Shown one piece after another: positions 1-64,000 of a DNA stretch of 64,000 nucleotides. The DNA is from an uncultured Gammaproteobacteria bacterium (GTDB lineage: Bacteria; Pseudomonadota; Gammaproteobacteria; Eutrophobiales; Eutrophobiaceae), in the NCBI GenBank assembly GCA_943788815.1, contig CALSRS010000001.1, forward strand, positions 558,001 to 622,000, written 5' to 3'. The position numbers were made by a program, and so were the translations under genes. The notes below the pieces were generated by a model, which worked only from the letters and a program-made list of their open reading frames with translations, did not search any database and was not told the origin of the DNA. Each line of letters opens with the position of its first letter. The first letter of the stretch is position 1.

Positions 1-592
1 GATGATCTTCTGTAATCACGCCAACCCCAGGATAATCTATTAAGGGAAGCTCGGAAAAATCACCACTCGATGTTTCTGTTGCATCAAATACAGTTAATGC
101 ATGTATGGCATCGACTATGTCCATACCGTCTCCCAACACTACGCCAAAAACAGTAAACCCACCGTTCTGGTTATCCAGGTTTGCAGAATTGTCAGCGACA
201 TTAACAAACCAGGAACTGGTTGCACTATTGGGGTCGCCACCTCGTTTTGCCATGGCGACTGTACCGCGAATATTTGAACGACCAAATTCGTTTACGACGG
301 GAAGATTTTCTGCTATTTCAACCAATGTTTCATCAACCAGGGTATATGAGCCTCCCTGAATGACGAATCCAGTAGAGCTACGATGAAAAAATGAATTCAC
401 GAAACTATCATCATTAATATAACTGACGAAATTATCGACTGTGTTTGGAGCTTCGTCTTCCAGCAAGTCTATCTGGAAGCTACCTAAAGGTGTCTCAACC
501 AGGACAATAACTGCTTGTAACTGTAGAGGAATAAACACCAACCCCGCTAAAGTCAGAATTTTTAAAAATTGTCCAAATATTGTTTTCAGCAC
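1..592 (-). CDS. Secreted cyclophilin-type peptidyl-prolyl isomerase (3' end outside window)
   Basis: Catalyses cis/trans isomerisation of prolyl bonds, here probably in the periplasm. The reading frame opens at a GTG (590-592) preceded by GGGAG at a good distance. The first ~25 residues form a hydrophobic signal peptide ending near LQLQA. The mature part has the cyclophilin order: an early ETPLGSFQIDL strand, APNTVDNFVSYI, FFHRS..GFVIQGG, RGTVAMAKRGGDPNSATSSWFVNVADN and FTVFGVVLGDGMDIVDAI. The active-site Arg sits in the HRS motif and the Q in VIQGG. About 197 codons are visible; the C-terminus is cut by the window edge. The family call is secure; the exact paralogue (PpiA-like or other) is not. 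Confidence 0.9.
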   Translation of the reverse strand, partial: MLKTIFGQFLKILTLAGLVFIPLQLQAVIVLVETPLGSFQIDLLEDEAPNTVDNFVSYINDDSFVNSFFHRSSTGFVIQGGSYTLVDETLVEIAENLPVVNEFGRSNIRGTVAMAKRGGDPNSATSSWFVNVADNSANLDNQNGGFTVFGVVLGDGMDIVDAIHALTVFDATETSSGDFSELPLIDYPGVGVITEDH

Positions 593-839
593 CCTATTTC
601 TCCCAGATGGATCAGGCAGAGTTAAAATTTAATGTAAATTGTTGAAGGAAATCTAAAATAAATAAATGTAATTCGAATGATTCAATTATTATCTAACGTA
701 GGTAGGAAATAAAAGTATACATCCCGTAAGCAATTTACACACATACCAGGAGAATATTATATTAAATTACGATTAAAGTTACACCTGTAACTCACGTAAA
801 AGCTTAATTATAATTCTGTAGTACTTTAGAACCAGAATA
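593..839. other. Intergenic stretch between DUF4159 gene and cyclophilin gene
   Basis: About 250 AT-rich bases without a credible reading frame. It should hold the promoter of the cyclophilin gene and the end of the upstream minus-strand operon. The only structure I can point to is the short palindrome at 777-792. Confidence 0.5.
777..792. repeat. 16-bp inverted repeat, possible operator
   Basis: AGTTACACCTGTAACT: two perfect 7-bp arms around a 2-bp centre. The loop is too short for a good hairpin and no T-run follows on either strand, so a dimeric protein site is more likely than a terminator. It lies just after the DUF4159 gene and about 185 bp upstream of the cyclophilin start. Confidence 0.35.
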
Positions 840-1613
840 TTAGTGTGTCATTGAATATATTACTGCATTAACCCCTAAACGGAATGCGTCAGTAGATGGT
901 TTCAATGGCATCCAGCCCTGATAATACCATTCCCAGAAATTTGCCAAATCATTATTATATCCGGCAGCAATACCAACATTACCTTCGTCGTTGATTATAC
1001 CATGATAACTGATGTCACCCCCAGGAACATAAGGTGCCATCCCATTTAAGTCTTCCAGGCTAAAATGAACCTTAAATAATGGATGCGAGGTATCCAGTGA
1101 AATAAAATTTCGATCAGGGAATGCCCTTCTCACCTGGGATTTCATATTACTAATTTGAGCTGGTCCATCAAAATCATCCATAAGCACAAATCCACCTCGT
1201 GCAATGTATTCCCGCAAGTTTCTGACTTCCAGCAAGCTCAGTTCCATTTCACCGGGTTCTGAAACGTAAGCAAACGGATAATCAAAAATACTATCGCTAC
1301 TCAGATCAACAATCTGATATGAAAGCACATCAACATTAACACCTGTAGATCGACGAATAAATTCGTTCAGATTTTCATCTGACTCAGGATAATTATGTGA
1401 CCAGCCACGATGTCCCATCCAGCCATTGGTTCCAAAACGCCAACGGGCAACAACGAGTTCAGTCTTTGGTGGGGCATTTTGTGGGATAACATATCGGCCA
1501 TATGAACTTCCTCGATAACCCTGAGAATAGACTGATAATGCTATGACAGACAATGCGACTAGTACGACAAAGTTTCGCAGATGAGTTTTAAGATATATTG
1601 GAGTGTTGCTCAT
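840..1613 (-). CDS. DUF4159-family exported protein
   Basis: A 257-residue protein with an N-terminal hydrophobic segment (about residues 13-30) that looks like a signal peptide or anchor. The rest resembles DUF4159 proteins: ELVVARWRFGTNGW near the start, a central YPFAYVSEPGEMELS, then LREYIARGGFVLMDDF, a glutamine-amidotransferase-like fold described for this family. The late AAGYNNDLANFWEWYY is also typical. No catalytic Cys is evident. It is the last gene of the minus-strand ABC export operon, 56 bp after the HlyD-like gene, which may mean it works with that transporter. Function is unknown. Confidence 0.75.
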   Translation of the reverse strand: MSNTPIYLKTHLRNFVVLVALSVIALSVYSQGYRGSSYGRYVIPQNAPPKTELVVARWRFGTNGWMGHRGWSHNYPESDENLNEFIRRSTGVNVDVLSYQIVDLSSDSIFDYPFAYVSEPGEMELSLLEVRNLREYIARGGFVLMDDFDGPAQISNMKSQVRRAFPDRNFISLDTSHPLFKVHFSLEDLNGMAPYVPGGDISYHGIINDEGNVGIAAGYNNDLANFWEWYYQGWMPLKPSTDAFRLGVNAVIYSMTH

Positions 1614-1669
1614 AATACTTTTAAATCATACTCCAATTTTCTGTGCTTCAGTAATCCTGCGAGAAAATA

Positions 1670-2866
1670 TTAACGTGAACGGACCCGGCTTCCATCATCC
1701 AGATTGTCGCCGGGGTGATTGATAATACTATCTCCCTCATTTATTCCTGAAATTACCTGCGTCATTAAGCCACTTCTTTGTCCAGGTTCTATCATTTTTA
1801 ATTCAGCTACATTATCAATCATGGTGTACAGTGCCCATTCACCATCGATACGAAACAATGCGCTGGAGGGGACTTGTAAGACATTGTCTTCTTCCCATAA
1901 AACAAATGCAGTTTCAATACGATACCCGTCACCCAAACGCATCCATCTATCTTTTGGTGTCGTAATATCAACGATCACAAATACACGTTGTTCTTCTACC
2001 CCAAGAGCTGAAACTTTGGTAAATCCAACTGGTTCAACTGTGCGAACGATACCATCCAGAGTATCTCCCCCCCCCCAACGTGATAATAATACTTTTGTTC
2101 CTGGGCTAATTCTAACAGCATCACGAGACAATACCTCGACGACGATTTCAAGAGACAAAGGATCACCTATATCAATTAATGGTTCTCCTTTATAAACTAC
2201 TCCCTCACTTTCATGATGAATTTTCAAAACCTGCCCACTGACCGGCGCCTTAATGTAGACCGTTTCATTATTATCACCTTCAGTTTCACCGGCTGAATAT
2301 TTCAGTGCAGCTTCTGCCGAAATCTGTTCGTATTCAGCAATTTGCACCGAATACCTGGCTGACTCTAGCCTGGCAGCAGTCCGCCTGGCAGCCGCTTCAC
2401 TTTGTTGTAAGCGATCCAGAGGAATCGCACCCGTGTCAAACAGGCGTCTTAATCTATCCGCCTCATCTTTTGCATATTGCGCATCAGCCTCAGCAGCACG
2501 TACTTCTCTTTCTGCAGCATTCAAGGCTGCAATGGATGCAGATACCATAGCTTGAGCTTCAGCACGACTTCGTGGATCGAGTACATTTGAACGTAATGGC
2601 TCCAGGCTGATAATTTCCTGACCCATGGTGGCTGAATCTCCTACGTCCATGTCGATACGCCGGGCATAACCATCTACCGGTGCGGATAAAACGTAGTGAT
2701 CGATAATCCGCGTTTTCCCTTCTTCTTCTATTGTCACAACTAGTGGTCCCCTGTTAGCAACCACCGTATCAACCAATACCGGACGTGGTATAAAACCAAT
2801 GCCTATGATGATGATAATTACTACACCAACAGATACCATTACAGGATGTTTTTTAATTAAATACAT
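1670..2866 (-). CDS. HlyD/MacA-type periplasmic adaptor of an ABC exporter
   Basis: Membrane-fusion subunit linking an inner-membrane ABC permease to the periplasm or outer membrane. One N-terminal membrane segment (about residues 9-27) is followed by a first half-lipoyl region (VDGYARRIDMDVGDSATMGQ), an Ala/Glu-rich coiled-coil hairpin (about 97-190), the second lipoyl half (KAPVSGQVLKIHHESEGVVYKG, about 206-227) and a beta-barrel part with VPSSALFR. Its start lies 2 bp after the permease stop, so the genes are co-transcribed. Residues W264-G267 are encoded across a run of ten G (2067-2076 on this strand's complement), an unstable sequence that could switch the frame. The gene is intact as read. 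Confidence 0.9.
   Translation of the reverse strand: MYLIKKHPVMVSVGVVIIIIIGIGFIPRPVLVDTVVANRGPLVVTIEEEGKTRIIDHYVLSAPVDGYARRIDMDVGDSATMGQEIISLEPLRSNVLDPRSRAEAQAMVSASIAALNAAEREVRAAEADAQYAKDEADRLRRLFDTGAIPLDRLQQSEAAARRTAARLESARYSVQIAEYEQISAEAALKYSAGETEGDNNETVYIKAPVSGQVLKIHHESEGVVYKGEPLIDIGDPLSLEIVVEVLSRDAVRISPGTKVLLSRWGGGDTLDGIVRTVEPVGFTKVSALGVEEQRVFVIVDITTPKDRWMRLGDGYRIETAFVLWEEDNVLQVPSSALFRIDGEWALYTMIDNVAELKMIEPGQRSGLMTQVISGINEGDSIINHPGDNLDDGSRVRSR
2067..2076. repeat. C10/G10 homopolymer inside the HlyD-like gene
   Basis: Ten consecutive C on the plus strand, read as TGG GGG GGG GGA (Trp-Gly-Gly-Gly) in the gene. It is the longest G/C homopolymer I noticed in this AT-rich window. Tracts of this length slip in many bacteria and cause phase variation; here a change of one base would truncate the adaptor about two thirds of the way through. 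Confidence 0.8.
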
Positions 2867-2868
2867 AA

Positions 2869-5232
2869 TTATTCCCGAGTCTTTAATACACTAATTAAAT
2901 CCAGATGATCAAGCCTGTTTCTCACCACAAGCCCAGATAATATTGAAGCTATAATGACAACGGTCGCCGATATGGCATAGGTTGAATATTCAATGATCAA
3001 TGGCAACCTGAATATCTCCTTCGGAATTTCCTGAATCATATACCAGGATAATATCCTGCCAATAAGCATGCCCACAGGAATTGCTATTAGCGTCAACACC
3101 ACCAACTCTCCCAGTAAAATAAAAGATATCTCACCACGAGTAAAGCCAAGTACCCTGAGGCTGGCCAAATCACGACTACGTTCAGACAGCGCGATTCTGG
3201 CTGTGTTGTATACAACGCCAAATGTGATTATTACAGCGAGTGAAAAGATAAACCCAACAAATATATATACCATTTCAGCTGAGGTATCATTAAAAGCCTG
3301 AACAATATGTCGATTTGACTCATAATTGGCGACACGCGTCATATCTTTTAGCTCATCATAAATCTGTTGCTCATAGTCAGAATCAATCTTAAGGTATACA
3401 CCTGATATCAAATCATCTTCGCGCATCATACGATTTAAACTATTGATATTCATGTATGCACCAATACCAAAATATTGATTAACCAGGCCTGCAACTCTTA
3501 ATTTTTCTACCGGCCTTCTGCCTTCAAGTATTTCCAATTCAATCTCGTCACCAACATTCACGCCCAGTATTTCACCCAGATAATCAGTCAATAATATTCC
3601 TTGTTCAGGAATTTTAATCGCCTGGTGTTGCGTATTCAGCTGTCGATGAAGGTCCTGTTCTTGTTGAAATCCATTTATACTGGTCAGGTATGTTTTGTGA
3701 CTGTTAACCAGCCGCACTGGCACGGAACGAAATATTTCACCATAAAGCACACCATCCATATTCATCAAATTATAGTACGCATTTCTTGAACTTGGTTCGG
3801 TAAAAACCACGGTCATATCTTCTCTTTGTGCCAAGCCAAATTCTATATCAATCAAGAATTCCAGCGCGTCGCGAAAAAATGTTCCCACAACTAAAATGGC
3901 GCATGCCAGGGCGATGCCTGCAATAGACAAAGATGCCTTTACGGGCTTTCGTGATAGATGCCTTATTATCATTCTGGACATTTGAGGCAATGATTGAAAC
4001 AAAGCTAACTTTTCAAACATAGATTTACGAAATTTTGCCGGTGGTTCTGGTTGCATAGCCTGAGCCGGTGGTAATTTGACAGCCCGGTTTACCGCAAACA
4101 ATGTGCCAACTGATGCAGCGATGAATGTTATCAGAACGGCAATGGTGAGAATACTCAACCTGAGTTCGAATTCCATATAGGGTAAGCGATAAAATTCCAT
4201 ATAGAGACCACTCAAGGCCTGACCTAACCAGATTCCAGCTGCCAATCCTGTCATTAGACCAATCGTAACGATGATTCCCACATACCCCAAATAGTGTAAT
4301 CCAATATCGAAATTGCTGTATCCAAATGCCTTAAGTGCCGCAATAATTTCCCGTTGGGTATTGATTAAACGTGAAACAACAATATTAAGAAGAAATGCAG
4401 CTACGCCTAAAAATATTGATGAAAACATTCCTGCCATTTGTTCCAACTGATCTATATCACTCTTGAAAATCCGGTGAGAGATCTGCCATTCCCTCTCCTG
4501 GGCATCACGTCCACCATACGGCTCTAGAATTAAGTCCAGTTCTACGATTACATCTTTGGCATTAATACCAGACTGTAAAGTTAATGCGATATTATTAAAG
4601 GCATTATCCATATCAAAGGCCTTACCTACCGCATCCCGTGACATCCACATCACACCAAATCGCTTAAAATCTGGCATTATTGCGCCAGGGGCGACCTGGT
4701 ATATATATTCTGGAGATAATGCTATTCCGACAACACGCAGTGTTTCCAGTCGTCCCTTGATAATCATCTCTAAAGAATCACCTGGGACTAACTGATGTGC
4801 GTTTGCAAATACCTCATTTAAAATTACTTCATCATCTCTGACCGAGTCCGGAAACCTGCCTTGTAACAGGTATAAGCGATTTACACTCGGCTCACCAATA
4901 TCGGGTATTGATACGACCTGTCCTAAAATTGGCTCAGAGAAATCTTCTACAGTCAGTTTTGCGGATGCAATCACGCGCGATTCTACTTTATCGACACCAT
5001 CAATGGATTGAATGACTTCTAGCAGACTTTCAGGGGCACGATTTAAAGAAGCAAACACATCTTCAAATCGATAATCTCTATAATAGGCATCACGAGTATT
5101 GACCAGAGCGTCATAGGTAGTGATGGACATGATAAACGTTGATGTCCCAGCAGCGATAACCATGATGATTGCCAATGCCTGCCCCCACGTACCCTGAAGG
5201 TCGCGAAAAAGTTTACGGTTGATTGTTTTCAC
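2869..5232 (-). CDS. FtsX-like ABC transporter permease (MacB/LolC superfamily)
   Basis: Inner-membrane permease of a type VII (mechanotransmission) ABC system. About 787 residues with an N-terminal membrane segment (QALAIIMVIAAGTSTFIMS), a large periplasmic region, a three-helix FtsX domain near the middle, a further segment (KASLSIAGIALACAILVVG), a second periplasmic region and a final FtsX helix bundle (VYIFVGFIFSLAVIITFGVVYNT onward). The duplicated FtsX arrangement is typical. I chose the GTG at 5230-5232, with GGTGA just upstream and only 4 bp after the ATPase stop. The frame is open to an ATG at 5319, but that would overlap the ATPase gene by 83 bp. Partners are the ATPase before it and the HlyD adaptor after it. 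Confidence 0.88.
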   Translation of the reverse strand: MKTINRKLFRDLQGTWGQALAIIMVIAAGTSTFIMSITTYDALVNTRDAYYRDYRFEDVFASLNRAPESLLEVIQSIDGVDKVESRVIASAKLTVEDFSEPILGQVVSIPDIGEPSVNRLYLLQGRFPDSVRDDEVILNEVFANAHQLVPGDSLEMIIKGRLETLRVVGIALSPEYIYQVAPGAIMPDFKRFGVMWMSRDAVGKAFDMDNAFNNIALTLQSGINAKDVIVELDLILEPYGGRDAQEREWQISHRIFKSDIDQLEQMAGMFSSIFLGVAAFLLNIVVSRLINTQREIIAALKAFGYSNFDIGLHYLGYVGIIVTIGLMTGLAAGIWLGQALSGLYMEFYRLPYMEFELRLSILTIAVLITFIAASVGTLFAVNRAVKLPPAQAMQPEPPAKFRKSMFEKLALFQSLPQMSRMIIRHLSRKPVKASLSIAGIALACAILVVGTFFRDALEFLIDIEFGLAQREDMTVVFTEPSSRNAYYNLMNMDGVLYGEIFRSVPVRLVNSHKTYLTSINGFQQEQDLHRQLNTQHQAIKIPEQGILLTDYLGEILGVNVGDEIELEILEGRRPVEKLRVAGLVNQYFGIGAYMNINSLNRMMREDDLISGVYLKIDSDYEQQIYDELKDMTRVANYESNRHIVQAFNDTSAEMVYIFVGFIFSLAVIITFGVVYNTARIALSERSRDLASLRVLGFTRGEISFILLGELVVLTLIAIPVGMLIGRILSWYMIQEIPKEIFRLPLIIEYSTYAISATVVIIASILSGLVVRNRLDHLDLISVLKTRE

Positions 5233-5236
5233 TGGT

Positions 5237-5995
5237 TCACCATGTAATGTCCTTTGCATGGATCTTGTCTGGATTCTCTTCGACATTGGATATTTGGCCA
5301 TCAGCAAGATGAATAACACGATCTGCCATATTGCCGATCGAAATGTTATGAGTAATAACAGCCGTGGTAGTGTTCAACTCTTTATTGATCTGCTCTATTG
5401 CTGACAAAACGAGACAACCCGTTTCAGAATCCAGGGCGCCTGTTGGCTCATCACACAATAGAACTGTGGGTTTTTTTGCAATTGCCCGGGCGATTGCCAC
5501 CCTTTGTTGTTCACCACCTGATAACTCAGAAGGAAAATGATCCATACGATCAGCAAGGCCAACCAGTTCCAATGCCTCTTGTGGGTGCATTGGATTTTCT
5601 GAAATTTCAGTCACAATGGAGATATTTTCTATGGCGGTAAGGCTAGGAATGAGATTATAAAACTGGAACACGAATCCTACGTGCTGCCTACGGTATTCTG
5701 TTAGTTCAGATTCAGTAGCATGGGTAAGGTCCTGATCCCCATAATACACTTCACCGCTGCTAGGCCGATCCAGCCCCCCTAGAATATTCATATAGGTGGA
5801 CTTTCCGCTACCCGATGCGCCTAACAGTACAACTAATTCACCCGCATATAATTCAGAATCAATACCGCGTAGTGCATGAACTTTTACCTCGCCCATTTCA
5901 TAAATCTTGGTCAGACCAAGAGTACGAAATACCGGGCTGGTTTCCTGTGTGCTATCGTGTATGTTATCGTTCATACTGTTATCAAAGTGTAGCAT
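5237..5995 (-). CDS. ABC transporter ATPase, MacB/LolD type
   Basis: Nucleotide-binding subunit of the export complex. Walker A is GASGSGKST (residues 59-67), the Q-loop Gln is at 111, the signature is LSGGEQQ (from 158), Walker B is VLLCDE (178-183) with the catalytic Glu, and the switch His is H216. The [17 protein letters not shown] and CDEPTGALD stretches are characteristic of the LolD/MacB class. An alternative start is Met8 (5974). The upstream gap to the divergent esterase gene is only 21 bp, so the two promoters must overlap or lie within coding sequence. Substrate unknown; MacAB-like efflux or lipoprotein-type extrusion are both possible. Confidence 0.93.
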
Positions 5996-6016
5996 CGATT
6001 AACCAATAAATTATTA

Positions 6017-6685
6017 ATGAATATGGAATATTTACCCGTTGTAGAAGTTGAAACATCCCAAAACATTGACTCCAGTGTTATATGGCTACATGGCCTGGGT
6101 GCAAATGGTCATGATTTCGAACCCATCGTCCCAGAACTGGGACTACCTGATTCAGCGGGTGTTCGATTTATATTCCCACATGCACCATCTATCCCTGTCA
6201 CAATTAACGGTGGCATGGTCATGCCTGCCTGGTATGACATTATCGATATGACCATGGATAGACATATTGATCATGATCAAATAATGCGGTCTTCAGAAGA
6301 AATCAATAAATTAATACAACGTGAAATTGACCGTGGAATTCAATCTGACAAGATAGTTATAGCAGGATTTTCACAAGGCGGCGCAGTGGCTTATCAGGTT
6401 GCTCTGACCTATCCGCAAACACTTGCTGGCTTAATGACCTTATCTACCTATTTCGCAACCTATGAGACAATTAAACCTCATAAGGCAAACTTAAAGCTTC
6501 CTATACTTATTTGTCATGGCACTTATGACATTGTAGTCCCGGAAACACTGGGGAAAAAGGCTGTCGAGTTGATTGAAAAAATGGGATACCATCCGCAATA
6601 CCAGACCTATCCCATACAGCATGGTGTTGGACCACAAGAGATTACAGATATATCAAACTGGCTAGTTAAAGTACTAAAGCTTTAA
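6017..6685 (+). CDS. Carboxylesterase / lysophospholipase-like alpha/beta hydrolase
   Basis: A 222-residue single-domain serine hydrolase of the phospholipase/carboxylesterase family (EstB, YpfH and eukaryotic acyl-protein thioesterases). The oxyanion-loop motif WLHGLGANGHDF occurs at 23-34, the nucleophile elbow GFSQGG places Ser119, the acid is the Asp in CHGTYDIVVP, and the catalytic His is in QHGVGP. FPHAPSIPVTINGG and MPAWYDI are family hallmarks. No signal peptide, so cytoplasmic. It is divergent from the ABC operon and convergent with the antiporter gene, 7 bp away. Natural substrate cannot be told from sequence. Confidence 0.9.
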   Translation: MNMEYLPVVEVETSQNIDSSVIWLHGLGANGHDFEPIVPELGLPDSAGVRFIFPHAPSIPVTINGGMVMPAWYDIIDMTMDRHIDHDQIMRSSEEINKLIQREIDRGIQSDKIVIAGFSQGGAVAYQVALTYPQTLAGLMTLSTYFATYETIKPHKANLKLPILICHGTYDIVVPETLGKKAVELIEKMGYHPQYQTYPIQHGVGPQEITDISNWLVKVLKL

Positions 6686-6692
6686 GGTTTTT

Positions 6693-9254
6693 TTAATTTA
6701 CACTCAAATCTTTGTAGAGTTGCTGAAAAGAACTGGCGACACCACACACATAAACCTCATCAGTCATTTCAATTCTGAATGTTTCAGAAAAATTGCTAAT
6801 AATTTCGTCATTTCGCAAAATGCCAATGATAGTACACCTCGCACGTTCCAGAATTTTATTTTGCACAGGGTGGCTACCTTCCAAAATCCCTGCTGATAAC
6901 TTGACAAGCTTGACATGCGATTGTTGTGACACCATGTCGCCAAGAATATGATGCGACAATAGTTGACCTGATACTTCACTAACTGATACGGCAAAATCCG
7001 CTCCAGCCTGCTGAATCCGCCCTACACTCTCTTCCAACTGGGTACATGCAATAATTGGCACATCGGGTGCATAATTCCTGGCTACGGTGCTTGCTAACAA
7101 TGTTGTATTGTCATTTTCACATGCCAGTATCATTACTCGAGAAACTAATAATTCTGCGTGGTCATAAACATATTTATCTAGTATATCCCCCACTACATCG
7201 ACACCTGGTTTCTCCACGGTGTCGATAACACAAACAGACTCGCCAGCTGCCCGTAGCATCTCCACAAGTTTGTTACCAACATCATCATAGCCTACAACAA
7301 CAATGGGGCCTTGCTTGGTGATGGGATGAGAAATCTCACTGATACGCTTGATACTCTCTGGTGTTCCTGCAGCCACAAGTATCATACCCGTTTGTAATTT
7401 TTCATCCTTTGTTGGACCAGGCAGTAAGGCATTATTCACCCACTGTGCGACGATATGTGCTCCAGTCTTGAGCCAAATTGGGTCAGCAGCTGTCTTGTTT
7501 ATCAATGGACTGTTTTCATGTATACGGATCTCAGCAATCTCCATATGATGTTTTAATGGTTGGACACCTGTAATCCTTGGTCCTATTTTGTCACTCGCTC
7601 TCACGGCTGCAACAGCAGATAACACATGATTGGGAGTAAATGCTGTGGTTGCTCCGGCAAGTTGCATCGGGGCCCTGCGATTTGGATTATCAATTAATGC
7701 AATCAAAGGACCAGTAAAACCCAGTTCACGGGCACGCATCGCAAGCGTTGCATCATCCTCGTCCCTGCCGTTGGCAACAATTGCCCTAGCCGAGATAACA
7801 CCAGACAAGTCCAGATCTTCATCATCTGATAAAGAGGCATGCACTACATGATAGTTTCGACTACTCAATTTGCGCGCCAGGTCTTCCTCATCCACTACGA
7901 TCACCAGAGGTATTTTTCTACTTTCCAGTTCATTAATAAACGAATCGACTTCTGGACCATAACCAAAAATGACAACCGTATCATCAACTATGGGTAGCTT
8001 TTTTAATAACTCTCCCTCATGATAATTATCAATTAAAGGGCTCTCAAACGTATCAAGCTGTAATAATCCTTTCGTGGCATTCGCATCCCTGACTGCCTTA
8101 CCCTCGAGTAAAATCGCGCACCCCTTCAGGCCTAGCGGTGTAAAAAGGTTTAATACAAATGCCGTCACTATCAATGCAGAAAAGGTAGTTTGGTCAATTG
8201 CACCCTGGGCTAATGCCAAGGAAGCGATAATAAACGCCATCTCTGCACGTCCACATAAACCAACACCAATAGTGAGTGCCTCTCGAAATGGTAATCCTAT
8301 CCGTAAGGCCATCCCCCCGGCACTGATGATCTGACCTACTATCACTGTAGTGGTCAGTAACATAATAAATGCGACGCCTGAGAGGGTAAAGTCAAACGTG
8401 ATTGAAAAACCCAAGGAGATAAAAAATATTGGTCACAGGAAGGAATAAGCAATACCATAAGTCCTGTCCTTAACGATTCTAACCAGGTTGGGGTGCGCTA
8501 CCTTTTCTTCAAAGAAAAGGCCCGCAAGGTATGCACCGATAATCATGTGCAAGCCGATCGCTTCAGCAAACAAACCAAAAGCAAATGCCACCAGTAAAAC
8601 AAAGGTGAAACCTTTTCCTCCTTGAGATCTGAAGGGCATCGTTAGGCGAGGATATATCCAGCGGCCAAGAAATAGAGCAACCATAAAAAAACCTGTTACT
8701 TTTGCGAGGCTGATAATAATACTCACAGGTTCGAATGTGCCATCAGTCAATACGCCAATGATAAGACCAAAAAATATCAGCGTAATCAGATTATCAATGA
8801 CACAACTTGCAAGAAATATTCTCGCAATCCTGGTATTTGCCAGGCCCAGGTCCTTCAAACTTTTCAGGGTAATAACTACTGCTGTGGCGGACATCGTTAA
8901 GCCAATAAATATTGCCCCGGTAACTTCCATTCCAAACAAAATAGCAACACCAAAACTGACCACAAAGGGCCCAATCGCACCTGCAACAGCAACACCAAAA
9001 GAACGTTTTAATGAATCATAAAATTCTAGCGGTTGAGTTTCGATGCCTGCATGAAACATCAGAAAGAATATCCCCAGTTCTGCCAATAACTGGATAGCAT
9101 CATTGGGCGTAATAAAACCAAACACAGCAGGACCTAGCAGAACACCCACGATTAGCTCACCCATTACCGTCGGTAAGCCCAGTGGACGCAGAGTGACAGC
9201 GACCACCCATATTCCGGTAAGTAAGATTAGTAAGTCCAGTGCGATTTGGTGCAT
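6693..9254 (-). pseudogene. CPA2 cation/proton antiporter with two RCK (TrkA) domains, split by an in-frame TGA
   Basis: The first part (9254-8433) encodes the start of the membrane domain, from MHQIALDLLILLTG to TYGIAYSFL, where TGA (8433-8435) stops it. The frame then continues without any shift as PIFFISLGFSITFDF, completing the membrane domain, then two Rossmann-type TrkA-N domains (VVIFGYG and IVVVGYDDVG nucleotide-binding loops) and a TrkA-C region to 6693. Homologues normally read a Gly before PIFF, so GGA to TGA is the simplest explanation. Everything else looks intact, so the mutation is recent, a sequencing error, or the stop is read through. The ion-binding segment reads SCVIDN where many relatives have an Asp pair. 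An initiation at the TTG of 8414 could express an orphan fragment. A separate intact CPA2 antiporter lies at 30432-32141. Confidence 0.8.
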
Positions 9255-9342
9255 ATTCGTATATCCGGCTTAAACCAGAAATCCAGATTGATTGATTTGA
9301 CGTGTGCGAACCAGTATCAAAGTCCCAATATAATACTCGTAA

Positions 9343-12300
9343 TTACCTTTCGAGGTTATAAAAAATATCGACCCCTGTTTCCAGACTTCTTTCTGCCTCA
9401 AGTGAAAATTTATTTGATAATTTATAATTAAGTTTCGCGGTACTGATTTTGTCAATGATACCCAGACCATAACTTAAATACAGTTTAGGATTGATGTATT
9501 TACCCACTACGATAGAAGCATTCTGGGTTGTGGATCCACTTAGTGCCAGTTGATCCAATCCAAACATTGTGGCCAGCTTGTCTGTAAGAAAGCCACTTTT
9601 TCGAATTCCCAATGCCGTTGCAGCACCAATCAGGTCCTGACCTTCCCCAGAAGTCAGTGAATTAAGCGGTCGACCAAATACAATATATGAAAGGATCTCC
9701 TCCTGTGGCAGGTTAGATGATGAGAACAGTGTGATATCAAGAGACGACAGGTAACCTCTAACCCTTAAACCAACGGTGATATCGTCTACTATACGTGTCG
9801 TTGTCAATGACAAAGTGGGATTATTCAGTGATACCTTATTGTATATAATTCGACCTTCATCTATGGAGAGTTCCTGACCGTACGCTGCGTATCGACCATT
9901 GTTAATGACAATCTCCCCATCAGCCACCAGGATATTATTAGTATTGATATTTGACAGGTTAAGGTTACCGCTTAATTTCCCAGATATTCCCATCCCCTTT
10001 ATCTCAATATTATCACCCAGCATCACTTTGACATTAATGTGTTGGTTTACTGGATTCACCTTATCATTTGTCTTTTTTCCATCCACAATTTCATCTGCTG
10101 ATAGTGTCGAAGTTGCGGCTGCTTCATCCAGATCAATTATCCCTGATATGACAGACACCTCACCATTATAATACTGATCATTCAAGGTCAATATGGAGTG
10201 TATATCAGGGCTAACCACAGCCCAAACCTCAGGCAGATTTAACAGTTCAAAATTTTCTCCAGTGAGATCGGCACGAATCTCCAGGCCTTGATCAGTTATC
10301 TGAGTAATATTGGCACGTGCCTGAATCATTCCCTCCCCGGACTGTAATCGACCAGTTATTTCATACTTATTTTCTGAAAGGTTGGTACCCATCAGGTTAA
10401 TATCTGAGATCCCAATACCGAGATCAATCATGTCATAACTCGCATCAAATATATCAGCCCTCCCCTGTACTATGGGTTCGAGCATTGTCCCACTCACTTT
10501 CAAATCAATATCAAAACGACCCTTTAGTGTCTCGAGTTCCGGGGCAACTAACGATAAAATCGATAAATCATCACCGCCTGCCGTGAGTGCACCCTGTATT
10601 CCAAGTTCATCAAGTGGATTAGTCAAGTTTTCAATCCCTGATACTTCGAGATTGATAACGACCGGTTTAAAATTTTCATTAATTGCAGGGACTTCACCCT
10701 GGCCCTTTAACAATTTGTTTTCAAGATCAATTTGCAAATAGCTACCCGACAAAGGAATGTCGTAAGTTATTTCGTCAGATGTATCCATGGTGACTTTACC
10801 ATTAGTCACATCTATTCGAAGATTACCTATCGCAGGTCGATCTTCCTGACCAGACAACTGAAAAGATACATCACTTTGGCCTTCGAGTACTGGCGCACCC
10901 GGTAACTGCGATTGAAAAATTGAAAGCGGTATTTGACTGGAATCCGCATTAAGCTGCCAATCATGTGTATTGATATCATACTTACCATCGACACACACAG
11001 ACCCTCTGGAATATTGCATACACACGGAACTCGTAGACACAAGATCGGGAGACAGTGATATATTAACTGGGCCAACAAGTGACCATGTATCGTATATTGA
11101 ATGTTCTGCAACAAGCCTGGTGATATTTCCTGACCACACGGGCTCGGTATAGTTTCCCTCGCCTTCAATATCAAAAACTAATTCAGGCAAATGTGCATTA
11201 ATAATATATTTATGTGAATCCTTCTGCCCGGTTATATCCAGTTTTAGTAAATCGATAATCACATCCTTATAGCTAACTGATTCCAGTGTGGCATCAGCAA
11301 TTATCTGTGTATTCATTTCAAGGTTAGAGGAAATTTTTCCCGATATCGATTTTGCACTTCCCCAGGGTGAATTAATATCATTAGCTATAATGTTTGCATT
11401 AATGATGGGGCTTAATCGTGTTCCACCAACGCTGCCTATACTGTCTACGCTGCCATTAAATGAATCATGAATCTGGGAAAGGTCGGGGGAATTGAGCTGC
11501 CAGTTGATATTTAGATTATCTCCAATCTGGCCGTCAAAGCGCACATTAAAATCCGAATAATTACCGACAACAGATATATCAATCTCTGATTGAGTCTCCA
11601 CACTACCGGAGATCTTCATAATCAAGGGTAAATTATTTAATTGACCCGAAACATCAATAGGATCCAGGTTCAATAACCACGCTTCATCTACATATGAGAA
11701 ACTGACACCACCTGACGCTGCCAAGTTACTGTCCCAGTCTGGCCAGATGGACGCCACATTCAGGCCTTCCCCGCGCCAGCTTAATGAAACCTCGCTGGTA
11801 TCTTGCCAATTAGCATCTACGACAGCAGAAACACTACCATTCAGTACCTCCATGTCCACTGAATCCAGTAAAATATAAGTCGTACTCCCACTCCCCCCAG
11901 TACTTATTGTTAAAGCCGGAATATTTCTATCACCTTCAATATTCACTTCCGCAGTAAGCTGATAAGAATCCAGCGTACCATTTATTGTCGCCTCCCCATG
12001 AGATGATATTGTTTCATCAATCTCCTGAACAAAAATTGTCAAATCTGCCCAGTCTAGCCCCAGCGATAAAACCTGATTTGCATAATCAATTCGCCCCGTT
12101 GTATGAAAACTGGCATCGCCCGCCGATACAGTGAGATCATTGAAAATTAATTGAGATTCATCCATATTCAGGTTGGTATCAAAAGCTATTTCAATTTCTT
12201 CTGGCAACAAACTGGATTGTTCATCCAAAGCTGAATCTGGATTTGCTGTCGGGGATGGATAATGAATATTGACCAAACTCGATCCTGTTGCCGAAGTCGA

Positions 12301-13119
12301 TGTGCCATTAAAAGCAAGATTGATATTTAATTCCATTACAGGAAATGTTGCGTCCCATTGATTTGGATTGAAGCCTGTCAATAACAGGTTTCCATTCCAA
12401 ACCGGATCATCTGCAAGGTTTTTGATAGTAATAGTAGAACTTACATCTGGTCGATCCAATTTAACAATCAGTTTGTTAATATCACCGTCCAGCGCCAGAT
12501 CAGCCTGTATTGATGGGCCGGTTTCTGACACATAGGTAATTGCTGATTTAATTGAGACAGGATATGGACCTAGTAGCTTAACTGTGCCATTGGTTACAGC
12601 CTGAAGCGATGGCATCATAACTTGCAGATTATTAATTTCTACTTCATTGTCAGTAATACTGATCCTGGTTTGCACTGACTCGAGATGAATTATTTCTGTC
12701 TCATCGGTTTTTTTTAATGAAAGGTTTTCGACATCAAAATTGTCAATCGAAATATTTGGTACTAATGGAATAGAGACTTGTTCATCAGATGTATCTGCTT
12801 CACTGGCACTGAGGATCTCAATATTTTTAACGATAACTGATCCTATTTCCCAATTCTCCGATATTAATGAGAGAAAATCCCAGTCGATGGAAAATTCATC
12901 AATTAACACCTTGTTTGATACATCGGAGTACTGGATATCTGTCAGTGTAAAACCGTTATACAGGTCTCCTGATCTGACATTGATAGAAAATTCTGTATCT
13001 GAAAAATAATCAGCAATTGTGACTAGAGTTTTAAGACCTGCTGTTGTAGTAAGCAGAAGATGGCCTGAAAAAAATATGATCACCAAAGGCAGTACAAGAA
13101 AGAATATCCATTTTCTCAT
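9343..13119 (-). CDS. tamB: TamB-like translocation and assembly module protein
   Basis: Inner-membrane anchored AsmA/DUF490-type protein that spans the periplasm and works with TamA in outer-membrane assembly and lipid transport. 1258 residues: one N-terminal membrane helix (about 4-26), then a very long beta-rich, low-complexity body of repeated strands (the expected beta-taco groove), and a C-terminal DUF490 domain with characteristic VKVMLGDNIEIKGMGISGKLSG, EEILSYIVFGRPL and the final region LYLSYGLGIIDKI. Length matches E. coli TamB (1259 residues). It overlaps the upstream tamA-like gene by 4 bp (ATGA), indicating translational coupling. Confidence 0.92.
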   Translation of the reverse strand: MRKWIFFLVLPLVIIFFSGHLLLTTTAGLKTLVTIADYFSDTEFSINVRSGDLYNGFTLTDIQYSDVSNKVLIDEFSIDWDFLSLISENWEIGSVIVKNIEILSASEADTSDEQVSIPLVPNISIDNFDVENLSLKKTDETEIIHLESVQTRISITDNEVEINNLQVMMPSLQAVTNGTVKLLGPYPVSIKSAITYVSETGPSIQADLALDGDINKLIVKLDRPDVSSTITIKNLADDPVWNGNLLLTGFNPNQWDATFPVMELNINLAFNGTSTSATGSSLVNIHYPSPTANPDSALDEQSSLLPEEIEIAFDTNLNMDESQLIFNDLTVSAGDASFHTTGRIDYANQVLSLGLDWADLTIFVQEIDETISSHGEATINGTLDSYQLTAEVNIEGDRNIPALTISTGGSGSTTYILLDSVDMEVLNGSVSAVVDANWQDTSEVSLSWRGEGLNVASIWPDWDSNLAASGGVSFSYVDEAWLLNLDPIDVSGQLNNLPLIMKISGSVETQSEIDISVVGNYSDFNVRFDGQIGDNLNINWQLNSPDLSQIHDSFNGSVDSIGSVGGTRLSPIINANIIANDINSPWGSAKSISGKISSNLEMNTQIIADATLESVSYKDVIIDLLKLDITGQKDSHKYIINAHLPELVFDIEGEGNYTEPVWSGNITRLVAEHSIYDTWSLVGPVNISLSPDLVSTSSVCMQYSRGSVCVDGKYDINTHDWQLNADSSQIPLSIFQSQLPGAPVLEGQSDVSFQLSGQEDRPAIGNLRIDVTNGKVTMDTSDEITYDIPLSGSYLQIDLENKLLKGQGEVPAINENFKPVVINLEVSGIENLTNPLDELGIQGALTAGGDDLSILSLVAPELETLKGRFDIDLKVSGTMLEPIVQGRADIFDASYDMIDLGIGISDINLMGTNLSENKYEITGRLQSGEGMIQARANITQITDQGLEIRADLTGENFELLNLPEVWAVVSPDIHSILTLNDQYYNGEVSVISGIIDLDEAAATSTLSADEIVDGKKTNDKVNPVNQHINVKVMLGDNIEIKGMGISGKLSGNLNLSNINTNNILVADGEIVINNGRYAAYGQELSIDEGRIIYNKVSLNNPTLSLTTTRIVDDITVGLRVRGYLSSLDITLFSSSNLPQEEILSYIVFGRPLNSLTSGEGQDLIGAATALGIRKSGFLTDKLATMFGLDQLALSGSTTQNASIVVGKYINPKLYLSYGLGIIDKISTAKLNYKLSNKFSLEAERSLETGVDIFYNLER

Positions 13120-14849
13120 AGTTCCGGCCCCAGTATGATATGAAGACGTATCGGATTGTCTTTCCTGGAAATACCGACTGCCACATCAAACCTTAATACT
13201 GCCACTGGGGTTTGCCAGTGTATGCCTGACCCGACACTGTACTCCAGAGGTTCAGTAAACTTATCAAATGCGTTGCCGAAATCTGAAAATACAGCCGCAC
13301 TCCATTTACCGGACAGACGGTGTTCATACTCAATACTACCCGTGGCGAGATAGCTACCACCTATCACTTCACCATCTGTATTTAGTGGCCCCAGGTTATT
13401 GAGGTCAAATCCCCTGACACTATTATCACCACCTGCAAAAAACCTTAAGCTTGATGGTAGCTTCAAAAAATTACTGGTCAGTGTGCCACCAACTTCAGCA
13501 CGACTGATAAATCTGCCATTATCACCTACCGGATGAATATATTTCCCTCTGACCAACAATTGAAGAAAGTGAACATTGGAAATCACATTATTGACAGAAC
13601 CTTTAAGATCAGCACTCAGCCGATATCCGCGCCGGGGAAACAGTGGATTGTCGCTGGAAGATTTCCAATAACTGATACCGGGTATCAGCAGGTGGCTGGA
13701 ATCCTCGATATTACCGACTTTGAAGTTTTCATACTGATAGGTGACACTGAGGGTTTCATTCCAACCCCATCTAGGCCGTAAATGTTGTACGCTAGATTCA
13801 AATTTATTGCTAATTGCAGTGTCCGTATCTTCTCTAGACACAGTTGCCGTAACACCAAGCTCAGAATCCTGACTTCTAAAAAAAGGCATGAGATAAGCGG
13901 AAGACAAAGAGCTTCTGACCAAAGATAAGCGTAAATCGTTTTCGAGACGGTGACCTCGAGAATTTAGATACCGAACATCCCAGGCACCAGCCAGTCTTGG
14001 GCCAGTATCTGTTCCAAATCCAAGCCCGGCACGATACGCATGCTTTTTCTTTGCCGTAATTTCAACATTTACCGGTACTGTTTTCTCGGAAGTATTTACC
14101 TCACCAGTTTGGACAACAACCTGGTCAAAATAATTGGTATTCTGAAGTCTCTGCTGTATATCGACAAGTGTGCCCGCCTCATAATAGTCACCAGATTGAA
14201 TCTGAATTAATTTTTCAACCAGGTCAGGTGCGATGATGGTGACAGGTAATTTTACGTTGCCAAACCGGTAGCGTACTCCTGCGGAATAAGTCAAAAATAT
14301 ATCAGCGATATTTTCTTCGGTAATAATTTCTAGTCTGCTCTGCTCCCACTTCCCCTCAAAATATCCCTTTTGTAGAGCAAAATCCTGAATGGATACTTTT
14401 CCCGTTTCATACAGATTATGCTTTAGCTGATCACCTGACTTCAATGAAAATATTGATACTGCTTTTGTTATCTCTACATCATCAACTGCACCTGGGATTA
14501 TTTGTACATTAACGTTTCTAATAATGACGGGAGCACCGGGGTTGATAGTATAGTTTGCTATCCAGACCTCTCCAATATTCTCCAGTGATTGTGTGATTTC
14601 AGGTTTATAAAAACCATTGGCCCTCAGAATTTCCTGTATTTCACTATTTGACCTCACATATAACGCTCTGATACTGACGTCGGTCAGTCTTTCATTGTCT
14701 TTTTGCCTGTTGATTGACAGACCATTTCTCACAGCTTGCTCAAGAGAGTTAGAAATTCCACTAATATTCACACGCAGATGATCTGCCTGCGCCTGAAATA
14801 CAATCAACCACAGTAGCGATATCTGGAATAAATACTTACTAATTTTCAT
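13116..14849 (-). CDS. tamA: TamA-like Omp85 outer-membrane protein
   Basis: Outer-membrane barrel subunit of the translocation and assembly module. 577 residues: signal peptide (cleavage near AQA, about residue 22), POTRA domains over roughly 25-260, then a 16-strand Omp85 barrel. Diagnostic pieces are YRAGLGFGTDTGPRLAGAW, LRFFAGGDNSVRGF (the conserved VRGF loop motif) and the ending with a final beta-strand. Length equals E. coli TamA. The downstream tamB-like gene starts within its stop codon. BamA is excluded by the size and by the presence of three rather than five POTRA domains. Confidence 0.92.
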   Translation of the reverse strand: MKISKYLFQISLLWLIVFQAQADHLRVNISGISNSLEQAVRNGLSINRQKDNERLTDVSIRALYVRSNSEIQEILRANGFYKPEITQSLENIGEVWIANYTINPGAPVIIRNVNVQIIPGAVDDVEITKAVSIFSLKSGDQLKHNLYETGKVSIQDFALQKGYFEGKWEQSRLEIITEENIADIFLTYSAGVRYRFGNVKLPVTIIAPDLVEKLIQIQSGDYYEAGTLVDIQQRLQNTNYFDQVVVQTGEVNTSEKTVPVNVEITAKKKHAYRAGLGFGTDTGPRLAGAWDVRYLNSRGHRLENDLRLSLVRSSLSSAYLMPFFRSQDSELGVTATVSREDTDTAISNKFESSVQHLRPRWGWNETLSVTYQYENFKVGNIEDSSHLLIPGISYWKSSSDNPLFPRRGYRLSADLKGSVNNVISNVHFLQLLVRGKYIHPVGDNGRFISRAEVGGTLTSNFLKLPSSLRFFAGGDNSVRGFDLNNLGPLNTDGEVIGGSYLATGSIEYEHRLSGKWSAAVFSDFGNAFDKFTEPLEYSVGSGIHWQTPVAVLRFDVAVGISRKDNPIRLHIILGPEL

Positions 14850-15037
14850 GAATATTAAGTAGATCTCAAGTAGGTCAATGTCACAGCTTTATAGTACATA
14901 TAGAACCTTCAGGATTTAGTCCCAATTAAATTTTCACCATTATAAAAGCTTATTCTAACTATTGAATAGTTATCAGACTTGGATAATAAAGTGACTGGCA
15001 AATAATATATGTTAATGCGGGAAGATATAAATAGGAA

Positions 15038-16039
15038 TTACTGATCAAGCAGGATTCTATCAGAACTTTTGACTTTAAATGGATTTTCAAAAAGTTCACT
15101 TTCTTCTAACCATCTCTGTCTAAAACCACGCGCATCTATCATGACATAAGGGCCCAATTCATTCGCCTGTCTGTAAAGAAACAGTCCACCACTCAGATAT
15201 CGTTTGTCGGCTTCCTGATAAAGTTGATCAGCAATATCAAATAGCACTCTTGCATCACTATTATTAATAACTCCATCTTGGTTCAGATCATCCATTTGAT
15301 CATCAACAGGAGTCATATCAACTGCAATTAGTGCTGCACCTCCATAAATATGCCGGCTATAGGGATCTCTCCCTGAGTTAATTACATAATCTGGTGTTAA
15401 ATAACCAGCAATAATCTTAAATGTATCCGCGGTTATTCCATTCTCATTAACTCGCTCAAGCAAAGCCTCCAGTTTCAGAAGGAGTCTTTCTCTCAACACT
15501 ATGTACCGTGGAAATTTATCATCTGTACTAGAGGCAAACTGCCCTAAGGTAAAATGGGGGGACAGTCGGGTTGAGATATTTTCCTGGGTGACTTCAATAA
15601 AACCATCCGGTCTGAGATATAAGGGATCGTCACTCAAAGGTGGTGGATACTCGCCGATTAATTTTCCATTTACATGACCATTTCTCAATAAAGTCGATGG
15701 CACCATAACAAAGACACTGAGAGTGATTGATTCATTATCACTACGCGTGAGTCGTATATGTGTTAAACCGGATTTTTCAGGGGCCTTCCATATCCACCGA
15801 TTGTCTCCAAGTCTATCCAGATCGCCAATACTAGTCTCGATACTAATGGGTAGGTCTGTTTGTCCGACTGTGCGGATCATCAGAGATTCATGAGGCAAGG
15901 CATATACGGAAAATTCATTGTATCCGTATATTTCATTATTAATAACTACCGAAAAATCAGACCTGCCATTATCAAACTGGGCAAGTACCGGCCTGCTGAA
16001 TAAGGTCAAAACCAAGAGAATATTTAATAACATTTTCAT
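15038..16039 (-). CDS. Exported M15-like (VanY/DacB superfamily) protein, probable pseudoenzyme
   Basis: 333 residues with a signal peptide (about 1-20, ending VLA-Q). After an N-terminal beta region (about 28-115), the part from LSPHFTLGQFAS (159-170) through ERLLLKLEALLERV, the AGYLTPDY segment (211-218), YSRHIYGGAALIAVD (227-241) and GPYVMIDARGFRQRW (296-310) follows the order of secreted M15_3-type peptidases. From what I know of the family, active members read GYRTP, SxHxxGxAxD and a His before xDxRG. Here these positions are Leu214, Leu237 and Met300, so two zinc ligands seem lost while H230 remains. Residues 251-262 form a perfect EF-hand-type loop (DxNxDGxIxxxD). It could bind peptidoglycan or calcium rather than cut. 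Downstream of the rimK cassette. Confidence 0.65.
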   Translation of the reverse strand: MKMLLNILLVLTLFSRPVLAQFDNGRSDFSVVINNEIYGYNEFSVYALPHESLMIRTVGQTDLPISIETSIGDLDRLGDNRWIWKAPEKSGLTHIRLTRSDNESITLSVFVMVPSTLLRNGHVNGKLIGEYPPPLSDDPLYLRPDGFIEVTQENISTRLSPHFTLGQFASSTDDKFPRYIVLRERLLLKLEALLERVNENGITADTFKIIAGYLTPDYVINSGRDPYSRHIYGGAALIAVDMTPVDDQMDDLNQDGVINNSDARVLFDIADQLYQEADKRYLSGGLFLYRQANELGPYVMIDARGFRQRWLEESELFENPFKVKSSDRILLDQ

Positions 16040-16131
16040 TTCATGAAAGCCGCGGACAATATAGCCAGATTCATACTATGATGCATATCTAAGCGATTCG
16101 TTCAGAAAAGTCCCATATATATTCAACCATA

Positions 16132-17178
16132 TCAGACTATGGTTGGTTCAGATGCCGGAACATCATCTGTGGCCGGGTCCATCTCATCCAGAAACTCTTC
16201 TACCTGTTCACCCGCATTATCCTTTCTGGCAAAGATAGCGATATGAAACAGTGCTTCACCTTCGTTAACCAGCGGAATATTGGTCTTACCAATAATTATT
16301 CCACTCGCGGGTGCTAATACATTTTCTTCCTTCTCTCCAAAGGGGTCAGACACAATACCGAGTACTTCGTCTTTTTTGACACTGGCACCCAGTGGTGCCA
16401 TTGCCCTTAATAATCCGCTTTGAGGTGCTCGCACCCAGGTACTGGACTTAGCCACAACAGGTTCAGGTCTGGGTTTACGCCGGACCTGCTTTCTCAACAT
16501 CCCAAGTTCGCGCATAACGGAAATCACCCCATCGAATCCCGCCCTAATCGCAACTTCATTAAATCGTAATGCCTCACCCGCCTCATACACCACGATAGGG
16601 ATATTCATATCTTCAGCCGACTCACGTAAAGAGCCAACCATAATATTGGTATTCAGGATAACCGGTACTGTAAAGGCCCTGGCCATACGTTCAGTGTCTG
16701 GGTCATCCAGGACTGCTCTTACCTGGGGAAGGTTGTCTCGATGTATGGCCGCGGTGTGTAAATCTATCCCAAAATTACACCTGGACACGATTTCACGCAA
16801 AAATATATTTGCCATACGCCCCGCAAGCGAACCTTTTTCTGACCCGGGGAAGGACCGGTTTAAATCCCGTCTATCAGGAAGATAACGGGTCTTATTGATG
16901 AAGCCATAGATATTGACCACTGGAATGGCGACTAATGTTCCACTAAGGCTTTTAATTTTTTTAGAATGTAACACACGACGAATAATTTCAGCGCCATTGA
17001 TCTCATCGCCATGGATAACGGCTGATACAAATAACACCGGTCCAGGCTTCTTACCATGGATGACTGATATCGGCATGGTAATGCCAGTATGGGTATAGAG
17101 ATCAGGAACTTTAAATTCTACCGAGGCACGCTCACCCGGCTTAACAGTGACATCACCAATTTTAAAAACATCTCGCAT
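16132..17178 (-). CDS. Succinylglutamate desuccinylase/aspartoacylase-family metallohydrolase
   Basis: Zinc-dependent deacylase of the M14-like AstE/AspA family. Zinc ligands are visible as HGDE (H56, E59) and H141 in GIDLHTA; RRDLNRSFPG (103-112) is the conserved substrate-carboxylate binding stretch, and VYEAGEA holds the probable general-base Glu. A C-terminal lipoyl-like half (VRAPQSGLLRAMAPLGASVKKDE) is usual for the branch found beside RimK. It begins 2 bp after the rimK-like gene. In this context it may remove or trim acylated or glutamylated products, but that is inference; no substrate has been read from the sequence. Confidence 0.87.
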   Translation of the reverse strand: MRDVFKIGDVTVKPGERASVEFKVPDLYTHTGITMPISVIHGKKPGPVLFVSAVIHGDEINGAEIIRRVLHSKKIKSLSGTLVAIPVVNIYGFINKTRYLPDRRDLNRSFPGSEKGSLAGRMANIFLREIVSRCNFGIDLHTAAIHRDNLPQVRAVLDDPDTERMARAFTVPVILNTNIMVGSLRESAEDMNIPIVVYEAGEALRFNEVAIRAGFDGVISVMRELGMLRKQVRRKPRPEPVVAKSSTWVRAPQSGLLRAMAPLGASVKKDEVLGIVSDPFGEKEENVLAPASGIIIGKTNIPLVNEGEALFHIAIFARKDNAGEQVEEFLDEMDPATDDVPASEPTIV

Positions 17179-17180
17179 AT

Positions 17181-18086
17181 TTATCGACCGCCCTTGGTCC
17201 TGGTCTTGCCTTGTTTTGCATTCTTCTCAATAAACTGAATGATGGTTCCTGCGATATCTTTTCTGGTTGCTGTTTCTATGCCTTCTAACCCGGGTGATGA
17301 GTTGACTTCCATGACCACAGGCCCGCGCGCTGATCTTAATATATCCACGCCGCATACGTTTAGACCCATGGTATTCGCTGCCTTTAATGCTGTCCTACGT
17401 TCTTCAGCGGTGATGGTAATCAGTTCCGCAGAGCCACCACGATGTATATTTGAACGAAACTCGCCCTCCTGTCCCTGTCGTTTCATTGCAGCGACTACTT
17501 TTTCACCAACAACAAAACACCGGATATCTGACCCTCCGGCTTCCTTGATAAATTCCTGAACCAGTACACTGGCGTTGAGGCCAAGAAATGCCTCAATGAC
17601 ACTTTCTGCGGCCTTTTTGGTTTCTGCCAGGACCACGCCAATTCCCTGAGTACCGGAAAGCAGTTTTATTACCAATGGGGTCCCACCCACCATCTTGATT
17701 AAATCCTGAATATCATCAGGCTTATTGGCAAAACCGGTGATTGGCAGACCGATTCCCTTGCGGGACAATAATTGACAGGCTCGTAATTTGTCCCTGGAAC
17801 GAGAAATGGCGACAGATTCATTAAGGGGATACACCCCTTTCATTTCAAACTGCCTTACTACAGCAGTTCCATAAAACGTCACAGAAGCACCAATGCGTGG
17901 AATGACTGCATCAAATCCCTCCAGAGACTCACCTTTATAATGTATTTCAGGTTTCTTCGATGTGATATTCATATAGCAACGCAGCACATCTAAAACTTGT
18001 ATTTCATGTCCCCGTTGCTCAGCCGCCTCGATAAGTCGTCTTGATGAATATAATTTTGCATTCCTGGATAGCAGGGCTATTTTCAT
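17181..18086 (-). CDS. rimK: RimK-family ATP-grasp glutamate ligase
   Basis: Adds glutamate residues to the C-terminus of ribosomal protein S6 in characterised systems. 301 residues against 300 in E. coli. The N-terminal pre-ATP-grasp domain contains [16 protein letters not shown]; the ATP-grasp core has the glycine-rich loop [10 protein letters not shown], the nucleotide-hinge [21 protein letters not shown], and the metal-binding end [23 protein letters not shown]. The preceding aspartyl-protease-like gene overlaps by 4 bp and the metallohydrolase follows after 2 bp, so this is one operon. The target could be S6 or another protein. Confidence 0.92.
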
Positions 18087-18562
18087 TTTGTATCTCCTGA
18101 ATAAAGTGATGCCTGGTTTACAGGTCTTTTACTGGCAAGATATGATGATGCTGGATCGACACTAAATCCGCCGTCTATCAAGGCATTCCTTCCCAACAGC
18201 ATGCGAAACATCATATCATCCCTACTGGTTAAGGTAAGTTCGATGGGCCATTTCATATTCCCTATTTCTAGAGTTGTCTTAATAACATAACGTTCCTCTT
18301 CATGACCTCCGGAATCTCTAACATTCCTTTTATCAAAGACTTTTGCTTCGCAGATAATCACGATATCGGTATTTTTTTGCTTCGGGTGGATATGGAAATT
18401 CACATATTGTGAGCCATTTACGCAGCTTTCTTCTACCTTGAAAGCATGAAGCGCAGATGTCTTCGCACCGGTATCCACCTTGGCTTTAATTGCAGGCAAA
18501 CCCAGATCAGGCAGGCCAGTCCATTCTCGCCAACCTACTACATTTATATTATCTTTTTTCAT
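18083..18562 (-). CDS. RimK-associated retropepsin-like Zn_protease-family protein (RimB type)
   Basis: 159 residues matching the family annotated as ATP-dependent zinc protease, with a retropepsin fold. The catalytic motif [13 protein letters not shown] (28-40) carries Asp30-Thr-Gly; the second half has [26 protein letters not shown]. Members encoded with RimK are called RimB in pseudomonads and were proposed to act on modified S6. First gene of the three-gene operon; its stop overlaps the rimK start. Confidence 0.85.
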
Positions 18563-18844
18563 GGCATCTGACTGGATATTTAATGGGACTCAATAATAAT
18601 TTATTAATTCATACTACCACTTATGATTGCCACAAAGAACGAGGAAATTATTATTATAATAAGTAAAAAACTTATTTTTTATTGTCAACCTATAAACGCT
18701 TACCCCTAATTAGTAACGAAGTTTAATTAATGAAAAGTCCAAACTGACACAAACAACTAATTTTGAATTATAGACCCGATCCCCAAGGTTAATAGTCACA
18801 TTATCTTTGTAAATTTCTGGATATAATTATATTAGATTTTTCAT

Positions 18845-19129
18845 TCAAGCTTGCAGGCTTTCTATTTGCTCCATTAATTCTAATGCAAGAGCAATACCCG
18901 CGAGATTTATGCCCAGGTCCTGCTGCAATCGTTTGGCAGTCCTGGCTCTCACTATACTAACCCCGGTAAATCTCCACTGCTCCTGATTTGTCCCTATAGG
19001 CTCCAAAATTCCTTCGTTTACCAGCTCATTTACCCACGCAGTCTCACAGCAACAGATATTCGTGAACTCTTGTATTGTAACTTCGTAGTGCTCATCCAGT
19101 ATTGTTCCTGTTAGTATCTTTTCGTTCAT
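18845..19129 (-). CDS. cbpM: CbpM-like modulator of CbpA
   Basis: 94-residue small protein with a MerR-like helix-turn-helix appearance: EVTIQEFTNICCCETAWVNELVNEGILEPIG followed by RARTAKRLQQDLGINLAGIALALELMEQIESL. This is the CbpM family, which binds the J domain of CbpA and inhibits its co-chaperone and DNA-binding activity. It starts 2 bp after the cbpA-like gene, the arrangement known from E. coli. Two adjacent Cys plus a third in CCC (residues 26-28) are unusual to my eye. Confidence 0.88.
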   Translation of the reverse strand: MNEKILTGTILDEHYEVTIQEFTNICCCETAWVNELVNEGILEPIGTNQEQWRFTGVSIVRARTAKRLQQDLGINLAGIALALELMEQIESLQA

Positions 19130-19131
19130 CG

Positions 19132-20079
19132 CTATACTCCCAATTTTTCGCGTGGGTTAAAGTCCAATTCCTGTTGCATTTTTTTATATAAGTCTTTGGC
19201 TTTTTCTGAATTGGCGGGTGGCAGTGTAATAACTGGAATTACAATTACATTACCTGGCGGTTTTCCAGGTATGCCTCGTCCTTTCATCCGTAATTTACTC
19301 CTGTTTCCTGTATCAGGGGGGATACCAAGTTCTACTGTACCATCCGGTGTTGGCACTTTTATTCTTGCGCCTAATGCTGCCTCCCATGGTGTAAGCGGTA
19401 ATTCAACATAGATGTCGCGTCCTTCTACACGATATAAAGGATTTGGTTTGAATCCGATTTCAAGATACAAATCTCCCGCTTTTCCATCACCTATACCAGG
19501 CGCACCTTGTCCAGCGAGGCGAATTCGTTGCCCTTTTATTACACCTTTGGGAATCTGTACATTGAGACTGCGTTCTTTTACATTTACGTGCCCACTTTTG
19601 TCGACTTCTGGTGACCGCAAAGTGATAGTTTGCCTGATGCCTTGATAACTATCCTTAATATCAATCAGAACTTTAGCGTGGTGATCGTTTCCATGCGCAT
19701 GAAAACCTTGATGACTTCCTTCATGATGTGATGATTGGTATTGACGACCAAAGATAGATTCAAAGAATTCACTAAACTCAGCCGGGTCCACCTTTTCACC
19801 TGTTCCGCTGTACTCAAAACCTTTGTCCCAATCCGGTGGCGGCCTGAAGTCCTGTCCTGATTGCCAGTTTGCACCCAATTGATCATAGGCGGCTCGTTTT
19901 TCCGGGTCTTTGAGCACTTCATATGCTTCACCGACTTCTTTGAAGCGGTCTTCTGCATCGGCTATCTTGCTTACGTCGGGGTGATATTTACGTGCCAACT
20001 TACGATATGCACGTTTAATCTCATCTTGTGATGCCTTGCGTTCAACACCCATTATTTTGTAGTAATCTTTGTACTCCAT
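19132..20079 (-). CDS. cbpA: CbpA-like DnaJ-family co-chaperone / curved-DNA-binding protein
   Basis: 315 residues. J domain at 1-70 with the HPD triad at 33-35 (KYHPDVSK), a G/F-type linker with DKGFEYSG and FFESIFG, and the two C-terminal substrate-binding beta domains ([64 protein letters not shown]). No Cys-rich zinc finger, which separates it from DnaJ itself. Stimulates DnaK and binds curved DNA in characterised members. Followed directly by cbpM. Confidence 0.92.
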
Positions 20080-20321
20080 TCAATCCTCCAAAATTGGGTG
20101 GTCATATTAAATACGACAATATGTTTTATTTTGATGTATTGCAGGATTTTATAACTACCAGGAGTGAAACAATATGGAGACATGACAAACCTCTTTACAC
20201 ACCTGTTTAGCTAAGTCCATCAAACACTCAACACATACCTGACCATACATTCAAATGAAGCATTGCTAGTTTGCATGATTGTAAGTAGGGTAGCCCATCC
20301 TATCATGTGGAGTCAGTAACC
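20080..20321. other. Divergent promoter region between cbpA and the DUF2179 gene
   Basis: About 240 AT-rich bases between two divergent genes. It must carry promoters for both. I could not pick out a convincing -35/-10 pair or heat-shock consensus by eye. Confidence 0.4.
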
Positions 20322-20900
20322 ATGCTGGAAACATTAACTCAAACTCCCTATCTACTTGTATTACTTATTTTTATTTCCAGAGTCGCAAATGTCTCACTTG
20401 GAACTTTCCGAACAATTGTTATATTTCGTGGGCACAAATTTCTGGCATCATTTATTGGTTTTTTTGAAATTATCATCTGGTTAATTGCTGCAGGCCAGGT
20501 TTTTAAAAATCTTGATCAATGGTATCTCGCCTTGGCCTATGCCAGTGGTTTCTCAGTTGGCAATTATGTTGGAATGTGGATTGAAAATCATTTTGCCATT
20601 GGTGATGAACTCGTCCGCTGCCTTTCGTTCAGTCGTGATATTTTAGCAGGGAAGATCCGAGATAAGGGTTTTAAGGTGATTTCAGTTGATGGCGATATGG
20701 GCGAAAACAAATTTGTTGAACTGATGTTTATAGTTGAAAAACGTAGAAATGTTCCCGGTCTAATAAAGTTAATTAAAGAGCTGGATCAATCAGCAGTCTA
20801 CACTGTATCTGATGTAAAAAGTGTATATGAAGGACCAGATCTTTTACCAAGGCGTTCTTTTTTAGGAACTATTTTTCTATTACCAGAGACACGTCGATAA
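20322..20900 (+). CDS. DUF2179/DUF5698 (UPF0316) membrane protein
   Basis: 192 residues. Three membrane segments in the first ~90 residues (LLVLLIFISRVANVSLGTFRTIVIFRG, LASFIGFFEIIIWLIAAGQVF, LALAYASGFSVGNYVG) form the DUF5698 part, and a soluble DUF2179 domain follows (GKIRDKGFKVISVDGDMGENKFVELMFIVEKR). The role is unknown in this family. I chose the ATG at 20322 because GGAG lies 9 bases upstream; a GTG at 20307 would add five residues but has no ribosome site. Stands alone between cbpA and the IS. Confidence 0.85.
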   Translation: MLETLTQTPYLLVLLIFISRVANVSLGTFRTIVIFRGHKFLASFIGFFEIIIWLIAAGQVFKNLDQWYLALAYASGFSVGNYVGMWIENHFAIGDELVRCLSFSRDILAGKIRDKGFKVISVDGDMGENKFVELMFIVEKRRNVPGLIKLIKELDQSAVYTVSDVKSVYEGPDLLPRRSFLGTIFLLPETRR

Positions 20901-21412
20901 AAACATAATCATTTAAACGACCACTATCGTGACTATAAATAAATTCACCAATGTCATATATTAAAATAATATTTTAAAAAAATAATCACTATTAGTATTT
21001 AAGCTAAATTCTCTAATCGTGAGGTTGATGACTTAATAGAAGTTTCGAAATCATTATTCAGAATATGAAAAATTGTTTTAATAAAAATATTTTATCGTCA
21101 TAATATAGACCCTGCCTCTCATTACCAATGTAGTTTTTTTTATTTAAAAAAAAGAACATGCTGACTGGGTCACACAAACAACAATGAATATCCATATAAT
21201 ATAGTTAGATAGTTCCATCAATTTTATATCCTAAATAATTAAAGTTTTTAATTTATCAAGCATACATATTTACTGCACACACATATAACGTGCAGATCCA
21301 AATCTATAATTCATGTCTTTATTTAAGAAATTTAAAGCACAAATAAATATTATCTAAGAATATTTGTTAGTGCTATCTAGTATGAGGTATTACCAGAATT
21401 TAGAACTCTGGC
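20901..21412. other. AT-rich gene-free stretch upstream of IS copy 1
   Basis: More than 500 bases, very AT-rich, with frequent stops in every frame. I see no gene or recognisable relic. A weak hairpin, CCAGA/TCTGG with a 9-base loop, lies just before the IS end. No duplicate of the right-hand flank is present next to the element. Confidence 0.6.
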
Positions 21413-21500
21413 TGTATCCCGTCAAAGCATATGAGACAGAATTGAGCTGATTTCTAAGAGAGACTTCTGATAAGTTAAACTTATAAATAGGAGTCTCATT

Positions 21501-21860
21501 ATGAGCAATAATAGCGAGAAATTAGTTAAAGATATACGTCGTCGTACCCGTAAGAAGTATTCCTCTGAAGAAAAGATCCGAATTGTACTGGAAGGGATGC
21601 GTGGAGAAGAAAGCATTGCCGAGCTGTGTCGCCGTGAAGGATTGAATCAAAACGTGTATTACCGCTGGAGTAAGGAGTTCCTGGAAGCGGGTAAACAGCG
21701 TCTGGCGGGCGATATAAAACGGGAAGCAAACTCCACTGAAGTGACCGACCTGAAGAAAGAAAATGACCAGCTCAAACGCCTGGTGGCTGACATCATGCTG
21801 AAGAACGAGGTACTTAAAAAAAGTGTGCTTGGCTTGGAGTCGACCTGGGAAGACGAATGA
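21501..21860 (+). CDS. IS3-family transposase OrfA (helix-turn-helix)
   Basis: 119 residues: KKYSSEEKIRIVLEGMRGEESIAELCRREGL is the HTH that binds the IS ends, VYYRWSKEFLEAG follows, and the tail from residue ~80 is a leucine-type coiled coil (LKKENDQLKRLVADIMLKNEVLKK). TAGGAG precedes the ATG. A run of seven A followed by G at 21816-21823 lies in the last part of the frame, and a -1 slip there enters the OrfB frame with no stop, as in other IS3 elements that make an OrfAB fusion. Confidence 0.93.
   Translation: MSNNSEKLVKDIRRRTRKKYSSEEKIRIVLEGMRGEESIAELCRREGLNQNVYYRWSKEFLEAGKQRLAGDIKREANSTEVTDLKKENDQLKRLVADIMLKNEVLKKSVLGLESTWEDE
21816..21823 (+). promoter_or_regulatory. Probable -1 ribosomal frameshift site (A7G)
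   Basis: In the OrfA frame the codons are CTT AAA AAA AGT. Slipping back one base gives AAG TGT GCT TGG ... CGA ATG AGT, open into OrfB. A6G/A7 sites are the usual shift signal in IS3-family elements. The same tract is in copy 2 at 59947-59954 (complement). Confidence 0.65.
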
Positions 21861-22843
21861 GTCTTTCAGCAGCTGAAAAGCTGGAAGTGATCCGCTTGGT
21901 AGAGGCGTCGGAATTACCCGTGAAACGCACTCTGGCCGAGTTAGGTGTGAGCCGCAGCAGTTTCTATCGTTGGTATCGGCAATACCTGGATGATGGTCCA
22001 GAGGGCCTGGAGCCAGATAATCGGTCCCCGAGACAGTTCTGGAATAAGATACCTGAGATGGTGAAGGAGCAGTGTCTGGAGCTCGCGTTACAGTACCCTG
22101 ACAAATCGCCTCGGGAACTTGCCTGGACCATCACCGATGAGCACAACTACTTCATCTCGGAATCCAGCGTTTATCGACTGTTAAAGCAGTACGATCTCAT
22201 TACCAGTCCTGCTTATATCCTGATGCAAGCGGGTGATTCGTTTCAGAATCCAACACGACGAGTCAACGAGCTTTGGCAGACTGACTTCACCTACTTTCGT
22301 ATTGTTGGTTGGGGGTGGTATTACCTGTCCACTGTTCTAGATGATTACTCCCGCTACATCATTGCCTGGAAGTTAACAACCAGCATGGCAGCTGATGACG
22401 TGAAGCAGACGCTGGATGCGGCGATTGAGACCACGGGAGTCAACGAGATAACGGTCAAACACCGACCTCGCTTACTGAGTGATAACGGGCCTTGTTATAT
22501 CTCCTCGGAATTGAAGGATTATCTGAGTAAATATCAGATGCAACACACCCGTGGCGCACCGTACCATCCCATGACACAAGGCAAGATAGAGCGATATCAC
22601 CGCTCCATGAAGAACGTCGTGAAGCTGGAGCACTATTATTATCCGTGGGAACTCGAACATGCTATCCGGCAATTTGTACAATACTACAATCATGAACGTT
22701 ACCATGAGTCACTTGATAATATTACGCCGGCAGATATGTATTTTGGCCGCTATCATGAAATTATGGATAGAAGAACCATTATCAAATACGAAACATTACA
22801 ACAGAGGAGAAAGGAAAATTTAAGAATATATATAAATCAGTGA
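21857..22843 (+). CDS. IS3-family transposase OrfB (DDE integrase core)
   Basis: 328 residues. An N-terminal HTH (VKRTLAELGVSRSSFYRWYRQY) precedes an rve domain with the catalytic triad D143 (WQTDF), D209 (LSDNGP) and E245 (GKIERYH); the 35-residue second spacing is the DD35E signature. The ATG overlaps the OrfA stop by 4 bp in the -1 frame. This copy has Gly242 in the QGKIER motif, the usual residue; copy 2 has Asp. Confidence 0.94.
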   Translation: MSLSAAEKLEVIRLVEASELPVKRTLAELGVSRSSFYRWYRQYLDDGPEGLEPDNRSPRQFWNKIPEMVKEQCLELALQYPDKSPRELAWTITDEHNYFISESSVYRLLKQYDLITSPAYILMQAGDSFQNPTRRVNELWQTDFTYFRIVGWGWYYLSTVLDDYSRYIIAWKLTTSMAADDVKQTLDAAIETTGVNEITVKHRPRLLSDNGPCYISSELKDYLSKYQMQHTRGAPYHPMTQGKIERYHRSMKNVVKLEHYYYPWELEHAIRQFVQYYNHERYHESLDNITPADMYFGRYHEIMDRRTIIKYETLQQRRKENLRIYINQ

Positions 22844-22970
22844 AACAAGACTATAATAGTTAAAAGTCTCTCTTAATATTTACGCTATTTTGTCCCAAAT
22901 CTTTTGACGACTTACAATCATATAATCCCTGTAGCTTGTAATTATTTAAATTCATAAAGTATCTGGCAAA

Positions 22971-24287
22971 TTATTTACCGGGGATATCCTTCATATTTAA
23001 AACTCTCACTTCCCGTTGTGGGTAAGGTATTTGAATATTATGTTCCTGAAGTACCTTCCATATCATGTGCATTAGGTCAGCACCTACCCGATTTGCGCCA
23101 TCATCTATACCTTCCATCCAGAATTCAACCAAAATATCAATTCCATCGCTCCCAAATCCGGCTATCTCTGCATCAGGACGTTCTTCTATAGGAACAGCAT
23201 CACCGCTGATCACCATGGGATGACTGGCAACAACCTCTCTGACTTTTTCAAACAAAAGATCCAGGTCCGTATCATAGGCAACAGTAAAGTTTATGGGGTA
23301 GCGTTGTTTCTGATTTTTGTGAGTCCAGTTAATAAAATTAGTCGTAATAAACTGTTCATTGGGGACCATTATGTCCTTACCATCATAGGTCTCGAGGATT
23401 GCTGACCGCATATTCAATTGACGGATTTGTCCGGACTCTCCATTCTCTAACTGGATGTAATCTCCCACCGTTATTGACCGGTCCAGTAAAATAATAATCC
23501 CTGAAATAAAATTTGAAGCGATAGACTGTAAGCCAAATCCCAATCCCACACCCACAGCACCCCCAAAAACTGCCAATGCCGTAAGATTGATTCCCATTAA
23601 TTGCAATAACAGGATAAAAATGACGACTGACACCATTACCTGAAATAACTTGGCGACGACTTCACGCGTCCCCATGTCAAGTTCATCCTGATTACGGATA
23701 ATCTGTATACCAATATTATTCGATATGCGACCGAACCAAAATAAAACGACACCAAATACTATTAACCGTGATACTCCATATAGCGATAGCCTGATATTTC
23801 CAATTTCCAGATAAATAGAATCTAGAAATGTAGTGACCTCATCCAGCCAGCCAAAGACCTGCAGGATTGCGATAGGGATAACTATCCATTTTACCAGGGA
23901 ACGGACTAATCGCTTCTTGGTAAATCGTGTAATGATCAAATACAGAGTAATTATGATCGCCAAACTTTCTGCGAACTTAATTAGCCAGCTCTGTTGAAGG
24001 ACTATAATGCTGATTTTATCTGCAATGGTTAAAAGCAGAATTAACAGAATTGGAAATAATAGATTACCTGCATAATAAATCTGTTTCTTCAGGGCAAGCA
24101 AATGTCCTGAATCAGGCTCAGTTTTGAGAACGGGGATAGTTCCTATAAATATTTTTGATATTGCAAATGCAAGGATAGTAGTGAGTAGGACCATGCCCGC
24201 CTGTGAGTAAAATTGCGGACTAGTTGACCACTCAAGCAAATTTTGCATGAAAATTTCCAGTTGTTGCATTATTTGTTCCATATTCAT
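22971..24287 (-). CDS. MscS-family mechanosensitive channel
   Basis: Opens under membrane tension to release solutes. 438 residues with about five to six membrane segments; the last two plus the pore helix are recognisable in VVIFILLLQLMGINLTALAVFGGAVGVGLGFGLQSIASNFISGIIILLDRSITVGDYI, with the Gly/Ala-packed pore pattern. The cytoplasmic beta domain (GQIRQLNMRSAILETYDGKDIMVPNEQFI) and the C-terminal alpha/beta part (PINFTVAYDTD...IQIPYPQREVRVL) follow. Longer than MscS (286), with extra N-terminal helices. The plus-strand IS copy 1 ends 54 bp past its stop codon. Confidence 0.9.
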   Translation of the reverse strand: MNMEQIMQQLEIFMQNLLEWSTSPQFYSQAGMVLLTTILAFAISKIFIGTIPVLKTEPDSGHLLALKKQIYYAGNLLFPILLILLLTIADKISIIVLQQSWLIKFAESLAIIITLYLIITRFTKKRLVRSLVKWIVIPIAILQVFGWLDEVTTFLDSIYLEIGNIRLSLYGVSRLIVFGVVLFWFGRISNNIGIQIIRNQDELDMGTREVVAKLFQVMVSVVIFILLLQLMGINLTALAVFGGAVGVGLGFGLQSIASNFISGIIILLDRSITVGDYIQLENGESGQIRQLNMRSAILETYDGKDIMVPNEQFITTNFINWTHKNQKQRYPINFTVAYDTDLDLLFEKVREVVASHPMVISGDAVPIEERPDAEIAGFGSDGIDILVEFWMEGIDDGANRVGADLMHMIWKVLQEHNIQIPYPQREVRVLNMKDIPGK

Positions 24288-24424
24288 GTGATATATATCT
24301 TATGTCCAAACAACATTATTATATAGTTTAATATTTCAAGATTTCACTGAGAATATTTATCTGGAACAAGTATATAGTAAATCGTGCATATCGATCCTCA
24401 GACATAAATATTAACCTCAATGTT

Positions 24425-24622
24425 CGTAGGTTAATACAGTCAGCCACACGGGCCATCAATGAAATCAGCGCGCAATTGGCCCATGAAGGTAAACCCATAT
24501 ACTAACTGAGACTTGGGCAACCACCTTTTCCTGTGCCTCAAGCTGTCGTCAATGATTTTCTTGATATGTATTGTCCAAATGTAGTCAATGGTATTAATAC
24601 ATTATGTAAATGGTTGAAATAA
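24425..24622 (+). pseudogene. Relic of a class I/II PLP-dependent aminotransferase (N-terminal piece)
   Basis: In one frame the bases read SATRAINEISAQLAHEGKPIY, a TAA, then LRLGQPPFPVPQAVV, ending at TAA (24620-24622). That is the N-terminal pattern of aspartate-type aminotransferases, where a short amphipathic helix leads to a LxxGxPxFPxP segment. There is no intact start, one internal stop, and the remainder of the ~400-residue enzyme is absent; the coding likeness fades after about 24570. Lies between the mscS-like and TonB-receptor genes. Confidence 0.55.
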
Positions 24623-24644
24623 AAAAAAGGTCCATACTAAAAAA

Positions 24645-26774
24645 TTACAGTGTTCCGCTGAACGTTAAAAATATTCTGGGACCACGGACCTGATCACGAA
24701 ACTCGATTGTATCCAAAGGCGTCAAATCACGCTCACCTGCAAACCGGTTTCGAGTACGGGTATCAGCCAGGTCCAGAATATTTTCAGCAAAAAAGGCTAC
24801 CTTGATACCATACCAACGAGTAGTCTCTATAAAAGCGTTAAGATGCACGCCTTCCCCCAGTATTTCCAACTCATCAACCTTGTACCTTTGAACATCATCG
24901 CGTTCGGATACAGCCCAGCCCCATGACACCCTTTCTGATTCAATGTCATGGCGAAAATCAATACTATAGGCAAATTTATTTTCTATATTTAAGTTTGTGG
25001 GGTCAAAAACCGACCCGATATGGGAGAGCTCCCTGCTTACACCTGTGACCGGATCAACAACAGTGGAATCCTGCAATCTTCCCACTAATTTTAATCTCGC
25101 CCCTTCCAATCCTGTCCAATCCAAGCCATGTGTAGATATAAGCTCGACACCCCATCGACGACCGTTCCCAATATTTCCGGGCGACTCAAAGTCAGAAGAC
25201 AAAGGCAATAAATCCAGTACATCTTTTATCCAGTGATGAAAGACCATGACATTAATAACGTTTTCTCGTCCAAATCTTTTTTCATGACTGAGTTCTGTTT
25301 TCCACGTCTTAAACGGACTAATATTTGGATTTCCTAATGCGAGATCATTATCTTCTAAAACTGTTGCACTTATAAAATCAAGTAAATCCAGTTGCGATAT
25401 TTCTCGCGCAATTCTGAATCGGGTCTGACTATCCTGATTGATGGAGTAAGTGGCCACAGCGTGAGGCTTGAGAAAGAAAAAGTTTCGTTTCTCTTCAAAA
25501 TCACCCGACTGGGTAATGGTTGAAATTTCTGCACCTAATCCATATTCAAACTCAAGGTTACCAATACTCCAGGTATCCTGGAGTAATAAGTCACCCCTGA
25601 CTTCTTCTACCTTCGAATTCGCCCCAGGCACATCGACTTCGATTAGACCTGTACCTCTGTCATCTATCTGAGAAAACTTACCGTCCAATAAGTTATACGC
25701 CCCTTCCATGTTCATCTGAATTGCATGATTGCTTATCCCCGCCCAGTCAAATTCCAATCTGGTAATTCCTTCAGTCGTGACATTAAATGTATCTGTTTTT
25801 CTGTTTAGCGACATTAAGCCTGTTTCATCAAAAATTTGCTGGATCTGAACGCTATCTTCAAATCTCCGAAAAAAGAGAAATATAAATTTACCCGTGAGTT
25901 CCTGACTGAGATTACGTTGCAGATCAAATCCCGATTCAAAAAAGGGTTCATCTGATCTTCGCTTAATTCGCTGCTCTAGCGTGTCGCCGGCAGGTTCTAT
26001 TGCCGTTCTGGACGAGAAAGATTTATGCTTATGATCAGCAATAGTAAAATTAGTATTCGACCTGAATAATGTCTCGCCAAATAACCGGGTCAGTGTCAAA
26101 TTGCCTTTATAAAAAGTATTGCGATTATCACGCCCGACTTCCCTGTCCTCAATCATGGAACCAGTATTATCAAAAATATCCTCAGTGCCATCTCTTCCCA
26201 CGCGAGATTGCCGCCCACTCAATCCAACATTATATTCAAACCCCGCTAGATTATTTGAGACAGAGATATTTGCACCAGGCGTAATATTCCCAAAGCCAAA
26301 GGTCCTTCTTAGAAACGCCTCCCATTTAATTGAAGCATTTTGATCTTCTTTTAAGATAATATTGATCAGGCTTGATTGCCCCCTTAGCTCAATTTCTCTT
26401 ACTTGACTTCTAATTAGTTCAATTCGTTCAACGAGCTCAGCTGGAATTCTGGTAAGAATGTCTTCAGGTTGGTCCTGTTTTGCACTTGGCCTGCGGTCAT
26501 TTATCAACAAGTTTCCTAGTGCGCCACCAATACCTCTGGTGGAATTATTATTTTCTAACTGAAAGCCAGGCACCTGCCTGACCATATCCATGGCGGTTAA
26601 TGGTTGGTACCTGTCGAAATAGACACTGGGATAACTGACTACGCCCTCAGCAGATAACACTATGCCTGGTACTACTGATGAAAAAGTTTCATCAGTGTGG
26701 TCTTCTGCCCAAACAGAGGATGACAACGAAAAATGTATAAATAGGAAAATTCGAAGTAAGTCACGAAACTGCAT
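24645..26774 (-). CDS. TonB-dependent outer-membrane receptor
   Basis: 709 residues with a signal peptide (about 1-23, ending VWA). A plug domain follows (MVRQVPGFQLENNNSTRGIGGALGNLLINDRRPSAK, then IELIRSQVREIELRGQSSLINIILK), then a long beta barrel finishing at FLTFSGTL, an aromatic/hydrophobic terminal strand. The TonB box is not clear. Ligand unknown; the plug resembles receptors whose plugs carry the LINDRRPS-like loop. Single gene, with the decayed aminotransferase behind it. Confidence 0.85.
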   Translation of the reverse strand: MQFRDLLRIFLFIHFSLSSSVWAEDHTDETFSSVVPGIVLSAEGVVSYPSVYFDRYQPLTAMDMVRQVPGFQLENNNSTRGIGGALGNLLINDRRPSAKQDQPEDILTRIPAELVERIELIRSQVREIELRGQSSLINIILKEDQNASIKWEAFLRRTFGFGNITPGANISVSNNLAGFEYNVGLSGRQSRVGRDGTEDIFDNTGSMIEDREVGRDNRNTFYKGNLTLTRLFGETLFRSNTNFTIADHKHKSFSSRTAIEPAGDTLEQRIKRRSDEPFFESGFDLQRNLSQELTGKFIFLFFRRFEDSVQIQQIFDETGLMSLNRKTDTFNVTTEGITRLEFDWAGISNHAIQMNMEGAYNLLDGKFSQIDDRGTGLIEVDVPGANSKVEEVRGDLLLQDTWSIGNLEFEYGLGAEISTITQSGDFEEKRNFFFLKPHAVATYSINQDSQTRFRIAREISQLDLLDFISATVLEDNDLALGNPNISPFKTWKTELSHEKRFGRENVINVMVFHHWIKDVLDLLPLSSDFESPGNIGNGRRWGVELISTHGLDWTGLEGARLKLVGRLQDSTVVDPVTGVSRELSHIGSVFDPTNLNIENKFAYSIDFRHDIESERVSWGWAVSERDDVQRYKVDELEILGEGVHLNAFIETTRWYGIKVAFFAENILDLADTRTRNRFAGERDLTPLDTIEFRDQVRGPRIFLTFSGTL

Positions 26775-26886
26775 ATCTGAATTATATATATGGATGATAA
26801 TTTAAATTGTATCGGTAAATTAAAATAACAAAATAATTTCAGATTATTGAGGAACAAATGAGCATATTAAATATAATTATTCGATT

Positions 26887-27516
26887 TTAATATATTAATT
26901 TACTGCTCCCATGATTAATCAGATGCTGAGGAAAAGCAGGACGCGCTTGCAATCTGTTTTTATATTCAATTAGTTCTGGATACTCTACAAGCAGTTTTAA
27001 TGATTCTGCCCAGAATAGATCATAACAAATGATAATATCAGCAGCGCTGAAGTGATCAGTAATCATATATTCCTTATCCTTTAAATGCTTATCTATAACT
27101 GATACTGCCTTAATGTATTCATTTTTTGCCAGCTTGATTGCGGCCAGTGACCGCTTTTCCTTAGGATAAATAATCATATGTTTTCGAATTGACCAAAGAT
27201 GCGGTTCCATTTCTGCAATACAAAAGCACATCCATTGATAATATTGGGCACGGTGTATGGTCTGCACTTCGGGTATCAGTTTTTTCTCAGGATACTTTTC
27301 GGCGATGTAGGTCGTAATTGCCGCTGATTCACTAATAAAATCACCGTTATCTTCAAGTACGGGTAACTTGCCGTAAGGATTAATTGCCAGGAACTCAGGC
27401 GTTTTATGTTCACCCTTTGTTAAATCAATAATCACACTTTCAAAATCAGCCTCTACTTCACGCAAGACCCAATGCACACGCATAGATCGACTGACATCAA
27501 ATTCATATAACTTCAT
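26887..27516 (-). CDS. Glutathione S-transferase family protein
   Basis: 209 residues. Thioredoxin-like N-terminal domain with MKLYEFDVSRSMRVHWVLREVEADFE and the cis-Pro/ES motif (NPYGKLPVLEDNGDFISESAAITTYIAEKYP), then the helical C-terminal domain with the N-capping-box segment FSAADIIICYDLFWA. The usual catalytic Ser/Cys position near the N-terminus is Ser9 or Ser11. Two genes of unrelated function lie beside it. Substrate cannot be inferred. Confidence 0.9.
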   Translation of the reverse strand: MKLYEFDVSRSMRVHWVLREVEADFESVIIDLTKGEHKTPEFLAINPYGKLPVLEDNGDFISESAAITTYIAEKYPEKKLIPEVQTIHRAQYYQWMCFCIAEMEPHLWSIRKHMIIYPKEKRSLAAIKLAKNEYIKAVSVIDKHLKDKEYMITDHFSAADIIICYDLFWAESLKLLVEYPELIEYKNRLQARPAFPQHLINHGSSKLIY

Positions 27517-27585
27517 ATTATTAACCGCATATTAATAACCTCATGCCAAACTTATACAGCATTCTTAATCCACAACCAACACGAC

Positions 27586-28368
27586 TCATTTTGTCTCCAG
27601 CAAAAACTCTGCAGTTAATGGTGTATGGTCTGATAATTTCGTCCAGGGATAATGACTCAGCGTTTTGCAACCCACCAAGGTCAGGTTACGATAGTAAATA
27701 CGGTCTAGTGCCAATAAAGGATAACGCGATGGAAATGTCTTTGCATGATACCCATGTGTGGCCATATGCACTTCGCTTAATTGCACGCCCGCAAACAGGT
27801 ATTTACTTGCATGGTCACTCCAGTCATTAAAATCACCCGCAACAATTAAGGGTGCATCCAATGGTATTAATTCTTTGATACGGTGATTAAGACGTTTAAG
27901 CTGATGATTGCGAATAATTTTAAATTGATCTAAATGCAGGCAGATTACATGTACAATTTGTTGCGTATCAGGAATTTTAATCACACCATGCAACAAACTC
28001 CTACTGGCACGTTTAAAATAAGAAACGTTTAGATTTTCCCATTCTATAAATGGATATTTACTTAATATTGCATTTCCATGATGGCCTGAATTGTAAATAG
28101 CATTTTTGCCATAAGCATAATGCGGCCATATAGTGTCAGCGAGAAATTCATATTGAGAAACATCTGGCCAATTATTCAGTTTTCTGGCCCAACCAGTATG
28201 CTCGCCATAGATCTCTTGCAACATGGCAATATCAACATTTGTTTCCGTAAGGAGTTCGCGGATCTGGTGGAGCACAAACTGCCTGTTCGAGAAATTAAAT
28301 CCCTTATGAATATTGTATGTGAGTAAATTTAGTCGGGCCGGGTCCATATCGCTATTTACAGACACCAC
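27586..28368 (-). CDS. Endonuclease/exonuclease/phosphatase-family hydrolase
   Basis: 260 residues of the DNase I-like fold. Visible metal and catalytic motifs: LLTYNIHKG (Asn), MLQEIYG (Glu ligand), VICLHLD, APLIVAGDFNDWSD (Asp/Asn pair) and LSDHTPLTAEF (catalytic Asp-His). No secretion signal. It starts at one of two adjacent GTGs (28368) or at Met8 (28347). Related proteins include YbhP-type and phosphodiesterase-type enzymes; the substrate may be a lipid headgroup, DNA or a sugar phosphate. Confidence 0.87.
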   Translation of the reverse strand: MVSVNSDMDPARLNLLTYNIHKGFNFSNRQFVLHQIRELLTETNVDIAMLQEIYGEHTGWARKLNNWPDVSQYEFLADTIWPHYAYGKNAIYNSGHHGNAILSKYPFIEWENLNVSYFKRASRSLLHGVIKIPDTQQIVHVICLHLDQFKIIRNHQLKRLNHRIKELIPLDAPLIVAGDFNDWSDHASKYLFAGVQLSEVHMATHGYHAKTFPSRYPLLALDRIYYRNLTLVGCKTLSHYPWTKLSDHTPLTAEFLLETK

Positions 28369-28440
28369 GAGTATGTTTCGTCATGCCTTAATTTATCTTA
28401 AGATTCCGGAAATAATTTTTCCAGGTGTGCGATGTTCAGT

Positions 28441-28650
28441 CTATTCCATTTTCTGCAATTCGGCATTAATCTTTTGAAGTTCTTCCTCGCTTACTCTGGC
28501 AATTTCAAGCAATACATCACGATTCTCAAGTTGCACGGCCTGCTCTTCCCAATCTGCATCCAAACCTGATTTAAAGTCATTCTTAATCTTTTCCAGACGT
28601 TCTTCCAACTCTGCTTTCTTTGTCATTAATTCCTGTTTTGTATCACTCAT
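28441..28650 (-). CDS. Small coiled-coil protein resembling the DksA/TraR N-terminal hairpin
   Basis: 69 residues, nearly all helix: a charged heptad region (KKAELEERLEKIKNDF), a short loop (SGLDADWEEQAVQLENRDVLLEIARVSEEEL) and a final helix. The loop pattern with Asp and Glu/Asn residues recalls the coiled coil of DksA/TraR, but the zinc finger is missing. The ATG at 28650 is preceded by GGTGAGG at the proper distance; an in-frame GTG at 28662 has none. It may bind RNA polymerase, which is inference. Confidence 0.7.
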   Translation of the reverse strand: MSDTKQELMTKKAELEERLEKIKNDFKSGLDADWEEQAVQLENRDVLLEIARVSEEELQKINAELQKME

Positions 28651-28863
28651 TTTAATCCTCACCTTTATTTAATAGTTATTACAAATACTATTTGATAGAT
28701 AACATGAGGATAATGATATGAATCATAACAATTACATTTTGCTTTCGAACTTATATAAGGTGATTACTAGTGTTTTAACCAGTCTAAATTGCATAAGTAC
28801 TGTTAATCCACCTAAGGTGCTACTAAAATGAGCTCCCCCTGCAAGACAACCCCGATGCAATAG

Positions 28864-30279
28864 ATGAATAGCGAAACCACACAGGCATATTATGAAAATA
28901 ATCCAAGCGCGCGCTGGCTAGCATTGGCCAGCATCAGCATCTCAACATTTTGTGTTTCTATAACCATGTCCGCGGTAAATATTGCCGTCCCCGCCATTGC
29001 ACTGGATTTTAATGCCAATGCGATATTGGTAAGTTGGGTACCCACCGCGTTTTTACTATCAAACGCAATCTTTCTGATTCCAGCCGGCCGGGCAGCAGAT
29101 ATTTATGGTCGCAAAAAGATCTTCCTGATAGGAATGTCGATTTTCTGTCTATCCTGTTTAATGGCCGTCCTGGCACCAAACATTGAAATCTTGCTAATTA
29201 CCCGATTGCTACAAGGGTTTGGCGGTGCACTGGCATTCGCCACAGGACTGGCCATTATCATGTCTATCTTCACCAGTGAAAACCGAGGGTCGGCCATTGG
29301 CTTTGCCGCAGGTACGCTCTATTTTGGATTATCATGTGGTCCGGTAGTTGGTGGGTGGTTTACTGAACACTTTGGCTGGCGAATAGTCTTCCTGTTTCCT
29401 TTGGTCCTGGGGACTATATCCATAGTCATGATCATCTTTCGCTTAAAAGGTGAATGGAAAAATGATCATCCGGGAAAAATAGACTGGCTAGGGGGTCTAA
29501 TCTTTGCTGTAGCAACCAGTTGCCTCTTCATAGGCATCTCCTTTGTCCCAAATATGCAGGCAATATTTCTATTGGGGATAGGTGCTTCGTTTATGATGAT
29601 ATTTATCTATCAGCAAACACAGTCAGAGTACCCACTGATCCATTTCAAGGCTATCATTCAAAACCGCATGTTTTCCCGTTCTCTCATGGGCAACCTCTGC
29701 ATTTACTGGAGTAACTATCCGTTTATATTCCTTTTTAGTTTATACCTTCAATTTATTCGCGGTATGTCACCCGCCGATGCCGGTCAGATCATGGTGTTGC
29801 AACCACTAACGATGGCCATAGTTGCCCCCATAGCCGGCAGATTATCTGATCAGTTTGAACCTCGTATCATTGCTACTACGGGGTGCCTTATCATGACCTT
29901 TGCCTACACCATCTTACAATGGCTGGACGTTACAACATCTATCGTCATCATATGCATAGCAATGGTGATACAGGGACTGGGATTTGGCCTGTTTACCACA
30001 CCCAATAATAATGCTGCATTAAGCTCACTCGACAAAACTCGCTATGGTATAGGCACGGCTTTATTAAATTTTTCGCGGGTTAGCGGAAATATGATGGGTA
30101 CCGCGATGGTATTATTATTAGTCTCACTTTTTATTGGTAGAGTTGAAATTACCCCGCAACAATATCCCTCCCTCTTTAATGTCGTCAGTATTGCCCTGGG
30201 AGTCTCCTTCTTTATGACATTGAGTGGGGCCTACTTCTCACACTCAAGGGGGAATGCTCAGGAAAATGAACAGAAATAG
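28864..30279 (+). CDS. MFS drug/proton antiporter, DHA2 (EmrB/QacA) type
   Basis: 471 residues, about 14 membrane segments. The motif between helices 2 and 3 is PAGRAADIYGRKKIFLIG, and the antiporter motif C region reads FAAGTLYFGLSCGPVVGGWFTEHFGWR in helix 5. Usually such pumps come with an EmrA/HlyD partner; none is next to it. Substrate unknown. Only a weak ribosome site is visible ahead of the ATG. Confidence 0.88.
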   Translation: MNSETTQAYYENNPSARWLALASISISTFCVSITMSAVNIAVPAIALDFNANAILVSWVPTAFLLSNAIFLIPAGRAADIYGRKKIFLIGMSIFCLSCLMAVLAPNIEILLITRLLQGFGGALAFATGLAIIMSIFTSENRGSAIGFAAGTLYFGLSCGPVVGGWFTEHFGWRIVFLFPLVLGTISIVMIIFRLKGEWKNDHPGKIDWLGGLIFAVATSCLFIGISFVPNMQAIFLLGIGASFMMIFIYQQTQSEYPLIHFKAIIQNRMFSRSLMGNLCIYWSNYPFIFLFSLYLQFIRGMSPADAGQIMVLQPLTMAIVAPIAGRLSDQFEPRIIATTGCLIMTFAYTILQWLDVTTSIVIICIAMVIQGLGFGLFTTPNNNAALSSLDKTRYGIGTALLNFSRVSGNMMGTAMVLLLVSLFIGRVEITPQQYPSLFNVVSIALGVSFFMTLSGAYFSHSRGNAQENEQK

Positions 30280-30431
30280 CATTAGTATTATACATTCTGC
30301 ATCGACCGGTTGAGACGGCAGCTAAAAGTAGACATTAGACTAGTAAGAAAATCGCAGTCTATCCGCAGTTATTATTATTGCCTATAATCTAAAAAACTTA
30401 GAAGTGAAAATTTACAGATGAAAACCTCTCA

Positions 30432-32141
30432 GTGAATATAGACTATTTGGTGGATATTATAATTCTGCTGACTTCAGCAGTAATTGCCGTACCCTTGTTT
30501 CAAACCTTACGTCTGGGGGCTATACCTGGATTTCTGGTAGCAGGCATTGTATTAGGTCCATCAGGTCTAAAATATTTTGAAAACTACAGTGAGATAGCAC
30601 ATCTAGCTGAATTTGGTGTAGTTCTCCTGTTATTCGTCATAGGAATAGAAATAAACCCATCCCGTCTTTGGAAGATGAAGAAGCTGGTGCTAGGGCTTGG
30701 GTCTCTGCAGGTACTAATAACAGGTCTCTTATTAGCTATCATAGTCCATCAATTTCTTGATTCCACATGGGGAGTTTCACTTTTAATCGGTTCGGCCTTA
30801 GCTCTTTCTTCAACTGCATTTGTGCTTCAATTATTAACGGACAGGAAGTTGATTTTTTCAGAATATGGAAAGGCATCCGTTGCCGTTTTACTCTTACAAG
30901 ATCTGGCGGTAATTCCGCTGCTTATTTTTGTTTCATTGTTAGCTTCGCCCGATTTGACCATAGCAGAAGATATCTTTATATCATTGGCCGAGGCACTAAT
31001 TATTCTTATCCTCATTATCATTACTGCCCGATATGTCTTAAACCCTCTGCTTAAGCTACTCGTCCGATTTAGTTCTCCCGAAATATTTACTTCTTCGGCT
31101 TTACTTTTAGTTTTAGGTTCTGCATACGCCATGGAAAGTATTGGACTCTCAATGGCAATGGGGGCATTTATCGCCGGGCTTTTAATAGCCGATTCTTCAT
31201 ACCGACACCAAATTATTGCTGAGATTCAACCTTTTCGCGGCTTACTGCTCGGTTTGTTTTTCATGACCATGGGGATGTCATTGGATCTTGATCGCTTTTT
31301 GAATAACCCCCTTATGCTATTAGGAATTGCTGTTGTATTGATGGCAATAAAATTTATACTCCTCTGGTCGATATCTCTTATTTTTGGCGTCAAGAAAAAA
31401 GCGTCTATTTCAGTGGCGTTACTACTCGCCCAAAGTGGTGAATTTGCATTGGTATTATTTGCATTAGCAAATGGCATGGGCGTCCTGGATGAGGTGTTAT
31501 ACCAACAACTTCTTATTGTAATCCTGCTTAGCATGCTGGCAACTCCGGTGCTTGAAAAAATAGCCTACCGCATATATTCAGCATCAGAAAAAAATACTTC
31601 AACTATTCCTGATTTTAACAATAGTGAAACAAAGCAAAATAACAAACCTGTCATCCTTGTTGGTTATGGGCGTATGGGTCACAGAATTGGCTATATTTTA
31701 GAATTAATGAAGGTCGATTATTTAGCAATCGAAAGTGACGCTAACATAGTTGATCGCGAACGTGCCGAAGGTAAGTCTGTGTATTTTGGGGACGCTCAAC
31801 GGCCAGAAGTACTTAGAGCCGCTGGTATAACTGATGCACCATTTGTGATTGTGTCAATTAATGACATTGTAGTAACTGAACGAGTTGTTTCCTCTCTAAG
31901 TTCTATATTTCCAGATATCCCTGTCTTTGCGCGTGGACATGATCTTACCAAGTGTCGTGAACTTAAAGCACTTGGTGCTAAATTTACAGTGTCAGAAACG
32001 CTAGAGGCAAGTGCTGAACTTGCGCATGCCGCATTACTATATATAGGCGCTGAAGACGCTGAGATCTCTGTGGCGCTGGAAGAATTTCGGGAAGATTACT
32101 ATGGACGTATCAATAAAGGTTTTGATGATAAAATTGAGTAA
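30432..32141 (+). CDS. CPA2 cation/proton antiporter with TrkA-N domain (KefB/KefC-YbaL like)
   Basis: 569 residues, GTG start. Twelve to thirteen membrane segments with LGAIPGFLVAGIVLGPSGL near the start, LLLQDLAVIPLLIF (the ion-site helix, QD type as in KefC), and an RCK domain from VILVGYGRMGHRIG with the acidic second-strand end. Short C-terminal tail without TrkA-C. Unlike the homologue at 6693-9254 it is intact. K+ or Na+ specificity is not readable. Confidence 0.9.
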   Translation: MNIDYLVDIIILLTSAVIAVPLFQTLRLGAIPGFLVAGIVLGPSGLKYFENYSEIAHLAEFGVVLLLFVIGIEINPSRLWKMKKLVLGLGSLQVLITGLLLAIIVHQFLDSTWGVSLLIGSALALSSTAFVLQLLTDRKLIFSEYGKASVAVLLLQDLAVIPLLIFVSLLASPDLTIAEDIFISLAEALIILILIIITARYVLNPLLKLLVRFSSPEIFTSSALLLVLGSAYAMESIGLSMAMGAFIAGLLIADSSYRHQIIAEIQPFRGLLLGLFFMTMGMSLDLDRFLNNPLMLLGIAVVLMAIKFILLWSISLIFGVKKKASISVALLLAQSGEFALVLFALANGMGVLDEVLYQQLLIVILLSMLATPVLEKIAYRIYSASEKNTSTIPDFNNSETKQNNKPVILVGYGRMGHRIGYILELMKVDYLAIESDANIVDRERAEGKSVYFGDAQRPEVLRAAGITDAPFVIVSINDIVVTERVVSSLSSIFPDIPVFARGHDLTKCRELKALGAKFTVSETLEASAELAHAALLYIGAEDAEISVALEEFREDYYGRINKGFDDKIE

Positions 32142-32336
32142 TAAGGTCTGAGAAATATATTGATTACAATAGGCCAGCTTAAAAAGTATAACTAATAAAG
32201 GTCTGTCACGATATTTAGTTTTAGTCACTATGAGGAATCTTTAAACTATATTAATTAACTTGTAGTATCTAACATATTTTCTTATATTCATTTGATACCT
32301 ACATCACCGAAAGAAAAGAAAAAACGGCACATTTAT

Positions 32337-33230
32337 ATGAATAACTTTCAACATTGGATGCAGTCCCCTCAAACGCACTCGTTTAGAAAACTGATTTTTC
32401 AAATACATTTATGGATGGGTATTGGATTTGGCCTTTATGTACTCGTGATCAGCCTGAGCGGGAGTGCCTTGTTACTCAAATGGCCTTTTTACGCCTGGTT
32501 TGAACCCAAGAATATTCAAGTAGTCGAAACCATTCCCCTGGAGGGGGAAGCCCTTAACGCCAGAATGGCGGAAGTATATGAAGGCTATGAATTAGGGTTT
32601 ACCACCTATTCCTCCGAACCTGATTTGGCGACATACATTGTATTGAAAAAGGACGGTGAATATATTCCCCACTATTTCAATCAGTACACAGGCGAAGATG
32701 TAGGCCCTGCCCATCCATGGCAAATTAAATTTATACAATGGTTTGCAGATCTACATGAAGATTTGATGCTGGGTGACAAGGGCAAAGTAATAAATGGTCT
32801 TGGGGGGATGTTATTTGTCTTGATGAGTATCAGTGGTGTCATGATCTGGTGGCGTGGTCAAGCACGTTGGTTTGAGGGACTACAGATTAAGCGCAAGAGT
32901 AAACGCGCCTTTATATGGCAATTGCACAGCTTTATTGGGTTTTGGTCCCTGTTCTTGATGTTTGCCTGGGGAGTCTCCGCAATTCAAATCGGCTTTCCCG
33001 AATATGTCTATCCTGTCATTGAATGGATGCGTAATGATATAACCGGTTTTATACCACTTGATGAATCACTACGTTTCCTGCGCCGAGTTCATTTTGCCCG
33101 TTATACCACGGGTACGTGGTCAAACTGGGGATGGATCATTGCCAGCTTTTTACCTACTATTCTTTTTATTAGCGGATTTATACTCTGGTGGAAACGAGTC
33201 ATATTAAAACAGAGAGATCAGATTAAATAA
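32337..33230 (+). CDS. PepSY-associated transmembrane (iron-reductase-like) protein
   Basis: About 297 residues from the ATG at 32337; an upstream TTG at 32292 would add 15 charged residues. Structure: a first membrane helix (IHLWMGIGFGLYVLVISLSGSALL), a PepSY periplasmic region (AHPWQIKFIQWFADLHEDLMLG), a second helix (VINGLGGMLFVLMSISGVMIWWRGQ) and two more, with histidines in HLWMG, LHEDLM and LHSFIGFW that resemble the heme-ligand pattern of this family. Often linked to siderophore uptake, but no receptor lies next to it here. Confidence 0.82.
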   Translation: MNNFQHWMQSPQTHSFRKLIFQIHLWMGIGFGLYVLVISLSGSALLLKWPFYAWFEPKNIQVVETIPLEGEALNARMAEVYEGYELGFTTYSSEPDLATYIVLKKDGEYIPHYFNQYTGEDVGPAHPWQIKFIQWFADLHEDLMLGDKGKVINGLGGMLFVLMSISGVMIWWRGQARWFEGLQIKRKSKRAFIWQLHSFIGFWSLFLMFAWGVSAIQIGFPEYVYPVIEWMRNDITGFIPLDESLRFLRRVHFARYTTGTWSNWGWIIASFLPTILFISGFILWWKRVILKQRDQIK

Positions 33231-33410
33231 TGAGGATAGAATAATTTTTTAAAGAATTAAACGTCACAAAATTAATCTTCAATCATTAATTAACCTCTGA
33301 ATATTGATCAGTAATTGTGACACCTGGTGTTTCAATTGAAGCGCTTTTTTTCAGGCTTAATTAAAGAATGTGTTCTTAAGTTAAACAATACAAACCATAT
33401 CCAATAGAAA

Positions 33411-35105
33411 TCAGTGTTTATATGCAGGACCACGCAGAACTTTACCGGGCGTGGCGCCGGTATGATTTCCGTTATCAATCACAAGCACACCATTCACCAG
33501 GACATAGGGAACGCCAGTTGCATAAGATTTGGGGTTTTCGTAAGAATTTGTATCCGTGACTGTATCAGGATTGAAAACAACTACATCAGCAACAAAGCCT
33601 TCTGTGATCTGTCCGCGATCATTCATACCCAGGATCTGTGCAGGTAGTGATGTCATCTTGCGTATGGCATCTTCAAGGGTCAATACTTTTGTTTCCCGTA
33701 CGTAACGTCCCAGCACACGGGCATTGGTGCCATAATTACGAGGATGAGGAACACCAGAACTACGTACGCTTGTGGCCTCTATACCCATCGCAGACCCATC
33801 ACTTGCAACCGCTACCCAGGGTTGACGCATCACCAGACGTACATTGTCTTCGGACTGATTATGAAATACACCACGAATGTTACCACCCTCTAGCGCCATC
33901 AGCGTAATAAAGGTATCTGCGGGGTCCCTGTCACCTCGGGTTTCGGCGATATCCGCCAGACTCATACCTTCATAAAGTTTAACCTCCGACTGGCTGGCCG
34001 TCGCCATGACGATGCCTTCCCACCATCCATGTTCCTTGGACCAGGCAATGAACTGTGGATCTGATTTGATTTGGGGACGCAAAGAATTATCTCGTAACAT
34101 TTCAGCAAATCGTGCCGGGCCATCTTCTCTCATCCATAAAGGAAAATTCGCGCTCCATCCATGGCTCATAGCCGTATAGGGGTATTGATTGGCAGTGATA
34201 TCCAGTCCTCGATCTCTGGCATGTTGAATTTGATTCACGAAGTCTGGCAACTGGTCCCACAAATCCTGACCGCGAATTTTCAGGTGCAAAATATGTACAG
34301 GAATACCAGTTTCATCTGCCACACGGATAGCAAAATCCATTTCCTTTTGTTGCTCGAAACCTTCGCTACCTATGTGAGAAAAGTACACACTGTCGTGGGA
34401 GGCCACTACCCGCGCCAGCTCCAGGACTTCTTGCGGATGAAGTGGACCACCACTTTCAAAACGAGTCACCATGCCCCATGCACCTTCTTGCAAGGATCGC
34501 TCAACCAGGACTTTCATCTGTTCTAATTCGTCAGGTGTCGCAGGGCTGGCGTCATATCCCTTCACTACCAGGCGGACTTGTCCCTCTGACACATGGGAGA
34601 TGATGTTCATCGAGATACCTTGAGCTTCGATCAAATCGAAGTATTCCGTAAACGTAGTCCAGTCGGTTTGTTCGTCAATATTCACCAGCCCATCACGGGG
34701 AGCAACGGAATCCCGTTCGCCCATAATGTCTACCGTCACACCCTGGCGTATTTTACTGTTAGCCATTCTATCACCAAGCAGATCAGTATGCGTGTGCAGA
34801 TCAATAAAACCCGGTGATACAACCAACCCTTTGGCATCAATTAATCTATCAGCCTCTGGCTTTTCAATATGACCAATTGATGTGATAACACCATCTTTAA
34901 TCCCTACATCTCCGTAATACCAGGGGTTCCCAGTGCCATCCACAATACGTCCGTTGGAGATAAGAACATCAAACTCTGCTGCTTGGGAAAATACAACAAT
35001 GGAAAATAGAAAAACCAACACAAAGGTTTTCAAACGAAAAGTAAGCAACAAACCCCAGGTCTGCATTGAAATTTCGAGTTTTCTCATTATATTTGAAATT
35101 GCCAA
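33411..35105 (-). CDS. Exported N-acyl-D-amino-acid deacylase (amidohydrolase)
   Basis: 564 residues. A long N-terminal hydrophobic stretch (TFVLVFLFSIVVFSQA, about 27-42) indicates a signal peptide; the exact start could also be Met7 or Met14. The amidohydrolase composite domain begins FDVLISNGRIVDGTGNPWYYGDVGIKDG, followed by the metal motif PGFIDLHTHTD, a central HILHLKIRG segment and VAVASDGSAMG for the later ligand Asp. The C-terminal part closes with the beta sandwich ITEGFVADVVVFNPDTVTD. The family splits N-acyl-D-amino acids or dipeptide-like amides; the true substrate is unknown. Confidence 0.88.
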   Translation of the reverse strand: MAISNIMRKLEISMQTWGLLLTFRLKTFVLVFLFSIVVFSQAAEFDVLISNGRIVDGTGNPWYYGDVGIKDGVITSIGHIEKPEADRLIDAKGLVVSPGFIDLHTHTDLLGDRMANSKIRQGVTVDIMGERDSVAPRDGLVNIDEQTDWTTFTEYFDLIEAQGISMNIISHVSEGQVRLVVKGYDASPATPDELEQMKVLVERSLQEGAWGMVTRFESGGPLHPQEVLELARVVASHDSVYFSHIGSEGFEQQKEMDFAIRVADETGIPVHILHLKIRGQDLWDQLPDFVNQIQHARDRGLDITANQYPYTAMSHGWSANFPLWMREDGPARFAEMLRDNSLRPQIKSDPQFIAWSKEHGWWEGIVMATASQSEVKLYEGMSLADIAETRGDRDPADTFITLMALEGGNIRGVFHNQSEDNVRLVMRQPWVAVASDGSAMGIEATSVRSSGVPHPRNYGTNARVLGRYVRETKVLTLEDAIRKMTSLPAQILGMNDRGQITEGFVADVVVFNPDTVTDTNSYENPKSYATGVPYVLVNGVLVIDNGNHTGATPGKVLRGPAYKH

Positions 35106-35137
35106 AAGCTAAATATAAAGACCGTATTTATTTATTT

Positions 35138-35764
35138 TTACTGATTGTTATGCCACAGGTTTACCACACTACAAAAAAGCTCTGCCGTTTTCTCGGCATC
35201 ATATAATGCAGAATGTGCCTGTTTTGCATCCCAGGCAATACCCGCCGCTTCTACTGATCTTGATAAAACCGTCTGCCCATATGCCAGACCAGCGAGTGTG
35301 ACAGTATCGAAGGTGCTAAATGGGTGGAAGGGATTTCGGTTGATCTTGGTCCGTTCTACTGCGGCATTTAAGAATCCAATATCAAATGCAGCATTGTGTC
35401 CAACGAGGATTGCTCGTTTGCAATTTTTTTCTTTCATCTGTCCACGAATGACTTTAAAGATATCACCTAATGCCTTTTTTTCTGGCACAGCGATTTGTTT
35501 TCTGAATGGATGGTCAGGATCTATGCCCGTAAATTCCAGTGCGGCCTTATCAAGATTAGCGCCTTCGAAAGGATCAACATAACGGTTAATACTTTCTTTA
35601 ATTGACCAGTTACCTTCCTCATCGGTATCCAGAATAATGGCAGCTATTTCCAGTAATGCATCGGTCCTGGCTTCAAAACCCGCTGTTTCAACATCGACCA
35701 CCACTGGCAAATACCCTCTGAACCGCTCGGAAACCGGGCTCCTGGTCAGATCTTCATGACTCAT
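35138..35764 (-). CDS. rnt: Ribonuclease T
   Basis: DEDDh 3'-5' exoribonuclease that trims tRNA CCA ends and other small RNA. ExoI motif VVDVETAGFEARTDALLEIAAI (DxE), ExoII VGHNAAFDIGFLN, ExoIII QAHSALYDAEKTAELF with the final His and Asp. The Met at 35764 overlaps the pyrC stop in an ATGA and gives 208 residues, aligning with the known N-terminus (MSxx...RFRGYLPVVVDVETAGF); a longer start at 35782 is open. Translationally coupled to pyrC. Confidence 0.92.
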   Translation of the reverse strand: MSHEDLTRSPVSERFRGYLPVVVDVETAGFEARTDALLEIAAIILDTDEEGNWSIKESINRYVDPFEGANLDKAALEFTGIDPDHPFRKQIAVPEKKALGDIFKVIRGQMKEKNCKRAILVGHNAAFDIGFLNAAVERTKINRNPFHPFSTFDTVTLAGLAYGQTVLSRSVEAAGIAWDAKQAHSALYDAEKTAELFCSVVNLWHNNQ

Positions 35765-36798
35765 GCTGTTTGAAGTTTCCACTGTAATGTTTCACCTGCC
35801 ATTAGCGGGATAAGTTCACTGTAACCAAACGGTAATGATTTTGGGATGTCCCAGGACTGTTTAACAAGAGTCACCTTATGTGTGTTAACTGCAAGGCCAT
35901 AAAACTTTGCACCATTGACACTGGCAAATAATTCCAGTTTATCCAGGCATCCTTGTTCATCAAAAATCTGTGTGTATATTTCCAGGGCATTAAACGCAGA
36001 ATAGATACCTGCACAACCGCAATCGTTTTCCTTATCACCTATGGCATGAGGGGCACTGTCTGTCCCAAGAAAAAATTTTTCATTCCCACTGATTGCAGCA
36101 TTTACTATCGCCTGTCTATGCTCCTCTCTTTTTAATACCGGCAAACAATAATAATGTGGTCGCAAACCATTTTTAAATAAAGCGCCACGATTGTAGAGTA
36201 GATGCTGTGGCGTGATGGTTGCTGCCAATGTCGCAGGTCCTTGAATAATAAAATCCACTGCTTCACGGGTAGTAATATGTTCGAGGACGACCTTGAGTCC
36301 TTCAAACTTTTGAATTAAGGGTGCAAGGACGTTTTCGATAAATACCTTTTCTCTGTCGAATGGATCAACATCGGGATCAGTCACTTCACCATGTATCAAC
36401 AGCGGCACACCCGCGTCACGCATTTTTTCCAATACGGGATAGGATTTTTCAAGGTTGGTCACACCAAATTCTGAATTGGTAGTTGCACCGGCTGGATAAT
36501 ACTTCACCGCATGTACGTGTTCAGAATTTTCAATGTCATCAATATCTTCTGAGCTGGTTTTGTCTGTCAGATATAAGGTCATCAACGGCTGAAAATTTGT
36601 ATCTTCTGACAAGCAAGCCAGTATCCTCTTCCGATAATCCATGGCGATCTCAACGCTAGTAACCGGGGGCTTAAGGTTAGGCATCACAATCGCCCGGGCA
36701 AACTGCCTGGCACTGTCATGCACAATGCTGTTGAGTGCCTCTTCATCCCTGAGGTGAAGATGAAAATCATCTGGCTGAATTATCGTTATTGATTCCAT
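35761..36798 (-). CDS. pyrC: Dihydroorotase
   Basis: Third step of pyrimidine synthesis, cyclising carbamoyl-aspartate. HLHLRD binds the metal pair early, the bridging carbamylated Lys is in HAVKYYPAGATTN, further His ligands are in LLIHGEV and VLEHITT, and the Asp is in LGTDSAPH. From the ATG at 36798 it is 345 residues, near the usual 348; the frame is open 13 codons further up. It shares an ATGA with the downstream rnt. Confidence 0.95.
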   Translation of the reverse strand: MESITIIQPDDFHLHLRDEEALNSIVHDSARQFARAIVMPNLKPPVTSVEIAMDYRKRILACLSEDTNFQPLMTLYLTDKTSSEDIDDIENSEHVHAVKYYPAGATTNSEFGVTNLEKSYPVLEKMRDAGVPLLIHGEVTDPDVDPFDREKVFIENVLAPLIQKFEGLKVVLEHITTREAVDFIIQGPATLAATITPQHLLYNRGALFKNGLRPHYYCLPVLKREEHRQAIVNAAISGNEKFFLGTDSAPHAIGDKENDCGCAGIYSAFNALEIYTQIFDEQGCLDKLELFASVNGAKFYGLAVNTHKVTLVKQSWDIPKSLPFGYSELIPLMAGETLQWKLQTA

Positions 36799-36924
36799 AT
36801 TTACCCGTAAATACTCTGTAAACCAGAAAGGTATCATAAGACCGTACCTTTGTCTGATATGCTAACGTTTGTTGATTAACCACGTATTCGTTTATTATGT
36901 TACCGGACGAAAAACGGGAACACC

Positions 36925-39374
<2,450 letters not shown>

Positions 39375-39526
39375 TTCTTTACTAAACCAATTATTAATAT
39401 CAGAATTTGAGCCGAGCCTAGCAAGCTAGAGTCGATCTATGATTCTTTTTTTTGTTATATATTTTTTCAGCGGGCTGAATTATCTAAGCAATATAAAATC
39501 CATTTTAAAACACGGTTGAATTAATA
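39375..39526. other. Gap after purB
   Basis: A perfect 5-bp inverted repeat (CTAGC-AA-GCTAG) occurs about 40 bp past the purB stop, with a T8 run some 18 bp later. This is a poor match to a classical terminator but may end the purB transcript. Confidence 0.3.
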
Positions 39527-41083
39527 ATGAATGAAAATACGTTTATAGAAGATCCAGAACATAAATTAAAAATGCGTAATCTGGAATTTAATGACTATGA
39601 GCAACTAAAGAGAATTATGGATACTGTGTACCCTGAAATGGGAGGTGCTTGGGCAGAGAAAAAATATCGAGCTCAACTATCTACCTTCCCAGAAGGACAG
39701 ATCTGTATAGAAGATCACGGTGAGGTTGTGGCTGCAGCGTTTTCATTAATTGTCGATTATGAAAAATTTGGCGATCATCATACTTATGATGAAATTACCG
39801 GAGATGCCTATCTGACAACCCATGATCCCAGGGGTGATGTTCTATACGGTGCTGAAGTTGTTGTGCACCCAGATTATCAGGGTATGCGTTTAGGGCGAAG
39901 ATTATATGAAGCCAGAAAAGAACTGTGCGAAAATTTAAACCTTAAATCCATTATTGCAGGTGGACGCATTCCCAACTATCAAAACTACGCTAATGAAATG
40001 TCACCTCAAAAATATATTGAGTTGGTAAAAAAGAAAGAAATATATGACCCCATTCTTACTTTTCAGCTATCAAACGAATTTGAAGTTAAGCGTGTTATTA
40101 GTAATTACTTGCCCGAAGATAAAGAATCAAAAGGTTATGCAACACTATTGGAATGGACAAATCTGTATTACGAGGATAAGAAGAGTCCTTTATTTGGTGC
40201 CGTAAAAACATCCGCAAGAATAGGATGTGTCCAGTGGCAGATGCGGCCTCTAAAATCCGTAGATGAGCTCATACAGCAAGTTGAGTTTTTTATTGATTCA
40301 CTATCAGATTATCAATGTGACATGGCTTTGTTGCCTGAATTTTTCAATGCGCCATTGATGGGAATTGAAAGACACCAAAACTCCATTGACTCAATTAAAG
40401 CATTATCTGAATATTCTGAAGAGATAGTTGAAGCCATTTCGCACCTAGCTGTTAGTTATAATATAAATATTATAGCTGGGTCCCTGCCTATAATGGAAAA
40501 CGACCAATTATACAACGTCTCCTATTTTTGCCGCAGAGATGGCACGCTTGAATCACAATATAAAATTCATCCCACACCGTATGAAAAGCGCGCATGGATT
40601 ATGCAAGGCGGTGACAAATTAAATGTATTTGATACTGACTTCGGAAAAATTGGAATATTAATTTGTTACGACGTTGAATTTCCTGAGCTTGCGCGATTGC
40701 AATCAGAGGAAGGCATGCAGTTATTATTTGTGCCATTTTGGACAGACACGAAGAATGCCTATCTAAGAGTACGCTTTTGCGCCCACGCCAGGGCGATAGA
40801 AAATGAATGCTATGTGGTTATATCAGGCAGTGTTGGGAATTTACCTAAAGTCGACGGAGCTGATATTCAATATGCACAATCGGCTGTATTTTCACCATCA
40901 GATTTTTCGTTTCCTCACGATGCTATTATGGCTGAGACAACACCAAATACGGAAATGACCTTAATTGTCGATCTTGATTTAGAAAAACTAGATGAACTGA
41001 GAACCGGAGGCTCGGTACAAAATTATCTAGACAGACGTCGCGATTTATACCGAATAAATTGGTTAGGTAATAAAAATAAATAG
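39527..41083 (+). CDS. GNAT acetyltransferase fused to a nitrilase-family carbon-nitrogen hydrolase
   Basis: 518 residues. Residues about 14-190 form a GNAT domain with the acetyl-CoA loop VVHPDYQGMRLGRRLYEARKEL. Residues about 225-515 are a nitrilase domain with catalytic Glu in LLPEFFNAP, Lys in KIHPTPYEKRAW and Cys in GILICYDVEFPEL, followed by FVPFWTDTKNAYLRVRFCAHARAIENECYVV. This two-domain architecture is known in marine and soil bacteria but no substrate is established. No close neighbour in the same pathway. Confidence 0.9.
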   Translation: MNENTFIEDPEHKLKMRNLEFNDYEQLKRIMDTVYPEMGGAWAEKKYRAQLSTFPEGQICIEDHGEVVAAAFSLIVDYEKFGDHHTYDEITGDAYLTTHDPRGDVLYGAEVVVHPDYQGMRLGRRLYEARKELCENLNLKSIIAGGRIPNYQNYANEMSPQKYIELVKKKEIYDPILTFQLSNEFEVKRVISNYLPEDKESKGYATLLEWTNLYYEDKKSPLFGAVKTSARIGCVQWQMRPLKSVDELIQQVEFFIDSLSDYQCDMALLPEFFNAPLMGIERHQNSIDSIKALSEYSEEIVEAISHLAVSYNINIIAGSLPIMENDQLYNVSYFCRRDGTLESQYKIHPTPYEKRAWIMQGGDKLNVFDTDFGKIGILICYDVEFPELARLQSEEGMQLLFVPFWTDTKNAYLRVRFCAHARAIENECYVVISGSVGNLPKVDGADIQYAQSAVFSPSDFSFPHDAIMAETTPNTEMTLIVDLDLEKLDELRTGGSVQNYLDRRRDLYRINWLGNKNK

Positions 41084-41110
41084 CAAAGAGTTGCATTAGA
41101 TAATCCTGTG

Positions 41111-41129
41111 TACGAAATTCTTTTTCGTA
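41111..41129. other. Perfect 7-bp-stem hairpin
   Basis: TACGAAA, a five-base loop, TTTCGTA, about 28 bp beyond the GNAT-nitrilase stop. AT-rich and without a downstream U-run, so it might protect an RNA end or be an operator rather than a strong terminator. Confidence 0.35.
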
Positions 41130-41351
41130 AGATCCGTATATGGCTATCAAAGCAGACTTAAATCTGAAAATTAGTGATTTGTTTCGATAGGTCAGTAAAC
41201 TGCCCCTTAGCGTACATTCGCTAAATCAGAAAATTTCATGAATATTACTTAGTTCTATAGGTGCCAATACCTCATTATATGGATGCAAAATCAACGGCAG
41301 TGACCACCGATTACGCAGTGTAAAGCGTTATACATACACATAGGAGGAACA

Positions 41352-41786
41352 ATGCAATTAACACCATTTCATTTAGCTGTCCAAGTTCGTGATATTGACG
41401 AGGCCAGGGACTTTTATGGCATTGGCATGGGATTTTCAGAAGGTAGAAGTACAGAAAATTGGATTGATTTTAATATGTTTGGTCATCAGTTCGTAACTCA
41501 TCTCAATCCACAGATTAGTAAAACAGGAAAAATAGCTACTATTTCAAATCTAGTAGACGGACATGGAGTTCCTGTGCCTCATTTTGGTGTTGTTATGAAC
41601 TTTGAAGATTGGGAAGCATTTACTAAAAAAATCAGTTTAATCATTGATGATTTTATCATTGAGCCGTATGTGCGGTTTAAAGGAAAACCAGGTGAACAGG
41701 GTACAATGTTCTTTTCAGACCCTTCTGGTAATGTCTTAGAGTTTAAAGCATTTAGAAACATTGATTTGGATCTTTTTGCAAAATAA
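41352..41786 (+). CDS. VOC-superfamily (glyoxalase-like) protein
   Basis: 144 residues with paired beta-alpha-beta-beta-beta units: FHLAVQVRDIDEARDFYGIGMGF opens the first and PHFGVVMNFEDWEAF the second; the end reads GTMFFSDPSGNVLEFKAFRN. Metal-binding candidates are His7 (FHLAV), the His in PHFGV, and the Glu in NVLEFKAF, the usual H/E pattern. A perfect AGGAGG precedes the ATG by four bases, one of the strongest ribosome sites in the window. Substrate unknown. Confidence 0.88.
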   Translation: MQLTPFHLAVQVRDIDEARDFYGIGMGFSEGRSTENWIDFNMFGHQFVTHLNPQISKTGKIATISNLVDGHGVPVPHFGVVMNFEDWEAFTKKISLIIDDFIIEPYVRFKGKPGEQGTMFFSDPSGNVLEFKAFRNIDLDLFAK

Positions 41787-41832
41787 ATAGTGCACGCTGT
41801 TGGTACAAAACTGAAGTTTTATTGTTAATAAA

Positions 41833-42735
41833 TTAATCTGTATTAACAAAAGTCAATATCGCATCTCTTATATTATCATCTTCATTATTCATGTGAGTGA
41901 TAATGGTAAAGTGATCTCGGTTTGTGACTTCTAACGAATCTATCGATTCATTGCCAACACTTTTCATTTCTGTTACAAAACGTTCATTCTGCTCTCGACG
42001 CCAGTCTTCATCACCATCTGCATAGATCATTAACATGGGTGGTTTTCCTGATTTAATGTGTAGCGATACCGATGCCTTGTACCAATCATTTGGATCTTCA
42101 CCCCAAACATCCTTCGGTCTATCTTTTGCCGTCTCTTCAACGTATAAAAATGGGCTAATTGGCAGGACACCTTTTATAGCTTCAATTTTTAAACCCTGTT
42201 TTTGTAGGTGTGCGGGGTCCATTGCCAGTAACACGGCAAGATAGGCTCCTGAAGAATGTCCAGACAGGTAAATACGACTCGGATCACCGCCATAGTGATG
42301 GATGTTTTCTTTCGCCCAGGCAAAGGCCGCAGCGGCGTCATTGACATGTCCGGGATGTTGAACAGTTGGAGTGAGCCGGTAATTGGCCGAAACGACCCCG
42401 ATTCCAAAACCTTTCATCCTTGCCGCTAGCGCTTCGCCATCCAACTTGGTTCCCGCTTTTAATGCACCACCATGAAAAAATAAAATAACAGGAATATCTT
42501 TTTGGCCTTCGGGCATGAAGATGTCTAACTTATCTTTGTCATCGGCATAAATTGCCGATTCGATATAGTTAATGTCTCGGTAGGTATGCAATCCAGACAG
42601 GTCCTGCTCCCCTTCTACTAAGAGCTGGGCCTGAAGATCCGTTGAATATGGTGCGTTTATCATTATAAGTGCTACTAAATACAATTTACTTAGAAGTGGT
42701 GCTTTCATCATAAACATCAATCCAAACGAATTCAT
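41833..42735 (-). CDS. Exported alpha/beta hydrolase (esterase/lipase, BD-FAE/HSL-like)
   Basis: 300 residues with an N-terminal hydrophobic stretch (about 15-30, ending LQAQ) likely a signal peptide. FFHGGALKAGTKLDGE is the HGG oxyanion motif, the nucleophile is in LSGHSSGAYLAVLLA, the acid is in YADGDEDW and the His in VTNRDHFTIITH. Related to acetyl esterases and kynurenine-formamidase-like enzymes. Encoded divergently from the DUF5916 gene across a 184-bp gap. Confidence 0.87.
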   Translation of the reverse strand: MNSFGLMFMMKAPLLSKLYLVALIMINAPYSTDLQAQLLVEGEQDLSGLHTYRDINYIESAIYADDKDKLDIFMPEGQKDIPVILFFHGGALKAGTKLDGEALAARMKGFGIGVVSANYRLTPTVQHPGHVNDAAAAFAWAKENIHHYGGDPSRIYLSGHSSGAYLAVLLAMDPAHLQKQGLKIEAIKGVLPISPFLYVEETAKDRPKDVWGEDPNDWYKASVSLHIKSGKPPMLMIYADGDEDWRREQNERFVTEMKSVGNESIDSLEVTNRDHFTIITHMNNEDDNIRDAILTFVNTD

Positions 42736-42919
42736 TCTCTGAATTTATTTCAACACTTTTGGGGACAAAATTTATTTCTATACATTATATATAGATAAAT
42801 TTTATAAACTAAAAGTAGTTACTTGAACACATTCTCAATATTTTCATAGTGTTATATTGTAAATATGGAGTAATACCTCTAATCTTGCGCCAAATATATC
42901 CCAAATCTATTAGGCATAC

Positions 42920-45136
42920 ATGCTAGTGCAATACCTTAAATACCTGCCCGTTATTTTCTTCCTCACACTCAATACTCATGGGGTAATGGCCCAAAGTGCT
43001 TCAGAGGAAGACGCTAACAAGGTGGTTAAATTTGTGAGGATAAACATGCCTCCAGTAATTGATGGAAAAATCGATGAGGCGATATGGCAGCAAGCTGAAA
43101 TTCTGACTGATTTTCACCAGACCCGTCCTGGTAATGGCGCACCACCATCTGATCCCACTGAGGTTTACCTGCTATATGATGATAATGCCATCTATATTGC
43201 TGCACGGATGTACGACAGTGAACCTGATCGAATATCTGCACCTACCGTAAGACATGGGGAAGGTCTGGGGCGAGATGATCGTATTGTTATCATATTAGAT
43301 CCCTACCATACCGGTCGTGGAGCTTTTCGTTTTGAGACCAACGCCAACGGCATACGCCACGATGCGCTCTATGATAGCGTTAGTTCGTTTGAAAGTGCCT
43401 GGACCGCCATATATGAATCTGCCGCCAGTTATTTTGATGGAGGCTGGGAAGCGGAGATGGCCATACCGTTTAAATCGCTGTCATTTGATCCCAATATAGA
43501 TACCTGGGGCTTTAATTTTGGCAGAGGAATACGTCGGCGTGGCGAAGAAATAGCCTGGGTATCGAGAAACCGTAGCTACAATGCCAGTATTCTCGGTTCG
43601 GCAACGGGTCTGACAGGTATGGAACAAGGCATGGGCCTGGATGTCGTCCCTTCAATTTCAGTCAATCGACAAAAAACCTATGACCCCACCAATAAGGACT
43701 GGAATTTTGAACCTTCGCTGGACGTATTTTACAAAGTCACCCCATCATTAAATGCGTCCTTGACCCTCAATACTGATTTTTCGGCAACAGAGGTTGATGA
43801 CCGCCAGGTAAACTTGACAAGATTTAATCTCTTTTTCCCAGAAAAACGAGATTTCTTTTTGAATGACTCTGACCTTTTTACCTTTGGGCGAATTGGTGAA
43901 ACTGGAAATGATGCAAGCTCGCGCTCTACTGATAACAATGGTCGCCCCTTCTTCTCTCGACGATTGGGTCTTGGAAATGGTCGACCTGTAGACTTAAAAG
44001 TGGGGGGCAAACTCAGCGGCCGCGCGGGTCGATATACACTGGGTATGCTAGCCATGCGCCAGGACGGATTTGAGGGTGTTGACGCCAGTAATATTTTTGT
44101 CGGACGAGTCTCAGCTAATGTGCTGGATGAATCTAGTATAGGCATGATGCTGACCTCAGGAGATCCGAATTCAAATAACAGTAATGTCATGGGAGGTGTT
44201 GATTTTCGCTATCTGAACACACGTTTAGCTGGTGGTCGCGTACTGGAGGCGGACGCGTGGTATCAAGTATCAGATACTCAAGGACTCAACGGTAACGATG
44301 ATGCTTTTGGCATTGGTATACGCTCACCCAATAACTCTGGACTAAGAGGTGGCATTCAATATAAACAGATACAGGAAAATTTTAATCCTGCCCTGGGTTT
44401 TGTCAGCCGAACCAATGTTAAGGGGATAAGTACTGATGCTGGCTATACCTGGTATCCTAAAAATAGCTACTTTCAAGAGATCTTCAGCGGTATTGATGTG
44501 GAACGTATTAGCTTGTTGGGGGATGGTGGATTACAGTCCCAGGTGATTTTAGGCAGGATAGTCGAACTGCAAAATAACACCAGGGATTCATTGAATATAC
44601 ACTATACCCATACGAAGGAAGTGATCACATCACCGTTTAGTATCTATGAAGATATTAATCGAGAGATCATTATCCCTTCAGGCACCTATAATTTTGGTGA
44701 GGCTTCAGCAACCTTGTCCACAGGTGGGCAACGTGACCTGGCAGCTGACTTTACAGTTTCTGCTGGTGATTTTTTTTCAGGGACCCGCACCAATCTGGCT
44801 GGAGGCCTAACCTGGAGACAATCAAAATATTTTACCTTACGGACTTCCTATGACTGGAATGATATCAATCTTCCACAGGGTGATTTTATTACCCGCGTAA
44901 CCAGTATTACTACAGAAGTGACTTTTTCACCTACCCTTTACTGGATCAACTTGCTCCAATATGACAATGTCTCTGAAGTCATGGGTTTAAATGCCCGACT
45001 AGTGTGGATACCCAAAGCTGGACAGGAAGCGCTAATTGTTTTTAACCATAGCTGGCAGGATGAAGATAAGGACAATAATTTCCGCTCTGAGTTAAGTGAT
45101 ATCAACGTAAAATTAAGTTACACCTTTCGCTTTTAA
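42920..45136 (+). CDS. DUF5916 outer-membrane-like protein with CBM9-type N-terminal domain
   Basis: 738 residues with a signal peptide ending near VMAQ. Residues about 35-210 match a family 9 carbohydrate-binding-like beta sandwich (MPPVIDGKIDEAIWQQAEILTDFHQTRPGNG; YLLYDDNAIYIAARMYDSEP). The rest is the DUF5916 region, ending as a beta-barrel strand (KLSYTFRF) with FFPEKRDFFLNDSDLFTFG, a family hallmark. Probably an outer-membrane protein; ligand unknown. Divergent from the neighbouring esterase. Confidence 0.86.
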   Translation: MLVQYLKYLPVIFFLTLNTHGVMAQSASEEDANKVVKFVRINMPPVIDGKIDEAIWQQAEILTDFHQTRPGNGAPPSDPTEVYLLYDDNAIYIAARMYDSEPDRISAPTVRHGEGLGRDDRIVIILDPYHTGRGAFRFETNANGIRHDALYDSVSSFESAWTAIYESAASYFDGGWEAEMAIPFKSLSFDPNIDTWGFNFGRGIRRRGEEIAWVSRNRSYNASILGSATGLTGMEQGMGLDVVPSISVNRQKTYDPTNKDWNFEPSLDVFYKVTPSLNASLTLNTDFSATEVDDRQVNLTRFNLFFPEKRDFFLNDSDLFTFGRIGETGNDASSRSTDNNGRPFFSRRLGLGNGRPVDLKVGGKLSGRAGRYTLGMLAMRQDGFEGVDASNIFVGRVSANVLDESSIGMMLTSGDPNSNNSNVMGGVDFRYLNTRLAGGRVLEADAWYQVSDTQGLNGNDDAFGIGIRSPNNSGLRGGIQYKQIQENFNPALGFVSRTNVKGISTDAGYTWYPKNSYFQEIFSGIDVERISLLGDGGLQSQVILGRIVELQNNTRDSLNIHYTHTKEVITSPFSIYEDINREIIIPSGTYNFGEASATLSTGGQRDLAADFTVSAGDFFSGTRTNLAGGLTWRQSKYFTLRTSYDWNDINLPQGDFITRVTSITTEVTFSPTLYWINLLQYDNVSEVMGLNARLVWIPKAGQEALIVFNHSWQDEDKDNNFRSELSDINVKLSYTFRF

Positions 45137-45200
45137 GCACTGATAATATCTCCAGGTCAATTACTTGACACACGTTTTCAAGTTGTAAGAATGACAACTT

Positions 45201-45635
45201 ATGAAGACAGTCATTTTTAAAATTAAAGAAGTTAGCTGGGAACAGGAAAATCAACGGATCATGATGATTCGTAAGAAAGTATTCGTAGATGAACAAAATG
45301 TCCCCATGGAAGAAGAAATGGATGAGCTGGATGTTCAATGCTGGTTTGTACTTGCGGAAGACTCCAAAGAAAATGTCATTGGTACAGGCAGGTTATTACC
45401 TTCAGGAAAAATTGGTAGAATGGCCGTGCTAAAAGAATATCGAAATATAGGCGTAGGTAGCGCTATTCTCAACGCCCTGATAGAAATCGCGAATAACGAA
45501 TCAATCAATAATTTATATCTACATGGTCAGGTCCATGCCAAGGCATTCTATAATAAACACGGGTTCATAGAACAAGGTTCCATATTTGATGAGGCAGGAA
45601 TTCCACATTATAAAATGAGATTTATTCCGCATTAA
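45201..45635 (+). CDS. GNAT-family acetyltransferase (ElaA/YjcF-like)
   Basis: 144 residues: RKKVFVDEQNVPMEEEMDELD near the start and the acetyl-CoA loop IGRMAVLKEYRNIGVGSAIL, then the closing AFYNKHGFIEQGSIFDEAGIPHYKM. This pattern is characteristic of YjcF-type proteins. First of four plus-strand genes that run into purL. Confidence 0.88.
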   Translation: MKTVIFKIKEVSWEQENQRIMMIRKKVFVDEQNVPMEEEMDELDVQCWFVLAEDSKENVIGTGRLLPSGKIGRMAVLKEYRNIGVGSAILNALIEIANNESINNLYLHGQVHAKAFYNKHGFIEQGSIFDEAGIPHYKMRFIPH

Positions 45636-45693
45636 TGAATGCATAGATATGCAATAATATAGTAAGCACGAATTAACTTAATTTAGATAAAAC

Positions 45694-46206
45694 ATGCATA
45701 AATTTGATAACTATAAGCTTGGAAAATCTGAAGAAGAGATCAATATTGATACTATTGATGATAATGTAAATTCCACACTCACTATGGCTCAACAGGCAAC
45801 ACGGACCATAGATATCATTAGCCGCAAACTTGACCCTGCTATTTATAATACACCTGAGTTTATTGAGGCTATAAAACAATTAATTATCGGGTCCTCCAGG
45901 GCAAGAGTACGTATTCTTGTATTTGAACCGTCCCAAATAGTTAAACGTGGTCATAGGCTGGTGGATCTATCCATGAGCATGAGCAGCTATATCACCATCA
46001 ATGTGCCTGGCAAAGAACATGGGAGCTTTAATGAGTCTCTGTTTATTGCCGATGCGACTGCTTATGTATACCGTTTGCAATCAGACCGCTTTGAAGCGAA
46101 ATTAAATTTCAATGACAAACGTGCATCCCGTTTTTTGATTCATGAATTTGACGAGATGTGGGGAAGATCCAGGAGTGACCCTAATTTACGACGAACAATA
46201 TTATGA
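45694..46206 (+). CDS. DUF7931-like protein of unknown function
   Basis: 170 residues, no membrane segment. The visible parts are an N-terminal acidic stretch, then TMAQQATRTIDIISRKLDPAIYNTPEFIEAIKQLI and SSRARVRILVFEP, then FIADATAYVYRLQSDRFEAKLNFNDKRASR and FDEMWGRS. The order of a strand with DIISRKLDP and a later DATAYVYR recalls a degenerate phospholipase D-type fold without the HKD motif; homologues sit after or are fused to GNAT proteins. Overlaps the next gene by 4 bp. Confidence 0.6.
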   Translation: MHKFDNYKLGKSEEEINIDTIDDNVNSTLTMAQQATRTIDIISRKLDPAIYNTPEFIEAIKQLIIGSSRARVRILVFEPSQIVKRGHRLVDLSMSMSSYITINVPGKEHGSFNESLFIADATAYVYRLQSDRFEAKLNFNDKRASRFLIHEFDEMWGRSRSDPNLRRTIL

Positions 46207-47066
46207 GACGACATAGTCTCTTTTTACTTTTAACGATATTTATATCTTACGGACAAGCTCAGCAGATGAGTCTTGAAGTGATTCCACTGACTAACCGCAC
46301 TGCTGATCAGCTAATCGATGTTATTAAACCACTTTTAGTGCCTGGTGGTTCAGTTTCTGGGATGAACAATAAACTCATCATAAAATCAACCCGTATCAAC
46401 ATTACGGAAATCAAACAATTACTTAACACGCTCGATAAACCATTACGTCGTTTACTCATTACAGTAAACCAGGGTCAAAATATCAATACGATTGACCTGT
46501 CTCAATCTGTCAGTGGTCGAGTGACCTCAGGCGATGTCAGCATCAGTAATCGCTCAATGACATCACACAACCAGGGCGTAGTGATTAGTAGTACAGATAG
46601 TGATGGAAACAGGATCAGCTACCAAGCGGAGCACAGGGAAACACGAACAGATAATAATCACTCTTTTTCAGTTCAGACACTGGAAGGCCAGCCAGCATTG
46701 ATACAATCCGGTCTGTCTGTGCCTGTACAAAATCAAAATACGGTGTTTACCCGAAATGGCGTTATTGTGCGAGATTCTGTTGAATATGTTAATGCAACAT
46801 CCGGTTTTTATGTTTTACCGAGGATTAATGGAAACCAGGTAACCTTGATGGTTGCTCCTAATCTTACCAGTGTAATTGGCCAGGTTTCCCCAAGCTTTGT
46901 CGTACAAAATGTACAAACAACCGTCTCCGGATTAATCGGAGAATGGATAGATATTGGCGGTCTGGACACCTCAACTCGGGCAAATAATCGGGGAATACTT
47001 TCCGGTAGCGAAAATCAACAGGCCGATTCACGTACAATACTAATCAAAGTGGAAGAAATCCGGTAA
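46203..47066 (+). CDS. Secretin-like protein with an N1-type domain
   Basis: 287 residues with a signal peptide (to about residue 19). [59 protein letters not shown] is a secretin N-domain. The remaining part, including [24 protein letters not shown], resembles the strand-rich secretin region, but at 287 residues it is far shorter than type II/IV secretins and has no obvious full gate. ATGA overlap with the preceding gene. It could be a periplasmic lid or pilotin-like partner; function unknown. Confidence 0.65.
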
Positions 47067-47115
47067 ACTACGGGTTTCTAATCACGTTAATTGTACAAGT
47101 CCAGGACGCTTATTG

Positions 47116-50100
47116 ATGCTCGTTGTCTGCGGAGGATCCGCTCTCTCTCAATTTAGAATTGATAAAAAACTCGCTACTTTAAAATCGATCTGTCCATCGA
47201 TCAATTCAATTTCTACAAATTTCATATATCTTGTCAATACCACAGCATCACTCGATGAAGATGAAGCAGTTAAACTTGAAAATCTTGTCGATGGGAAAGT
47301 AGAAGACAATTTCAAGCTACCAAGTCATGCATCATATATCGTCATTCCAAGACCTGGCACGATCTCTCCTTGGTCAAGCAAAGCGACTGACATTTTGCAT
47401 CATTGTAGCCTATCCAACGTAAACCGGATTGAACGAGGGGTCCTTTGGCAATTTGAAATAAATAGCAACTCAACATTAGACCTAAATATATTTCCAGAAT
47501 TACATGACAGGATGACACAGACTATCGTGACCGAAATGTCACAATGTGAAGCCCTGTTCATTTCTGGCAATCCAAAGGAATTGACCTATATCGATATTCT
47601 TGGCCAAGGTAAACAAGCATTAGTTATGGCTAATAATACGATGGGGCTGGCATTGTCTGATGATGAAACGGATTATCTTTTTGACGCTTTTACTAAATTG
47701 AACCGTAATCCGGCAGATGTCGAAATCATGATGTTTGCTCAGGCGAATTCAGAGCATTGCCGACATAAAATATTTAATGCCAACTGGACTATAGATGGAC
47801 AAGCTGTACCGGAAAAATTATTTGGAATGATTCGTTCCACCTTTGAGGCCAATCCAGGTAAGGTACTTTCTGCTTATAAAGATAATGCCGCTGTCATGCG
47901 TGGCTATCAGGCAAGTCGATTTTTCCCAGATACCCAGACTCACCAATATCAATATATAGAAGAAGACGTCAATATATTGATGAAGGTGGAAACGCATAAT
48001 CATCCTACTGGCATATCACCTTTTCCTGGGGCAGCCACCGGCTCCGGAGGAGAAATTAGAGATGAGGCTGCAACAGGGACTGGCGCAAAACCCAAAGCAG
48101 GCATGTCTGGATTTACCGTATCCAACCTCAAGATTCCCGGTCAGCACCTTCCCTGGGAGACAGATTTTGGAAAACCCGAACGTATGGCTAGCGCCCTGGA
48201 TATAATGATAGAAGGTCCCATAGGTGCAGCCTCCTACAATAATGAATTTGGCCGCCCTGCCCTTAATGGTTTCTTCCGAACCTATGAACAACTCAACTCG
48301 GAATCTGAAAGCATTTTAGGATTTCATAAACCCATCATGCTTGCTGGTGGTATTGGCTCAATACGCAAACAACATATTCATAAAAACGAAATCCCAGAAA
48401 AATCCAAGCTGATTGTCCTTGGTGGTCCTGCCATGCTCATAGGCCTGGGAGGCGGTGCTGCGTCATCAGTGGCTTCTGGTAAAAGTGATGCTGAGCTCGA
48501 CTTTGCTTCTGTCCAGCGAGATAACCCTGAGATTCAGCGACGTTGTCAGGAAGTGATTGATCGTTGCTGGGCGCTGGGAGACAGCAATCCTATTATTTCA
48601 ATCCATGATGTTGGCGCAGGTGGCCTATCCAATGCATTACCTGAACTTGTCCATGAAAGTCACCGAGGTGCAACATTCAGCTTGAGAGACATTCCTAATG
48701 ATGACCGCAGTATGTCACCCATGGAAATCTGGTGTAATGAATCCCAGGAACGTTATGTGATGGCCATCAATCCGGAATCATTGACGCTGTTTGAAGATCT
48801 TTGTCAACGAGAGCGAGCGCCTTATGCTGTGATTGGCGAAGCCAATCTCAGCGGACAACTTATCCTGGAAGATTCGGAGTTTAAAAACAGACCCATAGAT
48901 ATACCGCTGGAAATCTTATTGGGAAAACCACCCAAGATGCACCGGAATGTGGAACATACCACATTTAAAAGTGACGAAATTCCTGTCGATACTATTGATT
49001 TTAATGACGCCGTTAAACGCATTTTGCAATTGCCCACAGTGGCAGATAAACGATTTTTAATTACTATTGGTGATCGTAGTATTTCAGGGCTGGTTGTCAG
49101 GGACCAGATGGTAGGTCCATGGCAATGTCCTGTGGCGGACGTAGCAGTGACCGCCAGTTCTTATACAGCTTACACTGGAGAAGCTATGGCAGTGGGTGAA
49201 CGACCGCCTGTCGCGGTAATCAATGCACCCGCATCAGGCCGACTCGCGGTGGCCGAAGCTGTAACTAACATTTGCGCGGCTAGAATTACTAGTATTCAAG
49301 ACATTGCCTTTTCAGCAAACTGGATGGCCGCCTGTGGACACGCCGGCGAGGACGCAAAACTATTCGACACGGTAAAAGCCGTTTCAGATCTCGCAAAATC
49401 ACTACAGATATGTATTCCGGTGGGCAAGGATTCTCTTTCCATGAATACAATATGGAATGAAAATAATACAGAGCGACAAGTCTATTCACCGTTATCAGTT
49501 AACATCACGGCTTTTGCGCCTGTATGTGATATTCGAAAATCACTTACTCCACAATTACAGGCGAATGAAGACTCATGCTTATTATTAATCGATCTTGGCA
49601 ACCATCAAAACCGCTTAGGTGGTTCATGCCTTGCCCAGGTCTATAATACCTTTGGTACACAAACTAGTGATCTGGATGACCCTGCCTTGCTCTCAAGTTT
49701 TTTCCAGGGCATTCAGTTACTCAACGAAATGGGCTTGATTGTGGCCTATCATGATCGTTCCGATGGTGGTCTATTTGTTACTTTATGTGAAATGGCGTTT
49801 GCTGGGCATGTTGGTGTGGATATCAATATCCACAATGAAGCATCACAACTCATCTCCTATATGTTTTCAGAAGAGCCTGGTGCTGTAATCCAGGTTAACA
49901 ATCTCTATGTAGATAGCGTGATTAAAACACTTGTTGATTCTGGTTTACCTAAAAATCTTATTCAGGTCATAGGCAAACCGACTATGGACAAGAACTTCAA
50001 GATTACTTTTAACTCTAATCCGGTATTTTTGGAATCACTTACTGTGTTACATGGTTTGTGGTCTAACACGACATACCACATGCAATCATTAAGAGATAAC

Positions 50101-50976
50101 CCACAGTGTGCCCGTGAAGAATATGACGCCATCATAAATATGGATGACCCTGGCTTAGATGTATCCGTTTCATTTGATATGAATTCAACTGCGCCAGAGA
50201 TTCTCAAAGGCGTTAAACCCAAAATGGCGATACTCAGGGAGCAAGGTGTTAACGGTCAGATAGAAATGGCCGCCGCCTTCCATCGTGCTGGATTCGATAC
50301 CATTGATGTCCATATGAGTGATCTGTTAAATCAATCAGTCTCTCTGGATGATTTTACGGGTATTGTTGCCTGTGGTGGGTTTTCCTATGGAGATGTCCTA
50401 GGTGCGGGTGGTGGTTGGGCAAAATCCATATTATTTAATTCACGTCTGCGAGATGAATTTCAGGCCTTCTTTGAAAAACCAACCACATTCGGACTGGGCG
50501 TATGCAATGGGTGTCAGATGTTCTCACATCTACGCGAATTGATACCTGGGGCATCACATTGGCCTGATTTTCTTAAAAATCGATCAGAGCAGTTTGAAGC
50601 ACGTCTGCTATTGGTAGAAATCCTGGATTCCCCTTCCATTCTTACCAAAGGCATGGCGGGTTCAAAAGTTCCTGTAGTGGTTGCCCATGGAGAAGGCCAA
50701 ACAGTGTTCAAACCAGGGCAAGACAAAGCCCAATCTAATCCCGTACTACGGTATATCAACAATAATCATCATGTTGCTGAAAGCTACCCCGCCAATCCAA
50801 ACGGTTCAGTTGATGGCTTAACTGGATTTGCTAATGATGACGGCCGATTTACCATCATGATGCCGCACCCAGAAAGAGTTTTTCTTAGTAAACAATGGTC
50901 ATGGAAACCAGATGACTGGAATCATGAAGAGACCCCCTGGATGATGTTGTTTAAAAATGCCAGGGCAGCGATTTAA
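47116..50976 (+). CDS. purL: Phosphoribosylformylglycinamidine synthase (PurL, fused form)
   Basis: 1286 residues in one chain. Makes FGAM from FGAR with glutamine and ATP. The N-terminal PurS-like part, linker, two AIRS-type ATP-binding halves ([29 protein letters not shown]) and the class I glutaminase ([12 protein letters not shown] nucleophile Cys; MMPHPERVF for His/Glu) are all visible. I prefer the ATG at 47116 over the TTG immediately before it. It follows the secretin-like gene by 49 bp. Confidence 0.96.
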
Positions 50977-51021
50977 CATAGATATATTTCTTATATAATT
51001 CCTACACTATAGCTAACGAAT

Positions 51022-51045
51022 CTTTGCGTATTTTTTTTCGCAAAA
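51022..51045. terminator. Possible terminator after purL
   Basis: TTTGCG (51023-51028) pairs with CGCAAA (51039-51044) around a T-rich loop, 47 bp past the purL stop. A-run and T-run flanks suit weak bidirectional termination, but the stem is short. Confidence 0.35.
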
Positions 51046-51065
51046 AAAGAATTTTCAATTACAAA

Positions 51066-51203
51066 AGTTGCGCCTCAACAACTTAAATAACAAAACCACT
51101 CTTATATCGCATCATTAATAAAGTTGCTAGATAACAACTAATATTACGAAATTACTTTTCCATCACGTCATTAAAAATAGTTGCGTGACAACAACCAAAA
51201 TAA
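51066..51203. repeat. Degenerate 56-57-bp tandem repeats with palindromic sites
   Basis: Units begin at 51066, 51122 and 51179. Each starts with AGTTGC-N5-AACAAC (third position variable beyond), a near-palindrome whose GTTG and CAAC arms stand 8 bp apart. Units 1 and 2 align without gaps over 56 bp with 17 mismatches by my hand count; unit 3 keeps the palindrome and the next few bases, then diverges into T-rich sequence. The array lies 100-240 bp ahead of the HExxH gene and follows purL. The equal spacing suggests repeated binding sites for one regulator, or a small repetitive element. Confidence 0.75.
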
Positions 51204-51301
51204 TATTTTTTGTTTCATTTTTATTTTGATTTTTTTCTCTTATACTCTAAGTGAAATGATTTTTTTAATTTCAGTTATGAAAAAATGATAATAAATTAGA
51301 A

Positions 51302-52189
51302 ATGGACACAATTAACTTTCATGAAAATATAAAAAACCATTTAGGTGGTTTATTAAATAATTTTCGAGAAAGTTATATTCCACACAGTGATACTTCTCAA
51401 ACTATGGTGCACCCGTGCATCATTCAAGGTCGCCCTACACTTGTCTTTGAACGTGGTCTTCAACTTGATGAAGCCGATGTATTTAAATTATTAGTTGAAT
51501 TTGCCAACCATAATGGCTTTGAGATTAAGGAAGACAGAAGGGAAGAGTTTATCGAGGGTATAAAACGGGCAAAAGACAAACAAACTGCTAACGCGATATC
51601 AATTATTGTCATTGCGGCCAGCCTGGTCACACAAAGAGTAATTGCTGATTCAAAATATGAGAATAATTGCCTCAACAAATCTGAAGATATGAGTATTACT
51701 ATAAAATATGAACGCCATGATGAATTGTCGTATTTGTTATCTGATATTCGAAAAGTAAAAACAGAAGACGAATTGTTGAATGTGCTACTAGTTTGGATTA
51801 ATTGCAATTCATCATTTGATTACCATCTTAATGAAATGCCTGGAATAAAAAAAGTTAATACGACTCAGATGAAAGACCTTGCATCTGGAAATGTGCTACC
51901 AGCTTCAATTACCCCAAGGACTTCGCATATCAAGGGGCTGTATAATTTTCATAGTAAAACAATATATCTGCTAGATTCTTTTAATATCAGCAATGAAGAA
52001 GATCGTGCAATTTTATTACATGAAGTTGTACATTTTCTTCAATTTCAATACGGTGATGATAATTTCTTTGATTGCAAACAAAAGCTAGAAAGTTTTGCAT
52101 ATAGATTACAGGCTAAATATCTATATAATAAGAATCAAAAGATAGATATCACAGGGCAACACATACGCCAAGCCAGCCGCTGTTATTAA
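51302..52189 (+). CDS. Unfamiliar protein with an HExxH (DUF6647-like) C-terminal domain
   Basis: 295 residues, no signal peptide. The C-terminal ~130 residues include HEVVHFLQF (H240, E241, H244) and a downstream Glu in LESFAYRLQ (E263), the pattern of gluzincin metallopeptidases and of DUF6647-type proteins. The first ~120 residues are charged and helical, with a hydrophobic stretch at 99-113 (ISIIVIAASLVTQRV); I do not recognise this part. The gene is monocistronic, follows the palindromic repeat array and is AT-rich even for this window. A secreted-type peptidase is unlikely without a signal; an intracellular or membrane-tethered role is possible. Confidence 0.65.
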   Translation: MDTINFHENIKNHLGGLLNNFRESYIPHSDTSQTMVHPCIIQGRPTLVFERGLQLDEADVFKLLVEFANHNGFEIKEDRREEFIEGIKRAKDKQTANAISIIVIAASLVTQRVIADSKYENNCLNKSEDMSITIKYERHDELSYLLSDIRKVKTEDELLNVLLVWINCNSSFDYHLNEMPGIKKVNTTQMKDLASGNVLPASITPRTSHIKGLYNFHSKTIYLLDSFNISNEEDRAILLHEVVHFLQFQYGDDNFFDCKQKLESFAYRLQAKYLYNKNQKIDITGQHIRQASRCY

Positions 52190-52620
52190 TTTTTTCTTAT
52201 AAATTTGATATTCATCTGTTTCTTTATGCCATGAATTAGCTCTTGTCTCTAATTTGTTGGTTTTATTCACCCACCTGATTCATATTAAATATGACCAGAG
52301 GATACCTGAAGTATTATTGATCTCAGGATGACTCCGAAAGTAAGCAGCATAGGATATTCTTTTCACCTCTATTTCATCCTTAATTATCAGTAACTGACTC
52401 CTTATAAATATACCTATATCCTCCTGAAAGAATCAGCTATATCATAAGTAGGGAGCATATATAGATATCTTCTGCCAAAATATATAATATCAATGCCCAT
52501 ATGAGATGTAATTCGTATTTAAATTTACTGATTACCTTTTTAAGAATCTCGTAAAGATCATGATTTATCATAAACAAATCATCATCACTCACGCACCACA
52601 TTAATAAATAGTCTTTTAAG
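52190..52620. other. Gene-free interval before the methyltransferase gene
   Basis: 430 AT-rich bases. Only a minus-strand frame overlapping the methyltransferase is open, and it has no coding character. I see no RNA structure worth naming. Confidence 0.5.
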
Positions 52621-53424
52621 ATGAAAAATTGGCAACAGATATTACTTAGCTTGAAGATGGCTCGATGGAAAGCCTGGGATCGTTTTATTGATAAGTTCCC
52701 ATTAATCTCTTCCTCCAGACTTGGACAGTATAAAACAGGACATTTACCTATTCCGCCTGCTTCACTACGACTACGAGTGGGTGAAGCGAGTAAACACATT
52801 TACATGATAACAGGTGAAAGGGTCTTTAGACGTCTAAGAAACCAGTTAAAAAAATATTTAAAACTGGAGGACTGCCAGACCATCTTGGATTGGGGTTGTG
52901 GATGTGGGAGATTAATTCGCAACTTTCCAGAAATTGTTCCTGTATCAGGTCTTCATGGATGTGACATAGACCCTGATGCCATTACCTGGCTGAAATCTCA
53001 TTTTCCAGAGATGTCGTTTGAAACTGTGGCACCCTACCCGCCTACACCATACCAGGACAATCAATTTGACCTTATTTATGGAATATCCGTATTTACCCAT
53101 TTAACAGAAGACACACAATTTCTATGGCTGGAAGAACTTAAACGAATTTCAAAAAAAGGTGGCATTGTTGCAGTGACTGTACACGGAGAAACCACTACTG
53201 ATCCATCACTGGCAGAACCGCTGTCTGAGTCTGGCATTGCCGATCGTGAAGGTGACAGGTGGATGTTTTTCAAACACTTTCTGGATGATGGGTATTACCG
53301 TTTGACGAAGCATCGCAAAGATTATGTAATAGAAAAATGGTCAAACTACTTTGAGATATTGGACTTTGTGGAAAAAGGAATTGGGCGGCAAGACCTGGTA
53401 ATCATGCGAAATTCTCTGAAGTAA
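52621..53424 (+). CDS. Class I SAM-dependent methyltransferase
   Basis: 267 residues. Motif I is ILDWGCGCGRLIRNF (SAM-binding Gly loop), followed by HGCDIDPDAITWLKSHFP (acidic end of strand 2), FDLIYGISVFTHLTED (motif post I) and WLEELKRISKKGGIVAVTVHG. No membrane segment and no clear cap domain. Lies 47 bp ahead of the first msrP-like gene but could be a separate unit. Substrate unknown. Confidence 0.88.
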   Translation: MKNWQQILLSLKMARWKAWDRFIDKFPLISSSRLGQYKTGHLPIPPASLRLRVGEASKHIYMITGERVFRRLRNQLKKYLKLEDCQTILDWGCGCGRLIRNFPEIVPVSGLHGCDIDPDAITWLKSHFPEMSFETVAPYPPTPYQDNQFDLIYGISVFTHLTEDTQFLWLEELKRISKKGGIVAVTVHGETTTDPSLAEPLSESGIADREGDRWMFFKHFLDDGYYRLTKHRKDYVIEKWSNYFEILDFVEKGIGRQDLVIMRNSLK

Positions 53425-53471
53425 GTGAACTTAAGATATTCGTCTGAAATCAAAGCATTCAGGAGATACCC

Positions 53472-54428
53472 ATGTTAATACGACAGGCTGAAAACATAAA
53501 ATCATCAGAAATTACTTCAAAAGAAGATTACCTGTCGCGACGGAAATTTTTAACCTCTTCGAGCAGCACCATACTTTCACTCTATATACTGCACGCCAGC
53601 CTACTAAAAAGCGGTAATGTTTACGCTGCTGAAAAAATTGAAAATGTAATAAAAAATATTGATTTTTCATCCGACGAAGAGCTGACGAAGTACTCATCAA
53701 TCATTAGCTATAACAATTTTGCTGAATTTGGACTGGACAAGGAAGACCCCGCTGCTAATTCTGGCGACTTTAAAACCAAACCCTGGACCATCAAAGTCGA
53801 AGGTGAATGTAATAAACCAGGGGAATATCACCTGGAAGACCTTATCAGTCCACATCAACTCGAAGAACGTATCTATCGACTCCGATGTGTTGAGGCCTGG
53901 TCAATGGTAATTCCATGGATAGGCATACCCTTAGGCGAAGTATTAAAGCAATTTGAACCTAATTCTAATGCCCGGTTTGTAGCCTTTACTGCACCCTATC
54001 AACCTGATGTCATGCCCGGTATCGGCAAAGTTGCCTATGAATTCCCTTTTGTGGAAGGTCTTAGAATCGATGAGGCTATGCATCCTCTGTCTCTTCTTGC
54101 TGTCGGCCTGTATGGAGAAGAATTATTGAATCAAAATGGTGCACCCATCAGACTCGTTGTCCCCTGGAAATATGGTTTTAAAAGCATTAAATCCATTGTA
54201 AATATTCGATTTGTTCAAGAACAACCTCCTAGTACGTTTAACAAATTTGCCGCTAACGAATTCGGGTTTTATGCCAATGTAAATCCAGAAGTCAAGCATC
54301 CCAGATGGAGTCAGGCACGAGAGAGAAGAATTGGACATTTTCTTAAGCAGGAAACCTTGATGTTTAATGGCTATGCAGATCAAGTAGCCTCACTATATTC
54401 TGGAATGGATCTAGGAAAATTCTATTAA
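53472..54428 (+). CDS. msrP: MsrP-like molybdopterin methionine-sulfoxide reductase, copy 1
   Basis: Periplasmic enzyme that repairs oxidised methionines. 318 residues, Tat signal SRRKFLTSS (from 22), the Mo-ligating Cys139 in [36 protein letters not shown] as the conserved early block and [19 protein letters not shown] as the later one. A second copy and msrQ follow. Copy 1 has a less typical signal-peptide hydrophobic core ([11 protein letters not shown]). Confidence 0.92.
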
Positions 54429-54507
54429 GCTAATAGCTTTTTTTAATGTAACTGTTAATAATTAATCATTGAATCTAACTATAAGCATTAACGATAAGGT
54501 GACAAGC

Positions 54508-55461
54508 ATGTTAATTACAAAACCGTCTGATATAAAACCATCCGAAATAACCAGTAAATCAGTTTATCTATCACGCCGGAATTTTTTAAAAACCTCCATA
54601 AACACAGGTATTGCAGGATCTGTCGCCAGTTCGGGTATTTTAATGTCCGGCAACGCTCAGGCGGCAAAACTGGATAATATTCAAAAAAGCCCTTATTCGA
54701 CGATAGGAGAAGATCTTACCGATTATGATTCAATCACTACCTATAATAACTTTTATGAATTTGGTACCAATAAAGAAGACCCGGCAAAATATTCCGGACA
54801 ATTTAATCCTAAACCCTGGTCTATTCAGGTAGACGGAGAATGTAACAAGCCTGGCGAAATTGGCCTGGAAGATCTGATTAAACCTCATACTTTAGAAGAA
54901 AGGATATATCGTTTACGTTGTGTTGAGGCCTGGTCCATGGTGATCCCCTGGGTAGGCATACCCCTGGGAGATATATTAAAGCGCTTTGAACCGACCGCAA
55001 ACGCAAAATATGTTGCCTTTAGTACTATATTCAGACCCGATGAAATGCCAGGACAACGTTCACGAGTATTGCGTTGGCCCTATTTAGAAGGACTACGAAT
55101 CGATGAAGCCATGCACCCATTGAGTATCCTCTCAGTCGGGCTATACGGGGAAGAACTTCTAAATCAAAGCGGAGCGCCTATAAGACTCGTCGTACCCTGG
55201 AAATATGGATATAAAAGTATCAAATCAATTGTGAAAATCAGCTTCGTAGAAAAACAACCTCGCACGGCCTGGAATGATTCAGCCCCCAATGAATATGGTT
55301 TTTATTCCAATGTAAATCCCAACAGAAACCATCCTCGCTGGAGCCAAAAGAAGGAACGCCGGATAGGAGAGTTTTTAAAACGCGAAACTCTGATGTTCAA
55401 TGGTTATGCGAACCAGGTTGCCTCACTTTACGAAGGAATGAATTTGCTTAAAAATCACTAA
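54508..55461 (+). CDS. msrP: MsrP-like methionine-sulfoxide reductase, copy 2
   Basis: 317 residues starting at the ATG at 54508, preceded by AAGGTGAC; a TTG at 54469 would only prefix 13 residues. Tat motif SRRNFLKTS, Cys138 in [14 protein letters not shown], conserved [21 protein letters not shown]. Very similar to copy 1 along its length; differences cluster in the signal peptide and in the segment after the cofactor Cys ([21 protein letters not shown] here, [21 protein letters not shown] in copy 1). 10 bp before msrQ. Confidence 0.93.
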
Positions 55462-55471
55462 TGTTAAAGAG

Positions 55472-56071
55472 ATGCAGAAACTATACAAGCCGCTCCTATT
55501 CAGCGCTGCCTTATTACCATTAGCAGTACTGATCTATAATGGTATTAATGACAAGCTGACTGCCAATCCCATTGAATACATTACACACTACACAGGTGAC
55601 TGGACTATTTATTTTTTACTCATCACCCTCTCCATCACACCATTAAGAAATTTATCAGGCAAGATTTTTATAGTTCGCTTCAGAAGGATGCTGGGGCTAT
55701 TTGCTTTTTTTTACGGTTGCCTGCATTTCTTAACCTATTTCGTCCTTGACCAATTTTTTGATTTTGATGCAATCATCGAAGATATCGTCGACAGACCATA
55801 CGTTACCGTGGGATTTACTGCATTTGTATTACTGATACCACTTGCAATTACCTCAACGAAAAAAATGATTGCTCGACTTGGTAGTAACTGGCGTCGATTG
55901 CATTCACTCATTTATGTCATAACTGCGCTGGGGATATTACACTATTATTGGTTAGTAAAGGCTGATATTACCGTACCCTTAACACTCGCTCTGATATTCA
56001 CATTTCTACTGGTGATGCGTCTTCCCATGGCAAAAAATGTGAAAAACACCCTATTTTCAACAAGCAATTAA
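55472..56071 (+). CDS. msrQ: MsrQ-like heme membrane subunit
   Basis: 199 residues, six membrane segments; donates electrons to MsrP. Heme-ligand histidines are in GCLHFLTYF and LHSLIYVITALGILHYYW, the ferric-reductase-type pattern. Starts 10 bp after the second msrP-like gene, so the pair MsrP(2)-MsrQ is coupled; one MsrQ probably serves both catalytic subunits. Confidence 0.93.
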   Translation: MQKLYKPLLFSAALLPLAVLIYNGINDKLTANPIEYITHYTGDWTIYFLLITLSITPLRNLSGKIFIVRFRRMLGLFAFFYGCLHFLTYFVLDQFFDFDAIIEDIVDRPYVTVGFTAFVLLIPLAITSTKKMIARLGSNWRRLHSLIYVITALGILHYYWLVKADITVPLTLALIFTFLLVMRLPMAKNVKNTLFSTSN

Positions 56072-56138
56072 GTCTATTCACTGACTTATTATTCATTATT
56101 CGCTACCCTGTTAGCTGAACGATCATTTCAGGTGGCAA

Positions 56139-56693
56139 ATGAAACAACGAATTGATAAAGAAGACATAAAGCTATTTCGTAATTCTGTTGGAAAAGTTAA
56201 ACCGATTACTCAAGATAAGCTGTTGTTAAGTACACCAAAACAGAAAAAGAAACACAGCGCCCCAAGAAATACCCATACTGACATCGACGCAAAGTTTTAC
56301 AAATTTCATTTAAGAGATAATGATTCACAAATCGGGCCAAATGATGTTCTTTTATTCAAACGTGATGGGCTACAAAATAAAGTTTTAAAACGTCTCAAAA
56401 AAGGCCAGATTCCTGTGATTGCTGAACTGGACCTTCATGGTCATACAATCAATAAAGCAAAATTATCAATCGACCGCTTTATACTTCAGAATCAAAATAT
56501 TCATACTCCTGGTTGTATACGAATAATTCATGGGAAAGGCTATGGTTCACAAGACGCAACGCCTGTCATTAAACAATATATACCCGGTTGGTTGCAGGAA
56601 TACCCTGATGTTCTTGCATATTGCTCCTGTCCTGTTTCCGATGGAGGAACCGGCGCCGTCTATGTATTAATGAAAAGAGGACAAAATTACTGA
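56139..56693 (+). CDS. Smr-domain protein (SmrA type)
   Basis: 184 residues. The C-terminal Smr domain has ELDLHGHTINKAKLSIDRFI and IRIIHGKGYGS, the HGKG motif of the MutS-related nuclease fold. The N-terminal half is charged (KKKHSAPRNTHTDIDAKFYKF). Family members act on RNA or branched DNA. Monocistronic. Confidence 0.88.
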   Translation: MKQRIDKEDIKLFRNSVGKVKPITQDKLLLSTPKQKKKHSAPRNTHTDIDAKFYKFHLRDNDSQIGPNDVLLFKRDGLQNKVLKRLKKGQIPVIAELDLHGHTINKAKLSIDRFILQNQNIHTPGCIRIIHGKGYGSQDATPVIKQYIPGWLQEYPDVLAYCSCPVSDGGTGAVYVLMKRGQNY

Positions 56694-56770
56694 ATTAATA
56701 TTTCTTTCCTATTATTATGTTAGTGATAAAAATAAAGAAAAAGCATGGGTGCTCTCGGTAAAAATAAAAA

Positions 56771-57850
56771 ATGTCTACCGTATTATTTAAAGATGCAAAG
56801 AACTTTCCAATAATAGCTAATGTTTATGTCGTTGATGACCAATTAACTAGCCGAGTTATTATGGAAAACATCATCAGAGGGATTGGTGATAACATCAAGG
56901 TATCCACATTCGAGACACCACAAGCTGCACTCGATGCCACATATCAAGCACCGCCTGATTTAATCGTGGTGGACTACAGAATGCCAGAGATGAATGGCGT
57001 TGAATTCACGCGAAAAGTAAGAAACATTCCAGAATGTATGGATGTCCCGATTATCATCTTCACAATTATCGATGACAAATCTGTTATGTATGAATCTCTG
57101 GAAGCAGGTGCAACAGATTTTCTAACCAAGCCTATCGACCATTACGAATGCAAAGTGAGGTGTCGTAATTTACTCACCATGCGTAGGCAACAAAAGATCA
57201 TAAAAGAAAGAGCTGAAACATTAGAAAGGGTTGTCTTTAATTCAACCAGGACAATTCAGCAAAGAGAAAAAGAAGCTTTATCAATTATCAACAATATAAT
57301 TGACATCAAAGGTAACTTTGCTGGATTCAATCAACAGCGTATGGGTATGATCTCCATGTTAATTGCCCGTGAGTTGCATATGGAAGAAAAGTTTTGTGAT
57401 GATATTGAAATCGCAGCTCCCCTACATGATATCGGCGAAGTTAAACTCCCTTCATATTTATTATTAAAATCCAGCGAACTGACCAACGAAGAATTTGAGA
57501 TAGTAAAACAACATACAACTTTAGGTTATGAAATACTTAAAGATTCAGAATCACCTGTATTAAACCTCGCCGCCAATATCGCCCTCAACCACCACGAAAA
57601 GATTAATGGCACTGGTTACCCCAACAAGCTTAAAGGCGAACAGATTCCCATTGAAGCAAAAATTGCAGCAGTAGCTGACGCATTTGATGCTATGACAAGC
57701 AATCGTAATCACAGATCAACAAAGTCCACAGATGAAGTAATTGGTATTATCTGCAATGAAATAGATAAAAGTTATGATAGAGATTGTGTAAATGCTCTTG
57801 TCAAGAATATAGAATCAGTAACCTCAATTAAAAATACATTTGATAATTAA
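56771..57850 (+). CDS. RpfG-like response regulator with HD-GYP domain
   Basis: 359 residues. Receiver domain at 15-140 with the phosphoacceptor Asp68 (VVDYRMPEMNG) and Lys120 (FLTKP), then an HD-GYP domain with HD at H219-D220 (PLHDIGEVKLP), HHEKINGTGYP (274-284) and further metal-site residues. The GYP signature is present, so cyclic-di-GMP hydrolysis is expected. However the preceding His-rich ligand segment of many trinuclear members reads GFNQQRMGM here, so metal content may differ. Its partner, an RpfC-like kinase, starts 6 bp downstream but is broken. Resembles the DSF quorum-sensing pair, although no rpfF-like synthase lies nearby. Confidence 0.87.
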   Translation: MSTVLFKDAKNFPIIANVYVVDDQLTSRVIMENIIRGIGDNIKVSTFETPQAALDATYQAPPDLIVVDYRMPEMNGVEFTRKVRNIPECMDVPIIIFTIIDDKSVMYESLEAGATDFLTKPIDHYECKVRCRNLLTMRRQQKIIKERAETLERVVFNSTRTIQQREKEALSIINNIIDIKGNFAGFNQQRMGMISMLIARELHMEEKFCDDIEIAAPLHDIGEVKLPSYLLLKSSELTNEEFEIVKQHTTLGYEILKDSESPVLNLAANIALNHHEKINGTGYPNKLKGEQIPIEAKIAAVADAFDAMTSNRNHRSTKSTDEVIGIICNEIDKSYDRDCVNALVKNIESVTSIKNTFDN

Positions 57851-57856
57851 TCATTA

Positions 57857-58853
57857 ATGACTGATCCCATTAAAAATATTATTAAATCAATTTTAAGTAT
57901 TGGAAAAGAATTTGAACAATCGATAATACGGTTAATTGCTTGTTTAATATGTTTGGCCTATGCTTTAAATACGTATTCCCTAGGACTAGTAGACGCTGCA
58001 GTTGTAAATATTTTTTATGCAACAATTCCTTGCTGCATATTATTTGGTGTTTGGGCATATATACAGAGACTTATCCCCCTTAAGACTTTACATCGCTATA
58101 TTTACCGGTGTGGGTGCCGCTACTTATGCGCTTGCATTATCAGATGAAGCTGGCGCACCATTTCTTGTTATTTACTTTTGGATTATATTGGGTAACGGCC
58201 TGCGTTTTGGCAGTAAATATTTAATAATCAATAGCGTATTGTCAATATTTTCTTTTTTATTAGTAATAAAGATTAGTCCGTTCTGGAGCTCGCATCTTTA
58301 CGCAAGTTACGCAATCTTATTTGCAATGATAATTTTGCCATTATATATAAATGTTTTGCAGAAAAGATTAGAAAGCGCAGTTGATGCAGCAGAGAATGCT
58401 AATAAAGCTAAATCTTTATTTCTAGCAAACATGAGTCATGAAATAAGAACACCACTTAACGGTGTTATTGGCATGAGTGATTTATTAGAAACAACTAACT
58501 TAAACAAAATACAAACTGACTATGTAAGGACCATCCAATCGTCAGCTAAAGCTCTTCTATCATTAATTGATGACATATTAGATATCTCAAAAATAGAAAC
58601 TGGCAAAACAGAAGTAAAATTCAATAATTTCAGTTTATTTTCACTGCTAACAAAAACAATTGAAACGATGCAACCAATAGCAGAAAAGAAAGGCCTGAAT
58701 TGCAGGTTGCATATAGCCCCCGATGTAAATAACTTTGTGTCTGGTGATGATAAACTGGTTCAGCAAATCCTAATCAATCTATTAGGCAATTCAATTAAAT
58801 TCACACAAACTGGCGATATTGATATAAATATATCGTCCAACAATTCAAATGAT
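57857..58853 (+). pseudogene. RpfC-like sensor histidine kinase, frameshifted and truncated by IS copy 2
   Basis: The N-terminus starts EFEQSIIRLIACLICLAYAL and runs in one frame to about 58070, then continues in a +1 frame as RLYIAIFTGVGAATYAL, GNGLRFGSKYL and helices, followed by a HisKA domain with NMSHEIRTPLNG and the N box of the ATPase (LLGNSIKFTQTGDI). Removing one C from the C5 run at 58075-58079 restores a single frame. The reading frame is then cut at 58853 by the IS, before the G1/F/G2 boxes, so it cannot be an active kinase. The rest of the gene is absent to the right of the IS. Function predicted from homologues: sensing of a diffusible signal and phosphorylating the adjacent HD-GYP regulator. 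Confidence 0.78.
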
Positions 58854-58926
58854 TGTAAGTCGTCAAAAGATTTGGGACAAAATAGCGTAAATGTTAAGAG
58901 AGACTTTTAACTATTATAGTCTTGTT

Positions 58927-59913
58927 TCACTGATTTATATATATTCTTAAATTTTCCTTTCTCCTCTGTTGTAATGTTTCGTATTTGATAATGGTTCTTC
59001 TATCCATAATTTCATGATAGCGGCCAAAATACATATCTGCCGGCGTAATATTATCAAGTGACTCATGGTAACGTTCATGATTGTAGTATTGTACAAATTG
59101 CCGGATAGCATGTTCGAGTTCCCACGGATAATAATAGTGCTCCAGCTTCACGACGTTCTTCATGGAGCGGTGATATCGCTCTATCTTGTCTTGTGTCATG
59201 GGATGGTACGGTGCGCCACGGGTGTGTTGCATCTGATATTTACTCAGATAATCCTTCAATTCCGAGGAGATATAACAAGGCCCGTTATCACTCAGTAAGC
59301 GAGGTCGGTGTTTGACCGTTATCTCGTTGACTCCCGTGGTCTCAATCGCCGCATCCAGCGTCTGCTTCACGTCATCAGCTGCCATGCTGGTTGTTAACTT
59401 CCAGGCAATGATGTAGCGGGAGTAATCATCTAGAACAGTGGACAGGTAATACCACCCCCAACCAACAATACGAAAGTAGGTGAAGTCAGTCTGCCAAAGC
59501 TCGTTGACTCGTCGTGTTGGATTCTGAAACGAATCACCCGCTTGCATCAGGATATAAGCAGGACTGGTAATGAGATCGTACTGCTTTAACAGTCGATAAA
59601 CGCTGGATTCCGAGATGAAGTAGTTGTGCTCATCGGTGATGGTCCAGGCAAGTTCCCGAGGCGATTTGTCAGGGTACTGTAACGCGAGCTCCAGACACTG
59701 CTCCTTCACCATCTCAGGTATCTTATTCCAGAACTGTCTCGGGGACCGATTATCTGGCTCCAGGCCCTCTGGACCATCATCCAGGTATTGCCGATACCAA
59801 CGATAGAAACTGCTGCGGCTCACACCTAACTCGGCCAGAGTGCGTTTCACGGGTAATTCCGACGCCTCTACCAAGCGGATCACTTCCAGCTTTTCAGCTG
59901 CTGAAAGACTCAT
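58927..59913 (-). CDS. IS3-family transposase OrfB, copy 2, with Gly242Asp
   Basis: 328 residues, same DD35E triad (D143, D209, E245) as copy 1. One residue differs: Asp instead of Gly at 242, three positions before the catalytic Glu, in a motif that in IS3 transposases usually reads (N/Q)GKIER. This could weaken activity. Confidence 0.9.
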   Translation of the reverse strand: MSLSAAEKLEVIRLVEASELPVKRTLAELGVSRSSFYRWYRQYLDDGPEGLEPDNRSPRQFWNKIPEMVKEQCLELALQYPDKSPRELAWTITDEHNYFISESSVYRLLKQYDLITSPAYILMQAGDSFQNPTRRVNELWQTDFTYFRIVGWGWYYLSTVLDDYSRYIIAWKLTTSMAADDVKQTLDAAIETTGVNEITVKHRPRLLSDNGPCYISSELKDYLSKYQMQHTRGAPYHPMTQDKIERYHRSMKNVVKLEHYYYPWELEHAIRQFVQYYNHERYHESLDNITPADMYFGRYHEIMDRRTIIKYETLQQRRKENLRIYINQ

Positions 59914-60269
59914 TCGTCTTCCCAGGTCGACTCCAAGCCAAGCACACTTTTTTTAAGTACCTCGTTCTTCAGCATGATGTCAGCCACCAGGCGTTTGAGC
60001 TGGTCATTTTCTTTCTTCAGGTCGGTCACTTCAGTGGAGTTTGCTTCCCGTTTTATATCGCCCGCCAGACGCTGTTTACCCGCTTCCAGGAACTCCTTAC
60101 TCCAGCGGTAATACACGTTTTGATTCAATCCTTCACGGCGACACAGCTCGGCAATGCTTTCTTCTCCACGCATCCCTTCCAGTACAATTCGGATCTTTTC
60201 TTCAGAGGAATACTTCTTACGGGTACGACGACGTATATCTTTAACTAATTTCTCGCTATTATTGCTCAT
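59910..60269 (-). CDS. IS3-family transposase OrfA, copy 2
   Basis: 119 residues, identical to the OrfA of copy 1 in translation, with the same A7G frameshift tract (complement at 59947-59954) in the C-terminal part. Confidence 0.92.
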   Translation of the reverse strand: MSNNSEKLVKDIRRRTRKKYSSEEKIRIVLEGMRGEESIAELCRREGLNQNVYYRWSKEFLEAGKQRLAGDIKREANSTEVTDLKKENDQLKRLVADIMLKNEVLKKSVLGLESTWEDE

Positions 60270-60357
60270 AATGAGACTCCTATTTATAAGTTTAACTTAT
60301 CAGAAGTCTCTCTTAGAAATCAGCTCAATTCTGTCTCATATGCTTTGACGGGATACA

Positions 60358-60509
60358 TTGAATAATTTGTTATGAGTTGACTTGAATTTAAATGTGCATA
60401 AATAAATATATAAATTGTAATTAATAGGGTATTAATTGTTCTTACATAAGATTGATTTACTTCATTTGGTGATAATATATTTCCTTTGCCAGTCATTTAT
60501 ATAAATTAT
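60358..60509. other. Interval between IS copy 2 and ispF
   Basis: 152 AT-rich bases. It shows no kinase continuation and none of the gene that normally follows ispF. I see nothing coding. Confidence 0.5.
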
Positions 60510-60980
60510 TTATTTTTCTAAAATAATATTTGCATATACACATATCCCCTCTTCCCTTCCCACAAACCCCATTCCTTCAGTGGTAGTTGCTTTCACATTT
60601 ACATCATCGATTGATATATTCATGTCTTCAGATAATATCTGCCGCATATCTTTTACATAGGGAAGAAGTCTTGGTGCCTGTGCAAGAATGGTGATATCTG
60701 CATTACCAATTTCATAACCTTTTTCTTTAATTTTTTTTATGATATCTCTGAGTAAAAGTCGACTATCAATATTCTTATATTTGTCATCTGTATCTGGAAA
60801 ATATGTTCCAATATCACCCATTGCTGCAGCACCCAGGATAGCGTCACACAGGGAGTGAATTACTGCATCACCGTCTGAATGGGCCTTTAATCCCTTATTA
60901 TGTGGAATTGTTATTCCTCCAAGGACCAATGGTTTACCTTCAATAAAAGTATGTGCGTCGTACCCGTGACCTACTCGCAT
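60510..60980 (-). CDS. ispF: 2-C-methyl-D-erythritol 2,4-cyclodiphosphate synthase
   Basis: Fifth MEP-pathway step, forming the cyclic diphosphate from CDP-ME-2P. 156 residues. Metal ligands Asp8 and His10 in VGHGYDAHTF, the next His in LKAHSDGDAVIHSLCDAILGA, and the later TTTEGMGFVGREEG. The ATG shares its A with the ispD stop, coupling the two. Confidence 0.96.
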   Translation of the reverse strand: MRVGHGYDAHTFIEGKPLVLGGITIPHNKGLKAHSDGDAVIHSLCDAILGAAAMGDIGTYFPDTDDKYKNIDSRLLLRDIIKKIKEKGYEIGNADITILAQAPRLLPYVKDMRQILSEDMNISIDDVNVKATTTEGMGFVGREEGICVYANIILEK

Positions 60981-61687
60981 TACGAATTCTCCATTTGAGA
61001 TAAATAAAATGTTGCCAGTTCAATGTCGTCAGGCATTGTTACCTTAATATTTCTAACAGAACCTTCCACCAACATCGGGTCTTCTCCTATTTTCTCCATT
61101 GCCTGGGCTTCATCTGTTAGTTTAATATTTTTTTCTATAGCCTGTTCAATTGATACTCGAAGCTTTTTATATCGGAACATTTGTGGTGTGAGGGCGTGCC
61201 AAAGCCCCTCTCTCTCCACGGTGGATGAAATAACGTTATCTAAATTTGAACGTTTCATAGTATCCCTGACTGGCATGGCTAGTATGCCGCCTGTGGGATG
61301 CTCACAAAGAGTGTTAATCAGTTTGTCTACATCTTTCATTTCAAGACAAGGACGGGCTGCATCGTGGACCAGGATCCAGTCATCGTCACTCACGCTATTT
61401 TCAAGGGCTATAAGTCCATTTAATACTGAGTGAAAGCGTTCCTTTCCACCTATTGTGGTAATTAATTGATCAATTTCGTTTATACCTAGATCACTCCAGG
61501 CAGGATCATTTTCTGCTAAAACTACCATGACACCATCAACTTGTGGATGACGGAGAAAAGGATCAATGGCATATTCTAAAATAGTCTTTCCATTGATTTT
61601 CATGTATTGCTTGGGGATATCTGCTCCCACTCGCATACCTATGCCAGCAGCAGGTATGATGGCCCAGCACCTTTGATATGAGTTCAT
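60980..61687 (-). CDS. ispD: 2-C-methyl-D-erythritol 4-phosphate cytidylyltransferase
   Basis: 235 residues. IPAAGIGMRVGADIPKQY holds the CTP-binding Gly loop and Lys; ILVHDAARPC and the GLWHALTPQMF segment are family signatures. Third MEP-pathway step. Directly after ftsB (8 bp) and before ispF. Confidence 0.96.
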   Translation of the reverse strand: MNSYQRCWAIIPAAGIGMRVGADIPKQYMKINGKTILEYAIDPFLRHPQVDGVMVVLAENDPAWSDLGINEIDQLITTIGGKERFHSVLNGLIALENSVSDDDWILVHDAARPCLEMKDVDKLINTLCEHPTGGILAMPVRDTMKRSNLDNVISSTVEREGLWHALTPQMFRYKKLRVSIEQAIEKNIKLTDEAQAMEKIGEDPMLVEGSVRNIKVTMPDDIELATFYLSQMENS

Positions 61688-61695
61688 TTTATTAA

Positions 61696-61992
61696 TTATT
61701 TGTTGTTAGTATTAAGAGAGGCGTTATCAATAATCTGAAAAAAGGTTTCATCAGTCTTAATCATCCCCATTTCATCTCTTGCACGCTCTTCGATTGCATC
61801 CAGGCCTTCTTTAAGGTCAACCACTTCCGCTACCAGGGCTTGATTGCGTTCTTGTAGCTCGTTGGTGTCCTGAATTTTTGATTTTTTAACTTCTTCTAGC
61901 GCCCACAACTCTGGCAGACCACCTGTCCCATACCAAAGACGGTATTGTAATAATACAAGTAATACGATCAATATTGCGTTGATGTATTTCAT
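61696..61992 (-). CDS. ftsB: Cell-division protein FtsB
   Basis: 98 residues: one membrane helix (INAILIVLLVLLQYRLWYG), then a coiled coil (VKKSKIQDTNELQERNQALVAEVVDLKEGLDAIEERARDEMGMIKTDETFFQII) ending in the RDxxGMIKxxExFF signature that binds FtsL and FtsQ. Between eno and ispD, its usual gammaproteobacterial position. Confidence 0.94.
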   Translation of the reverse strand: MKYINAILIVLLVLLQYRLWYGTGGLPELWALEEVKKSKIQDTNELQERNQALVAEVVDLKEGLDAIEERARDEMGMIKTDETFFQIIDNASLNTNNK

Positions 61993-62033
61993 CTGTTTTA
62001 TCTGGTCAAATTAATAATCTCAGAGTATTTTAA

Positions 62034-63320
<1,287 letters not shown>

Positions 63321-63347
63321 TTAACTACCTTCCTTATTGCAAAATAT

Positions 63348-64000
63348 TCAGATCGCTTTTACGGCATTATCAATTTTTTTTAACAACGTGAGTAAGCTGG
63401 ACATATCACTTAATGGCCATGAATTTGGGCCATCACTTAATGCCTCTTGTGGATTTGGATGGGTTTCCATGAATAAACCTGCGATTCCTGCGCCCACCGC
63501 CGCTCGTGCCAAGGTCGGAATAAATTCACGTTGTCCCCCGGATTTATCCCCTTGTCCTCCTGGCAGTTGAACAGAGTGGGTGGCATCAAAAACAACCGGG
63601 CAAGCAGTGTCCTGCAAAACCTTCAAGGATCGCATATCAGAGATCAGGTTGTTATACCCAAAACTGGTTCCTCTTTCGCATACCATTATATTGTTATTAC
63701 CGGTCGATTTTGCCTTTTCAACCACGGTCTTCATGTCCCAGGGAGCAAGAAATTGTCCCTTTTTTATATTGACCGGTTTCCCCTGAGAAGCGACATTCAT
63801 AATAAAGTTAGTTTGCCGACATAAGAATGCCGGCGTCTGCAATATATCTACTACTGCTGACACCTCATTTAGAGGGGTATCTTCATGGACGTCTGTCAAG
63901 ACTGGAACACCAATTTGAGATTTAACCTGTTCCAGAATTTTGAGCCCTTGTTCCAGTCCTGGACCGCGATAACTGGTGTGTGAACTACGATTGGCTTTAT
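63348..64000 (-). CDS. kdsA: 3-deoxy-8-phosphooctulonate synthase (N-terminus outside window)
   Basis: About 217 residues of the usual ~280 are visible; the gene enters from the right edge at [21 protein letters not shown]-8-P synthase motifs follow: [61 protein letters not shown] and [14 protein letters not shown]. An internal TTG could look like a start but the reading frame clearly continues upstream of it. Makes the KDO precursor for LPS core. Confidence 0.95.

Follow-up and report, generated by a model that had tools for sequence, protein, structure and literature searches.

Promoters served by a dimeric regulator of the CRP or LuxR type through several operators are the closest described counterparts of the locus reported here, which likewise carries short inverted arms with a fixed spacer, in several copies upstream of one promoter and with copies elsewhere. 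We know of no operator whose arms match GTTGY/RCAAC. A literature text search on the motif gave, among the matches listed, only the string AGTTGCGCAA, with no such operator by title, and open-library text searches found nothing on the regulon.

Our candidate regulator, referred to here as the HTH-receiver protein, shares a clear receiver domain with the response regulators that have a DNA-binding output (PF00072 plus HTH), but its order is reversed, with the HTH-like part at the N terminus and the receiver at the C terminus. Unlike in two-component systems, no histidine kinase was recognised near its gene when all ORFs of 120 aa or more in the surrounding 19-kb stretch (L205) were read through. 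A literature text search on this architecture turned up nothing relevant, judging by titles and abstracts; a regulon of this kind is ordinary, whereas the domain order of its candidate regulator is not.

The gene downstream of the array belongs to the DUF6647 family, which PMC11467057 places in peptidase clan MA. Its product scores above the gathering score of the family and keeps HExxH in the alignments, but ahead of the peptidase domain it has in addition a DUF3579-like N-terminal part, then a hydrophobic segment.

On the strength of sequence comparison, we hold with moderate confidence that the three sites of the array are predicted operators for one dimeric regulator recognising GTTGY-N6-RCAAC, with the HTH-receiver protein as the candidate, upstream of a DUF6647 peptidase gene. 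As part of the same joint reading, and with the same confidence, the array would be the largest found of a small regulon common to two species of the genus. What was an unexplained repeat would so become a small, testable regulon for which the operator is defined, target genes are listed and a single candidate regulator is named. Most of the named relatives of this lineage considered here are metagenome-assembled genomes.

The array and the gene downstream

The array lies in a 325-bp gap of the window (the whole 64,000-nucleotide stretch analysed), between the end of purL (50976) and the HExxH gene (51302-52189). The features referred to below are as follows.

51066..51083, + strand: operator-like site 1, AGTTGCGCCTCAACAACT; exact pattern match, noncoding
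51122..51139, + strand: operator-like site 2, AGTTGCTAGATAACAACT; exact match
51179..51196, + strand: operator-like site 3, AGTTGCGTGACAACAACC; promoter-proximal, exact match to the 17-bp core
51066..51178, + strand: two diverged 56/57-bp tandem units, each a site plus spacer, as judged by spacer similarity against shuffles
51241..51246, + strand: possible -10 hexamer TATACT, 44 bp past site 3
51302..52189, + strand: target gene, candidate membrane peptidase of 295 aa, with a DUF3579-like N-terminal part, a hydrophobic segment and a DUF6647 domain

The earlier note had described three regularly spaced copies of a core, AGTTGC-N5-AACAAC, with a period of 56-57 bp, and both points hold: the core is exact at 51066-51082, 51122-51138 and 51179-51195, in steps of 56 and 57 bp. 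By chance, 0.01 matches to this pattern are expected per window, and three matches occurred in none of 100 dinucleotide shuffles. Its description of the core as a palindrome stands only in part, as the pattern matches exactly but AGTTGC/AACAAC is not itself palindromic, the dyad being off by one base; the true dyad is AGTTG(C)-N6-(A)CAAC(T/C), an 18-bp element better written GTTGY-N6-RCAAC. The two well-aligned units with a partial third were also recovered, unit 3 retaining, by eye, the site alone. The spacer stretches of the first two units share 26/38 ungapped identities, counted from the alignment, a similarity equalled by one of 2000 mononucleotide shuffles, and since these spacers are alike the array probably arose from an old tandem duplication. 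Neither Tandem Repeats Finder nor a second repeat search of the window reported it. As 55-57 bp is about 5.3 helical turns, dimers bound at neighbouring sites would not share one face of the DNA.

The HExxH motif ascribed to the downstream gene is present as HEVVH at residues 240-244, and HE[VIL]VH is kept in all seven aligned peptidase sequences, the window protein included. In the Pfam profile search, the DUF6647 (PF20352) match reached 33.5 bits against a gathering score of 24.1, and the DUF3579 match of the N-terminal part 22.6 bits, below the cut-off of 25. A hydrophobic stretch at about residues 97-115 separates the two parts and could thus serve as a membrane anchor, which suggests that the peptidase is anchored in the membrane with its N-terminal part in the cytoplasm. 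The AlphaFold model of the protein is of middling confidence (mean pLDDT 65.7), and its structural comparison with the PDB gave no match with E up to 0.001. Further along the window, at 53472-56071, two tandem genes for what we take to be msrP-like molybdopterin proteins are followed by a gene for a presumably msrQ-like membrane protein.

Like sites in two species of the genus

Five genomes of the genus were compared (G000-G004), of which G000 is the genome of the window. A close homologue of the peptidase (49%) occupies the same position after purL in G002, and G003 has a weak, shorter match. Absence of the unit in all relatives, which the earlier note named as a refutation, does not apply, as the gap before the orthologous G002 gene keeps a pair of sites at a distance of 55 bp, TGTTGCGCAACGACAACT and AGTTGCGCGACAACAAAT. 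By neutral alignment, TGTTGCGCAACGACAACT is the counterpart of site 2 (arms 11/12) and AGTTGCGCGACAACAAAT that of site 3 (arms 10/12), and site 1 is not conserved, with arms identical at 4/12 positions; the spacer of TGTTGCGCAACGACAACT agrees with that of site 2 at 1/6 positions.

Among 20 more distant peptidase loci (L030-L049), for which up to 700 bp upstream was scanned with a matrix of five sites, none had a comparable site, the best being a weak one of 15.6 bits (L049) against 24-29 bits for the five sites themselves. Some of the distant peptidase genes stand behind what by eye is a SYLF-like gene, which may place their promoters further upstream. By eye, a SYLF-domain-like gene precedes the distant homologues at L011, L012 and L013, where the N-terminal part is matched a second time by a longer frame next door. 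When the 261-bp upstream region was used as a DNA query, it returned short chance-like matches besides itself, and the G002 region was not recovered.

The unit is not common in the genome: the 3.23-Mb G000 has four exact copies of the core, three of them in the array. Like sites precede four gene sets in both G000 and G002, that of the peptidase included. The fourth exact core in G000 stands just before the start codon of an exported-protein gene, with AGTTGCGCAATAACAACT in G000 and the nearly identical GGTTGCGCAATAACAACT in G002; only G002 has this gene intact, followed by an nnrU gene, the G000 copy being truncated. The divergent promoter between the HTH-receiver gene and a gene for a 226-aa membrane protein carries AGTTGCGAAGATGCAACC in G000 and AGTTGCGTTACAGCAACC in G002. 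A CBS-domain gene is preceded by AGTTGCAATATGGCAACG in G000 and AGTTGCTAAATGGCAACG in G002, with a second site further up, by 92 bp in G000 and, much weaker, by 94 bp in G002. Cases from one genome each are the sites before a lipoprotein-like gene (G000) and before a hydrolase-like gene (G002). No site was found within 350 bp of the CBS-domain relatives (28-34% identity) in five genomes, or before the exported-protein gene that is present in G003.

The arms of the sites are conserved preferentially. When the four orthologous gaps of G000 and G002 were aligned freely with MAFFT, with seven sites set in G000 alone and site 1 included, 69/84 arm positions were identical, compared with 21/42 in the spacers and 506/1024 in the remaining gap (Fisher P of 2e-9 for arms versus rest and 2e-4 for arms versus spacers). 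Pairs picked by pattern, with site 1 left out, gave 65/72 for arms, 19/36 for spacers and 288/443 for flanks; picking by pattern in both genomes without site 1 favours the arms, and the neutral alignment was used instead.

Genome-wide, palindrome matches with up to one mismatch were scored as noncoding or coding. Noncoding matches made up 12/26 in G000 and 8/20 examined (of 21) in G002, together 20/46, five of these 20 coming from the array. In the genomes without the HTH of the regulator, the figures were 3/17 in G004 and 0/11 examined (of 19) in G001, together 3/28; the seven palindrome matches of G003 stand outside this tally. One noncoding match in G004 (L279), a genome without the regulator, fits GTTGY-N6-RCAAC with an exact core. 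The palindrome is rarer than the control pattern in all five genus genomes (26 versus 45 in G000), so there is no genome-wide excess, which points to a handful of sites and not to a large regulon. Two copies in G000 that match ATTTGCTATTTAGCAACT adjoin an IS-like gene, by eye; they are probably unrelated to the regulon and were retained in the palindrome counts.

With the longer pattern AGTTGCGN4RACAACT, G000 and G002 together gave 43 matches. At up to one mismatch, 8/10 are noncoding, five of these lying in the two peptidase gaps and one, at the G002 exported-protein gene, overlapping an upstream-extended reading frame only; at two mismatches, four are noncoding among 23 examined of 33. For GTTGCGN4RACAAC, the six matches in G000 and G002 all fall in noncoding DNA or at the start of a gene, a single match, which is coding (G001), exists in the three genus genomes that lack the HTH, and in the family outside G000 and G002 four are noncoding among 24 loci examined of 25.

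The candidate regulator and competing readings

The recurrence of like sites at three further gene sets in both species, together with the conservation of the arms above spacers and remaining gap, favours operators of a small regulon over a dispersed repeat, and of the two readings offered in the earlier note it is that of three operators for one regulator which these comparisons support. The divergent promoter of the HTH-receiver gene (G000:C3:390744) contains a conserved site, 131-132 bp upstream of that gene. The C-terminal receiver of the 214-aa product matches Response_reg (PF00072) at 2.2e-19, and the acidic residues, the likely phospho-acceptor Asp (FCDYRMP) and the Lys can be seen in the sequence. 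The N-terminal HTH-like part is a weak match to HTH_3 at 2.4e-4, below the cut-off; in G002, this part matches a phage terminase small-subunit family (24.3 bits, cut-off 22), with the G000 protein just below. The reading frame of the G002 orthologue, on contig C53, is split in two.

Among the five genus genomes, the HTH was found in G000 and G002 and in none of the other three, G003 included; the 226-aa membrane protein and the CBS-domain gene are likewise confined to these two. Based on gene position and on this two-in-five pattern, which other genes also show, the assignment of the regulator is circumstantial but mostly consistent. Across the 48 other family genomes, G066 alone has a full-length homologue (40%), with no such site upstream; HTH-only relatives, 39-45% identical over residues 11-82, occur in G022, G059, G060 and G064, and the loci examined in G022 and G060 showed no good site. 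In a search of 274 genomes drawn from the class, the HTH was found in G000 alone, and viral contigs gave 18 relatives matching the C-terminal part only. A kinase for the HTH-receiver protein is possibly encoded at a distance; orphan response regulators are known. Upstream of the G066 homologue (L208:1150-1500), a different inverted repeat, ATTCGCACCCATGCGA, appears twice, once overlapping the start, and is possibly the own operator of that homologue.

It is a real, if doubtful, possibility that the sites are operators of the same regulon but serve another regulator encoded elsewhere, such as a dimer of the CRP, TetR or LacI type, with the HTH-receiver gene as just one more target. Arms of 5 bp around a 6-bp spacer resemble the sites of many dimeric regulators, the tie of the HTH-receiver protein to this DNA is not direct, and regulators often control the genes of other regulators. 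Against this, no regulator other than the HTH-receiver turned up next to a conserved site, and within the genus its HTH tracks the orthologous sites, occurring in the two genomes that have them and in no other. If the assignment to the HTH-receiver protein is true, a response regulator whose domain order is unusual would gain a DNA target, and there would be a first lead on the cues to which membrane peptidases of the DUF6647/DUF3579-like kind react.

A small repeat element or a decayed tandem duplication, locally amplified and with no regulatory role, appears improbable. The similar spacers of units 1 and 2, the probable origin of the array by tandem duplication and the lack of conservation of site 1 in G002 would suit such an origin; however, the arms are conserved between species above spacers and the rest of the gaps, and the small repeat element that the earlier note had also considered fares poorly as a dispersed element, as G000 has one other exact copy and the remaining sites stand single or paired in defined promoters.

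Still less probable are RNA hairpins in a transcribed leader. The region folds somewhat better than its shuffles (z -1.9, with 8/200 shuffles as good), and the exported-protein site would sit at the 5' end of the transcript; on the other hand, there is no Rfam match up to E 1, and sites 1-3 probably lie upstream of the promoter. Moreover, position 6 is C in all 15 collected sites and its partner is A in eight, T in two and G in five, so no pair would form there in 10/15. An integron attC-like or CRISPR-like array, which the spacing of about 56 bp and the short inverted arms might recall, appears highly improbable on the make-up of the units, as there are no gene cassettes between them, CRISPR repeats are longer than these 18 bp, and the DNA from one site to the next is itself repeated and not unique.

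Promoter geometry and a possible mechanism

A TATAAT-like hexamer, among the six best, lies 39-46 bp downstream in seven of the eight promoter-proximal sites. The distance is 44 bp for the window gene, for the G002 peptidase gene (TATGCT) and, in reverse orientation, for the lipoprotein-like gene of G000; at the G002 regulator promoter, the best hexamers are at 34 and 51 bp. An exact 44-bp rule between site and -10 was considered and rejected, as it is seen in three promoters and fails generally. A sigma-70 consensus scan did not find TATACT at 51241 and gave no good -35. In AT-rich DNA such as this, equally good hexamers occur elsewhere, so the hexamers are weak evidence, and the -10 assignment at 51241..51246 is itself weak. 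With that -10, the centre of site 3 would fall near -65, where activators often bind. At the exported-protein gene, the site follows TATAAT at seven bases in both genomes, a position that would suit a repressor.

Under our preferred reading, with the HTH-receiver protein as the regulator, phosphorylation of the receiver would set DNA binding, and the conserved site upstream of its gene means that control of its own gene through the divergent promoter would follow. Binding at the site centred about 65 bp before the transcription start may activate the peptidase gene, with the other two sites of the array adding occupancy; at the exported-protein gene, where the site overlaps the presumed start, the same protein might repress. 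Somewhat tentatively, we picture a lineage-specific response regulator of reversed domain order, with no neighbouring kinase, that would bind GTTGY-N6-RCAAC, control its own gene and a few envelope and exported proteins, and turn on a membrane-anchored DUF6647 peptidase through a tandemly duplicated array of three operators, spaced by about 5.3 turns.

Two of the putative regulon genes look broken in G000, namely the truncated exported-protein gene (G000:C1:872698-873015) and the lipoprotein-like gene, which has an in-frame stop (L143:9608-10552). Beside the exported-protein gene, at L141:9180-14531, there are folE and genes for a short-chain reductase (folM-like by eye), a CIA30 protein and a pyrimidine-dimer glycosylase, a set that resembles a light or UV response cluster.
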